64,000 bases of DNA from Bacteroidales bacterium (GTDB taxonomy: Bacteria > Bacteroidota > Bacteroidia > Bacteroidales > VadinHA17), in contig JAIVHO010000031.1 of assembly GCA_020201035.1 (NCBI GenBank), positions 230,122 through 294,121 of the forward strand, given 5' to 3'. Made by a program: the position numbers and the translations under genes. Within the stretch, counting starts at the first letter, position 1. Each line of letters begins with the position of its first letter. This document shows, piece after piece, positions 1 through 64,000 of this stretch. A model generated the notes under the pieces. The model ran no database searches and had not been told where the DNA came from. It saw only the letters and a program-made list of their open reading frames with translations.

Positions 1-1028
1 TCAGGGGTGGGGACTATTCCCCCCATTCTTCCCCAGTGCTCTACCGGAATTAATCCGTTTACTGCCAGCCTGACGTCCTCTACCATCTGTCCGGCACTCA
101 TCTCCACGCAAAGTATTCCTTTTACCTGACCGGCTCTTTCATGTATTATCTTCTTCGGAAAAGGGAAGAGGGTAATTGGTCTGAGCAGCCCAACCTTGAT
201 TCCTTCCGCCCTGGCCAGCTGGATAGCCTTCTGACATACCCTTGCACTTGTACCATAGGCAACAAACAGATATTCAGCATCATCGCACTGAAACTCCTCA
301 TACCGTACCTCATTCTTTTCCATCTCGCGGTATTTGGCCTGCAGCTTATGATTAAACTGCTCCTGCTTTGCCGGATTGAGATCCAGGGAGGTAATGATAT
401 TGCGTTCACGCCCGGGTGTTTTACCGGTGGTTCCCCATTCGGGAAGTTTAAGGTTACGTTCCTTCTGCGGCTTCAGCCATACCTTCTCCATCATCTGACC
501 AATAGCTCCGTCAGAAAGGATCATGGCAGGGTTACGGTATTTGAATGCCAGATCAAAGGCAAGTTCCACAAAATCAGCCATCTCCTGCACCGAGGAAGGC
601 GCCAGCACTATAAGGTTATAGTCACCATGGCCACCGCCCTTGGTTGCCTGAAAATAGTCTGACTGTGCAGGCTGAATAGTGCCGAGTCCCGGACCTCCCC
701 TGACTACGTTCACTATCAGGCATGGTAGTTCAGCACCCGCTATATAGGTTATACCTTCCTGTTTGAGACTCACCCCGGGGGATGAGGATGAGGTCATCAC
801 CATCTTCCCGCAACCGGCACCTCCATATACCATATTGATTGCAGCAACTTCGCTCTCTGCCTGCAAAACAACCATTCCTGTTCGCTCATGAGGCTTCTCC
901 TGCATAAGATATTCCATCACTTCACTCTGCGGTGTTATGGGATAACCGAAATAACCATCGGCACCGGCCCTGATTGCTGCTTCAGCCAGGGCTTCGTTGC
1001 CTTTCATTAATCTTAATTCCTTTTCCAT
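1..1028 (-). CDS. 2-oxoacid:ferredoxin oxidoreductase alpha/VorB-like subunit (3' end lies beyond the window start)
   Basis: Manual reverse translation from ATG at 1028: MEKELRLMKGNEALAEAAIRAGADGYFGYPITPQSEVMEYLMQ... The GYPITPQSE motif is typical of KorA/VorB. Frame stays open to position 1. Confidence 0.9.
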   Translation of the reverse strand, partial: MEKELRLMKGNEALAEAAIRAGADGYFGYPITPQSEVMEYLMQEKPHERTGMVVLQAESEVAAINMVYGGAGCGKMVMTSSSSPGVSLKQEGITYIAGAELPCLIVNVVRGGPGLGTIQPAQSDYFQATKGGGHGDYNLIVLAPSSVQEMADFVELAFDLAFKYRNPAMILSDGAIGQMMEKVWLKPQKERNLKLPEWGTTGKTPGRERNIITSLDLNPAKQEQFNHKLQAKYREMEKNEVRYEEFQCDDAEYLFVAYGTSARVCQKAIQLARAEGIKVGLLRPITLFPFPKKIIHERAGQVKGILCVEMSAGQMVEDVRLAVNGLIPVEHWGRMGGIVPTP

Positions 1029-1048
1029 TATCTTTTTTCTGTTTATTG

Positions 1049-1273
1049 TTAATTCTTTATACGGTAAACCGATATAACCCCGTCAGGACATACAACCGCA
1101 CAGTTTGTACAGCCGGTACAAGCATCATGGTTAACAGGCTCCGCATAGTGATAACCTTTACTGTTTACATTTGGTGAGAGCTCAATCACCGAGGCAGGGC
1201 ATGCTACCACGCATACTCCGCAACCCTTGCATTTTTCAATGTCAACAACTATCGCTCCTCTTACTTTGGCCAT
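1049..1273 (-). CDS. Ferredoxin-type 2x[4Fe-4S] protein, probable delta subunit of the 2-oxoacid oxidoreductase
   Basis: Two CxxCxxCxxxCP-type clusters (CKGCGVCVVACP, CTGCTNCAVVCP); immediately upstream of the VorB-like gene. Confidence 0.9.
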   Translation of the reverse strand: MAKVRGAIVVDIEKCKGCGVCVVACPASVIELSPNVNSKGYHYAEPVNHDACTGCTNCAVVCPDGVISVYRIKN

Positions 1274-1299
1274 TTTTCTATTATTAAAATTGTTACTAT

Positions 1300-2640
1300 T
1301 TAATTTCTGTTACTCACCGGATGATCTGATTCAAACTGCCTGAGCCGCTTCTCCAGGTCATCAAAGAGATCTCTCGGAACCATTGACACACATGCCCTTA
1401 TACCTTCAGTACGGTCGCTGCCAGTGATTGCAAGAGAGATAGCACTGATCCCGTAGCATAAAAGTTCTCTTAGAAGTGTTTCACCATCCATCCCTGGATA
1501 GGAGACTGTAAAATAGAAGCCATCTGCCACAGGGGTATCTATATCAGTATCATAAACAATGGTAAATCCGTTATCCGTGAAAAGCTTCTTCATTATGACA
1601 GCTTTGCGTCCGTACTCCAGCACATCTTCACGGTAGTTGTACTCCCGGTTATTTATTGCCCTGAACAGGGCTGTCAAGGCAGCCTGAACCGACTGTGGCA
1701 CTCCTGCTGAAAGAGCATAAAGAGCTCCGAAAATCATTGAGTGCCCAAACCTGTCTGAATTGTAATATCTCAGAAGGTCAGGATATCTCCTGTTATACAG
1801 ATGATCTGACATAACCAGCATACCGATACGCTGACCTGCATAGCTAAAGGCTTTTGAACTGGAGATAAGCATTATATAATCATCGCAATATTTTGCCACA
1901 GAAGGCTGGTAAGGTGGCACACCCGGCTGTGAATAGTCCTGCCTGAAATCCATCCCGAAATAAGCAAGATCTTCAATAACGACCACATCATATTTCTTCG
2001 CCAGCGTACCTATAATCTGCAACTCCTCTTCCGTGAAACATATCCAGGAGGGATTGTTCGGATTGGAATAGAGGATACTGGAGACCTTTCCCGTTTCCAG
2101 ATAGGACTCAAGCTTATCCCTCAGTTTTTCACCCCTGTAATTATATACATCAAAAGAGCGGAATTCCTGACCCAGTATTCTTACCTGCTGCTTCTGTACA
2201 GGGAAGCCCGGATCAATAAAAAGCGTCCCTTCCCGGGTGGCATCATTCCTGTTTACAACCAAAAAACTGGCTATTCCGCCCATCATTGAACCGATAGTGG
2301 GAACACACCCCTGCGGGCTTATGTCAATATCCAGAAAAAGCTTAAGAAACCTGGAGGTTTCATCCTTGAGTTCTCTCAATCCTTCAATATTGGGATAAAC
2401 AGACGCAAGACCTGAATCCAGAGCTTTCTTCTCTGCCTCAATTCCAATCTGCGGCGCCTTCAGTCCCGGCACCCCCATCTCCATCCGGATAAACCTTAAC
2501 CCGGTCTCCCTCTCCAGATTGTTAACAAGCTTAACTACCTCCCTGATACTTGAACGCATCACTGAACTTATCTCAAGTCGGGAAAGTACACTTTCCACTA
2601 TTTCCCTGCTTACAGGCGTACCATTCATACTTATTTCCAT
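1300..2640 (-). CDS. PLP-dependent aminotransferase class I/II
   Basis: Fold-type I features: NPNNPSW, IEDLAYFGMD, SSSKAFSYAGQRIG (PLP Lys). Confidence 0.85.
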   Translation of the reverse strand: MEISMNGTPVSREIVESVLSRLEISSVMRSSIREVVKLVNNLERETGLRFIRMEMGVPGLKAPQIGIEAEKKALDSGLASVYPNIEGLRELKDETSRFLKLFLDIDISPQGCVPTIGSMMGGIASFLVVNRNDATREGTLFIDPGFPVQKQQVRILGQEFRSFDVYNYRGEKLRDKLESYLETGKVSSILYSNPNNPSWICFTEEELQIIGTLAKKYDVVVIEDLAYFGMDFRQDYSQPGVPPYQPSVAKYCDDYIMLISSSKAFSYAGQRIGMLVMSDHLYNRRYPDLLRYYNSDRFGHSMIFGALYALSAGVPQSVQAALTALFRAINNREYNYREDVLEYGRKAVIMKKLFTDNGFTIVYDTDIDTPVADGFYFTVSYPGMDGETLLRELLCYGISAISLAITGSDRTEGIRACVSMVPRDLFDDLEKRLRQFESDHPVSNRN

Positions 2641-2848
2641 TCAAAAAGAGAGGGCAGCTATTGTGCCACCCTTCCTACATTTATTCAATACTACAGATGA
2701 TCCCTTTAATAAAAATAATATCACAGGCTATAAGACCTGATGATGTTAACACATCTCCCCTCTTCTCCATATTTCTGTATGTTTTATATGATATCATTGT
2801 TATCAGGAACCTTAAATATACAAAATTATCGCTAACCCCATTATGTTA

Positions 2849-3565
2849 TTAATCATTTTTGGCCCGGGCTGAAAATGCCAGTATAATACCCAGTATAATA
2901 CCGTATATTGCCGCAATCAGCACCCTGAACTTCTCCGGCATAAGAAAATTGAGTGTTTGGGCAGGAATCCAGAAAAGGGGGATGGTCCTTTTAATCACAA
3001 ATCCCCACAACATCTGCCAGTCGGTTCGCTCCAGTATCTCCCTCACCCTTACAGGCCGGAAAAAACCTGAAATAATGCCGCCGTTCATCACAATATGTGT
3101 GTCTGTTACCTTGTGCGTTACCATCAGAACAGGGGCATAAAAAATATTGAGCAAGGCGCTTATGGCAAATGCCACCCCTACCTTACCTGATGTGAGGGGT
3201 CCTGCAAGAGTCGATGATGCATCCCCTGCGCCTGCAAAAGTGAGCAATTCAGGGACCCCTCTGGCAAAAATTATAAATGCAGCCTGGATAGTCATACCCA
3301 GAAAGCCCCATACTATTGCCCTTGGAACAAGACCGAAGTCCTTTGCTGTATAACTGCCCGTCCTGATCCTCAGTCCTATTATCTCACCCGCAGTTGCCAG
3401 TATGGCAAACTTTATAAAACTGGTGATAAAAGGAAATGATCCGTAAAAATTATCATAGAAACTGTATGCTCTTTCAAACAATATAAAGGGAGCGAAAACA
3501 GCAGACAGGAACAGCAACGGATATATATCTTTTCTTTTCATCTGCAAACAGTTAATCTCTTTCAA
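2849..3565 (-). CDS. Multi-pass membrane protein with Mpv17/PMP22-like C-terminal motif
   Basis: Hydrophobic segments; C-terminal FWIPAQTLNFLMPEKFRVLIAAIYGIILGIILAF resembles the Mpv17/PMP22 WP.Q..NF..VP...R signature. Confidence 0.5.
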   Translation of the reverse strand: MKEINCLQMKRKDIYPLLFLSAVFAPFILFERAYSFYDNFYGSFPFITSFIKFAILATAGEIIGLRIRTGSYTAKDFGLVPRAIVWGFLGMTIQAAFIIFARGVPELLTFAGAGDASSTLAGPLTSGKVGVAFAISALLNIFYAPVLMVTHKVTDTHIVMNGGIISGFFRPVRVREILERTDWQMLWGFVIKRTIPLFWIPAQTLNFLMPEKFRVLIAAIYGIILGIILAFSARAKND

Positions 3566-5615
3566 TCCTTATCCTGGCATCAACCGCAACAATACTGTCA
3601 GGAGTCCCGAGCAGCGGGTTAATATCCATCTCAAATATCTCCGGTGCAGCATCTGCCAGCAGCGATAATCTTACCACTATTCCCCTGAAAGCCTGCAGGT
3701 CAACCCCCTCCTGCCCTCTTACACCTTCAAGAATGCGATACCCTTTCAGGGAGCGTATCATATAATCTGCCTCATCTGCACCAACAGGAGCTATCCCTGT
3801 TGCAATATCCCTGAGTACTTCAATAAAAATCCCCCCCAGTCCGCACATAACAAGGTGACCGAAGTTACCCTCCCTCTTTACTCCTGCAAAGAGCTCTGTA
3901 CCTTTTAGCATCGGCTGTACAAGAACGCCGGATGCTCCCTCAATCTCCATCAAACGTTTAAACGAGGAGAGCGCTGCTTCATCAGTATTGATATTAAGAA
4001 TCACTCCACCCACATCTGATTTGTGAACCGGTCCGGTAACCTTCATTACCAGAGGGTATCCTGTTTTCACAGCAACATCCTCAACCTCTTCCTCCCTTGT
4101 AATAACCCTCTCGTAAGGTCTGCCAATACCTGCTGCATCAAGCAGTGCACCAGTATCTTCTATGCCGAGATACCCGTTCCCGGCTCTTTCAACAACTCTT
4201 CTGACAGCCTCACTGTCTATTGTATAACCGGCAGAAATAGCCTTTTCCTGAAAATGGGGTATACCGGCTGCCATGCACATCGCCCTTGCCAGTACCACCT
4301 CATCCGGAAAGTTTATCCTGCCCCTGCCTATAAAGTCACGCACCTCGCGTTGGGCCGTTATCAACGACGGCAACACAGGGAAGATGGGTTTCTTCATGCT
4401 CTTCATCCTCTGGTCAAGAAGAGTATAAACATCATCAACTGGAAAGAGTCCGGGTGTACCAAAAATGACCACCACACCATCTATATCGTCAAAATCATTC
4501 TCACAGGCATCCAGTATCTGGCCAAGCTGTTCAGCTGTTCCCGTTGCAAGGAAGTCTATGGGGTTGGCTACTGACGATCCGGGAAAAAGTTTTGCAAGAA
4601 GATCTTCAGCCTTTTTGCCACTCAGCGGAGGAACTGTTAGTCCGCCCGAGGAAAGGGCATCAGTCATCATTACCGCCGGCCCGCCGGCATGAGTGACTAT
4701 TGCAATTCTTTTACCTGCCAGCGGCGGATGAAGCATGACACCGGTTACAGCCACCAGCTCCTGCCTGCTGTAACACCTTATAATTCCTGCCTTGCGGAAC
4801 AGGGCATCTACTGCAACATCCGGATTTGACAATGCACCGGTATGAGAGGAGGCTGCCCTGCTGCCGGCTTCTGAACTGCCAGCCTTGACCGCAGCTATCC
4901 GGCATCCCTTTTCAACAAGTGAAGAAGCATGCTTCAGCAACATTTCAGGCTTTGAAATACTCTCAATATAAAGAATCTTTACCGGGGCACTTTCACCCTC
5001 AATATAGGTTTCATCGAGATGCCGTAATACCTCCTCAACTCCGGTCTGAGCACTGTTCCCAACTGACCATATGCTTGAAAATAATATTCCGTCAGGAATG
5101 GCTGACTCCATAATAAAGACTGCAGTAGCCCCTGATCCCGAGATAAAATCCACTCCTGCACTGTTGAGTTGTGGTACAGGAGATGTAAATATTCCGTTGT
5201 AGTTGTGGTTGAGAAACCCGATACAGTTGGGGCCGATCAAGGTGGCGCCTGCCGACTCAACAATCCTTACTATCTCTCTTTCAAGCTCGGCACCGGCTTC
5301 ATCCTCCTCACTGAATCCTGCAGACAGGATTATAAAACCACCTGTACCCTTTTCTTCGGCAAGAATGGAAACAATATCCCTGCACCAGGGTGCCGCAACA
5401 GCAATTATTGCAAGATCTGTTGCGGGAAGCTCCCTTACATCCCGGTACGATTTTATTCCCTGCACCAGGTCGCATTTAGGATTTACCACCCTCAGCTCAC
5501 CACTGAAGCCGCCCTCAATAATATTCCTCAGCACCTTGCCTCCTGGCTTGGAATGGTCATCAGAACCACCAATAATGGCAATATGTGACGGATTTAGTAA
5601 TTTTTGATTTATCAT
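3552..5615 (-). CDS. Acyl-CoA/acetate-CoA synthetase, ADP(NDP)-forming, fused alpha-beta
   Basis: 687 aa; N-terminal CoA-binding (IAIIGGSDDHSKPGGKVLRNI), succinyl-CoA-ligase-like core, C-terminal ATP-grasp (YPLVMKVTGPVHKSDVGGV). Confidence 0.92.
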   Translation of the reverse strand: MINQKLLNPSHIAIIGGSDDHSKPGGKVLRNIIEGGFSGELRVVNPKCDLVQGIKSYRDVRELPATDLAIIAVAAPWCRDIVSILAEEKGTGGFIILSAGFSEEDEAGAELEREIVRIVESAGATLIGPNCIGFLNHNYNGIFTSPVPQLNSAGVDFISGSGATAVFIMESAIPDGILFSSIWSVGNSAQTGVEEVLRHLDETYIEGESAPVKILYIESISKPEMLLKHASSLVEKGCRIAAVKAGSSEAGSRAASSHTGALSNPDVAVDALFRKAGIIRCYSRQELVAVTGVMLHPPLAGKRIAIVTHAGGPAVMMTDALSSGGLTVPPLSGKKAEDLLAKLFPGSSVANPIDFLATGTAEQLGQILDACENDFDDIDGVVVIFGTPGLFPVDDVYTLLDQRMKSMKKPIFPVLPSLITAQREVRDFIGRGRINFPDEVVLARAMCMAAGIPHFQEKAISAGYTIDSEAVRRVVERAGNGYLGIEDTGALLDAAGIGRPYERVITREEEVEDVAVKTGYPLVMKVTGPVHKSDVGGVILNINTDEAALSSFKRLMEIEGASGVLVQPMLKGTELFAGVKREGNFGHLVMCGLGGIFIEVLRDIATGIAPVGADEADYMIRSLKGYRILEGVRGQEGVDLQAFRGIVVRLSLLADAAPEIFEMDINPLLGTPDSIVAVDARIRIERD

Positions 5616-5964
5616 AACGGGTTAATAATTGCTTTTTGGATACCTGTTGAAGCGTGCTGGCAGTTCAGCCCATGAAGAAAAGAATCAGCGTAATTACAAT
5701 CCTGCGAAACGTTTGCTAAAGCCTGCATTCCGGGCAATATTGTAAAGGTATCGTACAGATATGTATTGAGTTAACATCTTAACATTACTTTTTTTACAAC
5801 AAGCGAAAGATAAAAAGAATATGATTATTTCCAAATATGAATTATCATCTGATCCTTTTATGGCCCTGAGGCAACAATTTGACTAAAGAAGGTTATTTTT
5901 GTCTCCCTGAACAGACAGGCAGATACAAATCAGACGTGCATACTGATCCTGAAAAACAAAGGAG

Positions 5965-7731
5965 TTGAAAACAATAAGGAAAATTGAGAATAAAGAGCTG
6001 AACCCTGTATGGCTTAAAGCATCAGTTCTGGGGAGTATATGGGCTTCCTTTGAGATAATTACAGGCAGCTTTCTGCACAACCTCAATATTCCCTTTTCCG
6101 GCACAATACTATCAGTAATGAGTGTTTGGTTACTGGTTGCCTTTCTTCAGGTATGGAAAGATAAAGGTATTGTTTGGAGAGCCGGATTGATCTGTGCCCT
6201 GATGAAGTCAATATCACCGAGCGCGGTTATCATCGGGCCTATGACCGGCATAATAATGGAAGCATTCCTTCTTGAGTTCGCTATCCGACTGATGGGAAGG
6301 AACCTGGCAGGTTATATCACCGGCGGAGCGCTTGCAGTAATGAGCAGTCTGCTGCATAAAATCATAACCCTCCTTATCATATATGGCTTTGATCTGGTAA
6401 GAATTGCAGACTCCTTTTACCGTTTTGCAGTAAACAGAATGGGAGGCAGCAACGGGAATCCGGCTGTAATTGTTACTGCTGTGGTAGTGATATATGCTGC
6501 TGCAGGAATTGCTGCCGCAACAGGAGGATATCTGGCAGGAAAAAGATATGTCAAAAACCCTGTAAAGGATAACAGTGACAAACTTATATTAACGGAGGAG
6601 AATACACTCTTTGAAAGATCATCGGGGAGATATTCCATTCCCCTGCTGGCAGCTAATATTGCAGCAATGTCAGCATGTATGATTATAATATCCAGGTGCC
6701 ACTTCCTTTTTGCATCACTCTGCTCCCTTGTTTATATAACCATTGTTGCATTTTACTACCGTAACTCCCTGTACAGACTGGCGAAATGGTCTGTATGGAT
6801 CCAGTTCATTGCAATTGCAATTGTTTCAGCATTCCTGTGGAACAGCACCTCCGGGGAAGGTATTTTCGGAACAGAGGGCCTTATAGCCGGAGGTTCAATG
6901 ATACTGCGTGCGGCCGTTATCATCCTTGGCTTCGCAGCTATAAGCGTTGAACTGAAGAATCCCCTGATAAGAAGCCTGCTCTATAACAGAGGGTTTGCAC
7001 TTATTTACCAGGCACTGACTCTTGGTTTCTCTGCCCTTCCGGCCCTGATAGCGTTAATGCCTGGTATTGGTGAAATCAGGAAGATAAAAGGGAGATTCAT
7101 AGGCAGAATGCTCCACATCTCAGAACTGTTGCTTCCCGTTATTACAGAAAAGGAGAGAAGGAGACCGGATATCTTTATCCTGGCAGGAGATAAGGGAGAA
7201 GGGAAGAGCACTTTCGCTGAGCAGATTACATTGTTGCTTAAACAAAAAGGAGTGAAAACCGCCGGTTTTATATCACGTGGCACATGGGACGGAAATGCCC
7301 GGAAAAACTTCACCCTTACTGATATTGAATCGGGTCGCGAGAAGCTCCTCTGCTCGGTTGATAAAAGTACCGGAACGGTAAAACAGGGCCGATTCTGGTT
7401 CAACAATGATGCACTTGAAATGGGGGAAAAAATTATTACTGATGCCGCATCGAAAAACGATACAGTAACAATAATTGATGAGGTGGGACCGCTTGAGATC
7501 GGGGGAAAAGGGTGGTACCGGGCAATTGAATACCTATGCAGCACATCTGACTCCCCACAGTTATGGAGCGTCAGAAGCTCTCTGGCACATAAAGCCGCAC
7601 GCAGATGGAATAGTGGAAATATCTATATAATTCAGGTTTCGGAAATTACACCCGAAGCTGCAGCAACGCTGATAGAAAAAAGTATGGCCGGCAGATTATC
7701 CGGCCATAACTCCGGTGATTTTAAAGCCTGA
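5965..7731 (+). CDS. Membrane protein (possible ECF S-like and T-like segments) fused to THEP1-type NTPase
   Basis: N-terminal transmembrane segments with GxxxxE...GRNLAGYITGGALA; C-terminal P-loop GDKGEGKST and Walker B IIDEVGPLEI. The only initiator before an upstream stop is TTG. Confidence 0.7.
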   Translation: MKTIRKIENKELNPVWLKASVLGSIWASFEIITGSFLHNLNIPFSGTILSVMSVWLLVAFLQVWKDKGIVWRAGLICALMKSISPSAVIIGPMTGIIMEAFLLEFAIRLMGRNLAGYITGGALAVMSSLLHKIITLLIIYGFDLVRIADSFYRFAVNRMGGSNGNPAVIVTAVVVIYAAAGIAAATGGYLAGKRYVKNPVKDNSDKLILTEENTLFERSSGRYSIPLLAANIAAMSACMIIISRCHFLFASLCSLVYITIVAFYYRNSLYRLAKWSVWIQFIAIAIVSAFLWNSTSGEGIFGTEGLIAGGSMILRAAVIILGFAAISVELKNPLIRSLLYNRGFALIYQALTLGFSALPALIALMPGIGEIRKIKGRFIGRMLHISELLLPVITEKERRRPDIFILAGDKGEGKSTFAEQITLLLKQKGVKTAGFISRGTWDGNARKNFTLTDIESGREKLLCSVDKSTGTVKQGRFWFNNDALEMGEKIITDAASKNDTVTIIDEVGPLEIGGKGWYRAIEYLCSTSDSPQLWSVRSSLAHKAARRWNSGNIYIIQVSEITPEAAATLIEKSMAGRLSGHNSGDFKA

Positions 7732-8233
7732 GCTTTTTTATCTGGTTCTTCATTATTTCAAGATCTTCAAGCCAGGCCTCTATATCCTCTTCATGCTCGA
7801 GCTCCTCATTGAGTATATTGATCGCCATCTGATGGGTTGAATGATCCTTCCCATAAGTAAATTCAGCTATATCCTGATACCTTTGAATGGCACACCTTTC
7901 GCCTTTCAGATTCTGATTGAGAATCATCTCCACATATGGATCAACAGGCTCCTCGTAATCACATCCGGCAAGCTTGATCCATTGCGCAGGATTAAGAACG
8001 GGAGTACCACCAATCTGAATAATCCGGTTAGTAACCAGTACTGCATGATTCAGCTCCTGATCTGCATGAAGCAGTAATTCAGGCTCTATCTCACTCCTCA
8101 TGGGACCTTCCATTACCCTTGCTCCTATCCAGTACTGATAATAGGCAAGCCACTCTTCTGCAAGAGCAGCATTAAGCATCTTAATAAGTTCCTTGGCATC
8201 TACCTTCAGAATCTTTACTGCATGTTTTCCCAT
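7721..8233 (-). CDS. Ferritin-like diiron protein (bacterioferritin/Dps-like)
   Basis: Four-helix pattern with ExxH-type motifs: LAEEWLAYYQYW, HADQELNHA, EELEHEEDIEAWL. Confidence 0.85.
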   Translation of the reverse strand: MGKHAVKILKVDAKELIKMLNAALAEEWLAYYQYWIGARVMEGPMRSEIEPELLLHADQELNHAVLVTNRIIQIGGTPVLNPAQWIKLAGCDYEEPVDPYVEMILNQNLKGERCAIQRYQDIAEFTYGKDHSTHQMAINILNEELEHEEDIEAWLEDLEIMKNQIKKLRL

Positions 8234-8520
8234 AAATTTCGGTTTTTTAATGTTGTGTTATATAGAATATTATAGTTTTGCCTCGTCATTCACTGCATTA
8301 TGAGCCGCCATCGGCAGGCTGAAGATTCTTGATTGCTGCAATAACTATTCGATTATATCATCATAGCTACAGGTCAGTACCATCATCCGGCCGAATCTGT
8401 AACGGAAATAACAATATAGCCATTTTTCACCGAAGTAAAAAGTATTTTAACGCATCTTTTCTGCAGATATATTAACACAGGCAGAATGCTGCAAATGATG
8501 TTCTTTAATATAAATAATAA

Positions 8521-8552
8521 TTGAAGTTAGGTTGCCGGAAAAATTATATTTG
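8521..8552 (+). promoter_or_regulatory. Bacteroidota-type promoter (TTG-N21-TATATTTG)
   Basis: ttg aagttaggttgccggaaaaat tatatttg, about 38 bp before the ATG at 8590. Confidence 0.45.
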
Positions 8553-8589
8553 TAGATTAGCTTTTCATATAACCTAAACTAAATAATTT

Positions 8590-10203
8590 ATGAATCTGTT
8601 ACACTTAAAAAGATTAACCGTAATCCTTCTCTCAATGGTTGCGGTGCAGCTCTGGGGACAGGAGATTGATCCGTTCGGACCCGGATACCCGGAGAGTTGC
8701 ACAAGTATTATGGTGGGAAAAAAGGCCAGTACAGATGGTTCCGTCATGACAGCCCACAGCTGTGATGGCAACTACCGCACATGGATGGAGATTGTGCCAG
8801 GTAGAACATTTGAGGATGGTGCAATGCACAAGGTTTACTGGGGAACACTCCATACGGAAACAGCCTGGGATATGAGGAACCTGGAACTGAAAGGAGAGAT
8901 TCCTGAAGTAAAAGAGACCTATTCATACCTCAGCGTAGCCTATCCCTGCCTGAATGAAAAACAACTTGCAATAGGGGAAACAACAATCACCGGAAGACGT
9001 GAGCTACGCAACACGGATGGACTCTTCCTGATTGAAGAGCTTGAAAAGATAGCACTTGAAAGATGCACAACTGCACGTGAAGCAATAAAGCTTATGGGTG
9101 CCCTGGCTGAAAAGTATGGCTACGGAGATTATGCAGAATGCCTGACGGTTGCTGACCCCAAAGAGGTATGGCATTTTGAGATATCAGGTGCAGGTACTGA
9201 TGAGAAGGGTGCGTTGTGGTGTGCCCAGAGAATACCCGACGATCATGTGGGTGTCTCAGCCAATATATCCAGAATATCGGATGTCGATTTTAACAACCCC
9301 GATTTCTTTATGACCTCATCAGACCTGCGGGAAAGATCAAAAAATCTTAAGCTGTGGGACGGAAAGGCCCCCTTCAAGTTTTATCAGGTTATAAGTGGCC
9401 GTAAGCCTTATTCGCGCCGTGAGCACTTTGTTCTGAGCACTATAGCCCCATCACTGAATCTCACTGACGATATGGAAGAGCTTCCTTTCTCGGTCAGGCC
9501 TGAGAAGAAACTTTCACCTGCAGATGTGATGGCATTTTACCGTGCAACATACGAGGGGACAGAGTGGGACATGACTAAGAACCTGATGGTTGAAAGAAGG
9601 TCCAGACCAGGAAGCGCATCGGAAGAACCATCGGTTGACACAGCTAAGAGTTCTGTCGCCAATCCCTGGATGAGCAATGACCTGATGACACTGCTTAACA
9701 CTCTTGCACCCGGCACAGTAACAAGGGAGAGAGCAATAGCAATTGCCGGATGCTCCTATTCACATGTTATTCAGTGCCGCGACTGGCTGCCCGATGAAGT
9801 TGGTGCAGTAGCCTGGCTATCATTTGACAATCCTGGCCAGAGTCCCAGAATTCCTGTCTTCTCAGGAACACTATATCTTCCTGAAAGCTTTAAAATATGC
9901 GGTCAGCACCGCTATCGCACTGATGCTGCCCTATGGAGCTACCGCGAAGCAAACAGGCTCGCTACAGTAAACTGGGGTCGGGGCCGGGAACTTATTGAAC
10001 CTGAAGTAATGGCCTTTGAAAAAAAGGGATTTGAAGAGATGCCTATGGTTGAAGAGAAGGTAAAAAAGCTCGTTGCCGAAGGTAAAAATGACGAAGCCCG
10101 CGAATATGTTACTGATTATACCAATAACTTCGCTTTTGCCACAATGAAAAGATGGGAAGCACTGAAGGGTGAACTGTGGCATATGTTCGGAAGAGGCTTC
10201 TGA
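8590..10203 (+). CDS. Secreted C69-family dipeptidase
   Basis: Signal peptide followed by CTSIMVGKKASTDGSVMTAHSCDG, typical of N-terminal-nucleophile C69 peptidases. Confidence 0.9.
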   Translation: MNLLHLKRLTVILLSMVAVQLWGQEIDPFGPGYPESCTSIMVGKKASTDGSVMTAHSCDGNYRTWMEIVPGRTFEDGAMHKVYWGTLHTETAWDMRNLELKGEIPEVKETYSYLSVAYPCLNEKQLAIGETTITGRRELRNTDGLFLIEELEKIALERCTTAREAIKLMGALAEKYGYGDYAECLTVADPKEVWHFEISGAGTDEKGALWCAQRIPDDHVGVSANISRISDVDFNNPDFFMTSSDLRERSKNLKLWDGKAPFKFYQVISGRKPYSRREHFVLSTIAPSLNLTDDMEELPFSVRPEKKLSPADVMAFYRATYEGTEWDMTKNLMVERRSRPGSASEEPSVDTAKSSVANPWMSNDLMTLLNTLAPGTVTRERAIAIAGCSYSHVIQCRDWLPDEVGAVAWLSFDNPGQSPRIPVFSGTLYLPESFKICGQHRYRTDAALWSYREANRLATVNWGRGRELIEPEVMAFEKKGFEEMPMVEEKVKKLVAEGKNDEAREYVTDYTNNFAFATMKRWEALKGELWHMFGRGF

Positions 10204-10404
10204 TAAAGAGGAGACATAATCAGATAAACCGGAAATTACGGGCAGGGGAATAAACTGCCATAGTTGCCTGAAGTTAAGAATGAAGCTGGACCGGAGAGAA
10301 AAAATAAGTAAGTTGCTGAACCGGAAACTAAAAATTAAGGAAACAGGCAAACCGGAAGCTAAGGAAACAGCCAAATCTGGCTATATTTACAGGCTTAAAG
10401 GGAT

Positions 10405-11511
10405 ATGGCAGCAATTGTTTCAGAAATATTAAGGAAGGGTGAGCTATCGAAAGAGGATATTATTTATCTTCTGGGTGCTGATGGCGATGACTTGAGAGAA
10501 CTCTTCAGAGAAGCAGCACGGATCAAACAGCAATACGTCGGGAACAGCGTATACTACCGGGGACTGATAGAATTCTCAAACATATGCGCCAAGAACTGCT
10601 ACTATTGCGGCATACGAAAAGGCAACAGGGAGGTAAAGAGGTACAATATAACTGATGATGAGATAGTTGCTGCAGCACAATTTGCCCTCGACAACAATTA
10701 CGGATCCATTGCCCTGCAGGCGGGTGAACTTGAATCGGATAGCTTCACATCCAGGATTACAGGCCTTCTGAAAAGGATAAAACTTATATCAGAAGGGAAA
10801 CTGGGTATTACCATCTCGCTCGGTGAACAGACAATGGAGGTCTACAAAGAGTGGTTTGATGCAGGTGCTCACAGGTACCTGCTGCGTATTGAATCCTCAG
10901 ACAGGGAGCTATATAAAAAAATACATCCGCAGGATGATCTGCACAGTTTTGACAGAAGGACAGAGTGCCTCAGGGATCTGCAAAAGGCAGGATACCAGAC
11001 AGGAACAGGGGTGATGATTGGTCTTCCGTTCCAGACACTCTCCAATCTGGCAGAGGATATACTATTTATGAGGGATATGGATATAGATATGGTTGGCATG
11101 GGACCCTATATAGAACATGAAAACACCCCCCTGATACATTACAGGGACCAGCTGCTGCCCATAGCTGAAAGATTTGATATGTCACTGAAGATGATTGCCG
11201 TCCTGAGAATTGTTATGAAGGATATAAATATTGCTGCGGCCACGGCTCTCCAGGCTATTGACCCAATGGGCCGTGAGAAAGCAATCAGGATAGGAGCCAA
11301 TATTATTATGCCCAATATTACACCCGGAATGTACCGCGACAGCTACAGTCTGTATGAAAATAAACCATGTACCGACGAGGCTGCCGACGATTGCAGGGGA
11401 TGCCTCGAAGCCAGACTAAGCATGGCGGATGCAGATATCGGTTATGGGGAGTGGGGCGATTCAAAACACTGGCACGCGCGGCAACAGGAGGATAGGGATA
11501 CCGCTAAATAA
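10405..11511 (+). CDS. hydE: [FeFe]-hydrogenase H-cluster radical SAM maturase HydE
   Basis: Radical SAM CAKNCYYCGIRKGN; overall HydE-like sequence (GLIEFSNICAKNCYYCGIRKGN, IGLPFQT). Confidence 0.93.
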   Translation: MAAIVSEILRKGELSKEDIIYLLGADGDDLRELFREAARIKQQYVGNSVYYRGLIEFSNICAKNCYYCGIRKGNREVKRYNITDDEIVAAAQFALDNNYGSIALQAGELESDSFTSRITGLLKRIKLISEGKLGITISLGEQTMEVYKEWFDAGAHRYLLRIESSDRELYKKIHPQDDLHSFDRRTECLRDLQKAGYQTGTGVMIGLPFQTLSNLAEDILFMRDMDIDMVGMGPYIEHENTPLIHYRDQLLPIAERFDMSLKMIAVLRIVMKDINIAAATALQAIDPMGREKAIRIGANIIMPNITPGMYRDSYSLYENKPCTDEAADDCRGCLEARLSMADADIGYGEWGDSKHWHARQQEDRDTAK

Positions 11512-11526
11512 ATAAAACTATAGCCT

Positions 11527-12657
11527 ATGAGACAGAAAGTACTTGTTATGGGATGTGGCCTGGTAGGCTCAGCCATAGTAAAGGACCTCGCCCCTGAATA
11601 CAGGGTAACAGCAGCAGATATATCTGGCGAAAATCTCGGAATGATAAATTCAATCGCCGGAGTTGAGGTTGTTACTGCAGATCTGTCAGATGCAGCCACC
11701 GTTAATAAGCTGGCAGCGGATCATGACCTTGTAATTGGTGCCCTCCCGGGGTTTATGGGATACAACTCGGTAAAGCACGTTATTGCAGCAGGCAAAAATA
11801 TGGTAGATATATCCTTTTTCCCGGAGGATCCGTTCGGACTGGACCGACTGGCAAAATCAAAAGGAGTAACTGTGGTTACGGATTGCGGTGTGGCACCGGG
11901 TATGGGAAATATTATTCTGGGTTATCACCATCCCAGAATGAACGTTCAGAAGTTTACCTGTATGGTGGGCGGCCTGCCGTTTAAAAGAGAGTGGCCATGG
12001 CAGTATAAGGCTGTCTTTTCACCGGCTGATGTGATAGAGGAGTACACCAGACCTGCCCGCTATATCATCAATGGCGAAATGGTGATCAGGGAGGCTCTCT
12101 CTGAGCCTGAATATGTGGAGTTTGAAAAGGTCGGTACCCTTGAAGCATGGAATTCAGACGGACTAAGGAGTCTGATTCAAACCATGCCTGTACCCAACAT
12201 GATTGAAAAAACCCTCAGATATCCCGGAACCATCGATTACCTTAGAATGCTTCGTGAGACAGGTTTCTTCAGTAACGACGAAATAGAGGTGAAGGGCGTC
12301 AGGATCAAACCAATCGATCTCACCTCGCAACTGGTCTTCCCGAAATGGAAACTTAAGGAAGGAGAAGAGGATTTCACAGTAATGAGGATTGTGGTGGAGG
12401 GTATAAATGCGGGAGTAAAGGAGAGATATACCTATAACCTTTTTGACCGATTCGACAGGGATAACGGGATAACCAGTATGGCCCGTACCACTGGATATAC
12501 CTGCACTGCCGTGGCAAACCTGATGCTTGAAGGAAGATTCAGCAGACCCGGTATCAATCCGGCCGAATATACCGGCACAGAAGATGGTAACCTTACCTTT
12601 ATACTGGAATACCTGAAAGAGAGGAATGTAATCTACAGTATGGAAAAAATCAGCTGA
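11527..12657 (+). CDS. Saccharopine dehydrogenase-like NAD(P)-binding oxidoreductase
   Basis: N-terminal Rossmann VLVMGCGLVGSAIVKDL; DCGVAPGMGN typical of saccharopine dehydrogenase family. Confidence 0.85.
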   Translation: MRQKVLVMGCGLVGSAIVKDLAPEYRVTAADISGENLGMINSIAGVEVVTADLSDAATVNKLAADHDLVIGALPGFMGYNSVKHVIAAGKNMVDISFFPEDPFGLDRLAKSKGVTVVTDCGVAPGMGNIILGYHHPRMNVQKFTCMVGGLPFKREWPWQYKAVFSPADVIEEYTRPARYIINGEMVIREALSEPEYVEFEKVGTLEAWNSDGLRSLIQTMPVPNMIEKTLRYPGTIDYLRMLRETGFFSNDEIEVKGVRIKPIDLTSQLVFPKWKLKEGEEDFTVMRIVVEGINAGVKERYTYNLFDRFDRDNGITSMARTTGYTCTAVANLMLEGRFSRPGINPAEYTGTEDGNLTFILEYLKERNVIYSMEKIS

Positions 12658-13180
12658 AAGAGACTGCTGAAACAGTAATATCTCCTGATTCAGATAACCG
12701 CTTAAGCAGATTCATCTGTTCCTGCGTATCACCTGTAAGTTCAAGAACAATTATTCCAATATCGCGGCCGTTGACCCTCTCGTTCAGCCCCAGCCGAGTT
12801 CTTATTGAGCAGCCATATCTTGAAAGGATATCCTGCATCTCCGTAACCACCGTCTCCCGGTTATCAATTAACAGTGTTGCAATGGTCCGGTTAGCAATGA
12901 TCCCAGGCAGTATGTCGGTTCCTACCGAAGAACCAGTCGGGGTAACGTGACGCACCTCCAGCCCGCGGATAGTTTCAAGGCTGTCGAGCAGACTCCTGTA
13001 TCCATTATCCTCATCCCGCAGCAAAAGAACCATATAGGCCTCACGGCTGCATGTTTCTGAACTGAGTTCATGAAAACCAAGCCTTGCACGTATTGCTCCG
13101 GCGTGAGCGGTCAGAGCTTTCTGTGTATTTCCGGCCTCCTTTATCCTGTCTGTTATTCTGAGTGCAACAATTCTGATCAT
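12650..13180 (-). CDS. TM1266-family putative hydrogenase regulator, two tandem domains
   Basis: Two homologous halves, each with an I.RLG.hE motif (AIRARLGFHELS and SIRTRLGLNERV). Confidence 0.8.
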   Translation of the reverse strand: MIRIVALRITDRIKEAGNTQKALTAHAGAIRARLGFHELSSETCSREAYMVLLLRDEDNGYRSLLDSLETIRGLEVRHVTPTGSSVGTDILPGIIANRTIATLLIDNRETVVTEMQDILSRYGCSIRTRLGLNERVNGRDIGIIVLELTGDTQEQMNLLKRLSESGDITVSAVSFS

Positions 13181-13196
13181 AGTACTCCCTGTTTAA

Positions 13197-13308
13197 TAAA
13201 TGGTATTATACCCCAGGGCAAGCCCTGGACCCTTCTTTCCGGGGCAAGCCCCGGGGAATTTAACCACACCCTCTCGTCCGCCGAAGCGGAACGCGAAGGT
13301 GGATTAAA
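13197..13308 (+). repeat. 112-bp interspersed palindromic element, copy 1
   Basis: taaatggtattataccccagggcaagccctggacccttctttccggggcaagccccggggaatttaaccacaccctctcgtccgccgaagcggaacgcgaaggtggattaaa; near-identical to four other copies. Confidence 0.97.
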
Positions 13309-14728
13309 AATAGAGATCCCTCTCACCGTTCCTTATTCGCTGCAGCCTATCCTTCAGATCACCAACAATCTTCTCATCAATGGTTGCCAGATTTCTTTCG
13401 ATAGCCTTCCACCCCTTCTCTGCCAGCTCGGGCCCGGCATAATCCTCAATATATTCGGCAAGGGTTAATGCAGCATTTGGTGAGCAGTACCTCTTTATAA
13501 ATCCCGGAACTGAAAACTCCATAAAGTGTTCACCCGTTCTTCCCAACCGGTAACACGCAGTACAGAAAGAGGGAAGAAAGTCATCGTCCAGGAGCTCATC
13601 AATTACTTCGGCCAGACTCCTTTCATCACTTATCCTGAACTGCTCCCTGTTAAGATTCTGATCATTGTTTTTGATATCAGAGTAGGATCCCAGCTCAATC
13701 TTTGTACCGCCATCAATCTGTGAAACGCCATACTGAATAACCTCCCTGCGCACATCATGATCTTCGCGTGCAGTAAGTATCAGTCCGGTATATGGCACTG
13801 CAAGCCTAAGTATGGCAACAAGCTTCTTAAAATCATCATCACTCACCTGATACCTGTCATCCAGATCAAGTGCAGCAGCATCCTTTATTCTTGGGAAGGA
13901 GATGGTGTGGGGACCAACGTTGTAGCATGCCTCAAGGTGGTTGGTGTGTCTTACCAGACCCAGCACCTCAAAACGCCAGTCGTAAAGTCCAAACAACACC
14001 CCTATTCCAACATCATCTATTCCGGCCTCCTGAGCACGATCAAGTCCGGTCAGCCGCCATTCATAATCAGCCTTCTTTCCGCTCAGATGATACCATTTAT
14101 ATGCTTCCGGATGATATGTCTCCTGAAATATCTGATAGGTGCCAATACCTGATTTACCAACCGTTCTGAAACCCTCAATATCAAGAGGGGCTGCATTAAT
14201 ATTTACCCTTCTTATTTCACCATTACCTTTTTTTACGCTGTAGACCGTTCTGGCCGTATGCGCAATAAATTCCGGAGAATAGTCACGGTGTTCACCGTAA
14301 ACAAGGATTAATCTCTTCTGACCATTATCCTCAAGGGCCGCCACCTCCCTGACTATCTCTTCATCGCTGAGTGTCATTCGCTGAGCCTCTGTGTTACCCG
14401 ACCTGAAACCGCAGTAACTGCAGTTGTTACTGCAGTAATTTCCTACGTAGAGAGGAGCAAACAGAACTATCCTGTTACCGTAAACACGCTTTTTCAGTTC
14501 GCGCGCACCTTCTTTAATCTCTTCTATCAGTTCAGGGTCGGAAGCATTTACAAGCACAGCAGTCTCTTCGAGAGTTAGCCTCTGCTTATCCAGAGACTTT
14601 GCTATGACACTACGAACCTTCTCCCTGTCTGAAGTGGTATTGTTTATAATGTTCCATATTTCATCGGGATCAATAAAGGGCTTCATCCTTTCATCCCTGA
14701 TTGACAACTTTTCGGGTGTAAACTTCAT
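13304..14728 (-). CDS. hydG: [FeFe]-hydrogenase H-cluster radical SAM maturase HydG
   Basis: APLYVGNYCSNNCSYCGFRSGN radical SAM motif; C-terminal SFCTACYRLGRTGEHFME typical of HydG. Confidence 0.95.
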   Translation of the reverse strand: MKFTPEKLSIRDERMKPFIDPDEIWNIINNTTSDREKVRSVIAKSLDKQRLTLEETAVLVNASDPELIEEIKEGARELKKRVYGNRIVLFAPLYVGNYCSNNCSYCGFRSGNTEAQRMTLSDEEIVREVAALEDNGQKRLILVYGEHRDYSPEFIAHTARTVYSVKKGNGEIRRVNINAAPLDIEGFRTVGKSGIGTYQIFQETYHPEAYKWYHLSGKKADYEWRLTGLDRAQEAGIDDVGIGVLFGLYDWRFEVLGLVRHTNHLEACYNVGPHTISFPRIKDAAALDLDDRYQVSDDDFKKLVAILRLAVPYTGLILTAREDHDVRREVIQYGVSQIDGGTKIELGSYSDIKNNDQNLNREQFRISDERSLAEVIDELLDDDFLPSFCTACYRLGRTGEHFMEFSVPGFIKRYCSPNAALTLAEYIEDYAGPELAEKGWKAIERNLATIDEKIVGDLKDRLQRIRNGERDLYF

Positions 14729-14905
14729 CTCCCTTGCTCTCCTATATTATATAAATCACCGAAATATACCAACCTGATCTGAAATCCCATCCTCTTTCCG
14801 GTGCTGTCTGGAATTAAACTAAATAAAAAATATACTACAAAAATAGCAAAACCCTGATTAAAAACTTATGAATATTATCATGCAAAACAGCAGAAAATCA
14901 GAGAA

Positions 14906-15017
14906 TAAATGGTATTATACCCCAGGGCAAGCACTGGACCCTTCTTTCCGGGGCAAGCCCCGGGGAATTTAACCACACCCTCTCGTCCGCCGAAGCGGAA
15001 CGCGAAGGTGGATTAAA
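14906..15017 (+). repeat. 112-bp interspersed palindromic element, copy 2
   Basis: One substitution (gcActgg) relative to copy 1. Confidence 0.97.
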
Positions 15018-15036
15018 TTTTCGTGTAACCGTATGA

Positions 15037-16011
15037 TTAATAAATAAGATCCTCCACCTCCCGCACAACCGACTCAATAAAACGTGGATCATCCTGAAAG
15101 ATACTGCTTTTAAAGGGAGCACTCATCCGGCGGTGGAAATTAATCCTGACTGTCCCAACCTGCAGGGAGTGAATATCCTTGCCCTCAAAAAGACTCAGAA
15201 AGAGATGGCTGCTTCCAGCCATATCGCTGGTTATCAGAGATATTCCCCTGTGCTCTAATTTGTCTGTAATAACTGTAACTGCATATGCTCCCGCCGGGGG
15301 CAAAAGTTTATCTTCTTCATCCGTGGCTACCAGAGCAAAACTGGTATCACCTGATAACAGTGGTGGCACAGGCTCTATATCTGCAATTACCATATAATAG
15401 TGATCAAGGTAAGCGTTAACTCTCTGTATAAAGCCCTCCCTCAGCGATCTTCTTATTTCGGTTGAACTGACAGTCTCATTCTGCACCTCCTGCTCAGGTA
15501 TCATCTCTGTAATAAACCCCAGCCTTTCAGCCATTCCCTCAAGGGAAGAGAAATCTCCCTCCTTGTTATGACCGAAGAAATGATTGAATCCAACCACAAT
15601 TACCCTTGCATGAAGCAGGCCAACCAGATACTTCTCAACGAAGCAGGCAGAAGAGATATCTGCAAACTGCCTGTTAAATTCTATAATAATCAGATTATCC
15701 AGACCCGACTCCCGCAACAGTTCTATTTTTTCCTTCTGGGTATTAATCAGACTTAGACCCTTCCCAACAGTTTCCGGATAGAGAACCTTACGCGGATGCG
15801 GGTGAAAGGTTATAAGAACTGACTCTCCGTTATATCTGTGTGCCAGCTGCTTCAGCCGGTTCAAAATCACTTTATGCCCAAAATGAACCCCGTCAAAGGT
15901 TCCGGTTGTTACCACAGGGTTAACTATTTTATCACACCCCTCAAATCCCCTGAATATTCTCATCACCCTGCTGCTATCTTGCTTCTTTAACAAAATAGGC
16001 AACCTTTTCAA
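15037..16011 (-). CDS. RibF-like FAD synthetase with a degenerate riboflavin-kinase domain
   Basis: GTFDGVHFGHKVIL, FHPHP, GFNHFFGHNKEGD and SSTEIR of FAD synthetase are present; the GRxxGxPTAN kinase motif is not seen. Confidence 0.8.
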   Translation of the reverse strand: MKRLPILLKKQDSSRVMRIFRGFEGCDKIVNPVVTTGTFDGVHFGHKVILNRLKQLAHRYNGESVLITFHPHPRKVLYPETVGKGLSLINTQKEKIELLRESGLDNLIIIEFNRQFADISSACFVEKYLVGLLHARVIVVGFNHFFGHNKEGDFSSLEGMAERLGFITEMIPEQEVQNETVSSTEIRRSLREGFIQRVNAYLDHYYMVIADIEPVPPLLSGDTSFALVATDEEDKLLPPAGAYAVTVITDKLEHRGISLITSDMAGSSHLFLSLFEGKDIHSLQVGTVRINFHRRMSAPFKSSIFQDDPRFIESVVREVEDLIY

Positions 16012-16627
16012 GAAAGGTAATCATATCAAACTCTTCCAGATATACATTTGGCGGCATATTGAGTGCAACCGTGGTAAAGTTCAAAAAACCCTTAAGGCCG
16101 TAACGTATCCCCTCCTCGGCAACTGCCCTTGCACTTTCAGGAGGAACGGTAAGGATGGCAATTGAAATATTCTCACTCCGTATTATCTCTTCCATCTTCT
16201 CAACGGGGTGACATCTGACACCCGCAATTACCCTGTTAATCTTCTGAGGATCATTATCAAAAGCTGCCACAATATTCAGCTTTGATCGTTTTCCCTTGAA
16301 ATAGGCGGTAACTGCTCTTCCAAGATTACCAAGGCCTATTACTGCTACATTCTGCCCCTGTTCAGAATCTATTATTTCACCAATAGTTCTGATAAGCTCC
16401 TTTACATCATATCCTTTTTTCAGAACGCTTGAATAACCTATAAGCATAAGGTCACGACGCACCTGTACCGCTGTAATGTGGAGCAATCCGGCGAGCTCAT
16501 GTGAATAGATGTAGTTATTACCCTCATCCAGATATTTGAGAAGTGTACGCCTGTATTCGCTAAGCCTCTCAACTGTTTTACCGGGGAGTTTATCCATGGT
16601 GAGTTTTTTTAAGTTTCTGGTTATCAT
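15974..16627 (-). CDS. rex: Redox-sensing transcriptional repressor Rex
   Basis: wHTH RLSEYRRTLLKYLDEG...AVQVRRDLMLIGY; Rossmann VAVIGLGNLGRAV. Confidence 0.92.
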   Translation of the reverse strand: MITRNLKKLTMDKLPGKTVERLSEYRRTLLKYLDEGNNYIYSHELAGLLHITAVQVRRDLMLIGYSSVLKKGYDVKELIRTIGEIIDSEQGQNVAVIGLGNLGRAVTAYFKGKRSKLNIVAAFDNDPQKINRVIAGVRCHPVEKMEEIIRSENISIAILTVPPESARAVAEEGIRYGLKGFLNFTTVALNMPPNVYLEEFDMITFLEKVAYFVKEAR

Positions 16628-17748
16628 AATTTCAGGGGAAGTCTTACTGTAAAAACAGAACCTTCACCCGGACTGCTTTTTACATCTATGCTTCCCTTAT
16701 ACAATTCTACAACTTTTTTTACAATTGAGAGACCCAATCCGCTACCCAAAATATTTTTAGTCTGTTCATTCCGTATTCTTACAAACTCATTAAACAGCAT
16801 TCCTATCTCCTCCTTGCTCATTCCTATGCCTGTATCTGACACGGTGATTACAGCACTTCTTTCATCAGAATCCATAACAATATCCACCCTGCCCCCGTCC
16901 CGGTTATATTTTACAGCATTTGACAGCAGATTATTGCATATCATTTCAAGATCATCAGGATCAGCCATCATGGTTACCTCCTTTCTGACCTCCTTATGCA
17001 GCTCCACATCTCTCTGTATTGCATAGGGTTGTACTGTTCCCAGTGCATTTTCACACACTGCTCCAAGCTGTACCTCCCGTACTTTATCTTCCCGTATCTC
17101 GAATCGTATCCTGGTAAAGTCGAGCAGGTCAAGTATCAGGTTACGCATGCCCTGAATTCGTTTGACCGATCTCTCAATCATGGGCATATAATTGTCTATG
17201 CTCTCCCCCTCTCCCTTTTCAAGCATGATCTTAAGATATCCCTCAATCGCATTAAGGGGCGATTTCAGTTCATGGGAGAGAACTGAGAGAAACTGGTATC
17301 TTATCTTTTTCCCCTCCTGCTTCATCCGGGATGTAATACGCCTGAGGTATAATTGTTTGGAGATATTCTCAATGGAGGATTTCAGCTCTTGTGGTGTAAA
17401 TGGTTTGGGTATAAAATCGGATGCTCCGTTTCTGGTTGCCCGAACGGCAACATCAAGAGAAGCGTAGGAGGTAATCATGGCAACTACCATATCATAGTTT
17501 CTGTTCCTCACATATTCAAGCACCTCCACACCCTGTATTCCGGGCAGTTTATTATCAAGGAGCAGGATGTCGGGCATCCACTCTTCAATTACTTCTATTC
17601 CCTCCTCTCCTGAAGCCACTTCACGCAACAGATAAGTAAAATCATCATCCATAAAGGGATAGGAGACCCTGAAGTTCCGGAGTATCCGTGAAACTCCTGA
17701 TCGTATTCCGGGCTCATCATCCACCACAAGTATTTTTAGTTCAGCCAT
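16624..17748 (-). CDS. Hybrid receiver-histidine kinase
   Basis: REC domain (VDDEPG, LLDNKLPG), HisKA LSVLSHELKSPLNAIEGY, HATPase NLLSNAVKYN / GSGLGLSIVKK. Confidence 0.93.
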   Translation of the reverse strand: MAELKILVVDDEPGIRSGVSRILRNFRVSYPFMDDDFTYLLREVASGEEGIEVIEEWMPDILLLDNKLPGIQGVEVLEYVRNRNYDMVVAMITSYASLDVAVRATRNGASDFIPKPFTPQELKSSIENISKQLYLRRITSRMKQEGKKIRYQFLSVLSHELKSPLNAIEGYLKIMLEKGEGESIDNYMPMIERSVKRIQGMRNLILDLLDFTRIRFEIREDKVREVQLGAVCENALGTVQPYAIQRDVELHKEVRKEVTMMADPDDLEMICNNLLSNAVKYNRDGGRVDIVMDSDERSAVITVSDTGIGMSKEEIGMLFNEFVRIRNEQTKNILGSGLGLSIVKKVVELYKGSIDVKSSPGEGSVFTVRLPLKL

Positions 17749-18148
17749 CCTGAAACTTTAAAAGTTTAACAATTGCTGCATCCAGCTGTTCGGCTCCGGG
17801 ACCTTTTTCCAGATAAAGGTCAGCCCTTATCCACTCTCTCTCACGACTGCTGTCAAGTCCGAATGACATACCAGTCTCACGGGTTACTGCAGTTGAGAGG
17901 ATGACCGGAACATCAGGATACAATCTCCTTATTTTATAGCATAGTATGAACCCGCTGTCCTCATTCTCCATCATCAGGTCAAATACGGCTATATCCGGTT
18001 TAATCTTCTCAAGAACCTTCTCGGCCTCAAACTGACCGGTAGCCCGTATCACCTCATATCCTGCCTTCTCCAGTCCATGAGCTATCTGAAACAGGTAATC
18101 AGGATCATCATCTGCAATCAGTACCCTTATCTTATTCTTTTCTGTCAT
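17741..18148 (-). CDS. Response regulator, receiver domain only
   Basis: VLIADDDPD, AVFDLMMENEDSGF, YLEKG. Confidence 0.9.
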   Translation of the reverse strand: MTEKNKIRVLIADDDPDYLFQIAHGLEKAGYEVIRATGQFEAEKVLEKIKPDIAVFDLMMENEDSGFILCYKIRRLYPDVPVILSTAVTRETGMSFGLDSSREREWIRADLYLEKGPGAEQLDAAIVKLLKFQDG

Positions 18149-18213
18149 CCTTCTATCTGCTAATATAATAACTATATCTGTTTTACAGCTCTGCCGGGGA
18201 GCGCATTCAGGTA

Positions 18214-19548
18214 TCAGGTTTGCCCGGCCTGTCTGGGGAGGGTAATCCTGAATAGTGTACCACGTTCCTTAGTTTCATTCCCTGTCTCTGACTCAACCAC
18301 TATCTTTCCACGGTGCATCTTTACAATGCCATATGCTGTTGCAAGCCCCAGACCGGTCCCTTTACCTGTCGATTTGGTGGTAAAAAAGGGCTCAAAAATT
18401 TTAGGCAGGTGTTCAGCAGGTATTCCGGGACCATTATCTGACACCTCAATAATAACGTTATCCTTTTCACCATCCCTGTCACCATCCAGTTTCAGTCTCA
18501 CAACACCCTCTTCTCCAAGGGCATCCACACTGTTCTTTATAAGGTTTGAAACAACCTGTGTCATCTGTTCCATATCGGCCATCACCTCGGGATCCTTCAG
18601 GTTGTCAACAAACTCTATCGATATTCCTGAAGGTATAATAACCGACTCTATACTTTTTCTGACCAGCTGACGCAGATCAATAAAGTCATGACTTACCTGG
18701 TTTTTCCTCGAAAAATTGAGAAGACCTGCCACTATTGACTTACATCTTCCTGCCTGTTCAGCAATTAACTGCAAATCACCCCTCAGGGGATCGTTCTTCT
18801 CACACTCCTCAAGCAGTATATTGCTGTACATTATAACAACCCCGAGCGGATTGTTGAGTTCATGGGCAATGCCGGCAGAGAGCTGGCCCATATGTGCCAG
18901 TTTTTCAGACTGTTTAAGTGCCTGCCGCATCGTTGAAAGTTTCTCATTGGAGAGCGCCAGGTCCTTCACTGAGTCATGCAGCTTTTCAATGGTATGAGGC
19001 AGGCACATCTCAACCTCGGCCAGCCCCTTGGTGATGGCAACAGCATGATCAATGCAACTCTCATAGCCGCAGGCGCCGCAATTGAGATGATCTGATTCAA
19101 CGTACTTTCCCATCTCCCTGAGCACCCTTTCAACCTCTGCCTCCTCCGGGGTCAGCAACCTTCTGTCGTCAGGAGTAAATGAGGCCGAAAGGTTGGTGTT
19201 GCTGAATTTCCTGATCCATTGCTTCCAGCTGCTGATGTCAATACTCTTCAGCTTCTCACGGGCATAGCTGCTGACATGTGCGCGCCTGTTGTAATACTTA
19301 CCCTGCTCTGACATTCCAGGGCCCATAATACAACCCTTACAACAGAGCAGTTCAAGATGCTGATCACTAATCAGACCAGCTTCAAACTCCTTTATCGCCT
19401 CCTGGAAGAGAATTCTACCTTCTGCTGCCAGAATATTACCATCAACGGCATCATCATTTATTCCTGCAGTCTGCAACAAGCCCCTTGCCACAGGAAAGAT
19501 TTCTGGCCATTGCAACCATTGGAGAGACAAGGGGTGCCAGATTATCAA
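18214..19548 (-). CDS. C-terminal half of a split H-cluster sensor: L3-type motif, Fe-S motif and histidine kinase
   Basis: LLCCKGCIMGPGM, CGACGYESC, HisKA AGIAHELNNPLGVV, HATPase GTGLGLATAYGIV. Confidence 0.85.
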   Translation of the reverse strand: MIIWHPLSLQWLQWPEIFPVARGLLQTAGINDDAVDGNILAAEGRILFQEAIKEFEAGLISDQHLELLCCKGCIMGPGMSEQGKYYNRRAHVSSYAREKLKSIDISSWKQWIRKFSNTNLSASFTPDDRRLLTPEEAEVERVLREMGKYVESDHLNCGACGYESCIDHAVAITKGLAEVEMCLPHTIEKLHDSVKDLALSNEKLSTMRQALKQSEKLAHMGQLSAGIAHELNNPLGVVIMYSNILLEECEKNDPLRGDLQLIAEQAGRCKSIVAGLLNFSRKNQVSHDFIDLRQLVRKSIESVIIPSGISIEFVDNLKDPEVMADMEQMTQVVSNLIKNSVDALGEEGVVRLKLDGDRDGEKDNVIIEVSDNGPGIPAEHLPKIFEPFFTTKSTGKGTGLGLATAYGIVKMHRGKIVVESETGNETKERGTLFRITLPRQAGQT

Positions 19549-20020
19549 TCAGGTTGGGATGGTAATATTTGATATAGTTTACTATGGATGGACAATCTGA
19601 TGAAATATAGTATTGTGTTTTACGAATATCAACCAGTTCTTTGTATGCATCTGCCACCAGGTCTGCTCCAAAAGCCACCTCATAAACAGATGAAAACCCC
19701 AGGGCCCTTACCATCCCGGTAAACTGACCGGAATCCATATCATAAAACTCCGCTGGAAAACTGGGAGCTATCATTGCTGCAACCTTTCCTCCTTTAAGCA
19801 GTTCCTCCACCCTGTCGCCGGTTTTCAGGTATACTTTTGCTCCCTGGCTGCATACCCTTGTACAGTTGCCACATCCGATACACCTGTCGCTCATCACCTC
19901 TGCCTGACCATTCTCTATCCTTATGGCCTTGGCCGGACACTCCCTCACACAGGTATAACAGGTTCTGCATAGCTCCCGCCGGGTATAAACAAGTTCTGTC
20001 AGAATATCTCCTCCCATCAC
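19454..20020 (-). CDS. N-terminal half of a split H-cluster sensor: 2x[4Fe-4S] plus L1 region
   Basis: CRTCYTCVRECP, CIGCGNCTRVC, YYISSDCPS; homologous to the N-terminus of the 24930-26795 protein; GTG start overlaps the HydA stop. Confidence 0.85.
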   Translation of the reverse strand: MMGGDILTELVYTRRELCRTCYTCVRECPAKAIRIENGQAEVMSDRCIGCGNCTRVCSQGAKVYLKTGDRVEELLKGGKVAAMIAPSFPAEFYDMDSGQFTGMVRALGFSSVYEVAFGADLVADAYKELVDIRKTQYYISSDCPSIVNYIKYYHPNLIDNLAPLVSPMVAMARNLSCGKGLVADCRNK

Positions 20021-21750
20021 ATCAGTACATCACGTTCAATATATTCTCTTCCGGCTATATCTGTATAACCGCTATTTCCATTATCATCTCTCTTATCCTG
20101 GATAAGGGTAAGCAATTTCTTTGTTTCGGGGTTCCTTGAAGGAAGAGGCATTGAATGGTTCTCCTCGCCTCTCACTATCTGCCTGTATCTCTCCCTGGGA
20201 CCGTCAGCACCCGCTCCGAATCCGAGTCCTCCACCATTTACACAACCGCCTCTGCATACGACAACCTCAACAAAGTCAAATTTACGGCCTGCGTCCATAC
20301 CCTCCTTCAGGCGATCAAAAGAGGTTAATCCATCGACCACTGCAAAAAGGTAATCCCTTTTTGAGGTACTGAATGATATCTCACGGTATAAACCCGGTGT
20401 GCGAAACCTTTTTATGTCCTGGGAAGTTAATCCCGGACCTCCCTCTGTCTCTGACAGAATTCTGGCGACCCCTTCGGCCACGCCGCCTGAAATTTCTGCC
20501 AAATCTGCCGTAAAGCTCCTGAGGGACAGCGGTTCGTCAGCAAAGCCCGATCCACTGGCTGCAAGGTCAATTCCATACAACTTGAGCAATCTGACAAGTT
20601 CCCTTACCGTCAGCACAGAATCAACGCCTGGCTGCGCTCCCTGGATAAGATTGTCTCTTCTGGCATCAAATTTTGCTGCCAGGCATGGTGAAACACTTAC
20701 CCTTCTTACTTTTACTTCCTCCCTACCCGCCTCTTCTCCCTGAATAAGCGGTATCAGTGTTCCTGTTATTAACTGCGGGGTTTTCAGTTTTGATATATCT
20801 TTCAGAAGGTTATGACCCGACTGCTCCGCATGCTTTATCCAGGAAGGACAATGGGATGAATAAATTGGTGTATCCCTGCCGTTCTCCCTCCCTGTCGCCA
20901 GCTCTTCAGCCAGCAGCGATAGCATAATATCTGTTCCGGAGCCTGTTGAATAGATTCTGTGAAAACCTATATTCCTGAGTGCACTGTTGAGCTGCCTTTC
21001 AAAAAGAGCGGTAAATCTTAACCCCATCTCCTCTGCCACTCCATATGCTGCAAGAGGGGAATAGAACAATGCAGTGAGGGTCTTCTCATCTGCAAGATAG
21101 TCCTCCACCTCTGAGATCGAGCTTTTCTCATGCAGTGCACTGGTAGGACACACCTTAACACACTGTCCGCAAAAAAGGCAATTTGAAAGATTAAGATCAT
21201 AATCCATTGCCACCCCGATATGGGTATTCTCGCCGCGTGAAAGAAAATCAAAAGTTCCTGCTCCCACCTCCTCTTCACAAACTCTTACACATCTGCCACA
21301 TACAATGCATTTTACCGGTTCCCTGGTTATTGCCTCTCCTGAGAGATCACCCTTGCGGCCCTGCTTCTGATAGTTACCCTGTTGTTTTTCACGAAGATTG
21401 AGTTCATAGGCAAGGTTCTGCAGTTCACATGCCAGGTTACGGTCACACGACAGGCAGTCGTGTGGATGACTTGAAAGCAGTAGTTCAACTATTGTACGCC
21501 TTGCCTCCACAACCCTGGAAGAGTGTGTTTTAATCTTCATCCATTCAGATACCGGCTGTGAGCAGGCAGTTACCAGTGAGGGTGATCCCTCCACCTCCAC
21601 CACACATATCCTGCATGCACCTGTAGGCGTTAAGCCGGGCAGTCTGCAGAATGTTGGAATATCAATACCGTTACTGTTAAGGGCAGAGAGAATGGTCTCA
21701 CCCTTTTCAGCCTTTATCCTTCTGCCGTTTACTTCAATAATTACATGCAT
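20017..21750 (-). CDS. hydA: [FeFe]-hydrogenase HydA-like subunit with atypical H-cluster motifs
   Basis: NuoG-like N-terminus (2Fe-2S, HPHDCLSCDRNLACELQ), ferredoxin clusters, L1 YSSHCPSW, L2 SVSPCLAAKFD, L3 EVVVCRGGCVNGGG. Confidence 0.88.
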   Translation of the reverse strand: MHVIIEVNGRRIKAEKGETILSALNSNGIDIPTFCRLPGLTPTGACRICVVEVEGSPSLVTACSQPVSEWMKIKTHSSRVVEARRTIVELLLSSHPHDCLSCDRNLACELQNLAYELNLREKQQGNYQKQGRKGDLSGEAITREPVKCIVCGRCVRVCEEEVGAGTFDFLSRGENTHIGVAMDYDLNLSNCLFCGQCVKVCPTSALHEKSSISEVEDYLADEKTLTALFYSPLAAYGVAEEMGLRFTALFERQLNSALRNIGFHRIYSTGSGTDIMLSLLAEELATGRENGRDTPIYSSHCPSWIKHAEQSGHNLLKDISKLKTPQLITGTLIPLIQGEEAGREEVKVRRVSVSPCLAAKFDARRDNLIQGAQPGVDSVLTVRELVRLLKLYGIDLAASGSGFADEPLSLRSFTADLAEISGGVAEGVARILSETEGGPGLTSQDIKRFRTPGLYREISFSTSKRDYLFAVVDGLTSFDRLKEGMDAGRKFDFVEVVVCRGGCVNGGGLGFGAGADGPRERYRQIVRGEENHSMPLPSRNPETKKLLTLIQDKRDDNGNSGYTDIAGREYIERDVLM

Positions 21751-21752
21751 GA

Positions 21753-23705
21753 TTATCTAACAATTACTGCCCCGAATTTACAAACCTCAAAACAGAGCCC
21801 GCATCCGGCACATCTCTCCTCCACAATAAAGTGAGGCTGCAGCCTGGTACCATATATGGCTCCTGCCGGACATCTCACGGCACACAGGGTACATCCTGTA
21901 CACTTTTCAACATCGATAGAAAAAATCCTCAGTCCCCTGCAGTGACCGGTTCTGCAGATACGGTCAAATATATGCTCCTCAAGCTCCGCCCTGAATCCGG
22001 TCATAAGATCAAGCAGCAGGTTGGGCGCATTTTGTCCCAATCCGCATAACGACGTCTCCTTCATAACCCTTGCAATTGTCTCAAGCTGCATTACACCCCT
22101 GAACCTTGAAAGAGCACTCTCGCCTTCCGCTTCCGAGGGCCTTGAGGTAACTGAATTCATAATATAATGCAATCTGCCGGTACCCTCACGGCATGGAATA
22201 CACTTACCACAGCTCTGGTCTTTTAAAAATGCAAGAGAATACCTTACCAGATCAACCAGGCAGGTAGCTTCACCCAAAAGCACCACTCCTCCTGAGCCGA
22301 GTGAAACGGATTGATTGGCCGCTTCATCAAAATCAATCTTTAATCCTGTTGCTGCAGGAGGAAGGATATGGCCGGCCGGACCGCCAAGCAGCACTCCCTT
22401 CAGTTCATCTCCTCCCACAACACCGTCACAGACATTATTTATCAGATAGTCTATGCTTTTGCCCATCTCCACCTCAACCAGTCCTTTGAGCCTGGCATCT
22501 CCCGTAACATAAAACAGTTTTGTCCCTGGACATCCTTCACTGCCTGTTCCCCGGTAATGATCAGGACCATCCCTCATAATAACCGGAATGTTAGCGAGTG
22601 TTTCAGGATTATTTATTATTGTGGGAAACCCCTTGTATCCGTTGGTGGCAGGATAGGGCGGCTTCAGCTGTGGCATGCCTCTTTTCCCCTCCAGACTGCT
22701 GATCAAGGCAGTCTCTTCGCCACATACAAATGCACCGGGATTAATCCGTAGCTCTATATTAAAACTGAATCCGCTGTCAAAAATATCATATCCCAGGAGT
22801 CCGGTCGCACGTGCCGCCTCTATAGCCTCTGATACAACCCTTACGGCATAATCAGACCTGTTATGTATTGCTATTATCCCCTGGCCGGCACCCGTTGCAT
22901 ATCCGGCAATTGCCATTCCTTCAATAACAGAGTGGGGCTGAGTCTCAAGCAGCAGTGTATCGGTTGAACTTCCCGGATCACTCTCCATCGCATTGCACAC
23001 TATATACCTGGTAGCTGAATCGGTGGCAAGTGCATTTTTCCACTTTTCTGCTGTGAAATATCCCGATCCGCTCCTGCCCCTGAGCTGCGCAGCTTCTACG
23101 GTACTTACAACCTCTTCCATTGTAAAATTACGGATCGTCCTTACCAGACTTGTATATCCACCACGTGCAATGTAACCTGCTGCATCAGATGGATTATAAC
23201 AATTAAAATTATTCAGTACCTGCCTTCTCTGAGAAACAATCCATTTAATGTCATCTACCCAGACAATACCCGGCCAGGCCTCAAAACCCCTGTTCCCCTG
23301 TTGTCCTATAAGGTCACTCTCAGGTATATCATTATGGAAAACACCATTAATGACACCATCTATTTTTTCCGGCGTTACATTCCTGAATATCAATCTGTTT
23401 CTGCCAGGCATCTGTACAGACACCATGGGAATATAGTTTAAAGGCCCCTGATAGCCGGCAGCCACAAGATCGGCCTCAATATCATGATCGTCCATAAACT
23501 CCCTGACTGCCCGCCAGGTATCCATTGCCCCTGCAAGTATGGCACCACCGGAGAATCCAACCCTGATAACAGGCCTCACAACCTTGTCGCCACGCAACAT
23601 GGCAAGCCTTACCCTATCTTCAGAGGCGGGTCCGGTTTCGTGAGCCGAAAGAAGTATCCTCTTTAGAAAAGAGATCTCATTTTCAAGCCGAGCAGACTTA
23701 TTCAT
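21753..23705 (-). CDS. hydB: [FeFe]-hydrogenase HydB-like (NuoF-like) subunit
   Basis: RGRSGSGYFTAEKW, GAFVCGEETALISSLEG, CGKCIPCREGT; C-terminal 2x[4Fe-4S]. Confidence 0.93.
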   Translation of the reverse strand: MNKSARLENEISFLKRILLSAHETGPASEDRVRLAMLRGDKVVRPVIRVGFSGGAILAGAMDTWRAVREFMDDHDIEADLVAAGYQGPLNYIPMVSVQMPGRNRLIFRNVTPEKIDGVINGVFHNDIPESDLIGQQGNRGFEAWPGIVWVDDIKWIVSQRRQVLNNFNCYNPSDAAGYIARGGYTSLVRTIRNFTMEEVVSTVEAAQLRGRSGSGYFTAEKWKNALATDSATRYIVCNAMESDPGSSTDTLLLETQPHSVIEGMAIAGYATGAGQGIIAIHNRSDYAVRVVSEAIEAARATGLLGYDIFDSGFSFNIELRINPGAFVCGEETALISSLEGKRGMPQLKPPYPATNGYKGFPTIINNPETLANIPVIMRDGPDHYRGTGSEGCPGTKLFYVTGDARLKGLVEVEMGKSIDYLINNVCDGVVGGDELKGVLLGGPAGHILPPAATGLKIDFDEAANQSVSLGSGGVVLLGEATCLVDLVRYSLAFLKDQSCGKCIPCREGTGRLHYIMNSVTSRPSEAEGESALSRFRGVMQLETIARVMKETSLCGLGQNAPNLLLDLMTGFRAELEEHIFDRICRTGHCRGLRIFSIDVEKCTGCTLCAVRCPAGAIYGTRLQPHFIVEERCAGCGLCFEVCKFGAVIVR

Positions 23706-24213
23706 TTTTTATCCCCTTGATAAATTTTCTGATCCCGGCCACAGGATCATCTCCATCTTCAAACAACACAGGTTCTCCATTATAAAGAACAACGGGGCCC
23801 TTCTGACAGGCACCACGACACCCTGTAAGATCAAGACTCCACTGCGAATCAGTGCTTACACCACCGGGTAATACACCCGTCTCATCTTCAATCATACGGG
23901 TGATCATCTCCGATCCTCTCATCCAGCATGTTGCCCCGCAGCATACAACAAAATGGTTACTGCCCCTCCTCCTGAACCTGAATTCATCATAGAACGTGGC
24001 AAGGGAGTATATCCTGGCAGTACTGATGCCCAGATATTCTCCTGTCACTGCAACAGCCTCCTCGTCAATAAAGCCCCTCTCCTCCTGTATCTTCATAAGG
24101 ATTGGAATCAGATGCTCCCTTGATGCTCCGGTGTATTGTCTGAATATATTTGACAGATAGTTTTCCATTCCCTCTGAATAACTAAAAACCTGTTTAAAAC
24201 GTGATTTGCACAA
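23698..24213 (-). CDS. hydC: [FeFe]-hydrogenase HydC-like (NuoE-like) subunit; likely start at ATG 24168
   Basis: CCGATCWMRGS ... TGCRGACQKGPVVLYN 2Fe-2S motifs. Confidence 0.9.
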   Translation of the reverse strand: MCKSRFKQVFSYSEGMENYLSNIFRQYTGASREHLIPILMKIQEERGFIDEEAVAVTGEYLGISTARIYSLATFYDEFRFRRRGSNHFVVCCGATCWMRGSEMITRMIEDETGVLPGGVSTDSQWSLDLTGCRGACQKGPVVLYNGEPVLFEDGDDPVAGIRKFIKGIKNE

Positions 24214-24265
24214 ATATAAAAATAATTATAATTGTTATCACTAAAACAGTGTTATTTTATTAACA
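24211..24265 (-). promoter_or_regulatory. Putative hydCBA promoter with Rex-like palindrome
   Basis: Minus-strand TATATTTG (-7 box) at 24218-24211, 43-50 bp before ATG 24168; palindrome TGTTAttttatTAACA at 24250-24265. Confidence 0.4.
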
Positions 24266-24552
24266 TCTTAGGACAACGACCATCCTCCATCTGCATTTTC
24301 CCGCCCTGCAATACTTAAGCAAGACGCAAAAGTTGAAAAAAGGAAGAGAGTTAACACCGAAGGCACCTGACAGGCAGTTTCCCTATTTGCTTCAGGTTTC
24401 AGTTAAATATATAGCGCTGGATATCATCTTTTTAATAATGCCAAAAGCTGTTTAAGTCTCCATCTGCGCCATACCGGAAAGCAATCTTTTAAAATATTTA
24501 AGGAATTGTTATTCAGGAATTATGTATTTTTGAACTGTTATTACAAAAACAG

Positions 24553-24810
24553 GTGACTTTGTCAAAAACATATAACATAACGATTTGCATGGGAAGTTCC
24601 TGTTTCTCAAGGGGCAATAAAGAGATACTTGAGAAAATAAGAGAATTTATAACAAGGCATCACCTTACCGACAGGGTTATTCTACGGGGATCACATTGTC
24701 TGGGAAACTGCAGTAAAGGTCCATCGATGATTGTTGATGACAGGCTTATCTCTCCTCTCTCAATAGTCACAATTGACTCAATTCTGGAGAAAGAGCTGAA
24801 AACCGGATAA
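24553..24810 (+). CDS. Thioredoxin-like [2Fe-2S] ferredoxin (stand-alone NuoE C-domain-like)
   Basis: CMGSSCFSRGN ... HCLGNCSKGPSMIVD; GTG or TTG start. Confidence 0.85.
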   Translation: MTLSKTYNITICMGSSCFSRGNKEILEKIREFITRHHLTDRVILRGSHCLGNCSKGPSMIVDDRLISPLSIVTIDSILEKELKTG

Positions 24811-24919
24811 ATGGTATTATACCCCAGGGCAAGCCCTGGATCCTTCTTTCCGGGGCAAGCCCCGGGGAATTTAACCACACCCTCTCGTCCGCCGAAGCGG
24901 AACGCGAAGGTGGATTAAA
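24808..24919 (+). repeat. 112-bp interspersed palindromic element, copy 3
   Basis: One substitution (ctggaTcc) relative to copy 1; its first three bases are the stop codon of the 24553-24810 gene. Confidence 0.97.
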
Positions 24920-24929
24920 AACAGAGACT

Positions 24930-26795
24930 ATGTCAAATAATGATCCGGTAATATTTATCAATAACAAGAAGTGTAACAACTCATATTCCTGCGTCAGGGT
25001 TTGCCCTGTCAAAGCGATAGAAGTAACTCCGGGAAGGGAGCATCCTGTGATACTGCCCAACAGATGCATAGGGTGCGGACTATGTTTTATTGCATGTGCA
25101 ACAGGAGCAGTTGAGTACAGAAATTCAACAGGATCAGTTAAGTCAGCACTTGAATCTGACACTCGTACAGTGGCCCTGGTGGCTCCCAGTATTGCATCAG
25201 AATTTGATGATATAACGGATTACCGCAAGCTGGTTGCAATGATCAGGTCACTCGGTTTTGATTATGTACATGAAGTATCCTTTGCCGTTGATATAGTTGC
25301 ATCGGCCTACCGGCAGCTGTTCGAAGAGAGTGGGGGCAAATATTATATTACTTCAAACTGCCCTTCAATAGTAAAGATGGTAAGGAAGTATTACCCTGAG
25401 ATGGTCCCAAATCTTGCCCCGGTTGTCTCTCCGGCAATTGCGGCCGGAATAATGGTAAAGAAAATCTACGGGGAGGAGATAAAAAGCGTCTTCATTGGCC
25501 CCTGTATTGATGCAAAGGATGAGATACTCTCTCACCCCGGGAAACCAGTTGACGAGGTACTTACATTCCTTGAACTTCGTGAACTTTTCAGCCTGCAATC
25601 GGTACAGGAAAAAAATGTTTCATTCTCTGACTTTGACCCGCCACACGGCAACTGGGGCGCACTTTACCCCATTCCCGCCGGCATATTGCATGCTGCAGGT
25701 ATTAAACGCGATCTGATGGAGAGTGGAATTATCACAGCATCAGGAAGGGAGGAGTCAATAGAGGCACTTAACGACTTTAATAAACACATTGATACAATCA
25801 GGCACCACTTTAATCTCTTTATTTGCCACGGCTGTCTGCTCGGACCCGGAATGGAACACCATAATGAAAGATTCAGAAGGCGTGACCTCGTAAGAAAATA
25901 TTCTGCAAAAAGGGTAAATACGCTGGATAAGGAGGAATGGACCGGGGCAATGAACAAATGGTCAGAGCTGGATCTTTCCGCATCATTCACTCCTGACGAC
26001 CGGCGACTTCCGGAACCACCTGAAGAGGCTATAGATGAGGTGCTTAAAATAATCGGCAAGGAGAATGACAGCAATGATGGCGACTGCCGTGCATGCGGAT
26101 ATGAATCGTGTCGCGACTTCGCCGTAACTGTTGCCCAGGGACTTACAATACCAGAGATGTGCCATAAATTCAATATTCGAAACAAGGAGGATTATATTGA
26201 GAAGCTGCGTAAGACAAACAAAAAACTGGCTGAAACAAGAAAGGCACTGATGGAATCGGAGAAAACAGCCCTGCGCGAAAGCGAAACGGCCCTGGAAGCT
26301 TCTGAAACTCTCAGCTCAATGATAGAAAAGCTTCCGTCAGGAGTAGTGATTGTTGATAATCACCTTAAGGTGGTGCATTCAAACAGTGCATTTATAACGC
26401 TGCTTGGAGAGGATGCCACATCTGTGGCTGAGGTTATCCCGGGACTTATGGGAGCAGATATTAAGTCTCTCCTTCCTTTTAATATATACAATATGTTCAG
26501 CTATTCACTGAAACAGGATGAACCTGTAGTAAGCCGGGATATAAGCCTGGGAGACAGGATGCTGAATGTTTCAGTTTTCCCTATCACACCCAAAAAAATT
26601 GCAGGAGCTATCCTGAGGGATATCTACTCTCCCGAAGTGCATGGAGAAGAGGTAATCACCAGAATCACGGATGTTATTGACAAAAATCTGGCGATGGTGC
26701 AAAAAATAGGTTTTCTGCTGGGAGAAGGGGCCTCTGAGACAGAGAAGATGCTCAACTCGATCCTTGAATCGTATAAAAAAGTAAAAAGAGATTGA
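24930..26795 (+). CDS. Sensory [FeFe]-hydrogenase-like protein with Fe-S motif and C-terminal PAS domain
   Basis: 2x[4Fe-4S], L1 YYITSNCPS, L2 VFIGPCIDAKDE, L3 LFICHGCLLGPGM, CRACGYESC, PAS-like MIEKLPSGVVIVDNHLKVVHSN. Confidence 0.88.
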   Translation: MSNNDPVIFINNKKCNNSYSCVRVCPVKAIEVTPGREHPVILPNRCIGCGLCFIACATGAVEYRNSTGSVKSALESDTRTVALVAPSIASEFDDITDYRKLVAMIRSLGFDYVHEVSFAVDIVASAYRQLFEESGGKYYITSNCPSIVKMVRKYYPEMVPNLAPVVSPAIAAGIMVKKIYGEEIKSVFIGPCIDAKDEILSHPGKPVDEVLTFLELRELFSLQSVQEKNVSFSDFDPPHGNWGALYPIPAGILHAAGIKRDLMESGIITASGREESIEALNDFNKHIDTIRHHFNLFICHGCLLGPGMEHHNERFRRRDLVRKYSAKRVNTLDKEEWTGAMNKWSELDLSASFTPDDRRLPEPPEEAIDEVLKIIGKENDSNDGDCRACGYESCRDFAVTVAQGLTIPEMCHKFNIRNKEDYIEKLRKTNKKLAETRKALMESEKTALRESETALEASETLSSMIEKLPSGVVIVDNHLKVVHSNSAFITLLGEDATSVAEVIPGLMGADIKSLLPFNIYNMFSYSLKQDEPVVSRDISLGDRMLNVSVFPITPKKIAGAILRDIYSPEVHGEEVITRITDVIDKNLAMVQKIGFLLGEGASETEKMLNSILESYKKVKRD

Positions 26796-26841
26796 TTACA
26801 TTGCAGGCATAGTAAATCAGGCTGAAACAATTTAATAACTA

Positions 26842-28023
26842 TTGAGAAACGAATTTCATACAGAAGTTGACTGCCGGCAGAAAAATCATCATGATTCAAG
26901 AATCTGCGGCGATGTCTTTCTCTCCAGAATGATAAAGGAGGAGAAGAGGATTATTGCTGTACTTTCCGATGGCATGGGTCACGGTGTTAAAGCCAATATT
27001 CTGGCCACCCTCAGCTCAACCATGGCACTTAACTTCACAATTGAGCATAAGGAGATTGAGCGCATTGCAGAGATAATTATGAATACCCTGCCGGTCTGTG
27101 CTGAAAGAAAGATAAGCTATGCCACCTTCTCCATCATTGACATTGATTCACAGGGATTTACCAGAATACTTGAATATGATAATCCCTTAGCCATAATCTT
27201 CAGGGGCCCTGCTGTTTTTACTCCACGCTGGGAGAAAGTAATGCTTAAAGGAGAAAACCACAGCGGTAAAATTCTGAATACCTGCAGTTTTACCGCAACC
27301 CTTGAAGACCGGATAGTGATTATGAGTGATGGAATAGTACAGAGCGGAATGGGCAGTGAAAAACACCCCTTTGGCTGGGGCAGGGAGAATGTTGAGAGTT
27401 ACGCCCTTTCTCTGATTGCCGGTGATCCTACTATTTCAGCCACCGCACTCTCCTCAAAAATCCTCAATATGGCTCATAAGAATGATGGGTACCAGCTAAA
27501 GGATGATGCCAGCTGCGCTACCGTTTATTTCAGGGAACCCAGGAAACTGCTTATATGTACAGGACCTCCTTTTGACAGTGAAAAAGACAGGGTGCTCGCC
27601 GGTATTGTTGAAAATTTCATTGGCAGGGTAATCCTGAGCGGTGGCACAACAGCCGACATAATTGCAAGGGAACTTGAGAGAAAAATCAATGACAACCTGG
27701 AATTTACCGATCCGGAGTTACCACCCGAAAGCTTTATGGAGGGAATAGAACTGGTAACTGAAGGGATACTTACACTCCAGAAAGTAAGCAGGATTATTGA
27801 TATTTACCCGAATCATACTCCCGGAAAGGGCCCTGCCGACAAAATTGTGAAACTGATAATGGACTCTGATGAGATATCCTTTATAATAGGAACCCGCATC
27901 AATGAAGCCCATCAGGACCCTACCCTGCCGGTAGATCTGGAGATAAGAAGGAATGTGGTGCGCAGGATAGCCGCCATGCTGGAAGAGAAATGGCTTAAAC
28001 AGGTTGATCTGGAGTATATCTGA
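26842..28023 (+). CDS. SpoIIE/PP2C-family serine phosphatase
   Basis: AVLSDGMGHGVKAN, IVIMSDGI, KDDASCATVYF; TTG start. Confidence 0.85.
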   Translation: MRNEFHTEVDCRQKNHHDSRICGDVFLSRMIKEEKRIIAVLSDGMGHGVKANILATLSSTMALNFTIEHKEIERIAEIIMNTLPVCAERKISYATFSIIDIDSQGFTRILEYDNPLAIIFRGPAVFTPRWEKVMLKGENHSGKILNTCSFTATLEDRIVIMSDGIVQSGMGSEKHPFGWGRENVESYALSLIAGDPTISATALSSKILNMAHKNDGYQLKDDASCATVYFREPRKLLICTGPPFDSEKDRVLAGIVENFIGRVILSGGTTADIIARELERKINDNLEFTDPELPPESFMEGIELVTEGILTLQKVSRIIDIYPNHTPGKGPADKIVKLIMDSDEISFIIGTRINEAHQDPTLPVDLEIRRNVVRRIAAMLEEKWLKQVDLEYI

Positions 28024-28110
28024 AACAACACCTGCCGCCTCCGGAATTGCTACAGGCTTAACATACCTTTCTTAACTACCAGCGCCTGAATTGTCAGCTA
28101 TCAGGCATTT

Positions 28111-28614
28111 CTATTCTTTATCGCCTCTTTTTAGGTGATAACTCTCAAGAAAATTAAAGAGAAGCCTGTGAACTCCAGGGAAGGCAACATCTTCAGGCAA
28201 TTGGTCAGCAAACTGAATACTGCCTATCTCTTCCCTGTCTATAATCTCGCCAAGTTCTCTTATAATGGCATAATAAAGCCTGCCGGATCCTGCTGCTCCA
28301 TCCCTGATTACAGTATAGGTAGCCACAGGTTCAATAATATAGCTGACAGCTCCGGTCTCCTCAACCAGTTCACGCTCTGCAGTCTCATCAGGAGTCTCCC
28401 CGGCCTCCACATGACCTGCCGGCATTCCCCAGTTACCCCTTCTGTTGTGATAAACAAAAACCCACTTACCAAGGTAGCGTGCTCCTATAATTGCATAGGT
28501 AAAGCCATGGGGCGGCTGATCATCATTGGAAGAAAATAGAACCTCTTCGTTCATCCGTTTCCTCTTAAAGAAAGAATACAATATAGTAATAACCCTTTTT
28601 AACACCGCCATCAT
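28111..28614 (-). CDS. NUDIX hydrolase
   Basis: Nudix box GHVEAGETPDETAERELVEETGA. Confidence 0.92.
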   Translation of the reverse strand: MMAVLKRVITILYSFFKRKRMNEEVLFSSNDDQPPHGFTYAIIGARYLGKWVFVYHNRRGNWGMPAGHVEAGETPDETAERELVEETGAVSYIIEPVATYTVIRDGAAGSGRLYYAIIRELGEIIDREEIGSIQFADQLPEDVAFPGVHRLLFNFLESYHLKRGDKE

Positions 28615-28645
28615 TGGCTATATTTGAATAGAAATAGAGTCAATA

Positions 28646-29827
28646 ATGGTGTTACAATTCATGCTGCTTCTGCTTCTGGATACCCTGTTCTATTTTACCC
28701 TGATAAAAAAAGAGGTAATCAAGAACAGGAAGGCCCTGTCGGTGACACTGGTACTCTCTGCCACACACTCCGGCATGATGGTCGTTAAAATAATTCAGAT
28801 ACTGGCATACAATGGGGATATAGCAGTAAATGAGCATATTGATAATTTGCTTGACCTTACACTCCTTTTTGCCGCAGGCTCTCTGCCCAAACTTGTGCTG
28901 ACAATTGCATCTTTGGTGGTCCGACAGGGAGCAAAAGGGAGGTCAGCCTCTCCTTTAATGCGTGCCGGCTGGATAACTGCATCAATCATAATAATCCTTG
29001 TTTTGTCGGGGACATACAGGGGAAGGTACAATTTTACCGTGGAGAAAATTACACTCCCGGTGGCGGGGCTGCATCCCGATCTCTGCTCACTCAGGATAGT
29101 ATTAATCTCAGACCTCCATCTGAGTTCATTCCATGATAATCCAGACAAGCTAAGTAAAGCAATGGAGATAACAGAATCTCTTGATCCTGATATAATTGTA
29201 AATGCAGGAGACTATGTTACCATTGGATGGAAGGAGATGGTGCCCTTTGTTGAAACCCTTGCCTCCGTCAAAGGCAGGTACGGCTCTGTTGGCATACCGG
29301 GAAATCATGATACGGGCATCTACCACCCATTATGGAATCAGGAGGAGATGGCTGATAACAGAAGAAGAATTAAGGAGATGATTATAGCCTCGGGCTCAAG
29401 GTACCTGAGCAACAGCCACACTTATTTCTCAATCGGAGATGCCATTGTATCCTTTACAGGAATAACATCGACAGGCAGAATCCCCGATATAATCTATGGC
29501 GATTCGGACCTTGCAAGGCCAACCGCTGACACGGCAGATTTCGCGGTACTTATCTCACACGATCCAAACTACTGGATTGAAAATCAACAGAAAGTTAAAA
29601 GCTTCGACCTTACTCTTGCAGGTCATACACACGGAATGCAGCTCGGTCTGATTGCAGGAAAATTACGTATCAGTCTGGCCGCAATTATCTTCCCCGTATG
29701 GAACGGACTTGAAAAAAGAGATTATGGAACACTGTATGTCAATCGCGGACTCGGAACTCTGGGATTTCCTTTCAGGATTGGTATGCCTCCGGAGATTACC
29801 CTAATTATTCTGCAGGGAGAGTCATAA
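28646..29827 (+). CDS. Membrane-anchored metallophosphoesterase
   Basis: N-terminal TM helices; LISDLHLS, NAGDYV, GIPGNHD, LAGHTHGMQ. Confidence 0.92.
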   Translation: MVLQFMLLLLLDTLFYFTLIKKEVIKNRKALSVTLVLSATHSGMMVVKIIQILAYNGDIAVNEHIDNLLDLTLLFAAGSLPKLVLTIASLVVRQGAKGRSASPLMRAGWITASIIIILVLSGTYRGRYNFTVEKITLPVAGLHPDLCSLRIVLISDLHLSSFHDNPDKLSKAMEITESLDPDIIVNAGDYVTIGWKEMVPFVETLASVKGRYGSVGIPGNHDTGIYHPLWNQEEMADNRRRIKEMIIASGSRYLSNSHTYFSIGDAIVSFTGITSTGRIPDIIYGDSDLARPTADTADFAVLISHDPNYWIENQQKVKSFDLTLAGHTHGMQLGLIAGKLRISLAAIIFPVWNGLEKRDYGTLYVNRGLGTLGFPFRIGMPPEITLIILQGES

Positions 29828-29875
29828 CCCTTTTTCAGATCAACAGATTGTTCCACTACCACCATTTGCAAAAAA

Positions 29876-29912
29876 AGCGAAAAGGGGTACACCCTTTCAC
29901 CGGTGCACCCCT
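29876..29912 (-). terminator. Rho-independent terminator for the 29954-30364 gene
   Basis: Minus strand aggggtgcaccggtgaaagggtgtaccccttttcgcttttttt: stem AGGGGTgCACC/GGTGtACCCCT plus T tract. Confidence 0.6.
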
Positions 29913-29953
29913 CATCATCCATAACCTAAACCTAACCTGAAAAACTCTTTACA

Positions 29954-30364
29954 TTATAATCCACGGCCTCTTCCTCTCTCCGAACGCCGCTTCTCCATCT
30001 CCTTTGTATATTTTTCCATTCTATCTTTCCCGAGTATCTTTGTCAACTCCTCATCTCTTTTCTTCTGCATCTCCTGCATCTTTGCCTGCATCTCTTCGCG
30101 GTTACCCGACTGTCCCATATCCTGGAACTGCTTCTGACGCTCCCCGGCCTCGGTTACAAAGACCTCCTTCACTTTGGCCTCTTCCTTCTTATCGAGCTTT
30201 ATAATCTCTTTCATAACAGTCAGCTGTCTGTCAGCAGCCTGTTCAGGATCCATTGATCTCATTCCTCCGCCTGCCCGCTGCTGAGCGAAAAGGGATGTTG
30301 CAAAAAGGGTAAACAGTACTACCCATGCTGTTCTTGCTGCCATTTTCATAATTCCTTTATTCAT
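29954..30364 (-). CDS. Small secreted protein (Spy/DUF4890-like)
   Basis: Signal peptide; charged helical Q/E/K/M-rich region. Confidence 0.6.
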   Translation of the reverse strand: MNKGIMKMAARTAWVVLFTLFATSLFAQQRAGGGMRSMDPEQAADRQLTVMKEIIKLDKKEEAKVKEVFVTEAGERQKQFQDMGQSGNREEMQAKMQEMQKKRDEELTKILGKDRMEKYTKEMEKRRSERGRGRGL

Positions 30365-30458
30365 TAATTGTGATTATACCTGTTTGACACCAGACTTATT
30401 AAGATTATTCCGGTCAGATACCCTTTTAAGAAAAATTTAACATTTATAACCTGGTATT

Positions 30459-31499
30459 CTACCTTATCAGAAATCCTCCTGCCAGTTCATCATCAGGATC
30501 AATCCATATCCTGTTGCTTCCTGTAAACGATGATGTTCCTGTAACCTCAGGAATAACAGCGGTATAACCTCCCCACTCAGCAACTTCAACTATTTCAAGA
30601 TCCATGGTGGTGCCAAGGATACTCTCAATGGTAACTTTTTCACCCCTAAGCAGCTCTCCCTTAGCATAATGCAGTGCAGCCCTTGCACTGAGGCCTGACC
30701 CGGTAGGTGACCTGTCCACCTCTCCATCCGCAAATATGCACACATTTCTGCTCCAGTGCCCCTTATCGTAAGAATCTCCTGTAAAGATTGTGCCGTAGAG
30801 AAATCCAAGATCATCCTCAAAGGGATGGGTTATAGGGTACTCCTCTGCCACAGCCCTTTTAATCCTCCTTCCGTAATCAATAAGCCTGTGTATATCATTG
30901 CCTTCGAGCTTAACACCAATATCCTCAGCATTTACAAAAGCATAGAAAGCTCCTCCATAGGCAACATCAAACCGGATTTTTCCTATGCCCGGCACATCAA
31001 TCAGTCTGTCTGAATAGAGCAGAAAGGATGGGATATTCCTGAAGGAGACACTCTCAGCCCGATCCCCCCGCATTGTAACAACACACCTGATTCTGCCGGG
31101 TGGTGCATCAATAATCAGCTCTGCCTTTCCATTGGTAGTCTCAACCATTCCGCTTTCCGCTGCCAGTCTGCCAAGTGCAATCACTGCGTGGCCACACATA
31201 GTGCTGTAACCCTCATTATGCATAAAGAAGGTACCGAAGGCAGATCCTTCACTTACCGGTGGCGTAATAACCGCCCCATACATATCGGCATGTCCCCTCG
31301 GTTCAAACATCGTTGCCCTGCGGATAAAATCATGGTTTTCCCTGAAGTGCCTTCTCATCTCCAGAATGGTGTCACCCTTTATCTCCGGCAACCCGGAGAT
31401 AAAAATCCGTAATGGCTCTCCGCATGTATGCATCTCTATAGTCTCAATAACCTTCCACCCTTCGCGGGGCTTAAAATTTTTAAATATAGTACCCGGCAT
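30459..31499 (-). CDS. Proline racemase superfamily, probable trans-3-hydroxy-L-proline dehydratase
   Basis: MCGHA (first Cys) and DRSPTGSG (Thr replaces second catalytic Cys). Confidence 0.82.
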   Translation of the reverse strand: MPGTIFKNFKPREGWKVIETIEMHTCGEPLRIFISGLPEIKGDTILEMRRHFRENHDFIRRATMFEPRGHADMYGAVITPPVSEGSAFGTFFMHNEGYSTMCGHAVIALGRLAAESGMVETTNGKAELIIDAPPGRIRCVVTMRGDRAESVSFRNIPSFLLYSDRLIDVPGIGKIRFDVAYGGAFYAFVNAEDIGVKLEGNDIHRLIDYGRRIKRAVAEEYPITHPFEDDLGFLYGTIFTGDSYDKGHWSRNVCIFADGEVDRSPTGSGLSARAALHYAKGELLRGEKVTIESILGTTMDLEIVEVAEWGGYTAVIPEVTGTSSFTGSNRIWIDPDDELAGGFLIR

Positions 31500-31658
31500 A
31501 ATTATGAAGTTTTGTATCGTTCTGTGAAGATAATCCCTTTCCCATTAATATGCATCTACAACATCTGACAGGATATCCCATTTTCTTTTTTTTAAGATCA
31601 CTTTTGAGTAAATTGGTACCTTGACCTGACTTCACGTAACCCATAAAACCGCAATACA

Positions 31659-33917
31659 ATGAAGAATCTTTTTTCAACCGGCACCATTATTACCGCCACA
31701 CTGCTCCTTATTGCCTCCTGCTCCACACAGGAGCCAGCATCAGAGGAGAGAATAGCCGCATTTAACCTCCATGTGGAGATGGAAGAGACAACACCGGTAA
31801 AAGGTGAATGGACTTTTATAGGACCTGAAATAATGAGCGGCCGGATCTCTGATGTGGATGTTCCTGCCGGTTCAGACAGCATAATCTATGCAGCCTCAGC
31901 ATCCGGCGGGATATGGAAAAGCGGGAATGGCGGAACAACATGGTTTCCTGTGATGGAAAAAGAGGCCTCTTCATCCGTTGGGGATATTGCCATTGCCCCT
32001 TCTGATCCTGACATTATTTATGCAGGCATGGGTGAGGCCAACGCATACCGAAGCGGAATGTCCGGAACAGGTATGTACCGCTCTTCTGATGCCGGAAACA
32101 GCTGGACTTATACCGGCCTTGCTGAAACAGGAACCATTGGAAGGGTGATAGTTCATCCGGCAAACCCTGACATTGTATATGTTGCTGCAGCAGGAAAAAC
32201 ATGGATTAATTCACCCGATCGCGGTGTCTACCGCACTATTGACGGTGGATTAACATGGGATAAGATATTCTACCTGAACGAGGGAGCAGGATGCATTGAT
32301 CTTGTCATGGATCCCTCTGACCCCGACCTGATGATTGCAGCCATGTGGAACAGGAAAAGAGAGAAATGGAATAATCCATATCCCGGCGACAATGACGGGG
32401 TGTACCGCACCACTGACGGTGGCACAACATGGGAAGAGTTAACAACCGGACTTCCTGATGCCGCTGATGCCGGACGCATAGGTCTAGATTTTTCAGAGAG
32501 TAATCCCGACGTTGTATATGCTGTGATTGATAACCATGCCTCTACCGGTGAGGAGCGACCCGACGGTTACGGGAGAGGGGCAATGGAAACAGTAAAATAC
32601 GGATGCGAGGTTTACAGATCAAACGATAAAGGAGTGTCCTGGAAAAAGGTGTCGCCCCAGGATGAATTTATGGAACGGGTTTACAACTCCTACGGCTACA
32701 TCTTCGGGCAGATAGTTGTTGATCCCTCCGACGAGAATCACGTTTTTGTTCTGGGTGTTCCCCTTATCGAATCGGGTGACGGAGGTATTACCTGGAACAG
32801 GATATCCTACCAGGGACTCCATTCTGATCATCATGCTCTATGGGTTAGCCCATCGGATCCTGACTATATTATAAATGGCAACGACGGTGGAATTAATATC
32901 AGTCGGGACGGCGGCAAAACATTCCACAATGTTGAAAACATGGGTGTGGTTCAGTACTACAACCTCGGATTTGATAACAGGGAACCTTTCAATATCTATG
33001 GCTCAATACAGGATAACGGAAGCTATATGGGCCCTGTTACACACCGCCCGGGAATTGATCCTGCTAATCAATGGAAGAGATGCCCGGGAGGAGAAGCCAG
33101 CTTCCATCAGATTAATCCTGACAATAACAACATCCTTTATAGTGCCGGCTTTTACGGAACACTCAGCCGATCAGAATGGAACGGAGAAAAATGGGAAACT
33201 GAGATTATCAACCCTGAAAATGAAGAGGGTGAATCAATGCAGCGGGGTCAGTGGCTGGCGCCTTTCCTGCTCTCACACCATGATTACAACACTGTTTATC
33301 TGGGAAAGCAGTCTCTTTACAGGACAAGGGATGAAGGCCGCACATGGGAGAAGATCAGCGACGATCTCACCCTGAATGACACATCAAAAACAGGAGACAT
33401 CAACTACCAGACAATCTTTGCTATAGGCGAATCACCTCTAACACCCGGCATCCTCTACTGCGGCACTGATGACGGCAGGCTGCATGTAACCCGTAACGAT
33501 GGTGAAACATGGAGTGACCTTACCGGTAATCTGCCCGAAAAGATGTGGGTATCACGTGTAGTTCCATCGCGCTACAGCGAAGGAAGGGTTTACGTTGCAC
33601 TCAACGGTAAGAGGGATGAAGATTACAGAGCATTAATATACAAATCTGAAGACTACGGAAACACATGGGAGAAGATCTCTGATTCAATGCCTGATGCACC
33701 TGTGAATGTTATTCGCGAAGACCTGCAGGATAGCTCAACCATATATGCGGGTACAGATATAGGTGTCTACGTTAGCAATGACCCCGGGAAGGAATGGAAT
33801 GTTATGGGCAAAAATCTGCCAACGGTATATGTACACGACCTGAAGATTCATCCGCGCGATAATATTATTGTAATAGCAACCCATGGCCGGGGCCTGTGGA
33901 AATATGATCTTAATTAA
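31659..33917 (+). CDS. Secreted VPS10/sortilin-like BNR-repeat beta-propeller lipoprotein
   Basis: Lipobox LIASC; repeated GGxTW / SDPDxIYA motifs. Confidence 0.9.
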   Translation: MKNLFSTGTIITATLLLIASCSTQEPASEERIAAFNLHVEMEETTPVKGEWTFIGPEIMSGRISDVDVPAGSDSIIYAASASGGIWKSGNGGTTWFPVMEKEASSSVGDIAIAPSDPDIIYAGMGEANAYRSGMSGTGMYRSSDAGNSWTYTGLAETGTIGRVIVHPANPDIVYVAAAGKTWINSPDRGVYRTIDGGLTWDKIFYLNEGAGCIDLVMDPSDPDLMIAAMWNRKREKWNNPYPGDNDGVYRTTDGGTTWEELTTGLPDAADAGRIGLDFSESNPDVVYAVIDNHASTGEERPDGYGRGAMETVKYGCEVYRSNDKGVSWKKVSPQDEFMERVYNSYGYIFGQIVVDPSDENHVFVLGVPLIESGDGGITWNRISYQGLHSDHHALWVSPSDPDYIINGNDGGINISRDGGKTFHNVENMGVVQYYNLGFDNREPFNIYGSIQDNGSYMGPVTHRPGIDPANQWKRCPGGEASFHQINPDNNNILYSAGFYGTLSRSEWNGEKWETEIINPENEEGESMQRGQWLAPFLLSHHDYNTVYLGKQSLYRTRDEGRTWEKISDDLTLNDTSKTGDINYQTIFAIGESPLTPGILYCGTDDGRLHVTRNDGETWSDLTGNLPEKMWVSRVVPSRYSEGRVYVALNGKRDEDYRALIYKSEDYGNTWEKISDSMPDAPVNVIREDLQDSSTIYAGTDIGVYVSNDPGKEWNVMGKNLPTVYVHDLKIHPRDNIIVIATHGRGLWKYDLN

Positions 33918-33923
33918 TCAGGT

Positions 33924-34712
33924 ATGGGAAAAACAATTTATCAGGTAGATGCATTTACCAGTACTCCCTTCAAGGGGAACCCGGCAGGGGTGATGATCTG
34001 GGACACCCTCCCAACGGAGGAGTATATGCACAATATTGCCATGGAGATGAACCTCTCCGAAACAGCATTCCTGTCGCCCGATAACGGCAGGTTTAAAATA
34101 CGGTTCTATACTCCGGAGAAAGAGATCGACCTTTGCGGTCATGCCACCCTTTCATCTGCCCACATCCTGTTTGAACAGGGAATGGCAGCAGACAATATTG
34201 AATTCATTTCAAAAGCCGGCCCACTACATATCCGGAAAGAGGGAGATCTTATTGTGATGAACTTTCCCAAATACAGCTACTCCAGGCGTGAAATTCCTGA
34301 AGAGTTGATCAGGGGCGCCGGCTTTACTCCGCAGGAACTGTACGACTGTGACTATGACTGGAAACTGGCCCTGCTGAAAGATGAGATGGAGGTGAGAGAT
34401 GCACGCCCCGATTTCAATGCAATCAGAGAGGCAGGATTCGGGGATCTGATGATCACCGCTCCCTCCTCCTCCCGTGAGTATGATTTCGTAGTAAGGTGCT
34501 TTGTGCCTGAAATGGGAATTGATGAAGATCCGGTAACAGGATCAGCGCACTGCGCACTTACTCCATTCTGGTCAGAGAAGCTGGGGCGTAAATCCTTCAG
34601 GTCATACCAGGCATCAGCAAGGGGCGGCTACCTGGATGTAAGCATAAAGGGTGACAGGGTGGAAATTGCCGGAACCGCAGTTACTGTAATGAAGGGGGAG
34701 TTTCTGATCTGA
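33924..34712 (+). CDS. PhzF-family isomerase/epimerase
   Basis: YQVDAFTSTPFKGNPAGV, MNLSETAFL, DLCGHATLSSAH, DEDPVTGSAHC. Confidence 0.93.
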   Translation: MGKTIYQVDAFTSTPFKGNPAGVMIWDTLPTEEYMHNIAMEMNLSETAFLSPDNGRFKIRFYTPEKEIDLCGHATLSSAHILFEQGMAADNIEFISKAGPLHIRKEGDLIVMNFPKYSYSRREIPEELIRGAGFTPQELYDCDYDWKLALLKDEMEVRDARPDFNAIREAGFGDLMITAPSSSREYDFVVRCFVPEMGIDEDPVTGSAHCALTPFWSEKLGRKSFRSYQASARGGYLDVSIKGDRVEIAGTAVTVMKGEFLI

Positions 34713-34797
34713 AACCGGGTGAGCCGGGTGGCTGTTTAACAGAGTGGTTGCAAGGAAGTATTTCTGCGCAGCCAACTATTTGGTTTGCCCGGTATCT

Positions 34798-34905
34798 GCT
34801 GCCGGAAAAGGAAGCTGCCGGAAAAGGAAGCTGCCGGAAAAGGAAGCTGCCGGAAAAGAAGCTGCCGGAAAAGAAAGAAGCCGGAAAAGGAAGCTGCCGG
34901 AAAAG
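34798..34905. repeat. Short tandem repeat, unit about 16 bp (gctgccggaaaaggaa), about 7 variant copies
   Basis: Direct reading; lies between convergent stop codons at 34712 and 34909. Confidence 0.95.
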
Positions 34906-34908
34906 ATA

Positions 34909-36141
34909 TCAGGCAAAGAAGAGATAACCAATAAATATTGCGGCAATAATACCGGTAAAATCAGCAATCAGTCCGCACGTAACGGCATACCTGGTATTTC
35001 GGATCCCGACTGATCCAAAGTAGACCGCAATTATATAGAAGGTTGTGTCGGTAGCCCCCTGGAGCGTTGATGCTAGTCGCCCCGTAAAGGAATCAGCGCC
35101 AAAGGTGGTCATTGCATCCACCATCATCCCTCTGGCACCTGCTCCGCTCAAAGGCTTCATAAGGGCTGTTGGAAGGGCATCCACAAAACCTGCATCTATT
35201 CCGGTGGCAATTACCACCGCCCTTATTCCCTCAATCAGATAGTCCATGGCACCTGACGCCCTGAAGACACCTATGGCAACCAGTATGGCAACCAGGAAGG
35301 GAATAATCCTTACGGCGATATTAAATCCATCCTTCGCCCCCTCAATAAAGGTATCGTAAATATTTACCCTCTTCCGCATGCCCAGAATAATAAAGACCAC
35401 AATGGTTGAAAAGAGGAGAAAACTGGCAATAAAGGTTGATATGGCTGTTATCTGGTCTTTATCGAGGCGACTGAAATACCAGATTATGCCTGCAATAATA
35501 AGTGTCATTCCGCCCAGATAGGCAAGAATCACCCTGTCATACAGTTTGATTTTCTGCATTATTGATACCGATATCAGCCCGGCTATTGTGGAGAAGAATG
35601 TGGCAAGCAGTATCGGCAGAAATATGTCGGCCGGATTAACAGCACCCAGCTGTGCCCGGTAAACCATAACGCTTACCGGGATTATTGTCAGCCCTGATGT
35701 ATTAAGAACCAGAAACATTATCTGTGCATCTGACGCCCTCTCCTTCTCGGGATTAACCTCCTGCATCTGCTCCATGGCCTTGAGTCCCATCGGAGTGGCA
35801 GCGTTATCCAGCCCGAGCATATTGGCGGCCAGGTTCATCATAATTGATCCGTAGGCAGGATGATCAGGAGGCAAACCAGGAAACAGCCGTCTGAAAAAGG
35901 GTCCCACCACCCGTGACATAATTCGTACAACACCACCCTTTTCCCCAATTTTCATTATTCCCATCCAGAGCGAGAGAACACCTGTCAGACCCAGTGAAAG
36001 TTCAAATCCTGTTTTGGCACTATCAAAGGTTGAGTTAAGGATATCACTGAAAACCTGCGTATTACCTGTAAATATCAACTGTACAAGTGCAAAGACAAAT
36101 GCAATCAGAAAAAAAGAAATCCAAATATAATTAAGGGCCAT
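34909..36141 (-). CDS. SpmA/SpmB-fusion-like nucleoside-recognition membrane protein
   Basis: MNLAANMLGLDNAATPMGLKAMEQMQ and LNTSGLTIIP of SpmA, SpmB-like second half. Start at 36141 (MALNYIW) preferred over 36195 to avoid overlapping the divergent gene. Confidence 0.85.
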   Translation of the reverse strand: MALNYIWISFFLIAFVFALVQLIFTGNTQVFSDILNSTFDSAKTGFELSLGLTGVLSLWMGIMKIGEKGGVVRIMSRVVGPFFRRLFPGLPPDHPAYGSIMMNLAANMLGLDNAATPMGLKAMEQMQEVNPEKERASDAQIMFLVLNTSGLTIIPVSVMVYRAQLGAVNPADIFLPILLATFFSTIAGLISVSIMQKIKLYDRVILAYLGGMTLIIAGIIWYFSRLDKDQITAISTFIASFLLFSTIVVFIILGMRKRVNIYDTFIEGAKDGFNIAVRIIPFLVAILVAIGVFRASGAMDYLIEGIRAVVIATGIDAGFVDALPTALMKPLSGAGARGMMVDAMTTFGADSFTGRLASTLQGATDTTFYIIAVYFGSVGIRNTRYAVTCGLIADFTGIIAAIFIGYLFFA

Positions 36142-36152
36142 TTTACCTCTCT

Positions 36153-39038
36153 TTGCAGCGAATATACCAAATTCCCCTATCTTTGGGGATATCACATTAC
36201 TTTTTTTCAGACATGGATCACAGTCATCAGCAAAACAGCATCACCAGAAGTTCAAAAGGAGTTTTTTTCAGGTACGGGATGATGTCATCTAAATATTTCC
36301 TTTTTACACTGTTTTTGCTGATTCTTACAAGCCAGCATACGAAAGCAGCCGAAAACGACATCCCTAAAATTACTGAATCCTTATCAACACAAACTGTAAA
36401 TGACGGCATCACCATATCTGGAAGGGTTAATGATATCAATGGTACTTCTGTTGCCGGCGCACTGGTCAGCTTTACCATTTATTCAACACAATTTGCAGCC
36501 AGAACAGCCGGTGACGGTACCTATGCAGTTACAATAAACGGCATTCCCCGGGATACAGACGGCAGCTTCAGAACATGGCCTCCCTTTCCCAACCCTACAT
36601 CAGGGAGTGTAAGAATACCATTCTCCATCCCGTCATCCGGTGATGTTACTCTGGATATATATTCGCTCAACAGTACCAGGGTTTTTTCAGAGAGATTCAG
36701 CAACCTGGAGTCGGGTAGCTACCGGGTAGTCTGGAACGGAGCCCTTGAAAATGGCTCCTCCAATGCGGCCGGACTATATATCTACGCACTTACATGGGGT
36801 GGCAAAACAGTCTCGGGACGAATTATTCTGACCGGTAACAACGGGTACGGTGACGGATCAGCCTATCTTGAACCATTTATTCTTACCGGAGATTATCAGC
36901 AGGATATCACAACAATAGAGACAACAGCCACTATATCAGCAGACGGATACCATACACTGCGGTACACCGGTATATCATTCAGTACCGATACCACTGCCAA
37001 CTTTACCCTTGTGCCCTTTGATAATATGCCTTATGCCATCACAGGTGATTTTATTGGTAAAAAGGAGGCATCAGGATACCTCCCGGTGATACTTAAGGGT
37101 ATCAACCTCGGGTCGTCACCTCCCGGTTTTTTCCCGGGAGAGATAGCTTATGCCATTCCGGGCGACACATATGAGAGATGGATTAAAATGATGACCTCAG
37201 CGGGCTTCAATTCTGTCAGGGTATATACCCTTCATCCCCCGGTATTCTACGAAAAGCTGGCCGAGTATAACAGTGAGAATCCGGATAATCCTTTATACCT
37301 TTTTCAGGGAATATGGCTTGAAGAGATTGATAATCGGACCGACCCTGATGAATACAACCTCTTTCTGAAAGAGGAGCAGTTCAGCCAGAGCATTGTTGAG
37401 GTTATTGACTGTATTCATGGTAACAGGGATATCCCGTTCAGGCCGGGAAGGGCGTACGGCGATTACCATACCGATATCTCTCCGTGGGTTGCAGGCTATA
37501 TTATCGGGAGAGAGGTAGCTCCCCAGGAGATAGATTCAACAAACGCCACAAACAGTACAGTCACCAGCTTTAACGGCCAAAGGTTTTCTGTTACAGACGC
37601 CGATCCTTCAGAGGTCTTTTTTACACGCATGCTCGACAAAACGGCATCATACGAGATGAATAACTACTTCACAGGCCGGCCCGTAAGTATATCCAGCTGG
37701 CCCACACTCGATCCCCTGACACACCCAACCGAGATATTCACCGATGAGGATGCTGCTTCAGTTGATATTACCATCATTGTGGAACAGGGCGATGAAAATC
37801 TCCTCTTCGCCAGCTACCATGCATACCCCTACTACCCTGATTTTATCAGCCAGGAGCCTGGGTACCGGACCTTCAGTGACGCTGTTGGCCCCAACAGCTA
37901 TCTGGGATACATAACAGACCTTCGGAACCATTATGGTAATATCCCTCTTATTATAGCCGAGTTTGGCGTACCATCATCGCGCGGTGACGCCCATACCTCA
38001 TTTAGCGGAATGAATCACGGAGGTCATAGCGAGGAGGAACAGGGAGTTAACAATGTGCGGTTGCTTCGCAATATACTCAATGCAGGAGGCGGTGGTGGTT
38101 TCATGTTCTCGTGGATGGATGAATGGTTTAAACGGACATGGATTGTTGAATACCTTGAGGCGGTCGGATTTGAATCGGGTAGTTCCTTTATTACAACCCG
38201 ACAGTTATGGCACAATATTGTATCTCCTGAGCAGAACTTCGGCCTTATCTCATTTGAACAGGAGGAGTATTTTCAATCACACTCCTTTGCAACCGATGAT
38301 ACCTCTCCCGATCCGATAGAGCTTGCCGCATATGCAGGCAACGATTTCCTGAGGATATCCGTTAACACTGGAGATCCTCTGCCTGCAGGGGACTCAGTGA
38401 TTATTGCCTTTGATACCTACAGGGCAGATCTGGGAGAATCAGTATTACCGGGAGGCAACAGTGTAACCAATCGCGCCGAGTTTATGATTACCAGCACAAG
38501 AGGACGTGACACCGCAACCCTTTTTGTTACTGCAGCCTATAATATGAAAGGACTTACACCAAGGTTTAATCTCACCGATCAGGATGTGCAGAAATTCAGG
38601 TCAACAGTAAGTGATGGTGCACCATGGGTAAGGGTTGAGTGGTTCAATAACGGTTTTACCGGTGAAGAAGCGTATCCGGGTATATTAAGAGCGGGAATAG
38701 ATGAAGAGCCAGACAGGGGAAGGGGAGAGAGCATAAGCTGGAACGGATCAGATATAATAATTGATATACCATGGACACTGATCCATTTCTTTGATCCCAC
38801 ACGGATGAGGGTTATTGATGGTGCCACCTCCGTTGACGGGGGCTACAGCTGGAATATCAATGACAGTGAAAGTGACGGCGTGGCCATATCGCTGCTGATC
38901 AACGGAGAAGTGATCAGTACCCTTACAAGATTCTCGTGGCCCTCATGGCAGGTGGTTCCTCCAACCGTTGAAAGGGAAAAGGCATCACTAAAAATAATCA
39001 GAGAGGGGCTCTCACTTATACCTGACCACAGTTACTGA
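36153..39038 (+). CDS. Large secreted protein: carboxypeptidase-regulatory-like repeat, internal FlgD/T9SS-CTD-like module, TIM-barrel glycoside-hydrolase-like domain
   Basis: Signal peptide after MMSSKYFLFTLFLLILTSQHTKA (so the start is probably near 36280); FPNPTSGSVRIPFSIPSSGDVTLDIYSL...GLYIYALTWGGKTVSGRIIL; barrel-like ILKGINLG, NSVRVYTLHPP, IIAEFGVPSSRG. Confidence 0.75.
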   Translation: MQRIYQIPLSLGISHYFFSDMDHSHQQNSITRSSKGVFFRYGMMSSKYFLFTLFLLILTSQHTKAAENDIPKITESLSTQTVNDGITISGRVNDINGTSVAGALVSFTIYSTQFAARTAGDGTYAVTINGIPRDTDGSFRTWPPFPNPTSGSVRIPFSIPSSGDVTLDIYSLNSTRVFSERFSNLESGSYRVVWNGALENGSSNAAGLYIYALTWGGKTVSGRIILTGNNGYGDGSAYLEPFILTGDYQQDITTIETTATISADGYHTLRYTGISFSTDTTANFTLVPFDNMPYAITGDFIGKKEASGYLPVILKGINLGSSPPGFFPGEIAYAIPGDTYERWIKMMTSAGFNSVRVYTLHPPVFYEKLAEYNSENPDNPLYLFQGIWLEEIDNRTDPDEYNLFLKEEQFSQSIVEVIDCIHGNRDIPFRPGRAYGDYHTDISPWVAGYIIGREVAPQEIDSTNATNSTVTSFNGQRFSVTDADPSEVFFTRMLDKTASYEMNNYFTGRPVSISSWPTLDPLTHPTEIFTDEDAASVDITIIVEQGDENLLFASYHAYPYYPDFISQEPGYRTFSDAVGPNSYLGYITDLRNHYGNIPLIIAEFGVPSSRGDAHTSFSGMNHGGHSEEEQGVNNVRLLRNILNAGGGGGFMFSWMDEWFKRTWIVEYLEAVGFESGSSFITTRQLWHNIVSPEQNFGLISFEQEEYFQSHSFATDDTSPDPIELAAYAGNDFLRISVNTGDPLPAGDSVIIAFDTYRADLGESVLPGGNSVTNRAEFMITSTRGRDTATLFVTAAYNMKGLTPRFNLTDQDVQKFRSTVSDGAPWVRVEWFNNGFTGEEAYPGILRAGIDEEPDRGRGESISWNGSDIIIDIPWTLIHFFDPTRMRVIDGATSVDGGYSWNINDSESDGVAISLLINGEVISTLTRFSWPSWQVVPPTVEREKASLKIIREGLSLIPDHSY

Positions 39039-39197
39039 AAAAAGTGGTACAAGACACTGCTGCGACAACCTGCGCTACGGAGCCTTTGCTGATAATGATT
39101 TACTGCTGGTTGAGTTCTGGCTGCTAAAGCTTTGCTGATACCGAAACCATTGCTGGCGGAGTACCTGTTGTCGGAGCCTTGATGATAAAGCCTGATT

Positions 39198-40640
39198 CTA
39201 CTTCTTCTTTCGTCTGGGAATTACTGACCGGCGTTTGTTATTCTTCATCTCGAATCCCCGACGGTCGGCTCCACCCCATCCCTTCTTGCCCCTGAGGAAC
39301 TGGAAATTGCCTATTACTGCAAAGATAGTATGAACAGGATAAAAGAAGGGCTCAAAAAGGGCAGTGACCAATAATCTCAGGACTTCACGCTTCTTCTCAT
39401 ATTTATGAAATGTTATCTCCTCAAACAATACAGCCCAGGTTGAAAGGCAGACGGCAAAAGTATAAACAAACGTGAAAAGAAGCAGGAAAAACGGCCAGTT
39501 GATTACTCCGGTAATTGCCAGAAAAATCGAATAAACAATTCCACCAAAAGCAATCAGCGGAGCCATCCATTCAAAAAAGAGCCAGTATGGATAACCAAGA
39601 AAGCCGAGCCTTCCGAATTTCGGGTTAAACAATATCTTCCTGTGGGTAATCAGTGACTCGGCCAAACCCCTGGTCCACCGTGTCCGCTGCCTGCGCATTG
39701 AACCGAGATCAGACGGCACCTCAGTCCAGCAGAGAGGATCAGGAATATAGGTTACCTCATACTTCTCTTCCTGTTCTGACATATATCTTCTCATCCGTAA
39801 TACAAGCTCCATATCCTCCCCAACCGTTTTGGTACTGTATCCGCCAGCCTTTATTACAGTATCACGGTCAAACATACCCATAGCTCCGGAGATCAGCATT
39901 AACCCGTCAAGATGACTCCATGCCATGCGTCCGAGCAGGAAAGCACGGGTATATTCAAGTACCTGAAGACGTGGAAGTATCTTCTCCGGCAGATTAATCT
40001 TCCTGATATGCCCCTTCTCCACATCGCAGGAGTTGACAATCCTGATAACCCCTCCTGTTCCTATAACCTTGCTATCCTTCTCCTCAAGAAAAGGTTTTAC
40101 CAGTTTAAGGATAGAGCCAGGCTCAATAATTGAATCGGCATCTATGGAAACCACAAGTGAACTACGGGAGATATTGATCCCGGCATTCAGGGAGTCTGCC
40201 TTACCACCGTTATTCTTATCAATTACGGTTAACCGGTTAAAAGAGGGATCTTCAGATTTATAGACACCCCTGATCCTCTCGCAGGGAATCCGGTAATCAA
40301 AAAAGTAGTTGACCTTTACCAGACTGTAGACCTCCTTTACTTTCTCAAAAGTGTCATCCGTAGAACCATCGTTCACTATAATAATCTCAAAATTATTATA
40401 GTACAATGAGAGCAGGGTGCGCACATTGTCAATAATATTCCTGCTCTCATTATAGGCAGGGGCTATAATCGAAACCCTTGGACTGAACGGGCTGGTTACC
40501 AGTGAATTATAGTTAATATAGCTATTCTTACGCAGGTAGTTTCTCAGTGCCATGGCTGAAAACACTCCAAGCAGAAGGTAGGACCCGAAAAGAAGAAGGG
40601 TCAGTAAAAAGATAATATTTATAAAAAATCCTGCTACCAT
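39198..40640 (-). CDS. Processive family-2 glycosyltransferase with TM helices
   Basis: SIIAPAYNESRNI, IIVNDGSTDDT, SIDADSII, ED motif (TVGEDMEL), RRQRTRWTRG. Confidence 0.93.
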   Translation of the reverse strand: MVAGFFINIIFLLTLLLFGSYLLLGVFSAMALRNYLRKNSYINYNSLVTSPFSPRVSIIAPAYNESRNIIDNVRTLLSLYYNNFEIIIVNDGSTDDTFEKVKEVYSLVKVNYFFDYRIPCERIRGVYKSEDPSFNRLTVIDKNNGGKADSLNAGINISRSSLVVSIDADSIIEPGSILKLVKPFLEEKDSKVIGTGGVIRIVNSCDVEKGHIRKINLPEKILPRLQVLEYTRAFLLGRMAWSHLDGLMLISGAMGMFDRDTVIKAGGYSTKTVGEDMELVLRMRRYMSEQEEKYEVTYIPDPLCWTEVPSDLGSMRRQRTRWTRGLAESLITHRKILFNPKFGRLGFLGYPYWLFFEWMAPLIAFGGIVYSIFLAITGVINWPFFLLLFTFVYTFAVCLSTWAVLFEEITFHKYEKKREVLRLLVTALFEPFFYPVHTIFAVIGNFQFLRGKKGWGGADRRGFEMKNNKRRSVIPRRKKK

Positions 40641-40646
40641 TACCTT

Positions 40647-41936
40647 TTAATATATTCTCCTGTCAAGTACATGTCTGATAATAATATTATAGTTTTTATA
40701 CTCTGACTTCATCAGTTTCACCAGCGCTTTAACTCCCTCTTCACCTATATTTTCTATTGCCTTTGTAGCTTCAATCTGTAACTGCACATCATCCTCCTTG
40801 TCCAGCACCAGCTTAAGAAAACTGAGCATTGAGACATGGGGCATTTTGCCCATTGATTTCAATATCTCAAGCGAGTTATTGTATTCCTCATGCTTGTACA
40901 TCCGTTTCATTACCTTCCGTGCTGATTCCATATTAAGATCACCTGCCACCTCTATCGCCAGGCCCCGTACCTCGGGTGAGTCATGTGACATAATCTTTTT
41001 AACATCCTCCTCTGTTTCATACTGTCTAAACTCCCTTATCATTCTGAGGGCAAACATTACAACCGTGTAGTTTTCGGAAGTGAACCATTTGCTGAAAAGA
41101 GGTACTTCCAGTGAGTGCTGTACAATCAATTCATGAAGTGAAATCTGCTCCCATAGTGAAAGTGGCTGCTTCATGTGATTAAGGAACTCAAAAGGATCAT
41201 AATCACTGAGCCTTACAAGGGCGATTTGTGCCTCCATCCTGAGCACTTCATTACCTGAATTAAGGGCACTGAAGATTACATCATTTGCATCAGGTATATT
41301 CATAAAGGCAAGTTCTCTGAATCCCTTAACTTTGATATGCCAGGGTCTGGAATGCGCTTTACGTATTGAATCAGCGTCAAGCCCGAGCTCAAGGTAGAGT
41401 TCGCGGAGCCGTAACCATGACTCCCCTTTAAGGTTTACAGCCACATCCTTCATCTGATCAATCAACACCTGGCGGCGGTATCTGGAGGATGCAATTTCCC
41501 TGAATCTGCCGGCATCAGCCTCACCATACAGGTACTCTATTATCAATCCCTGGTAAGCTTCCAGGAGATACTGGTAAAGTTTTGCACGACGCTCCATCCT
41601 TCTCCTGTTCAGAAGGATAAAAACAAGTAATGACATCATGGTTATTATTGATCCTGCTATAACAATTATAAGCAGGTTAACCAGTGCCACCGACCTTCCA
41701 AAATAGTTTACACTACTCAGCCATGGATTATCACCATGAAATATCCATCCGTTTCTTACCTCTGTGGTATCAGGCTGTGCAGTTTCCGTGATTGAGGGGG
41801 AGAACAATGTACCTGAAGACTGAGAGACTGTTACCTCCGTTCCACTGTAAACAATTTCCTCTTCTCCCCTGCTGCAACCAGAGGAGAGTTGAATTATTAT
41901 CAACAGAGTCAGTAGTACGGAGAGAGTTATTTTCAT
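40647..41936 (-). CDS. HEAT-repeat lipoprotein/membrane protein
   Basis: Lipobox QLSSGC, single TM, alpha-helical HEAT-like repeats. Confidence 0.75.
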   Translation of the reverse strand: MKITLSVLLTLLIIIQLSSGCSRGEEEIVYSGTEVTVSQSSGTLFSPSITETAQPDTTEVRNGWIFHGDNPWLSSVNYFGRSVALVNLLIIVIAGSIITMMSLLVFILLNRRRMERRAKLYQYLLEAYQGLIIEYLYGEADAGRFREIASSRYRRQVLIDQMKDVAVNLKGESWLRLRELYLELGLDADSIRKAHSRPWHIKVKGFRELAFMNIPDANDVIFSALNSGNEVLRMEAQIALVRLSDYDPFEFLNHMKQPLSLWEQISLHELIVQHSLEVPLFSKWFTSENYTVVMFALRMIREFRQYETEEDVKKIMSHDSPEVRGLAIEVAGDLNMESARKVMKRMYKHEEYNNSLEILKSMGKMPHVSMLSFLKLVLDKEDDVQLQIEATKAIENIGEEGVKALVKLMKSEYKNYNIIIRHVLDRRIY

Positions 41937-43102
41937 TTTCCGACCGGACTGTAAGTTAGTGTAACAAACCCCTCAAAACGGTTTCTCTTCAGGCTACCTG
42001 TATACTCCTCACGTGAATACCCCACCCCTGCCTTTACCGATAACTGTCGTCCCAACCCTTTATTAACAGCTGCCTTAAAGGCAATAGCCTTTTGACGATC
42101 AAGATCAGTAGCAATATCGAATGGTTCATCTGGAGCGGTACCTGCTCCTGCTGTCAGTTGCAGGTAATCAAAATCATTGAGGTAACGGCGCGCTTTCAGA
42201 AAGAATGAAGCCGTAGTGCCAGCATCCTTAAGGTGAACATATGTTTTACCTGAAAACCAGAACTTCCCCAGATATTTTTCAACCGAGAAAGCGGGAATAA
42301 AAATATTACGGTCAAAATAGTAGTATGAGGCTCCTGCTGAAACCACCCATCCCTTTGAAAGGTTACGCCAGTATTCTGCTGATATCCTGTGTTGCGGAAA
42401 ATAGCGGAACGGACTGTAGGCCCAGGCAATCCACATATACCCCTTCTCCCCTGTTTTAGGCCAGTACTCAACCTGAAGCTGAATACCTGTTTCGGATACA
42501 CCTGACAATTGGTCTGAACGGAGATTCCCAAAATTAACACCTCCCAGCAGAGGTCCTTTTGCAGTGGGGTAGATTGCACCCATCGAAAATATCTGCCAGA
42601 ATCTCTGGTAGGGCTTATCAAAAGCATCAAAGCTGTATCCTGTATATAGATCAACTCCTCTGAAAGCAGTATCGCTCTCCATGCCCGCTGCCTCAATATC
42701 ACTCTTCTCCATACCTTCCCCGGTCAAAACAGTGTTGTATTCCTGAATTCCGGCGGCACTGTCCATCCATTCCCGGATGGTCTCACGGGCATCCCGGGCA
42801 TCTGCATGTTCCGGCTGCAGGATAATCAGTGAATCAAGAATTTCCACGGCCTCTGGATACCTCTCCTGCCATGCAATTATCCGTGCCAACAGAACCACAG
42901 CATCACCATACCCGCTATGATTTTCAACAAGATCCCGTGCCATCACCTCTGCTTCCGTCAGCCGGCCGTCAAGAGCAATGACCCTGATAGAATCATAAAG
43001 CAATTCAGGCTTTGACTCAATAGTCTGAGCATTAACTGGTGTAATAACAGCCGACACAAAGATTATTATCAGCAGTACTGAATGGATGAATTGATATCTC
43101 AT
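41933..43102 (-). CDS. TPR plus YaiO-like outer-membrane beta-barrel protein
   Basis: Signal peptide, TPR (AEVMARDLVENHSGYGDAVVLLARI), C-terminal amphipathic strands. Confidence 0.75.
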   Translation of the reverse strand: MRYQFIHSVLLIIIFVSAVITPVNAQTIESKPELLYDSIRVIALDGRLTEAEVMARDLVENHSGYGDAVVLLARIIAWQERYPEAVEILDSLIILQPEHADARDARETIREWMDSAAGIQEYNTVLTGEGMEKSDIEAAGMESDTAFRGVDLYTGYSFDAFDKPYQRFWQIFSMGAIYPTAKGPLLGGVNFGNLRSDQLSGVSETGIQLQVEYWPKTGEKGYMWIAWAYSPFRYFPQHRISAEYWRNLSKGWVVSAGASYYYFDRNIFIPAFSVEKYLGKFWFSGKTYVHLKDAGTTASFFLKARRYLNDFDYLQLTAGAGTAPDEPFDIATDLDRQKAIAFKAAVNKGLGRQLSVKAGVGYSREEYTGSLKRNRFEGFVTLTYSPVGK

Positions 43103-43465
43103 TTATTTTTGCTTTAAGAGAGATTCAATCCTTTCGATAAGCGTCCGGGTATCTATAGGCTTTACAAGATAGTCACTTATGCCCAGTTCTCTGGCCTGCT
43201 TCTGCACCTGGGGATCACTGAATGCGGAGACTACTATTACCGGGGTCTCCAGTTTCAGATCCTGCCGCATATATCTTACCAGTTCAAGGCCGCTGTGATA
43301 AGGAAGGTGGATATCCATTATTACCAGATCATAATCACCGCGGGCTATCTCCTCCATGGCCTTATTACCATCGGTTGCAACATCAATCCCGAACCCCTGC
43401 TTCTTAAGCACGGCAGAGATCGCAAGTGATGCAAGCTTATTATCTTCGCAAACCAGTATTTTCAT
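43103..43465 (-). CDS. CheY-like response regulator
   Basis: ILVCEDNKLA, DLVIMDIHLPYHSG, VSAFSD, YLVKPID. Confidence 0.93.
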   Translation of the reverse strand: MKILVCEDNKLASLAISAVLKKQGFGIDVATDGNKAMEEIARGDYDLVIMDIHLPYHSGLELVRYMRQDLKLETPVIVVSAFSDPQVQKQARELGISDYLVKPIDTRTLIERIESLLKQK

Positions 43466-43677
43466 CTTTTGAGCGATTCAGTTTATCGGCCCGGATAATC
43501 TTCCTGTAATCCGGGTCCAAAATTGGTTATTTTAATCTGAGTGTCCAAATAATAACCTGCCGTTTTGATCAACCCCCACATTGAATTGTTTAACGTCATA
43601 ATCTATCACTGCAACAAACACGGCCATCTTTTAACCATCCCCACTGTAACAGAGCATAGGCTGCTTCTATATGTCTG

Positions 43678-46600
43678 TCAGAGCTCTTTTATCCTGATAT
43701 TCCTGAACCGTACCACCGATCCGTGTCCAAGAAACCCGATATGCCCCCTATCCCTGAGGAGACCGGGGTGTTCATTATGATCCATGGTTCCGTTCCTGAT
43801 AGCATCAGAGATATCACCATCAACAATAGTTGTACCGTTGAGTATTACCCTGATTCGTGTCCCCTCAACAATTACCTCCTGGCTGTTCCACTCTCCAACA
43901 GGATTCAGGTATCCCCTCCTTGCCGGTATAACTCCATAAACCGATCCGTGGTACTGATAGGGTTCAAGCCCTGCATATACAGGAGCCGTGTTATCGAGTA
44001 TCTGAAGTTCCATTCCCACATATGCCGGATCACCGGTAATAGGGGTGCGTATGCCCAGACCGTTGTTTGCACCCGGGGTAAGCTGAAAATCGAATCTGAA
44101 GTTAAAATCATCATACTCCCTCTCTGTATATAAATTACCACCACTCCCCTCCTGAGGCCTCACAACTATTGTTCCGTTATCTGCACTGTAGGCATTCTTG
44201 TTACCTGTCCAGTTATCAAGGTCATAACCGTTAAAGAGCGACACAAACCCATCCTCCATCTCCTCAGGGGTTATTCCATATCCTGCCCTGTCAAATTTTC
44301 TTATATATATATCCCTAAAGGCCAATTCATTACCATGCGCCTGCAGCTCAACCGGACCAAACCGGAAGATAGGCCGTGACCTGTCCCAGTAGTTCTCCAT
44401 CACCACCTCATCAACAACAAGGATACCATTCAGCCATACCGACACAACCTCCCCCTTCATTACTATCCTGAAGCTGTTCCATTGTGTCACCGGATTATCA
44501 GCCACCACAAGGGGTCTGCTCTTATGTTCCTGGTTATTATAAAGGCCTCCTGATCCCACCTCCGCACCCACATCGGTGAGTGATGTGTCCCATATCTGCA
44601 CCTGCGGGGTACCCCTGAGGTATATGCCGCTGTCGCCGTTTTTTGTAATACGCCAGTCGACAAGCAGTTCAAAGTCGCCATACTCTTCCACAGAACAGAG
44701 ATTTGCACCATTCCCGCTAAACCAGATGGCGCCCCTGTCAACACTCCAGTTCTTTGTCATCTCCATGTCGGCTGCCGCCTGTTTCCCGGCAAGCTCGCGA
44801 TCTGTCATGCGTGACCGGGCAATAGGGTTTTCCACCAGTCCCTGCCAGCCATCAAGGTCACGTCCGTTGAACATTGAGACAAATCCCTCCTCGCCGGAAA
44901 TTGATGATACCCGGGCCTCAGCCCTTGCGGCCTTTTCGCTGTCTTTTAACATGCGGACAGCCTTTTTCAGAATCTCCATGGCCATTTCACCTGTGAAACC
45001 TCCCTGTTCATCCTCTCCGGGAAGGGCAATATCAATTATTATCCCTGCTGCCTCTCTGGCAATAACATCATCATTATCAAGGTATCCCGACAGCCATACC
45101 ATACCGGTGAAGCTCCTGATATCCTTCACAGCATTAATAAGCATCAGCCTCCTTTCATCCGATGTTGCCCAGGGCTCTATCCTGCGGGCAAGCAAAAGCT
45201 TCTGCTCACCTGGGATATTTCCTTCACCCACCTTCCTGCAGTATTCACTGAATGCTCTATCCTGATAACTCTTGTTTCCTGAGGCAACAATCTCATAAAG
45301 TGTATGTACTATTTCAATCTCAGGCCATTGCTCCATCAGGGAATAAATGAATTCACGTGACTCAGCATCCCCCGCCTCAAAAGCCTTGAGTATACACTCT
45401 GCCGATCTGATGTCTCCTATCAGGGGCAATGCTGCAACAAGATTTCTGTTATATCCGCTCTTTTCCACCCTCTGCGAAAAGAGCTCAGATACATTGGCCG
45501 GATTATCGGAGTATTCAACTGACCGGGCAATGGCAGTCACAACAGACCCCACTCTCTCTTCACTCCTGCTCTGCAATGCCATTGATATCAGCATCTCAAT
45601 ATTTCCCGGCCCTGCCACCCGTGGCAGGGCATCATATGCAGCATCACTGACCAGTTTATCCTGTGAATTGCAATATTGAGCCATCATAGGAAAATATATG
45701 CTTTCTCCCCCAGATGCCACAAACATGATCATGTTAGCCTTTGTTACCGGCGGGGAGTCAGCAATTGCTGCGGCAATTTTCTGCATGGCCCCACTGTCGG
45801 CAGTAAAGGTCAGTGCTTCCACTGCTGCTGACTGATCCTCGTAGTAAGGATAGGATCTCATATAATCAATAATTGTTTCAACGCTCTCCGATCCTTCCAG
45901 TCTGGCATACGCCTTAATTCCGGGAATCCTTATCTCAGGAACGGAATTAAAGAGCAGCACCGAGAGAGGTTCAGAAGCCGAGCGGTCTCCGCGCAAACCT
46001 ATCACAGCAACTATATCAGAAGCAATACCGGGAGGCATCTCCCTTACCAGTGAGCAGAGTCTTGCTGTAACTGATTCACCTGGAATTCTCCCGGCCAGAT
46101 TAATAGCGGTACGTCTTATGCTCACATCACCTGACCTGAATTCCCTGATAAGCTGACTCAGCGCCTCTTCTCCCTGATATTCAACAAGGAGAGTCAGGGC
46201 AGCCTTACGGTAATGAACCGACCCTGGTGTAAGCGGCCTCCTGAGCAGCAGCGCAGCTACCTCTGCAGGCACATCAGTATCTCCCCTCTCTCCCGCCTTA
46301 AATGCAAAATTAATCAGTGCATCCGTTTCACCGGTATAGCCTGCACCAAAACCATTCTTCTCTGCTGCCTCTCTCAGGAAATGATATGGAGCCGCACCTG
46401 TTGACCTGCTAATGGCACTTATAGCTGCACGCTTCTCATCCTGGTCTCCCCTGCTGTACCATCCCATAAGCTGCTGAATCGCACTGTCAGCAATATCCCC
46501 TGACAGGCAGTTCATTATCCCTGCCGCGCAGGACAGATTGTTATCTTCCAGCAGGGCGATCAGCTGATCCTCCACACCCGCAGTGCCTGTAGCCATCAGC

Positions 46601-47055
46601 AGTGCTGCCGAGGATTCACACATCAATTCATTCTGAATATTTTCAACTGCCAGCTGTGCCGACTGACTTCCTCCTGAATATCTAAGTTGTGCCAGCATGA
46701 ACTCTTTTATCTCAGGGAGAGCAGATCGCCTGAAGAAAGCTATACATTCAGATTCCCATATGGCAGACTGGTCTCTTCTCTCCGGAACAGAGAGATAACG
46801 TGAGTAGCTCTCCACGGCAAATCTGGCATGGGTGTCATCACCACTACCTGGAACCTTCAGCAATAAGAGTATTCGCTCCCTGCCCTGACTGCCCATACGA
46901 GTCATCTCTTTCATCTGCCTCTCCAGTTCATTACTGTTATATACCGGCATCCGGGCGAGCAGATCTGCCACTTCAGTCTCTCTGCTCCTTACATCCTGTG
47001 AAACTGCCATAGGTCCTAATATGAGCAGTGCTGCCAGCAGTAATAAATTTTTCAT
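43678..47055 (-). CDS. Secreted HEAT-repeat protein with two C-terminal DUF1080 (3-keto-glycoside hydrolase-like) domains
   Basis: EGFVSMFNGRDLDGWQG and DGFVSLFNGYDLDNWTG domain starts; each with GIYLRG/GIRTP and NSFRIVMKG/NSQEVIVEG motifs. Confidence 0.85.
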   Translation of the reverse strand: MKNLLLLAALLILGPMAVSQDVRSRETEVADLLARMPVYNSNELERQMKEMTRMGSQGRERILLLLKVPGSGDDTHARFAVESYSRYLSVPERRDQSAIWESECIAFFRRSALPEIKEFMLAQLRYSGGSQSAQLAVENIQNELMCESSAALLMATGTAGVEDQLIALLEDNNLSCAAGIMNCLSGDIADSAIQQLMGWYSRGDQDEKRAAISAISRSTGAAPYHFLREAAEKNGFGAGYTGETDALINFAFKAGERGDTDVPAEVAALLLRRPLTPGSVHYRKAALTLLVEYQGEEALSQLIREFRSGDVSIRRTAINLAGRIPGESVTARLCSLVREMPPGIASDIVAVIGLRGDRSASEPLSVLLFNSVPEIRIPGIKAYARLEGSESVETIIDYMRSYPYYEDQSAAVEALTFTADSGAMQKIAAAIADSPPVTKANMIMFVASGGESIYFPMMAQYCNSQDKLVSDAAYDALPRVAGPGNIEMLISMALQSRSEERVGSVVTAIARSVEYSDNPANVSELFSQRVEKSGYNRNLVAALPLIGDIRSAECILKAFEAGDAESREFIYSLMEQWPEIEIVHTLYEIVASGNKSYQDRAFSEYCRKVGEGNIPGEQKLLLARRIEPWATSDERRLMLINAVKDIRSFTGMVWLSGYLDNDDVIAREAAGIIIDIALPGEDEQGGFTGEMAMEILKKAVRMLKDSEKAARAEARVSSISGEEGFVSMFNGRDLDGWQGLVENPIARSRMTDRELAGKQAAADMEMTKNWSVDRGAIWFSGNGANLCSVEEYGDFELLVDWRITKNGDSGIYLRGTPQVQIWDTSLTDVGAEVGSGGLYNNQEHKSRPLVVADNPVTQWNSFRIVMKGEVVSVWLNGILVVDEVVMENYWDRSRPIFRFGPVELQAHGNELAFRDIYIRKFDRAGYGITPEEMEDGFVSLFNGYDLDNWTGNKNAYSADNGTIVVRPQEGSGGNLYTEREYDDFNFRFDFQLTPGANNGLGIRTPITGDPAYVGMELQILDNTAPVYAGLEPYQYHGSVYGVIPARRGYLNPVGEWNSQEVIVEGTRIRVILNGTTIVDGDISDAIRNGTMDHNEHPGLLRDRGHIGFLGHGSVVRFRNIRIKEL

Positions 47056-47080
47056 ACGTTTAAAATTTTGTTAATTCTGT

Positions 47081-48349
47081 CTAAATGCTCCAGGGTGGTC
47101 TCATTGGCTGGAAAATCATCCTGTTGGCACCTTCATCATCAATAAACCTCTGATTCACCGGGTCAAACTTAAGGTTGCGTCCAAGGCGCAACGCCGTAAT
47201 CCCAAGATTAACCAGGGTGCACGACCGGTGACCGTTAACCTCATTCAGTGCAAATTTCTGTCTGGTACGCACCGATTCACTGAAACTGGTTATTTCAGGC
47301 TCAGGATCAGGCAGAGACTCTGCCAGCCTCTCAATATCCATGATATCTGACCTGAATCCCTTAAATATTTTTCCATCTGGCCCCTCAATATAAGCAGCAT
47401 CGCGGTCCATGTTGGCACCATCAAGGATTATCCTGCATCCGTCAGCATAAGTATATTCAATCCTGCGCCATGAGCCTACTGCATCATAGTGTTGCTGGGG
47501 TGCATCAATCTCAACTGAAACAGGTGAAGTATGATCTTTCCCGAGCATATACTGAACCGGATCAAGGTAGTGCTGCCCCATATCCCCCAGACCTCCCCCG
47601 TCGTAATCCCAGTATCCCCTGAAATTAGCGTGAACCCTGGCTTCATTATAGGGCTTCACAGGGGCCGGACCAAGCCACATATCATAATCAAGCCACTCCG
47701 GAACCTGCTGCGGTTCAAGGTTATGCTTCCCGCTCCAGTAAAATTTCCAGTCGTAACCGGTAACCCCGCTTACTGTCACTTTCAGTGGCCAGCCAAGCAC
47801 CCCGCTGTCAATTATCTTCTTAAGAGGCTTAACAGTTGTGCCCAGGCCGTAGAACTGATCCTTAAACCTGAACCAGGTATTAAGCCTGAACATTGCACCG
47901 TTTCTCCTGACTGCCTCCACAACCTTAATGCCTTCTCCTATCGTTCTGGTCATTGGTTTCTCACACCATATATCCTTGCCCGCCTCTGCTGCCATAACCG
48001 ACATAATTCCATGCCAGTGTGGTGGAGTGGCAATATGAATAATATCAATATCAGGCCTCAGGATCATCTCCCTGAAATCGGTGAACAGTGGAACACCTTT
48101 CCCTGTAATTGAGAGTGCTGATTCAAGATGTTTGCGGTCAACATCACACATGGCAACCACTCTGGTACCCTCATACGGTATATGGCCTTTCCCCATACCC
48201 CCCAGACCTATTACTCCTTTTGTAAGTTGTTCTGATGGTGCTGTATAGCCTTTTCCGCCAAGAACATGCCTTGGCACCACCGTTAATGCAAATGCTGCTG
48301 ACGCTGATTTCCTCAGAAAACTTCGTCTGCAATATCCTTCTGATTTCAT
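47081..48349 (-). CDS. Gfo/Idh/MocA-family oxidoreductase with Tat-like signal
   Basis: RRSFLRKSASAAFALTV leader; GLGGMGKGHI; CEKPMTRT. Confidence 0.92.
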   Translation of the reverse strand: MKSEGYCRRSFLRKSASAAFALTVVPRHVLGGKGYTAPSEQLTKGVIGLGGMGKGHIPYEGTRVVAMCDVDRKHLESALSITGKGVPLFTDFREMILRPDIDIIHIATPPHWHGIMSVMAAEAGKDIWCEKPMTRTIGEGIKVVEAVRRNGAMFRLNTWFRFKDQFYGLGTTVKPLKKIIDSGVLGWPLKVTVSGVTGYDWKFYWSGKHNLEPQQVPEWLDYDMWLGPAPVKPYNEARVHANFRGYWDYDGGGLGDMGQHYLDPVQYMLGKDHTSPVSVEIDAPQQHYDAVGSWRRIEYTYADGCRIILDGANMDRDAAYIEGPDGKIFKGFRSDIMDIERLAESLPDPEPEITSFSESVRTRQKFALNEVNGHRSCTLVNLGITALRLGRNLKFDPVNQRFIDDEGANRMIFQPMRPPWSI

Positions 48350-48387
48350 ACGTTTAAAATTTTGTAATTATCTGACAAGAAGTTAAA

Positions 48388-48499
48388 TAAATGGTATTAT
48401 CCCCCAGGGCAAGCCCTGGACCTTTCTTTCCGGGGCAAGCCCCGGGGAATTTAACCACACCCTCTCGTCCGCCGAAGCGGAACGCGAAGGTGGATTAAA
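48388..48499 (+). repeat. 112-bp interspersed palindromic element, copy 4
   Basis: Two substitutions relative to copy 1. Confidence 0.97.
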
Positions 48500-48848
48500 A
48501 ATTTGAGGACGAATGGAACCGTTTCGCTTTCTCATAATACTTTTTAAACATATTCTTTTGTGATATTTATGCTTAAATAATATCATGTTCGTTTCATTTT
48601 ACTATATTTTTTTAACCTACCGCAGTGCCAATATCATAAAGCAGTGGGTATTATTCACCCGCCCACAATTTACCCGCCCGTAGTATGAGTATAGTCGGGG
48701 TATAATTTACCCGTCCGCAGTGTAGGTACAAATAGAGTCACTGGTGCGGAATTATAGCTTAAATATAGTAAATAAGCAGCTAAAAAAAGCAAAACACTGC
48801 TTATGCCACAGAAAAAGGTCCGGGCTGTCAGAGAGATTCCATCAAAAA

Positions 48849-48875
48849 AAAGGGTAAGCCTTCAGGCCTACCCTC
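48849..48875 (-). terminator. Rho-independent terminator for the 48895-55779 operon
   Basis: Minus strand agggtaggcctgaaggcttaccctttttttt: stem plus 8 T. Confidence 0.8.
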
Positions 48876-48894
48876 CATAATTAGAATCAGTTAA

Positions 48895-49527
48895 CTATTT
48901 GAGCAGATCAAGTCCCTCCAGTGCAGAGCTTCCGTTAGGTGTATTGAGCAGTGCCTTCTGAAAAAGGACACGTGCCTCCCGTAAATTTCCTGCCCGGTAA
49001 TTTGTCCATGCAAGCATTGAAAGGGCATCATAATCGAAAGGATACAGGTTAACAACTTTCTGAAAATATTTCATTGCATTTGTATAATCTTCCCTTCCGT
49101 AATAGATAAGTCCCAGCCGGTGCATTGCCACCGAGTTATTGGGGGTTATCTCCAGAATCTTCTCATACTGTTCAATAACCTCCGACCAGTTGCCCATAGC
49201 CGCAGCGGGATAAACATATCCGAATCTTGACTCAACCGAATAGGGCATAAGGGTAATTGCCCGGCTGTAGTATGCCCTGGATTCTGTGAAACTTCCCGTG
49301 AGATAGGTTAACCATCCCAGCCTTAAATTAATCTCATATGACTGTTCGCTATATATATTCCTCAGGGATTTGGCTGCCTCAGTGTAGTTCCCTGTTGCCT
49401 CATCAATATAGCTCTTCTGGAAAGCATCTCTTATTTCGGTAAAAGTCTGACTCTCTGAGCTTAGAGAGAACAGAAAAAATAATATCAGGAGCATTGCTCC
49501 CTTTTTTACAGATTTTAAAATAGCCAT
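48895..49527 (-). CDS. TPR protein with signal peptide
   Basis: Several TPR units (AMHRLGLIYYGREDYTNAMKYFQKVVNLYP). Confidence 0.85.
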   Translation of the reverse strand: MAILKSVKKGAMLLILFFLFSLSSESQTFTEIRDAFQKSYIDEATGNYTEAAKSLRNIYSEQSYEINLRLGWLTYLTGSFTESRAYYSRAITLMPYSVESRFGYVYPAAAMGNWSEVIEQYEKILEITPNNSVAMHRLGLIYYGREDYTNAMKYFQKVVNLYPFDYDALSMLAWTNYRAGNLREARVLFQKALLNTPNGSSALEGLDLLK

Positions 49528-50849
49528 GATATACCTCCTGTTATTGATATTGATTTATAATTTGTTTCATTATTATCCGGAACCTCTGATCCGGCCGGAA
49601 TAAATGCTGTATAACCTGAACTGTACCCTGCACCTCCGTAAAGCACCAGACCGGATTTACCAGTCTGAAGTGAGACTATTCCTGAGAACAGATAATCTGT
49701 CCTGTTTACAGAGTTGAAAACTACGGATCCCGACCGGTGAATATAATTCCTGAGATCACCTCCAAGAGCTGTAATATCCAGACTGACCCTGCCTGCAACC
49801 ACAACCCCCAGATATCCTCCGTAAACCATACCACTCTCCTCCCCGGTGGTAGCTGAAGGCGACTTGACCGCAGCCGAGGCTCCCATGCTGAGAGTCTTAT
49901 TTCCCAGAGGCATTATCTTCAGAGTGCCTCCTGCCTGGAGTCCCGACCCGGATGTAAATCCTGCCCACGATGCTTCTCCTGACAGCGAAATAAATCGTGT
50001 CGTTGAGCGTACTGCCAGTGTGGTGATAATATTATGTTCTCTTACCGTGTACAGCCAGGCTCCCGGGGTCATCCCATAGCCGGTGGTAATATTCACCAGT
50101 GAGTATCCAGCCGTCAGATAATGGATTGACGGCTCAAATGTAATCCCTGACCCGGAGGCAAGGGAAAGAGCCGCATATAACTGAAACTGGTTTACCCTGT
50201 GTTCAGGGTAGTCGTAACTGTAGCCACCGTCATTATATACCAGCAGATTGTTTTTTTGCAGATATGTTGCGGCAAGTGTAAGGGCACTTCTGTCTCCTGT
50301 AATTCCTGACCAGGCAAAGGTGGTCCCTGAATACCAGAGCGGAATAATCAGGTTGCCACTATCTCCGTAACCCTCCGCCAGGGAGGGTGCTGATACCAGT
50401 TCCTCGCTGCGGGCATTATGAAAAAGGTATTCACCCCACATCCTGTTTTTTGCGGTTGAATCGATACCGTAAAGTTTTCTCTGATCGTACGGCATATCTG
50501 CGGCAATAGCAGATGCTGTAAGTGGTTCTCCTGCATAGAGCCATGAATAGTACAGGTATGATGTGGCCACTGGATCACCTTCATTAAACTCAAGTGCTTT
50601 TCTGAAATAGGGTATCGCATAGAGATACTGTCGCCTTTCGAAAAGGCTTATCCCGATCCTCATTCTCATGTAGTAATAATCATATCCCAGAGAGAGAGCT
50701 CTCCTGCCCTCACCTGTGAGACTGCGCCAGTCACTCTGTTCATACATGGTATATGTAAGTGAGTCATAGTAGAAAAAGCTCTTCTTTCCCTGTGCACCCG
50801 CAAGCAGTGATATCACTGCAAAAAGTATTATTAAACCTGCTCTCTGCAT
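49515..50849 (-). CDS. TPR N-domain plus predicted outer-membrane beta-barrel
   Basis: Signal peptide; TPR (FERRQYLYAIPYFRKALEF); amphipathic strands; C-terminal ...GGISWLF. Confidence 0.7.
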   Translation of the reverse strand: MQRAGLIILFAVISLLAGAQGKKSFFYYDSLTYTMYEQSDWRSLTGEGRRALSLGYDYYYMRMRIGISLFERRQYLYAIPYFRKALEFNEGDPVATSYLYYSWLYAGEPLTASAIAADMPYDQRKLYGIDSTAKNRMWGEYLFHNARSEELVSAPSLAEGYGDSGNLIIPLWYSGTTFAWSGITGDRSALTLAATYLQKNNLLVYNDGGYSYDYPEHRVNQFQLYAALSLASGSGITFEPSIHYLTAGYSLVNITTGYGMTPGAWLYTVREHNIITTLAVRSTTRFISLSGEASWAGFTSGSGLQAGGTLKIMPLGNKTLSMGASAAVKSPSATTGEESGMVYGGYLGVVVAGRVSLDITALGGDLRNYIHRSGSVVFNSVNRTDYLFSGIVSLQTGKSGLVLYGGAGYSSGYTAFIPAGSEVPDNNETNYKSISITGGISWLF

Positions 50850-53023
50850 TCCGCCATGATATTAATTCCCTTCCCTTTAATACTTATCCTGGATATTCCG
50901 GATTCAGTTATTACTATCTCAGATCGTGTTTCACGCGTAACAAAGCCGGCTACCCTGTTTGTGTGCACCGATTCCAATACTATCCGCGTGGGAGAAATTT
51001 CACTGTCAGTACTTTTGTAAAATAGCTGGTATTCAGACCTGACAAACAAGAAGAAAGGAGCGACAAAATCCTGAAAGAACTGCAGCCACCGTCGTACATA
51101 CAGATTAAGCGGATACCTGTCATGCAGTTTCAATCCGGGATAAAAGCCCTGCTGAACCCTGTAGAGGGACAGATGCACCCAGTATAGAAAATCGCGCCTA
51201 CCGCCGTCATAATGCCTGAATATCAACATGTTGCCATCATTCACAAACCATGACACCGATCCGGTCTCGCTGCACCGCAGATACCGGTTATTATACTCAT
51301 CAACAGCTGCCTCCCAGGTTTCATCCATCTCTTTCCCGTTAACCGAAACCCTGAACCGGATATCGCGTCCCGGAATAAATTTAAAAGCACTCTTTACAAG
51401 ATCATTAACGACGGCATTGGAAACCCTGTCACCCTCAGCCGGTGCATAATAATTTTTTAATGAGAACGTACTCTCCCCCTCATGATGGATATAGTAGCTG
51501 AGGGGGTATTTTATTGTACGCGACCCTATCCATGGTGTTGCCTGCATCTGGAAATGGAGATGAGGATATGGTGAACGTCCTGAGTTGCCGCAATGTCCTA
51601 TCACCTCACCCTGAACAACCTTGTCGCCCTCATTTACTGTAACAGAACCGGCACGCAGATGACTGATCTTTGAATAGAGATAATCGGCATGTTTGATTAT
51701 CACTGTGTTGCCCCAATTTTTCACCAGGTTAACCTCACCCGTAATATTATCCTTTATTCCGTTTTCGACATACTCCACCACTCCGTCGGCAACAGCAATC
51801 ACCGGCTTGTCAAAGCAATAATAATCAGAAAGTTCAAGCCCTTCACCCTTAAACTGCAACCCTTTGGAATCTGTAATTACAAAATCCCATGCATATTTCC
51901 AGTCACCCTTATGAGTATACTCACCCTCATATCCCTGTGATACTTCCCAAACTCCAAAGAAAGGGAGCTTTACCGGAGTAACTCCGTATCTGAACCTGTA
52001 CAGTTCATTAACATATGAATAGAGATTTCTCTCAGGTGAGTTCTGCTGAATAACTACCTCGGCAAGGGAGGGAGAGGGCCTGGTTCTGAACTTAAGCACA
52101 TAGATAAAGAGCAGCACCACCAGATTAAAGGGAAGGGCAAACAGCGGCAGGCTGAAAATTGCAAATACCGACGAGAGGCTTATCGTTAGCAGGGCCACCA
52201 GCGGAACCATCAGTACAACCCAGAAATAGGATCGGTATGAAGGAATAACAAAAAACCCTCCTATTGCAATAGATGTAAGAATGTAGTTAAACCCGATATA
52301 ACTGTAACTGAAATCGGATATTCCCGTACCTGTTATTCCATAAAAAAGATAGGCCGTAAAGAATCCCAGCAGGGAGAGAGAAAATGATATACGGGAGTGA
52401 AACAGGAGTCCGGCCGCAATAATCATCCCGGCAAGGGTATTGTACTGAAAAAGAATGGCTCCAAGGCTTATAAAATAGATCCTGAGCGGTCTTGCGATCC
52501 CTATGCTGTTCCACCACTCATATACCGCCACCATACGGCCACCTCCCAGGATATACATTTCATTAATTGTAAATATACCTCTTTCGCTTATGCCCAGGGT
52601 GGTGAACTCTCTTGTTGCCAGTGTAACCATCCATGCGGCCAGAATAAACGGGACGCTCAGGTAAGGGAGGTTATACTTTCCTATTATCCCCTGCATTGCC
52701 ACAGAGATAAAAAATGTAAAAATGGCCGACAAAATGATTATCAGAGTCAGAACAATTCCCGGCTGAAAATAGATTCCCAGTCCCAGTCCCACCAGCAGGC
52801 TGTTGAACCCATACAGCCCTTTTGCCACGGTATTACGGTCAAACCCCATGGCAAACCCGGTCAGAGAAGTTACCAGTACTGCCAGCAACCCGTAAATACC
52901 TGCATAGAGATCGGTAAAGGAGACACCCAGCAACATCAGGGCAAACACTCTGTTGTCAGAAAAGAATATCTGTGAATAGCTGTTCAGTATACTCTCGCCA
53001 AATTGTCCTGTTGTCCGTTTCAT
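50831..53023 (-). CDS. Urea-transporter-like membrane domain fused to M23/LytM-like peptidase domain
   Basis: N-terminal multi-pass region (GFDRNTVAKGLYGFNSLLVGLGLGIY) UT-like; C-terminal H(T)KGDWKYAWDF ... GHCGNSGRSPYPHLHFQM M23-like. Confidence 0.8.
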   Translation of the reverse strand: MKRTTGQFGESILNSYSQIFFSDNRVFALMLLGVSFTDLYAGIYGLLAVLVTSLTGFAMGFDRNTVAKGLYGFNSLLVGLGLGIYFQPGIVLTLIIILSAIFTFFISVAMQGIIGKYNLPYLSVPFILAAWMVTLATREFTTLGISERGIFTINEMYILGGGRMVAVYEWWNSIGIARPLRIYFISLGAILFQYNTLAGMIIAAGLLFHSRISFSLSLLGFFTAYLFYGITGTGISDFSYSYIGFNYILTSIAIGGFFVIPSYRSYFWVVLMVPLVALLTISLSSVFAIFSLPLFALPFNLVVLLFIYVLKFRTRPSPSLAEVVIQQNSPERNLYSYVNELYRFRYGVTPVKLPFFGVWEVSQGYEGEYTHKGDWKYAWDFVITDSKGLQFKGEGLELSDYYCFDKPVIAVADGVVEYVENGIKDNITGEVNLVKNWGNTVIIKHADYLYSKISHLRAGSVTVNEGDKVVQGEVIGHCGNSGRSPYPHLHFQMQATPWIGSRTIKYPLSYYIHHEGESTFSLKNYYAPAEGDRVSNAVVNDLVKSAFKFIPGRDIRFRVSVNGKEMDETWEAAVDEYNNRYLRCSETGSVSWFVNDGNMLIFRHYDGGRRDFLYWVHLSLYRVQQGFYPGLKLHDRYPLNLYVRRWLQFFQDFVAPFFLFVRSEYQLFYKSTDSEISPTRIVLESVHTNRVAGFVTRETRSEIVITESGISRISIKGKGINIMAECREQV

Positions 53024-54372
53024 TCACTCTTCAGATGGGTTGGAACAATCTCATTATGTGTTACTGTATCTACAGTTTCACGTTCTCTTATTATATGAGG
53101 TTTACCAGCTTCGTCAATCATCACTACAGCAGGCCTGAGAGTGATAAACTGCATCCACTGTGTCATATTATAGGCACCTACCCTCTTAACCACGAAATTG
53201 TCGCCACGCCGCAGAAGAGGAAAAGCCACTGATTCCCTCAGGACATCAATATTCATACAGAGAGGCCCGTAGATTGTGGTCTCCTCAAGATGATCCGATG
53301 TGTGCTTTGCCGGATAGAACTCATGCTCATACCAGAATGATGTAAATAATATATTGACTCCGGCATCTATAATTGTTGACCGCCTGCCGTCTGAAAGTCT
53401 CTTGTTGGCCAGTACTGTTCCCAGCAGGTAACCGGCATCATCAACCAGTGCCCGTCCTGTCTCAAGAATCAGCAGGGGAAGTCTGCCGGGGTTGATCTCC
53501 GAATTGAGGAGAGCTCCCGTAATTGCGTTTGCATAATCATCAAATGAGGGTACAGTATCCCTTCCCGGGAGATATGCTCCCTTAAGGGTGTTCCGTGAAG
53601 CAAAGCCACCGCCCATATCAATATACTTAATTGATGTTTCATATTTGCGTTCAATGCGTACTGCAAGGTCTGCCAGCTTTGATGCTGCCACTGCGTAAGC
53701 ATTTACAGCGAGCATGTAGGTGCCTATGTGGGTATGGAGACCTGTGAGCTCCAGCTTGCCTGTCATCATTATCCTGTTGATTGCATCCCATGCCTCACCG
53801 TTTTCATAGTTAAAGCCGAAGCGGTCCCACATAGGATAGATACCTGTATCCATATTTATGCGTATTGCCACCCGAGGCTTCTTTCCAAGGGTTTCAGCCA
53901 CCTCGGTAACCATATAAAGTTCATCAAAATGATCAATATGAATCAGGGAGTTGTTCTCTGTTGCCTTTACTATATCGTCCCGACTTTTTTCAGGTCCGTT
54001 AAAAATTATCTGTGAGCCTTTGATCCCGTTTGAAAGCGCCTTATCGTATTCAAATCCTGATACAACCTCTGCCCACGAGCCTTCACTGTGGTATGTCCTG
54101 CATACAGCATCCAGGTAATTGGTTTTATATGACCATGCAAACTGCACCTCCGGATACCTGCTTCTGAAAGCTTCCAGAGCCTCCCTGTATGTTCTGCGGA
54201 TACTCTTTTCTGAAATAACAAACAGGGGTGAGCCGAAATCCGTTATCAGCTCCGCTACCGGCACCCCGTCAATATGTGTCACCGGTTCAGCCTGTACCGG
54301 CATGCCAAATTTACTCGGGACACCCGCTCTGATTTTTTTAATATATGGCCTTTCAAATTCTTTCTTTTCCAT
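53020..54372 (-). CDS. Fold-type III PLP-dependent decarboxylase (DAP/Orn/Arg decarboxylase-2 family)
   Basis: FAWSYKTNYLDAV (PLP Lys), HTHIGTY, DMGGGFASRN, LETGRALVDDAGYLLG, GAYNMTQ. Confidence 0.87.
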   Translation of the reverse strand: MEKKEFERPYIKKIRAGVPSKFGMPVQAEPVTHIDGVPVAELITDFGSPLFVISEKSIRRTYREALEAFRSRYPEVQFAWSYKTNYLDAVCRTYHSEGSWAEVVSGFEYDKALSNGIKGSQIIFNGPEKSRDDIVKATENNSLIHIDHFDELYMVTEVAETLGKKPRVAIRINMDTGIYPMWDRFGFNYENGEAWDAINRIMMTGKLELTGLHTHIGTYMLAVNAYAVAASKLADLAVRIERKYETSIKYIDMGGGFASRNTLKGAYLPGRDTVPSFDDYANAITGALLNSEINPGRLPLLILETGRALVDDAGYLLGTVLANKRLSDGRRSTIIDAGVNILFTSFWYEHEFYPAKHTSDHLEETTIYGPLCMNIDVLRESVAFPLLRRGDNFVVKRVGAYNMTQWMQFITLRPAVVMIDEAGKPHIIRERETVDTVTHNEIVPTHLKSE

Positions 54373-54488
54373 CTCTTACGATTATTGTGTTGTATTTAAT
54401 AAATTGTCCCTCTGCTTTTTATAGCCTGGCTATTACCCTGGCCTGCTCTAATACTGATACCGGCATAAAGCTGGTCCAGGTTAATCCG

Positions 54489-55535
54489 TCACAGTTCACC
54501 CTCCATTGAGAGTTTCTCAAACTCTTTTATATCGGTAATAAGATCATAAGAGTACCTTATAAATACCTTGCCTGTCTGATATGTCTTAAAAGGCTTTACC
54601 TCCATCCCCAGAGCCAGTTTCACAAGTGCCTCAGGCAGATTTTGTCCTGCCCCAACAGCAAGGTAGACCCATGCAGGTATCCTTGGATTTATCTCTATCA
54701 GGAAAAATTTGTTTTCCTCAGATCTTATAAGCTCCAGCTCCATCCCTCCCTTCCACTTTGTTGCATTGATAAGGTCATGTGTCAGGTCCAGCATCCGTTT
54801 ATCATCAAGCGTTACACCAGACCATGCCTTTCCCTTGTCAGTTATATACTGCTTGCGCATCGGCACCGCCCCTATTGTATTACCCTCACCATCCCCAAGG
54901 GCCACAACATTTACCTCTGTCCCCCTGACAAACTCCTGAATAATCACCGGAAGGCCCCATTTGGCAGCAACCCGGGAAAAATATATCCCGGTCTGCTCCC
55001 TGTTATAGGCAATATAGGCGTCATAATACCTGCCCTTTACAACGAGCGGATACTCAAAATCATCACGCAGCGAATCAAGGTCTGACTGCGACACCACCTC
55101 CTTGCTGAAAGGAACATTTATCCCGTATTTTTTTCCGAAAGAGGGTAGATTGGACTTCTGCCTCTCTTCAAACTGCTCTATGCGAGGAAGAAATGTTTTG
55201 ATCCCCGCCTCCCTGAGCTGTTGCTCAGCTTTCATAAAAGCAAGCAATTCAGCATCAAAATTAGGAATCAGTACATCTATCATCTCGGTTTCATTGATCT
55301 CAAGCACCTTCCTTATCAGGATCTCCGCACCCTCTGAGGGATATGGAATCCGATAGGTATGATCAACTATATCATGCATATAAATCGCAGGCTCCATACT
55401 CTCGTAGGCAAGTCCCACGATCCTGGGATCAAACAGCGCCGAATCACGTATACCTCTGATTACAGGAACACCAGGACCCGGATTATCTGTATTATTAAGC
55501 CCGGTCAGGGCCACTGTAACCTTAATCCTGTTCAT
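54489..55535 (-). CDS. ATP-grasp enzyme
   Basis: YPLVVKGRYYDAYIAY, PVIIQEFVRGTEVNVVALGD, FFLIEINPRIPAWVY. Start MNRIKVTVALTG (55535) preferred over 55592. Confidence 0.85.
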   Translation of the reverse strand: MNRIKVTVALTGLNNTDNPGPGVPVIRGIRDSALFDPRIVGLAYESMEPAIYMHDIVDHTYRIPYPSEGAEILIRKVLEINETEMIDVLIPNFDAELLAFMKAEQQLREAGIKTFLPRIEQFEERQKSNLPSFGKKYGINVPFSKEVVSQSDLDSLRDDFEYPLVVKGRYYDAYIAYNREQTGIYFSRVAAKWGLPVIIQEFVRGTEVNVVALGDGEGNTIGAVPMRKQYITDKGKAWSGVTLDDKRMLDLTHDLINATKWKGGMELELIRSEENKFFLIEINPRIPAWVYLAVGAGQNLPEALVKLALGMEVKPFKTYQTGKVFIRYSYDLITDIKEFEKLSMEGEL

Positions 55536-55779
55536 CTTCCAGAAGTCTGAATTGCCGCAACATGGATGCAAAATCAAAGAAATACTTTTCAAAATCGTTT
55601 CGTCCTACATTATAAATGCTTACCATGTAATCGGTAATTTCACTTAACTCCTTTCCTTCATTCATAAGTCGTACAACCTCCCTGGCCTCCTGATTCAGAG
55701 AGTAGGAGTCGCCCGTTGTAGGGTCAAATACAAACCCTGACTCACTAAGGGCTATGTTCTTTTTCAACTTCATATTCAT
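55522..55779 (-). CDS. PqqD-like small protein
   Basis: KKNIALSESGFVFDPTTGDSYSLNQEAREVVRLMNEGKELSEI; overlaps the ATP-grasp start. Confidence 0.75.
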   Translation of the reverse strand: MNMKLKKNIALSESGFVFDPTTGDSYSLNQEAREVVRLMNEGKELSEITDYMVSIYNVGRNDFEKYFFDFASMLRQFRLLEDEQD

Positions 55780-56034
55780 CTACTTAATTGTTTTCCTGAT
55801 TTACTATTCAAAATACTCAACTATTTTTCCGGTTTGACTATTCGCCATACATAAACCCTATATACAAACCAAGCAGACCGACCATTACCCTACCACTGTC
55901 TGACAATTTTACCGCAACCATGTCAAATATTCGGTTAAAACAAACATGGCACAGTATATGTATATATGTGTATATTTGCATTAGAAACAGAATTAAAAGA
56001 AGGTTCATTAAATAGTTTTATTAAATGGTATTAT

Positions 56035-56146
56035 TAAATGGTATTATCCCCCAGGGCAAGCCCTGGACCCTTCTTTCCGGGGCAAGCCCCGGGGAATTTA
56101 CCCACACCCTCTCGTCCGCCGAAGCGGAACGCGAAGGTGGATTAAA
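56035..56146 (+). repeat. 112-bp interspersed palindromic element, copy 5 (with extra 13-bp 5' duplication at 56022-56034)
   Basis: taaatggtattat occurs twice in tandem at the left end. Confidence 0.97.
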
Positions 56147-56175
56147 AACGAAAAACAAAAAATCAGGTTCAGGTA

Positions 56176-56751
56176 ATGAAGACCATCGACACAGAATCAT
56201 TTGACCACCTTTTGGGTGCTACCCGGGAAAAAAACAGGGAGTGGCTGCTATTGTACCGCAGCGGAAGCGAACTCAGTGAATGTGCCCTGAGGTCACTTAT
56301 TGATACAGAGGCAACTGAAGAGACAGGATATGTTTACATTGCGGATGTAAACAGAACCAGGGATATTCATACCAGGCTTGGGGTGGACAGTGTTCCGGTT
56401 CTGGTAGAGCTTGAGAAGGGGTCAGCAAAGAGGGTTTACAAGGGCTGTAACGGAACCGGTTTTTACTCATCACTATTCTCAGGAGGATCAGCAGTAACAG
56501 TTTCACAGGGCAAGGAGTCAAAAAGCGTTACTGTCTATACTACTCCATCATGTTCATGGTGTACAACATTAAAGAACTATCTGAGGGAAAAAGGAATCTC
56601 ATTCAGGGACATTGATGTTTCAAAGGATCAGAAAGCAGCTGAACTTATGGTAAAGAAAAGCGGTCAGCAAGGTGTGCCTCAAACAGATATTAACGGCAGG
56701 ATTATCGTTGGATTTGACAAAAAGAGTATAGACCAGATGCTTGGCTTATAA
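56176..56751 (+). CDS. Thioredoxin-like domain plus glutaredoxin domain protein
   Basis: SVTVYTTPSCSWCTTLKNYLREKGISFRDIDV; GVPQTDINGRIIVGFD. Confidence 0.88.
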   Translation: MKTIDTESFDHLLGATREKNREWLLLYRSGSELSECALRSLIDTEATEETGYVYIADVNRTRDIHTRLGVDSVPVLVELEKGSAKRVYKGCNGTGFYSSLFSGGSAVTVSQGKESKSVTVYTTPSCSWCTTLKNYLREKGISFRDIDVSKDQKAAELMVKKSGQQGVPQTDINGRIIVGFDKKSIDQMLGL

Positions 56752-56952
56752 CCACAAAGTGGACTTAAAGCAGGCAGAAAGAAAGTTAGGTTAAAGAGAG
56801 ATAAAGCGTAAGAGAGAAGGAAAGAGAGAAGGAAAGAGAGAAGGAAAAGCCAAAGAAAAGAACGATAATCAGGCCAATAGAAAGAGAGAAAAAAAAGCCT
56901 GTAGAAAGTCCGCAAAACAGAAATTATTAACCACATCATAAAACAGATTAAA

Positions 56953-57519
56953 ATGAACAGAAAAGCGCTATTAGCAATATTAATGACAGCATCGGTAGTA
57001 CTGGCCGGTTGTTCAGATACCAATGCTTCAGAGAAGAAAAACAATTCAGAGAAGGGAGTATCAGGCACTGATGGGGGCCTCACTGCAGCAGAATCATCAG
57101 ATAAATCAGGAGATCCGTCAGACGCCAAAGGCACTATTAACCTTAACAGATCAGATTTTATAAAAAAAGTCTTCAACTACGAGGCCAACAGTGAAGAGTG
57201 GAAATATGAGGGAGATCTGCCGGCCATAGTTGACTTTTATGCCGACTGGTGTCAGCCCTGCCGTATTGCCTCACCGATACTGGATGAGCTGGCAAAAGAG
57301 TATGAGGGAAAAATATATGTATATAAAATAGATACAGAAAAAGAGCGTGAACTATCATCCGTTTTCGGGATACAGAGCCTTCCTACATTTATGCTTATTC
57401 CCATGGATGGCAATCCACAGGTATTCAGCGGCATAGGACAGACACCCGAAGCTACGAAAGAGATATTTAAAAAGGCAATAGATGAAGTATTACTTAAAAC
57501 AAAAACAGAATCAAAATGA
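56953..57519 (+). CDS. Thioredoxin-domain lipoprotein
   Basis: Lipobox VLAGC; VDFYADWCQPCRIASPIL; SLPTFMLIP. Confidence 0.92.
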   Translation: MNRKALLAILMTASVVLAGCSDTNASEKKNNSEKGVSGTDGGLTAAESSDKSGDPSDAKGTINLNRSDFIKKVFNYEANSEEWKYEGDLPAIVDFYADWCQPCRIASPILDELAKEYEGKIYVYKIDTEKERELSSVFGIQSLPTFMLIPMDGNPQVFSGIGQTPEATKEIFKKAIDEVLLKTKTESK

Positions 57520-57800
57520 GAGAATTACAGCCAATTAACCAGCACGTTCTCCTTGAACTGGAGAAAGCTGCTGAAGAGAAGACCGCTTCTGGTATTATCA
57601 TCCCTGACACTGCGCAGGACAAACCACAGTTTGCCAGGGTTGCAGCAATCAGCGGTATTGAGAAACCGGAAATTAGTATCGGAGACACTGTTTTTTATAA
57701 ACCCTTTGCAGGTAGTGAACTGGAGTATGAAGGGAAGAAATTCCTTATGATACCCTACGCCGATATACTTGGAAAGGTAGTTGAAACAGAAAAGATCTGA
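57516..57800 (+). CDS. GroES-like co-chaperonin paralog
   Basis: LQPINQHVLLELEKAAEEKTASGIIIPD ... IGDTVFYKPFAGSELEYEGKKFLMIPYADILG. Confidence 0.85.
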   Translation: MRELQPINQHVLLELEKAAEEKTASGIIIPDTAQDKPQFARVAAISGIEKPEISIGDTVFYKPFAGSELEYEGKKFLMIPYADILGKVVETEKI

Positions 57801-57867
57801 CAGATAATCAGCTGTAATTAAATTTACCGACAGTAAAACCTTTTGATTGCCAATTCTATTTGCTTTT

Positions 57868-57897
57868 AGCCTGCCCCTGCCGGGGCGGGCTTTTTTT
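57868..57897 (+). terminator. Rho-independent terminator
   Basis: gcctgcccctgccggggcgggcttttttt. Confidence 0.85.
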
Positions 57898-58190
57898 GAT
57901 CTGAAGTGTACTGTTTTATGTTTTGCGACATATAAACCATGGATATCTTTTCTTTTCCTTCTACTAATTATATCATAAATTAGTAATGTTATTGAGTAAT
58001 GCGATAGTTCGGGTATCGCCGGTAGAAAAACCGGTAGAAAAAATCAAATTAAACAGTAGACCAATCACGCTAAACAGGGTTTTATTGTTTAAAAATCAGT
58101 ACTGTTTTTTAATTAACAACCAGACGATTAAGCCAAAACAACAGTACCTGCAACGAAGATACCTGAACTGTGAGAGACCCGACTTAAAAA

Positions 58191-59018
58191 ATGCTGACAT
58201 TGAAATTTTTAAAGACTCTTTTATATAAGCTGGCCGGAAAGCGGAACTACCTGAAGATTGTCAGTTCTCTCTTCTTCCTGTTCTACCGTACAGGACTCCT
58301 TAAGCTCTTCAATAAATTTGACACGCACTATCTGGCCCCGTCACTTGTCAAAAGGGGCTGGGTCATTATTGATATAGGTGCCAACCTGGGATATTACTCG
58401 GTTATCCTGGGAAAAGCAACCGGCGAGAAAGGAAAGCTTTACGCAGTTGAGCCTGTGGATGACTACCGTATTATTCTCAGGCGGAATATTAAAAACCTCC
58501 CCTGGGTGGAAGTGGTGCCCTATGCGCTGGGAGTAAGCAGCGGCAGGGCCAGAATGGCAATACCGGGAAACGACAAAACACGTCATGGTCTCACCCGGAT
58601 TACCGGTGAGGCAGAGAAACCATACGGTAGTCAATTTTCACCTGCGGGAAGCACTGTAACGGCAGAAAATGAACCGGTTCAGGACAGCGGCTGGAATGTA
58701 GAGATAAAGAGCCCTGCTGAACTGTTTGGGAATATCGGAACTGTTCACTATATTAAATGCGATATTGAAGGGTATGAAGCAAAACTATTTCCCGCGCTTA
58801 TGCCACTGGTTACAAAATCCAGACCGGTAATCCAGATTGAGATAGCAAGGGAAAACAGGAGCCTGATAAGGGATCTTATGATTCCACTGGGATATAACAG
58901 TTTTAAGGCGGCAGGCAGACGACTGACAGCAGTTGATACCAATGATGCAGAGAGCAGTGATGTGATTTTTATACCTGAAGAAATAACAAGAAATTATTCT
59001 GAACTCATAAATAATTAA
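58191..59018 (+). CDS. FkbM-family methyltransferase
   Basis: VIIDIGANLGYYSVILGKATGEKGKLYAVEP; IKCDIEGYE. Confidence 0.9.
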   Translation: MLTLKFLKTLLYKLAGKRNYLKIVSSLFFLFYRTGLLKLFNKFDTHYLAPSLVKRGWVIIDIGANLGYYSVILGKATGEKGKLYAVEPVDDYRIILRRNIKNLPWVEVVPYALGVSSGRARMAIPGNDKTRHGLTRITGEAEKPYGSQFSPAGSTVTAENEPVQDSGWNVEIKSPAELFGNIGTVHYIKCDIEGYEAKLFPALMPLVTKSRPVIQIEIARENRSLIRDLMIPLGYNSFKAAGRRLTAVDTNDAESSDVIFIPEEITRNYSELINN

Positions 59019-59043
59019 ACACACAATCTAACACCATCAAATT

Positions 59044-60369
59044 ATGCCAAAAGTAACAAAGGAAAATGCGCTCAGGTACCACAGTACAGGACGCAAGGGA
59101 AAAGTAGAGGTAATCCCCACAAAACCCTACAGAACACAGTTCGATCTCAGCCTCGCCTACACACCCGGGGTTGCCCATCCATGTCTTGAAATAGAGGCAA
59201 ATCCAATGGATGCGTATAAATACACAGCAAAAGGAAACCTGGTAGCGGTAATCTCAAACGGGACAGCAGTACTTGGCCTGGGTGATATAGGTGCCATGTC
59301 AGGAAAGCCTGTAATGGAGGGTAAAGGTCTGCTCTTCAAGGTATTTGCTGATGTTGATGTATTTGATATCGAAGTAGAAGAGAAAGATCCTGAAAAAATG
59401 ATCGAGTTCTGCAGGCAGATAGCCCCCACTTTCGGGGGAATCAATCTTGAAGATATCAAGGCGCCGGAGTGTTTTGAAATTGAGGAGAGACTAAAGGAGA
59501 TGCTTGATATTCCTGTTTTCCATGACGACCAGCACGGTACGGCTATTATTTCAGGAGCAGGACTTCTGAATGCACTGGCCATCTCAGGCAAAAAGATTGA
59601 AGAGGTGAAAATGGTTGTTAACGGTGCCGGAGCAAGTGCTATCTCATGCTCCAAGCTCTATGTAGCCCTCGGCGTAAAGAGGGAAAATATTGTAATGGTT
59701 GACAGTAAGGGTGTTATTACCAAAAAAAGGACTGATATCAACAAGTACAAGGCTGAGTTCGCCACCGACAGGGATATTTCAACACTTGCTGAAGCATGCG
59801 TTGGAGCAGACCTTTTCCTTGGTCTGTCTGTTGCCGGGACTCTTAAAAAGGAGATGCTTGCCTCCATGGCCCCCGAACCTATTGTTTTTGCCATGGCCAA
59901 CCCCAATCCTGAAATCTCATACGAAGATGCAATGGCAACCCGCGACGATCTGATTTTTGCTACCGGTAGATCCGACTATCCCAACCAGGTAAATAATGTT
60001 CTGGGATTCCCCTTTATCTTCAGGGGAGCACTTGATGTTATGGCATCTGACATCAACGAGGAGATGAAGCTGGCTGCTGCATATGCACTGGCCGAGCTTG
60101 CAAAGGAGCCCGTTCCGGATGAGGTTGCAAAGGCATATAATGTAGACAAGCTTGAGTTCGGAAGAGATTATATCATCCCCAAACCACTTGACCTCAGACT
60201 TATATCAAGGGTGGCCCCGGCCGTTGCAAAAGCTGCTATTGAAACAGGGGTAGCACGGACTATGATAACCGACTGGGATGCCTACACCAAAGAACTTGAC
60301 CACAGGGTAAGGGAACATATAAACGCAATATCTACCTGCGCGGTTGAGGAGATCGAGTATAACGACTAA
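59044..60369 (+). CDS. NAD(P)-dependent malic enzyme (malic domain only)
   Basis: [48 protein letters not shown]; ends near 441 aa without a phosphotransacetylase domain. Confidence 0.95.
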
Positions 60370-60396
60370 CTGTAATATTTGAGGTAAAAAAAAGAG

Positions 60397-60424
60397 AGGC
60401 TGTCCGCAAGGGGCAGCTTTTTCT
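60397..60424 (+). terminator. Probable rho-independent terminator after the malic enzyme gene
   Basis: ggctgtccgcaaggggcagctttttc. Confidence 0.55.
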
Positions 60425-60442
60425 TTGTAGTACCCTTTCATC

Positions 60443-60538
60443 AGATTAATACCGCTTCATCAACTCAGATTAATACCGCTTCATCAACTCAGATTAATAC
60501 CGCTTCATCAACTCAGATTAATACCGCTTCATCAACTC
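60443..60538. repeat. 24-bp tandem repeat x4 (agattaataccgcttcatcaactc) overlapping the 3' end of the cytidylate-kinase-like gene
   Basis: Four exact copies at 60443, 60467, 60491, 60515. Confidence 0.98.
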
Positions 60539-61198
60539 ACTATCCTGTGAGAGATTTTTTATGGCCTCCACCCGTTTGCCATACATAACGGTGATTATCT
60601 CCGCAATCTGGTCAACGCTGTATGAACTTCTGTTTATGGTTGCATCAAACAGGTAATCCAAGTTTAATGGTTTCTTATCCATAAAGTTAACAATAAGATT
60701 ATACCTCTTTTCATCGGTATCCACAACAAATTCTTCTGCCTCCTCTATGGTAAGATTTCTCTTCTTCATAATATTCTCAACGCGCCAGTAGAAAGGGGCC
60801 ACCAGCCTTATGTGAAGGGAATTCACAACCTTATGAGCCACCGAGACACCTCCCCTGCCTACAATAATTGCCTCACCCTCATTGCAGATGGTAAGCAGTA
60901 CCTCCCTGATAACCTTCCTCACTTTCATATCGCTGACAAAACGTCCTGATACAGCCATCAGCATTTCCGACAGTCCTGACAATTCATGACCTGCAATATA
61001 ACTCTCAACCCGTGATGTATCAGTTTCAAGTTGCCGTGCAGCATTCATCAGCACCTCCTTATCGATCCAGTGCCAGGCTGATGTCTCATACCTGCGGTTA
61101 AGCTTCCCGGCCAGACTCCTGGCCACTGCCACAGCATCACACCCTGTCTGCCGGGATATAGTCACTACCGGGCCGCAGTCGTGTTGCCGGCCTTTCAC
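60518..61198 (-). CDS. Cytidylate-kinase-like family protein
   Basis: VTISRQTGCDAVAVARSLAGKL; IVGRGGVSVAH; VDTDEKRYNLIVNFMDKK. Confidence 0.85.
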   Translation of the reverse strand: MKGRQHDCGPVVTISRQTGCDAVAVARSLAGKLNRRYETSAWHWIDKEVLMNAARQLETDTSRVESYIAGHELSGLSEMLMAVSGRFVSDMKVRKVIREVLLTICNEGEAIIVGRGGVSVAHKVVNSLHIRLVAPFYWRVENIMKKRNLTIEEAEEFVVDTDEKRYNLIVNFMDKKPLNLDYLFDATINRSSYSVDQIAEIITVMYGKRVEAIKNLSQDSELMKRY

Positions 61199-61253
61199 AG
61201 AGAGGCGGAAAAAATATTTTTTACCTTCATCTCACGAACCGATAAACAGATCG

Positions 61254-62294
61254 ATGCCTTCAATCCTCAACAATAAACCTCTCCTTGTATTTCTCCTTGC
61301 CCTTGCCGTGATAAGCGGACCAGCCTGGGAGTCAATGGATAAACTCATTCAGGATGAATGCGTTGACTGCCAGACATACCTCGCCCTTGCCAAAGGAGAT
61401 TTTGACCAGAGTGCTGTAAGGCGGTACCGTATTATTATCCCGGTTATTGCAGGATCGCTCGATATGGTTGTTGGAAGAGTAATGAAAAAGGTGAAGCCTG
61501 AAACAGGTCCGAATGAGTACTCCCTGCACCTTAGTTTTCTGATTGTCAACTCCCTGATGATGTCACTCTTTGCCCTGCTTGTGTACAGGCTGGCTCTTAC
61601 ATGGGTCTCATCAGATATTCCTGTGCTGCTGGCACTGCTGGCTCTTCTTACCTGCAGATGGACAGCCATCTTTACCGGGTGGCCACTGACCGACTCCCTC
61701 TACTTTGTTGCTATCACACTTGCCCTGCTTGGAATAAGGGAGAAAAACAGTGCCTTTATTCTTATTTCAATAATACTGGGCCCCTGGGCTAAAGAGTCAT
61801 ACATCATTATGGCGCCCCTGGTACTCTTCTATGCCCCTGTAAAAAAATGGAGAGTGATCCTCTGGTTCCTGATCTCCGGGACGCTGGTCTTCACCTTCAG
61901 GTTCCTCTTTGATTATTTTGCCGGTCTCAGTTTCAGGGAAGGAGTCATTGCCGGTCCCTCTCACATTGAATATATAGGGACTTCCCTGATAAAAATATTC
62001 TCACTTCACGGCCTTTATCAACTGCTTTCGGTAACCGGGATATGGGTTGTGCTGCTCCTGCTACCCTCAAAAAAGGGAGACATTGCCGGAAAAATATTCG
62101 GCACGCTCCCTTCCTATATGTGGTGGTATACAGCTGTAGTGCTCCTTCAAATGCTTCTATCAACCGATATTGCACGGATGTTTTATCTTATTATGCCACT
62201 GCTTGTTACTATCTATGCCATAAAAATTGACAGCTTTACCTCAGGCGTGGTGCCTGCAAACCCTGAAAAAGAAACAGATCCCCATACCGGCTGA
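61254..62294 (+). CDS. Polytopic membrane protein of unknown function
   Basis: 346 aa with about 8 hydrophobic segments. Confidence 0.7.
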   Translation: MPSILNNKPLLVFLLALAVISGPAWESMDKLIQDECVDCQTYLALAKGDFDQSAVRRYRIIIPVIAGSLDMVVGRVMKKVKPETGPNEYSLHLSFLIVNSLMMSLFALLVYRLALTWVSSDIPVLLALLALLTCRWTAIFTGWPLTDSLYFVAITLALLGIREKNSAFILISIILGPWAKESYIIMAPLVLFYAPVKKWRVILWFLISGTLVFTFRFLFDYFAGLSFREGVIAGPSHIEYIGTSLIKIFSLHGLYQLLSVTGIWVVLLLLPSKKGDIAGKIFGTLPSYMWWYTAVVLLQMLLSTDIARMFYLIMPLLVTIYAIKIDSFTSGVVPANPEKETDPHTG

Positions 62295-62296
62295 AA

Positions 62297-62495
62297 GGTG
62301 ACCGTTTTCAGGTGATCGTTTCCGGGCAACCAACATATGGTAACCGTTTTCAGGTGACCGTTTCCGGGCGACCAACATATTGTGACCGTTTTCAGGTAAC
62401 CGTTTCCGGGCGACCAACATATTGTGACCGTTTTCAGGTAACCGTTTCCGGGCGACCAACATATTGTGACCGTTTTCAGGTGACCGGTACCGGGG
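62297..62495. repeat. 42-bp tandem repeat array, about 4.5 copies (unit cgaccaacatattgtgaccgttttcaggtaaccgtttccggg)
   Basis: Direct reading; lies in the convergent spacer 62294/62520. Confidence 0.95.
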
Positions 62496-62519
62496 AAAAT
62501 AACTGCTAACCGCTTTTTG

Positions 62520-63917
62520 CTAGAGTGGTAAACCTTTCGCATGCTCGGCTTCCACATCCTCAATGGATTTGGGCTTTTTCTTACCCAGTAGTTTGAAGCC
62601 TGTCTCTGTAATAAGGAAATCCTCCTCATTACGGATACCGCCAAAATTCCTCATCTTGTCAACCTTTTCAAAATCAACAAATTCACTGTTATGACCTGTA
62701 GATCTCCACTGGTCTATCAGTTCAGGAATAAAATAGATCCCCGGTTCAATGGTAATAACGAACCCTGGCTCAAGCTTGCGACCCAGTCGGAGCGACTTGA
62801 TCCCAAACTGTGTTGGCCTGGTTTCGCCTGCCCATCCAACATATTTCTCACCCAGATCTTCCATATCATGGACATCCATTCCCATCATATGACCCAGTCC
62901 GCACGGGAAGAACAAGGCATGAGCACCATTCTCAACAGCAGAATCAACATCGCCTTTCATCAGTCCCATATCCTTCAGTCCGCGCACTATCACACGCGCT
63001 GACTCAAGATAAACCTCCCTGAAAGCGATTCCCGGCTTTAACATCTCTATTGACCTGTTGTGGCTCTGCAGGGTAAGGTTATAAATATCTCTCTGCAGGG
63101 GAGTAAAGTGCGGATCCACAGGTACAGTACTTGACAGGTCAGCTGCATAACCTGACGGCAGCTCAGCACCGGCATCAAGCAGGAACATATCACCGCTCTT
63201 AAGGGTGTTTCCATGGTAATGATTATGCAGAGTCTGCCCGTTTATAGTGGCTATAACAGGGAAGGAGATCCTGCAGCCTGCTGACTCAGCCACTGCAGTC
63301 ACTGCAGCCGCAATTTCGGCCTCTGTAACACCGGGTTCCGCCATACGCATGGCTGTGACATGCATGTCTACTGATATATCTGTAGCCTTACTTATTTCCG
63401 CAATCTCTTCAGCACTCTTGTAGTTTCTCTGTGCCACTACCGCCAGAACCAGCTCTTCTGATGATTCGGCATGAGTTTCGGCAGGCAGCACACCAAGCCA
63501 CTCAAACAGTTTGATCCTGTTCTCAGGCCGGTAAGGCGGTAGAAAATGAATCGTGCGACCCTTTGAGGAAAATTTTCCCAGCATCTCTACAAGCTCCTTA
63601 AGCGTTCCCGTCTTCTCAATTCCATATGGTAATGCACGCTCTGCTATTGTCGGCTGCGGACCCATCCATACAAAATCCTCAACGGTAAGGTCATTTCCGA
63701 ACAGTATCTCTTCACCTGTTTCGCAATCGAGTATCCCGGCCATAAAGGGGTAATTCATACCCATAAAATAGAGGAAGGTGCTGTCCTGCCTGAAATGGTA
63801 GGTATTGTCATAGTAGTTCATCGGGCTTTCATCATTACCCAGCAGAAGGATAACACCTGATCCGACATCTTTTCTTAGTCTCTCTCTTCTTTGCCTGTAA
63901 GTCTCTTTTTTAAACAT
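62520..63917 (-). CDS. pepP: Xaa-Pro aminopeptidase (M24B)
   Basis: DAGAELPSGYAADLSST, GLGHMMGMDVHD, ITIEPGIYF metal-binding motifs. Confidence 0.93.
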   Translation of the reverse strand: MFKKETYRQRRERLRKDVGSGVILLLGNDESPMNYYDNTYHFRQDSTFLYFMGMNYPFMAGILDCETGEEILFGNDLTVEDFVWMGPQPTIAERALPYGIEKTGTLKELVEMLGKFSSKGRTIHFLPPYRPENRIKLFEWLGVLPAETHAESSEELVLAVVAQRNYKSAEEIAEISKATDISVDMHVTAMRMAEPGVTEAEIAAAVTAVAESAGCRISFPVIATINGQTLHNHYHGNTLKSGDMFLLDAGAELPSGYAADLSSTVPVDPHFTPLQRDIYNLTLQSHNRSIEMLKPGIAFREVYLESARVIVRGLKDMGLMKGDVDSAVENGAHALFFPCGLGHMMGMDVHDMEDLGEKYVGWAGETRPTQFGIKSLRLGRKLEPGFVITIEPGIYFIPELIDQWRSTGHNSEFVDFEKVDKMRNFGGIRNEEDFLITETGFKLLGKKKPKSIEDVEAEHAKGLPL

Positions 63918-63941
63918 AAACTGATTTTTTCAAGTTGGTTT

Positions 63942-64000
63942 TTACATCGATTCGTGAGCGGTTCTCCTGATAATCTCATTCTGAAGATCTTCGCCCAGAT
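63942..64000 (-). CDS. C-terminal fragment of a gene extending beyond the window
   Basis: Open frame ...LGEDLQNEIIRRTAHESM* on the minus strand, same direction as the upstream neighbour. Confidence 0.35.
   Translation of the reverse strand, partial: LGEDLQNEIIRRTAHESM

Follow-up and report, generated by a model that had tools for sequence, protein, structure and literature searches.

What do six tightly packed genes make that join a PqqD-like protein and an ATP-grasp ligase to a fold-III PLP decarboxylase and three envelope proteins, and what does the PqqD-like protein bind? The genes lie on the minus strand at 48895-55779 of the window, by which we mean the whole 64,000-nucleotide stretch of Bacteroidales bacterium DNA analyzed, from an assembly of 2.83 Mb in 76 contigs. 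An initial annotation of this DNA had described six overlapping minus-strand open reading frames (ORFs) and named their families. The overlaps (14 bp for PqqD/ATP-grasp, 4 bp for decarboxylase/UT-M23, 19 bp for UT-M23/TPR-barrel, and 13 bp for TPR-barrel/TPR) and the Pfam scores (ATPgrasp_Ter 40.3, Orn_Arg_deC_N 102.1, UT 213.3, Peptidase_M23 65.0, and TPR 79.7) agree with it. The ATP-grasp and decarboxylase genes are separated by a 116-nt gap and do not overlap; the ATP-grasp was called from ATG, and the ORF list holds an alternative TTG start 57 nt upstream. The terminator proposed to close the operon is present and is the strongest of 8 candidates, a number no higher than the 8 that shuffled sequences lead one to expect by chance. 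The features are:

55522..55779, minus strand: PqqD-family protein (discrete RRE), 85 aa, with leader-contact positions N29 and Y66 (PF05402, conservation, PDB profile matches)
55582..55584, minus strand: PqqD Tyr66 codon, which switches with the first residue of the decarboxylase tag (covariation and alignment to the TbiB1/TfuB1 ERD Asp)
54489..55535, minus strand: ATP-grasp ligase, 348 aa, PRK12767/CarB-like (Pfam and curated profiles, conservation)
53020..54372, minus strand: fold-III PLP decarboxylase, 450 aa, FigC/FslC-like, with invariant K83, C372, and D376 (profiles, alignments, structure model)
54304..54357, minus strand: leader-like decarboxylase tag, residues 6-23, FERPYIKKIRAGVPSKFG (184/184 operons, codon use, low pLDDT)
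50831..53023, minus strand: UT-M23 fusion, 730 aa, with urea-transporter fold, LytM/M23 domain, and C-terminal beta domains (Pfam, structure model)
52091..53023, minus strand: UT channel domain, residues 1-311 (Foldseek 3k3g, charge pattern)
51494..52003, minus strand: M23/LytM domain, about residues 341-510 (Pfam, invariant residues, structure match)
49515..50849, minus strand: signal peptide, TPR, and predicted outer-membrane beta-barrel protein, 444 aa (barrel by inspection of sequence)
48895..49527, minus strand: predicted secreted TPR protein, 210 aa (Pfam TPR; signal-peptide-like N terminus by inspection)
48849..48876, minus strand: candidate intrinsic terminator, 12-bp stem and T run (hairpin scan)

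The inverted repeat CCAGGGCAAGCCCTGG flanks the operon at 48404-48419 and 56051-56066, within what appears to be a longer repeated intergenic element. Past the terminator, 43678-48349 holds, by the look of the sequence, a 1125-aa protein with HEAT repeats and two DUF1080-like domains and a Gfo/Idh/MocA-like oxidoreductase; these genes are probably a separate unit of sugar metabolism. The genome has a second PqqD gene (62 bits; locus L261, in the region of G000:C63:2865-3071), followed by a P-loop-kinase-like ORF (SGRSGCGKST) and a short signal-peptidase-like ORF, a locus that appears to resemble an HPr-rel-A type system.

The operon is a discrete conserved unit across Bacteroidota. In a comparison with 60 relatives, orthologs of its ATP-grasp stand at 54-73% identity, well apart from all other matches at 30% or less. 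Gene order was compared in three sets of loci: 20 that represent roughly ten families of the order, 80 whose organisms are named, and 20 taken phylum-wide. The succession PqqD, ATP-grasp, decarboxylase, UT-M23, and then barrel/TPR is kept as far as the contigs reach, on differing neighborhood backgrounds. Across an even sample of 396 genomes of the phylum, excluding the window's own, ATP-grasp and UT-M23 co-occur in 33/33 cases and neither occurs alone (E < 1e-100 for both; UT-M23 full-length or near full-length). The remaining UT-M23 profile matches were M23-only, and the single other ATP-grasp match (5e-31) was a paralog. Within the order, 121 of 295 sampled genomes carry the operon, which is also found in the cultivable Algoriphagus, Cyclobacterium, Ancylomarina, and Labilibaculum. 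Because the same gene order recurs in many families and the ATP-grasp/UT-M23 co-occurrence is perfect, the operon goes beyond a chance assembly. The initial annotation had read the six genes as one functional unit, to be doubted if their homologs rarely co-occurred elsewhere, and the neighborhood comparison across Bacteroidota sustains that reading.

The barrel and TPR genes vary between clades, which we count against our best explanation. In distant clades, the TPR-barrel is replaced by a stand-alone predicted barrel (roughly 275-320 aa), which has no Pfam name, is read as a barrel by inspection, and lies beside the TPR gene or after UT-M23. A few loci carry an insertion or a broken frame (e.g., L024, L040, L108, L118, and L121), and in L064, L079, and L101, downstream genes are missing or cut though the contig continues. 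In L118, L121, and L030/L079, operon genes (decarboxylase, ATP-grasp, UT-M23) are broken or truncated by decay or assembly error. We did not find a universal seventh gene; AraC-type HTH, DUF2202, and DUF4405 proteins accompany some loci only. Five loci (L024, at 10944-11777, L029, L031, L033, and L035) have an inserted DUF4405 membrane protein separating PqqD from ATP-grasp, DUF2202 proteins are encoded close to the upstream side in about 12/96 loci, and AraC-type HTH proteins lie upstream in many. A plasmid collection yielded only distant ATP-grasps (best matches below 30% identity) and no sign of plasmid carriage there. The ATP-grasp of one genome (G429), a paralog in a different cluster with sugar epimerase-like and oxidoreductase-like ORFs, was set aside.

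The first ~25 residues of the decarboxylase are not aligned to its PDB relatives LysA and FigC, to which matches start at residue 29 or later. This extension contains a tag with the consensus [F/Y]-E-[R/K]-P-x-[I/L/V]-x5-[G]-x3-K-[F/Y]-G in all 184 distinct operons. Its first residue is Phe in 81 and Tyr in 103, with no other residue observed, the sixth is Ile, Leu, or Val in 184/184, and the final Gly is present in 182/184. The Pro at position 4 and the Lys at position 16 are invariant in 184/184, it being understood that the search pattern itself demanded the Pro and, in its first form, Lys or Arg. The strict full pattern matched 94 of 96 decarboxylases and, among the other ORFs of 200 aa or longer in those loci, 0 of 927. 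The Pro and Gly residues of the tag are each encoded by all four of their codons, indicating that selection acts on the protein. AlphaFold2 modeled the body of the decarboxylase with high confidence and residues 6-18 with pLDDT below 50, so that a strongly conserved tag is predicted to be disordered by itself, a combination that fits a docking motif.

The tag matches the RRE leader motif YxxPx[L/I/V]. Discrete RREs recognize [Y/W]xxPx[L/V/I/A/F/Y] (PMC13381572), and the leader motif tolerates hydrophobic replacement of its first residue (PMC12710340). Outside this motif lies K21-FG (residues 21-23, 54304-54312), where the invariant Lys precedes F/Y-G in nearly all operons, and the conservation of this element goes beyond what docking alone explains.

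The operon PqqD passes PF05402 (24.7 bits against a cut-off of 23.4), and its best PDB profile matches are TbiB1 and TfuB1, the B1 RREs of lasso peptide systems. In the related LppB, D70 makes a hydrogen bond to the Tyr of the leader and N33 one to its Pro kink; mutation of either reduces or nearly abolishes binding. The Asn corresponding to N33, N29, is present in 183/183 PqqD proteins, residue 66 aligns in the profile alignment with the ERD-motif Asp of TbiB1/TfuB1, and the spacing from N29 to residue 66 is 37, equal to that of N33-D70 in LppB. Where the tag begins with Tyr (103 operons), PqqD residue 66 is Asp in 74, Asn in 28, and His in 1; where it begins with Phe (81 operons), residue 66 is Tyr in 62, Ser in 14, Ala in 4, and His in 1. 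Thus, the position of the Tyr-binding Asp is occupied by Asp/Asn in 102/103 Tyr-tag operons and is replaced in 81/81 Phe-tag operons, a pairing concordant in 183/184; the window's own operon combines a Phe tag with PqqD Tyr66. Asp or Asn thus stands at residue 66 only where the tag offers a hydroxyl, the chemistry predicted by the solved complex.

In a scan of 5,552 column pairs between the tag and PqqD/ATP-grasp, PqqD residue 66 and tag residue 1 reached a mutual information of 0.97-0.98 out of a maximum of 0.99 and an APC-corrected z of 13.7; the second pair, at 7.5, involves the same PqqD residue. On a tree of four genes (ATP-grasp, decarboxylase body, UT-M23, and TPR), four residue switches fell on supported branches and all were matched, although the sign test (p 0.125) cannot reach 0.05 with so few. 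This tree was used in place of one from ATP-grasp only, which gave 9 changes of each trait and only 2 pairs on supported branches. The case for predicted docking rests on the near-perfect concordance together with the published contact, not on tree statistics.

The initial annotation had PqqD binding a separate peptide substrate. PqqD, ATP-grasp, and peptidase are common RiPP parts, and PqqD might accordingly serve a ribosomal precursor, nearby or elsewhere, with the tag a decoy or coincidence. Such an ordinary RiPP cluster is very improbable here: we detected no recurrent small ORF bearing the tag motif within 1.5 kb of the operon in 101 loci, the single meaningful match (in L118) being the tag of a decarboxylase whose frame is broken, and covariation ties PqqD to the decarboxylase tag. 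From the motif match, the residue-66 covariation, and the search for a precursor, we consider it very likely that PqqD docks on the N-terminal tag of the decarboxylase itself.

The PLP lysine (K83) and the catalytic residues Cys372/Asp376 are retained in the decarboxylase. Its scores fall below the cut-offs both for the N-citrylornithine decarboxylase FslC (NF041039; 233 bits, cut-off 500) and for diaminopimelate decarboxylase (TIGR01048; 228.7 bits, cut-off 297.9), and its closest solved structure, by structural match, is FigC (7kh2). Arg343 of LysA is replaced by Thr344 (FigC T327), the acidic residue beside the catalytic Cys by Met373 (FigC M355), and Y348 corresponds to FigC Y331. The roles of the FigC residues in distal-group recognition and citryl contact are described in PMC7857480. 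The decarboxylase shares with FigC these substitutions, by which a free distal amine or carboxylate is no longer recognized, and in the alignment the citryl-contacting H357/R387/N389 of FigC become I375/Q405/M407. With the hallmarks of FigC present, those of LysA absent, and the citryl contacts replaced, the substrate is probably an amino acid that the ATP-grasp has amidated on its side chain, with an acyl group other than citryl. The proposal that the enzyme decarboxylates a free diamino acid gives way to this closer resemblance to N-citrylornithine decarboxylase.

The ATP- and metal-binding residues of the ATP-grasp are invariant (e.g., E281 and N283 of EINPR), and this ligase would be the obvious source of the amide. 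No PDB match was found with phmmer, and a profile search of the PDB returned only CarB and distant ATP-grasps, which give no hint of the substrate. The family assignments nonetheless uphold the combination of amide-forming ligase, fold-III decarboxylase, and envelope proteins that had been proposed. A fold-III decarboxylase beside UT domains could also mean that the operon follows an established pathway (DAP/lysine, carboxyspermidine, or arginine-to-agmatine/urea) coupled to a urea channel. However, the decarboxylase retains neither the Arg that binds DAP nor the acidic residue next to the catalytic Cys, and the genome encodes two further PF02784 proteins, one matching much more strongly than the operon decarboxylase, which is therefore not the sole candidate for lysine or polyamine synthesis. 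We regard a known route of this kind as extremely improbable, in keeping with the earlier view that the operon matched no recognized pathway, a view that orthology of the ATP-grasp/decarboxylase pair to a carboxyspermidine or DAP/lysine route would have overturned.

UT-M23 gave a good structure model (pLDDT 88.6), with a UT domain of dvUT-like fold (Foldseek 3k3g, TM 0.83 by target) and a LytM domain that was also matched. The UT domain has the Pfam UT assignment and the fold, and scores 124.9 bits against the urea transporter profile TIGR03441, below its cut-off of 274.6. In the second UT repeat, the Glu of the dvUT GEV motif, a position that presumably has a filter role, aligns with Ala. The zinc ligands and catalytic His of the M23 domain are complete (H371, D380, H455, H488, and H490, invariant in 45 proteins). 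Net charge in the UT domain is +1.1 at the N terminus, -1.9 in the linker between the halves, and +2.9 after the last transmembrane segment, the other loops being mixed. In the canonical UT orientation, both ends are cytoplasmic. The charge pattern and this orientation together provide moderate evidence that the M23 domain is in the cytoplasm.

Well-studied M23 enzymes act on peptidoglycan, and UT-M23 is followed by predicted secreted TPR and barrel proteins. An M23 domain facing the periplasm, in an operon that modifies or remodels peptidoglycan with its enzymes supplying a small amine for the wall, would fit these facts. The positive UT flanks and negative half-linker, which would place both ends in the cytoplasm, make this unlikely, and the predicted cytoplasmic M23 argues against the cell-wall modification that had been suggested. 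The barrel and TPR proteins have signal-peptide-like N termini by inspection, and the TPR-barrel protein is fast-evolving (39% mean column identity). We infer that UT-M23, barrel, and TPR serve export, the peptidase trimming or releasing substrate on the cytoplasmic side. Our literature search returned nothing relevant on UT-M23 fusions or PqqD/ATP-grasp/decarboxylase operons.

Taken as a whole, the explanation that we somewhat favor is a cytoplasmic enzyme complex held by an RRE adaptor and served by an export route. PqqD would grip the decarboxylase tag as lasso/PQQ RREs grip YxxPx[L/I/V] leaders and may thereby bring the decarboxylase to the ATP-grasp ligase. Judged from active-site residues, the ligase would amidate an amino acid (probably a diamino acid) on its side chain, after which the FigC-like decarboxylase would strip the alpha-carboxylate to give an N-acylated amine; the chances of this chemistry being right are about even. 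The UT domain and the outer-membrane barrel with its TPR partners might then export the product, a small neutral molecule, and the cytoplasmic M23 might trim or release substrate at the channel mouth. These last two are the weakest steps, and export through the UT domain and barrel is put forward tentatively. The operon probably makes and exports a small amide-amine by a pathway not previously described.

The conserved K21-FG also admits a reading in which the tag is leader and substrate at once: PqqD presents it, the ATP-grasp loads a small molecule on K21, the decarboxylase processes this in place, and the M23 fused to the channel frees the product (or tag). The tag Lys is present in 184/184 operons with F/Y-G in nearly all, although YxxPx[LIV] suffices for RRE binding; the combination of ATP-grasp, RRE, and peptidase resembles a RiPP set; and the M23 is predicted to be cytoplasmic with all its catalytic residues. 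The LysW pathway follows a similar logic, with amide formation by the ATP-grasp LysX, a PLP step, and release by a metallopeptidase. The operon shares this logic and differs in that no LysW-like carrier gene was seen, a decarboxylase stands for the aminotransferase, and a membrane-bound M23 for the M20. We found no precedent for a decarboxylase with a tag of this kind, the ATP-grasp resembles PRK12767 and is no graspetide ligase, and K and FG could merely contact the ATP-grasp. An enzyme-borne carrier is therefore improbable; if true, it would be a ribosomal-leader-guided route to a small metabolite without a separate precursor peptide.

What is new is the conserved leader-like tag on the decarboxylase that covaries with PqqD residue 66 across 184 operons; a combination with an enzyme as RRE partner was not found described in the literature searched. 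RREs serve as a class-independent marker for RiPP clusters. If the partner of an RRE is an enzyme tag, the RRE recognition module doubles as a protein-docking adaptor, and enzyme docking would account for some discrete PqqD-like proteins away from RiPP machinery. If the preferred reading of an RRE-held enzyme complex is true, it opens up an uncharacterized biosynthesis-and-export pathway with hosts in cultivable genera.

Two kinds of known system come closest: the RRE-leader module and, among fold-III decarboxylases, the FigC branch. With the RREs of lasso peptide, LPP, and PQQ systems (TfuB1, TbiB1, LppB, and PqqD), the operon PqqD shares the fold family, the N and D/N contact positions, their spacing, and the YxxPx[LIV] ligand motif. 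The ligand here, by contrast, would be the N terminus of a folded enzyme and not a RiPP precursor, the Asp is absent from the Phe-tag variant, a loss that tracks the tag, and the operon has no lasso cyclase, PqqE, or precursor gene. The decarboxylase resembles FigC/FslC of rhizoferrin biosynthesis in its nearest structure, in the specificity-helix Thr and Tyr, and in the Met beside the catalytic Cys, whereas the citryl-binding His/Arg/Asn are replaced, a leader-like tag is added, and the partner enzyme is an ATP-grasp instead of an NIS synthetase. UT-M23 has the complete folds of dvUT and of LytM/M23 endopeptidases (DipM and EnpA), with the M23 catalytic residues present, but fuses both in one protein with extra C-terminal domains and a predicted cytoplasmic M23.
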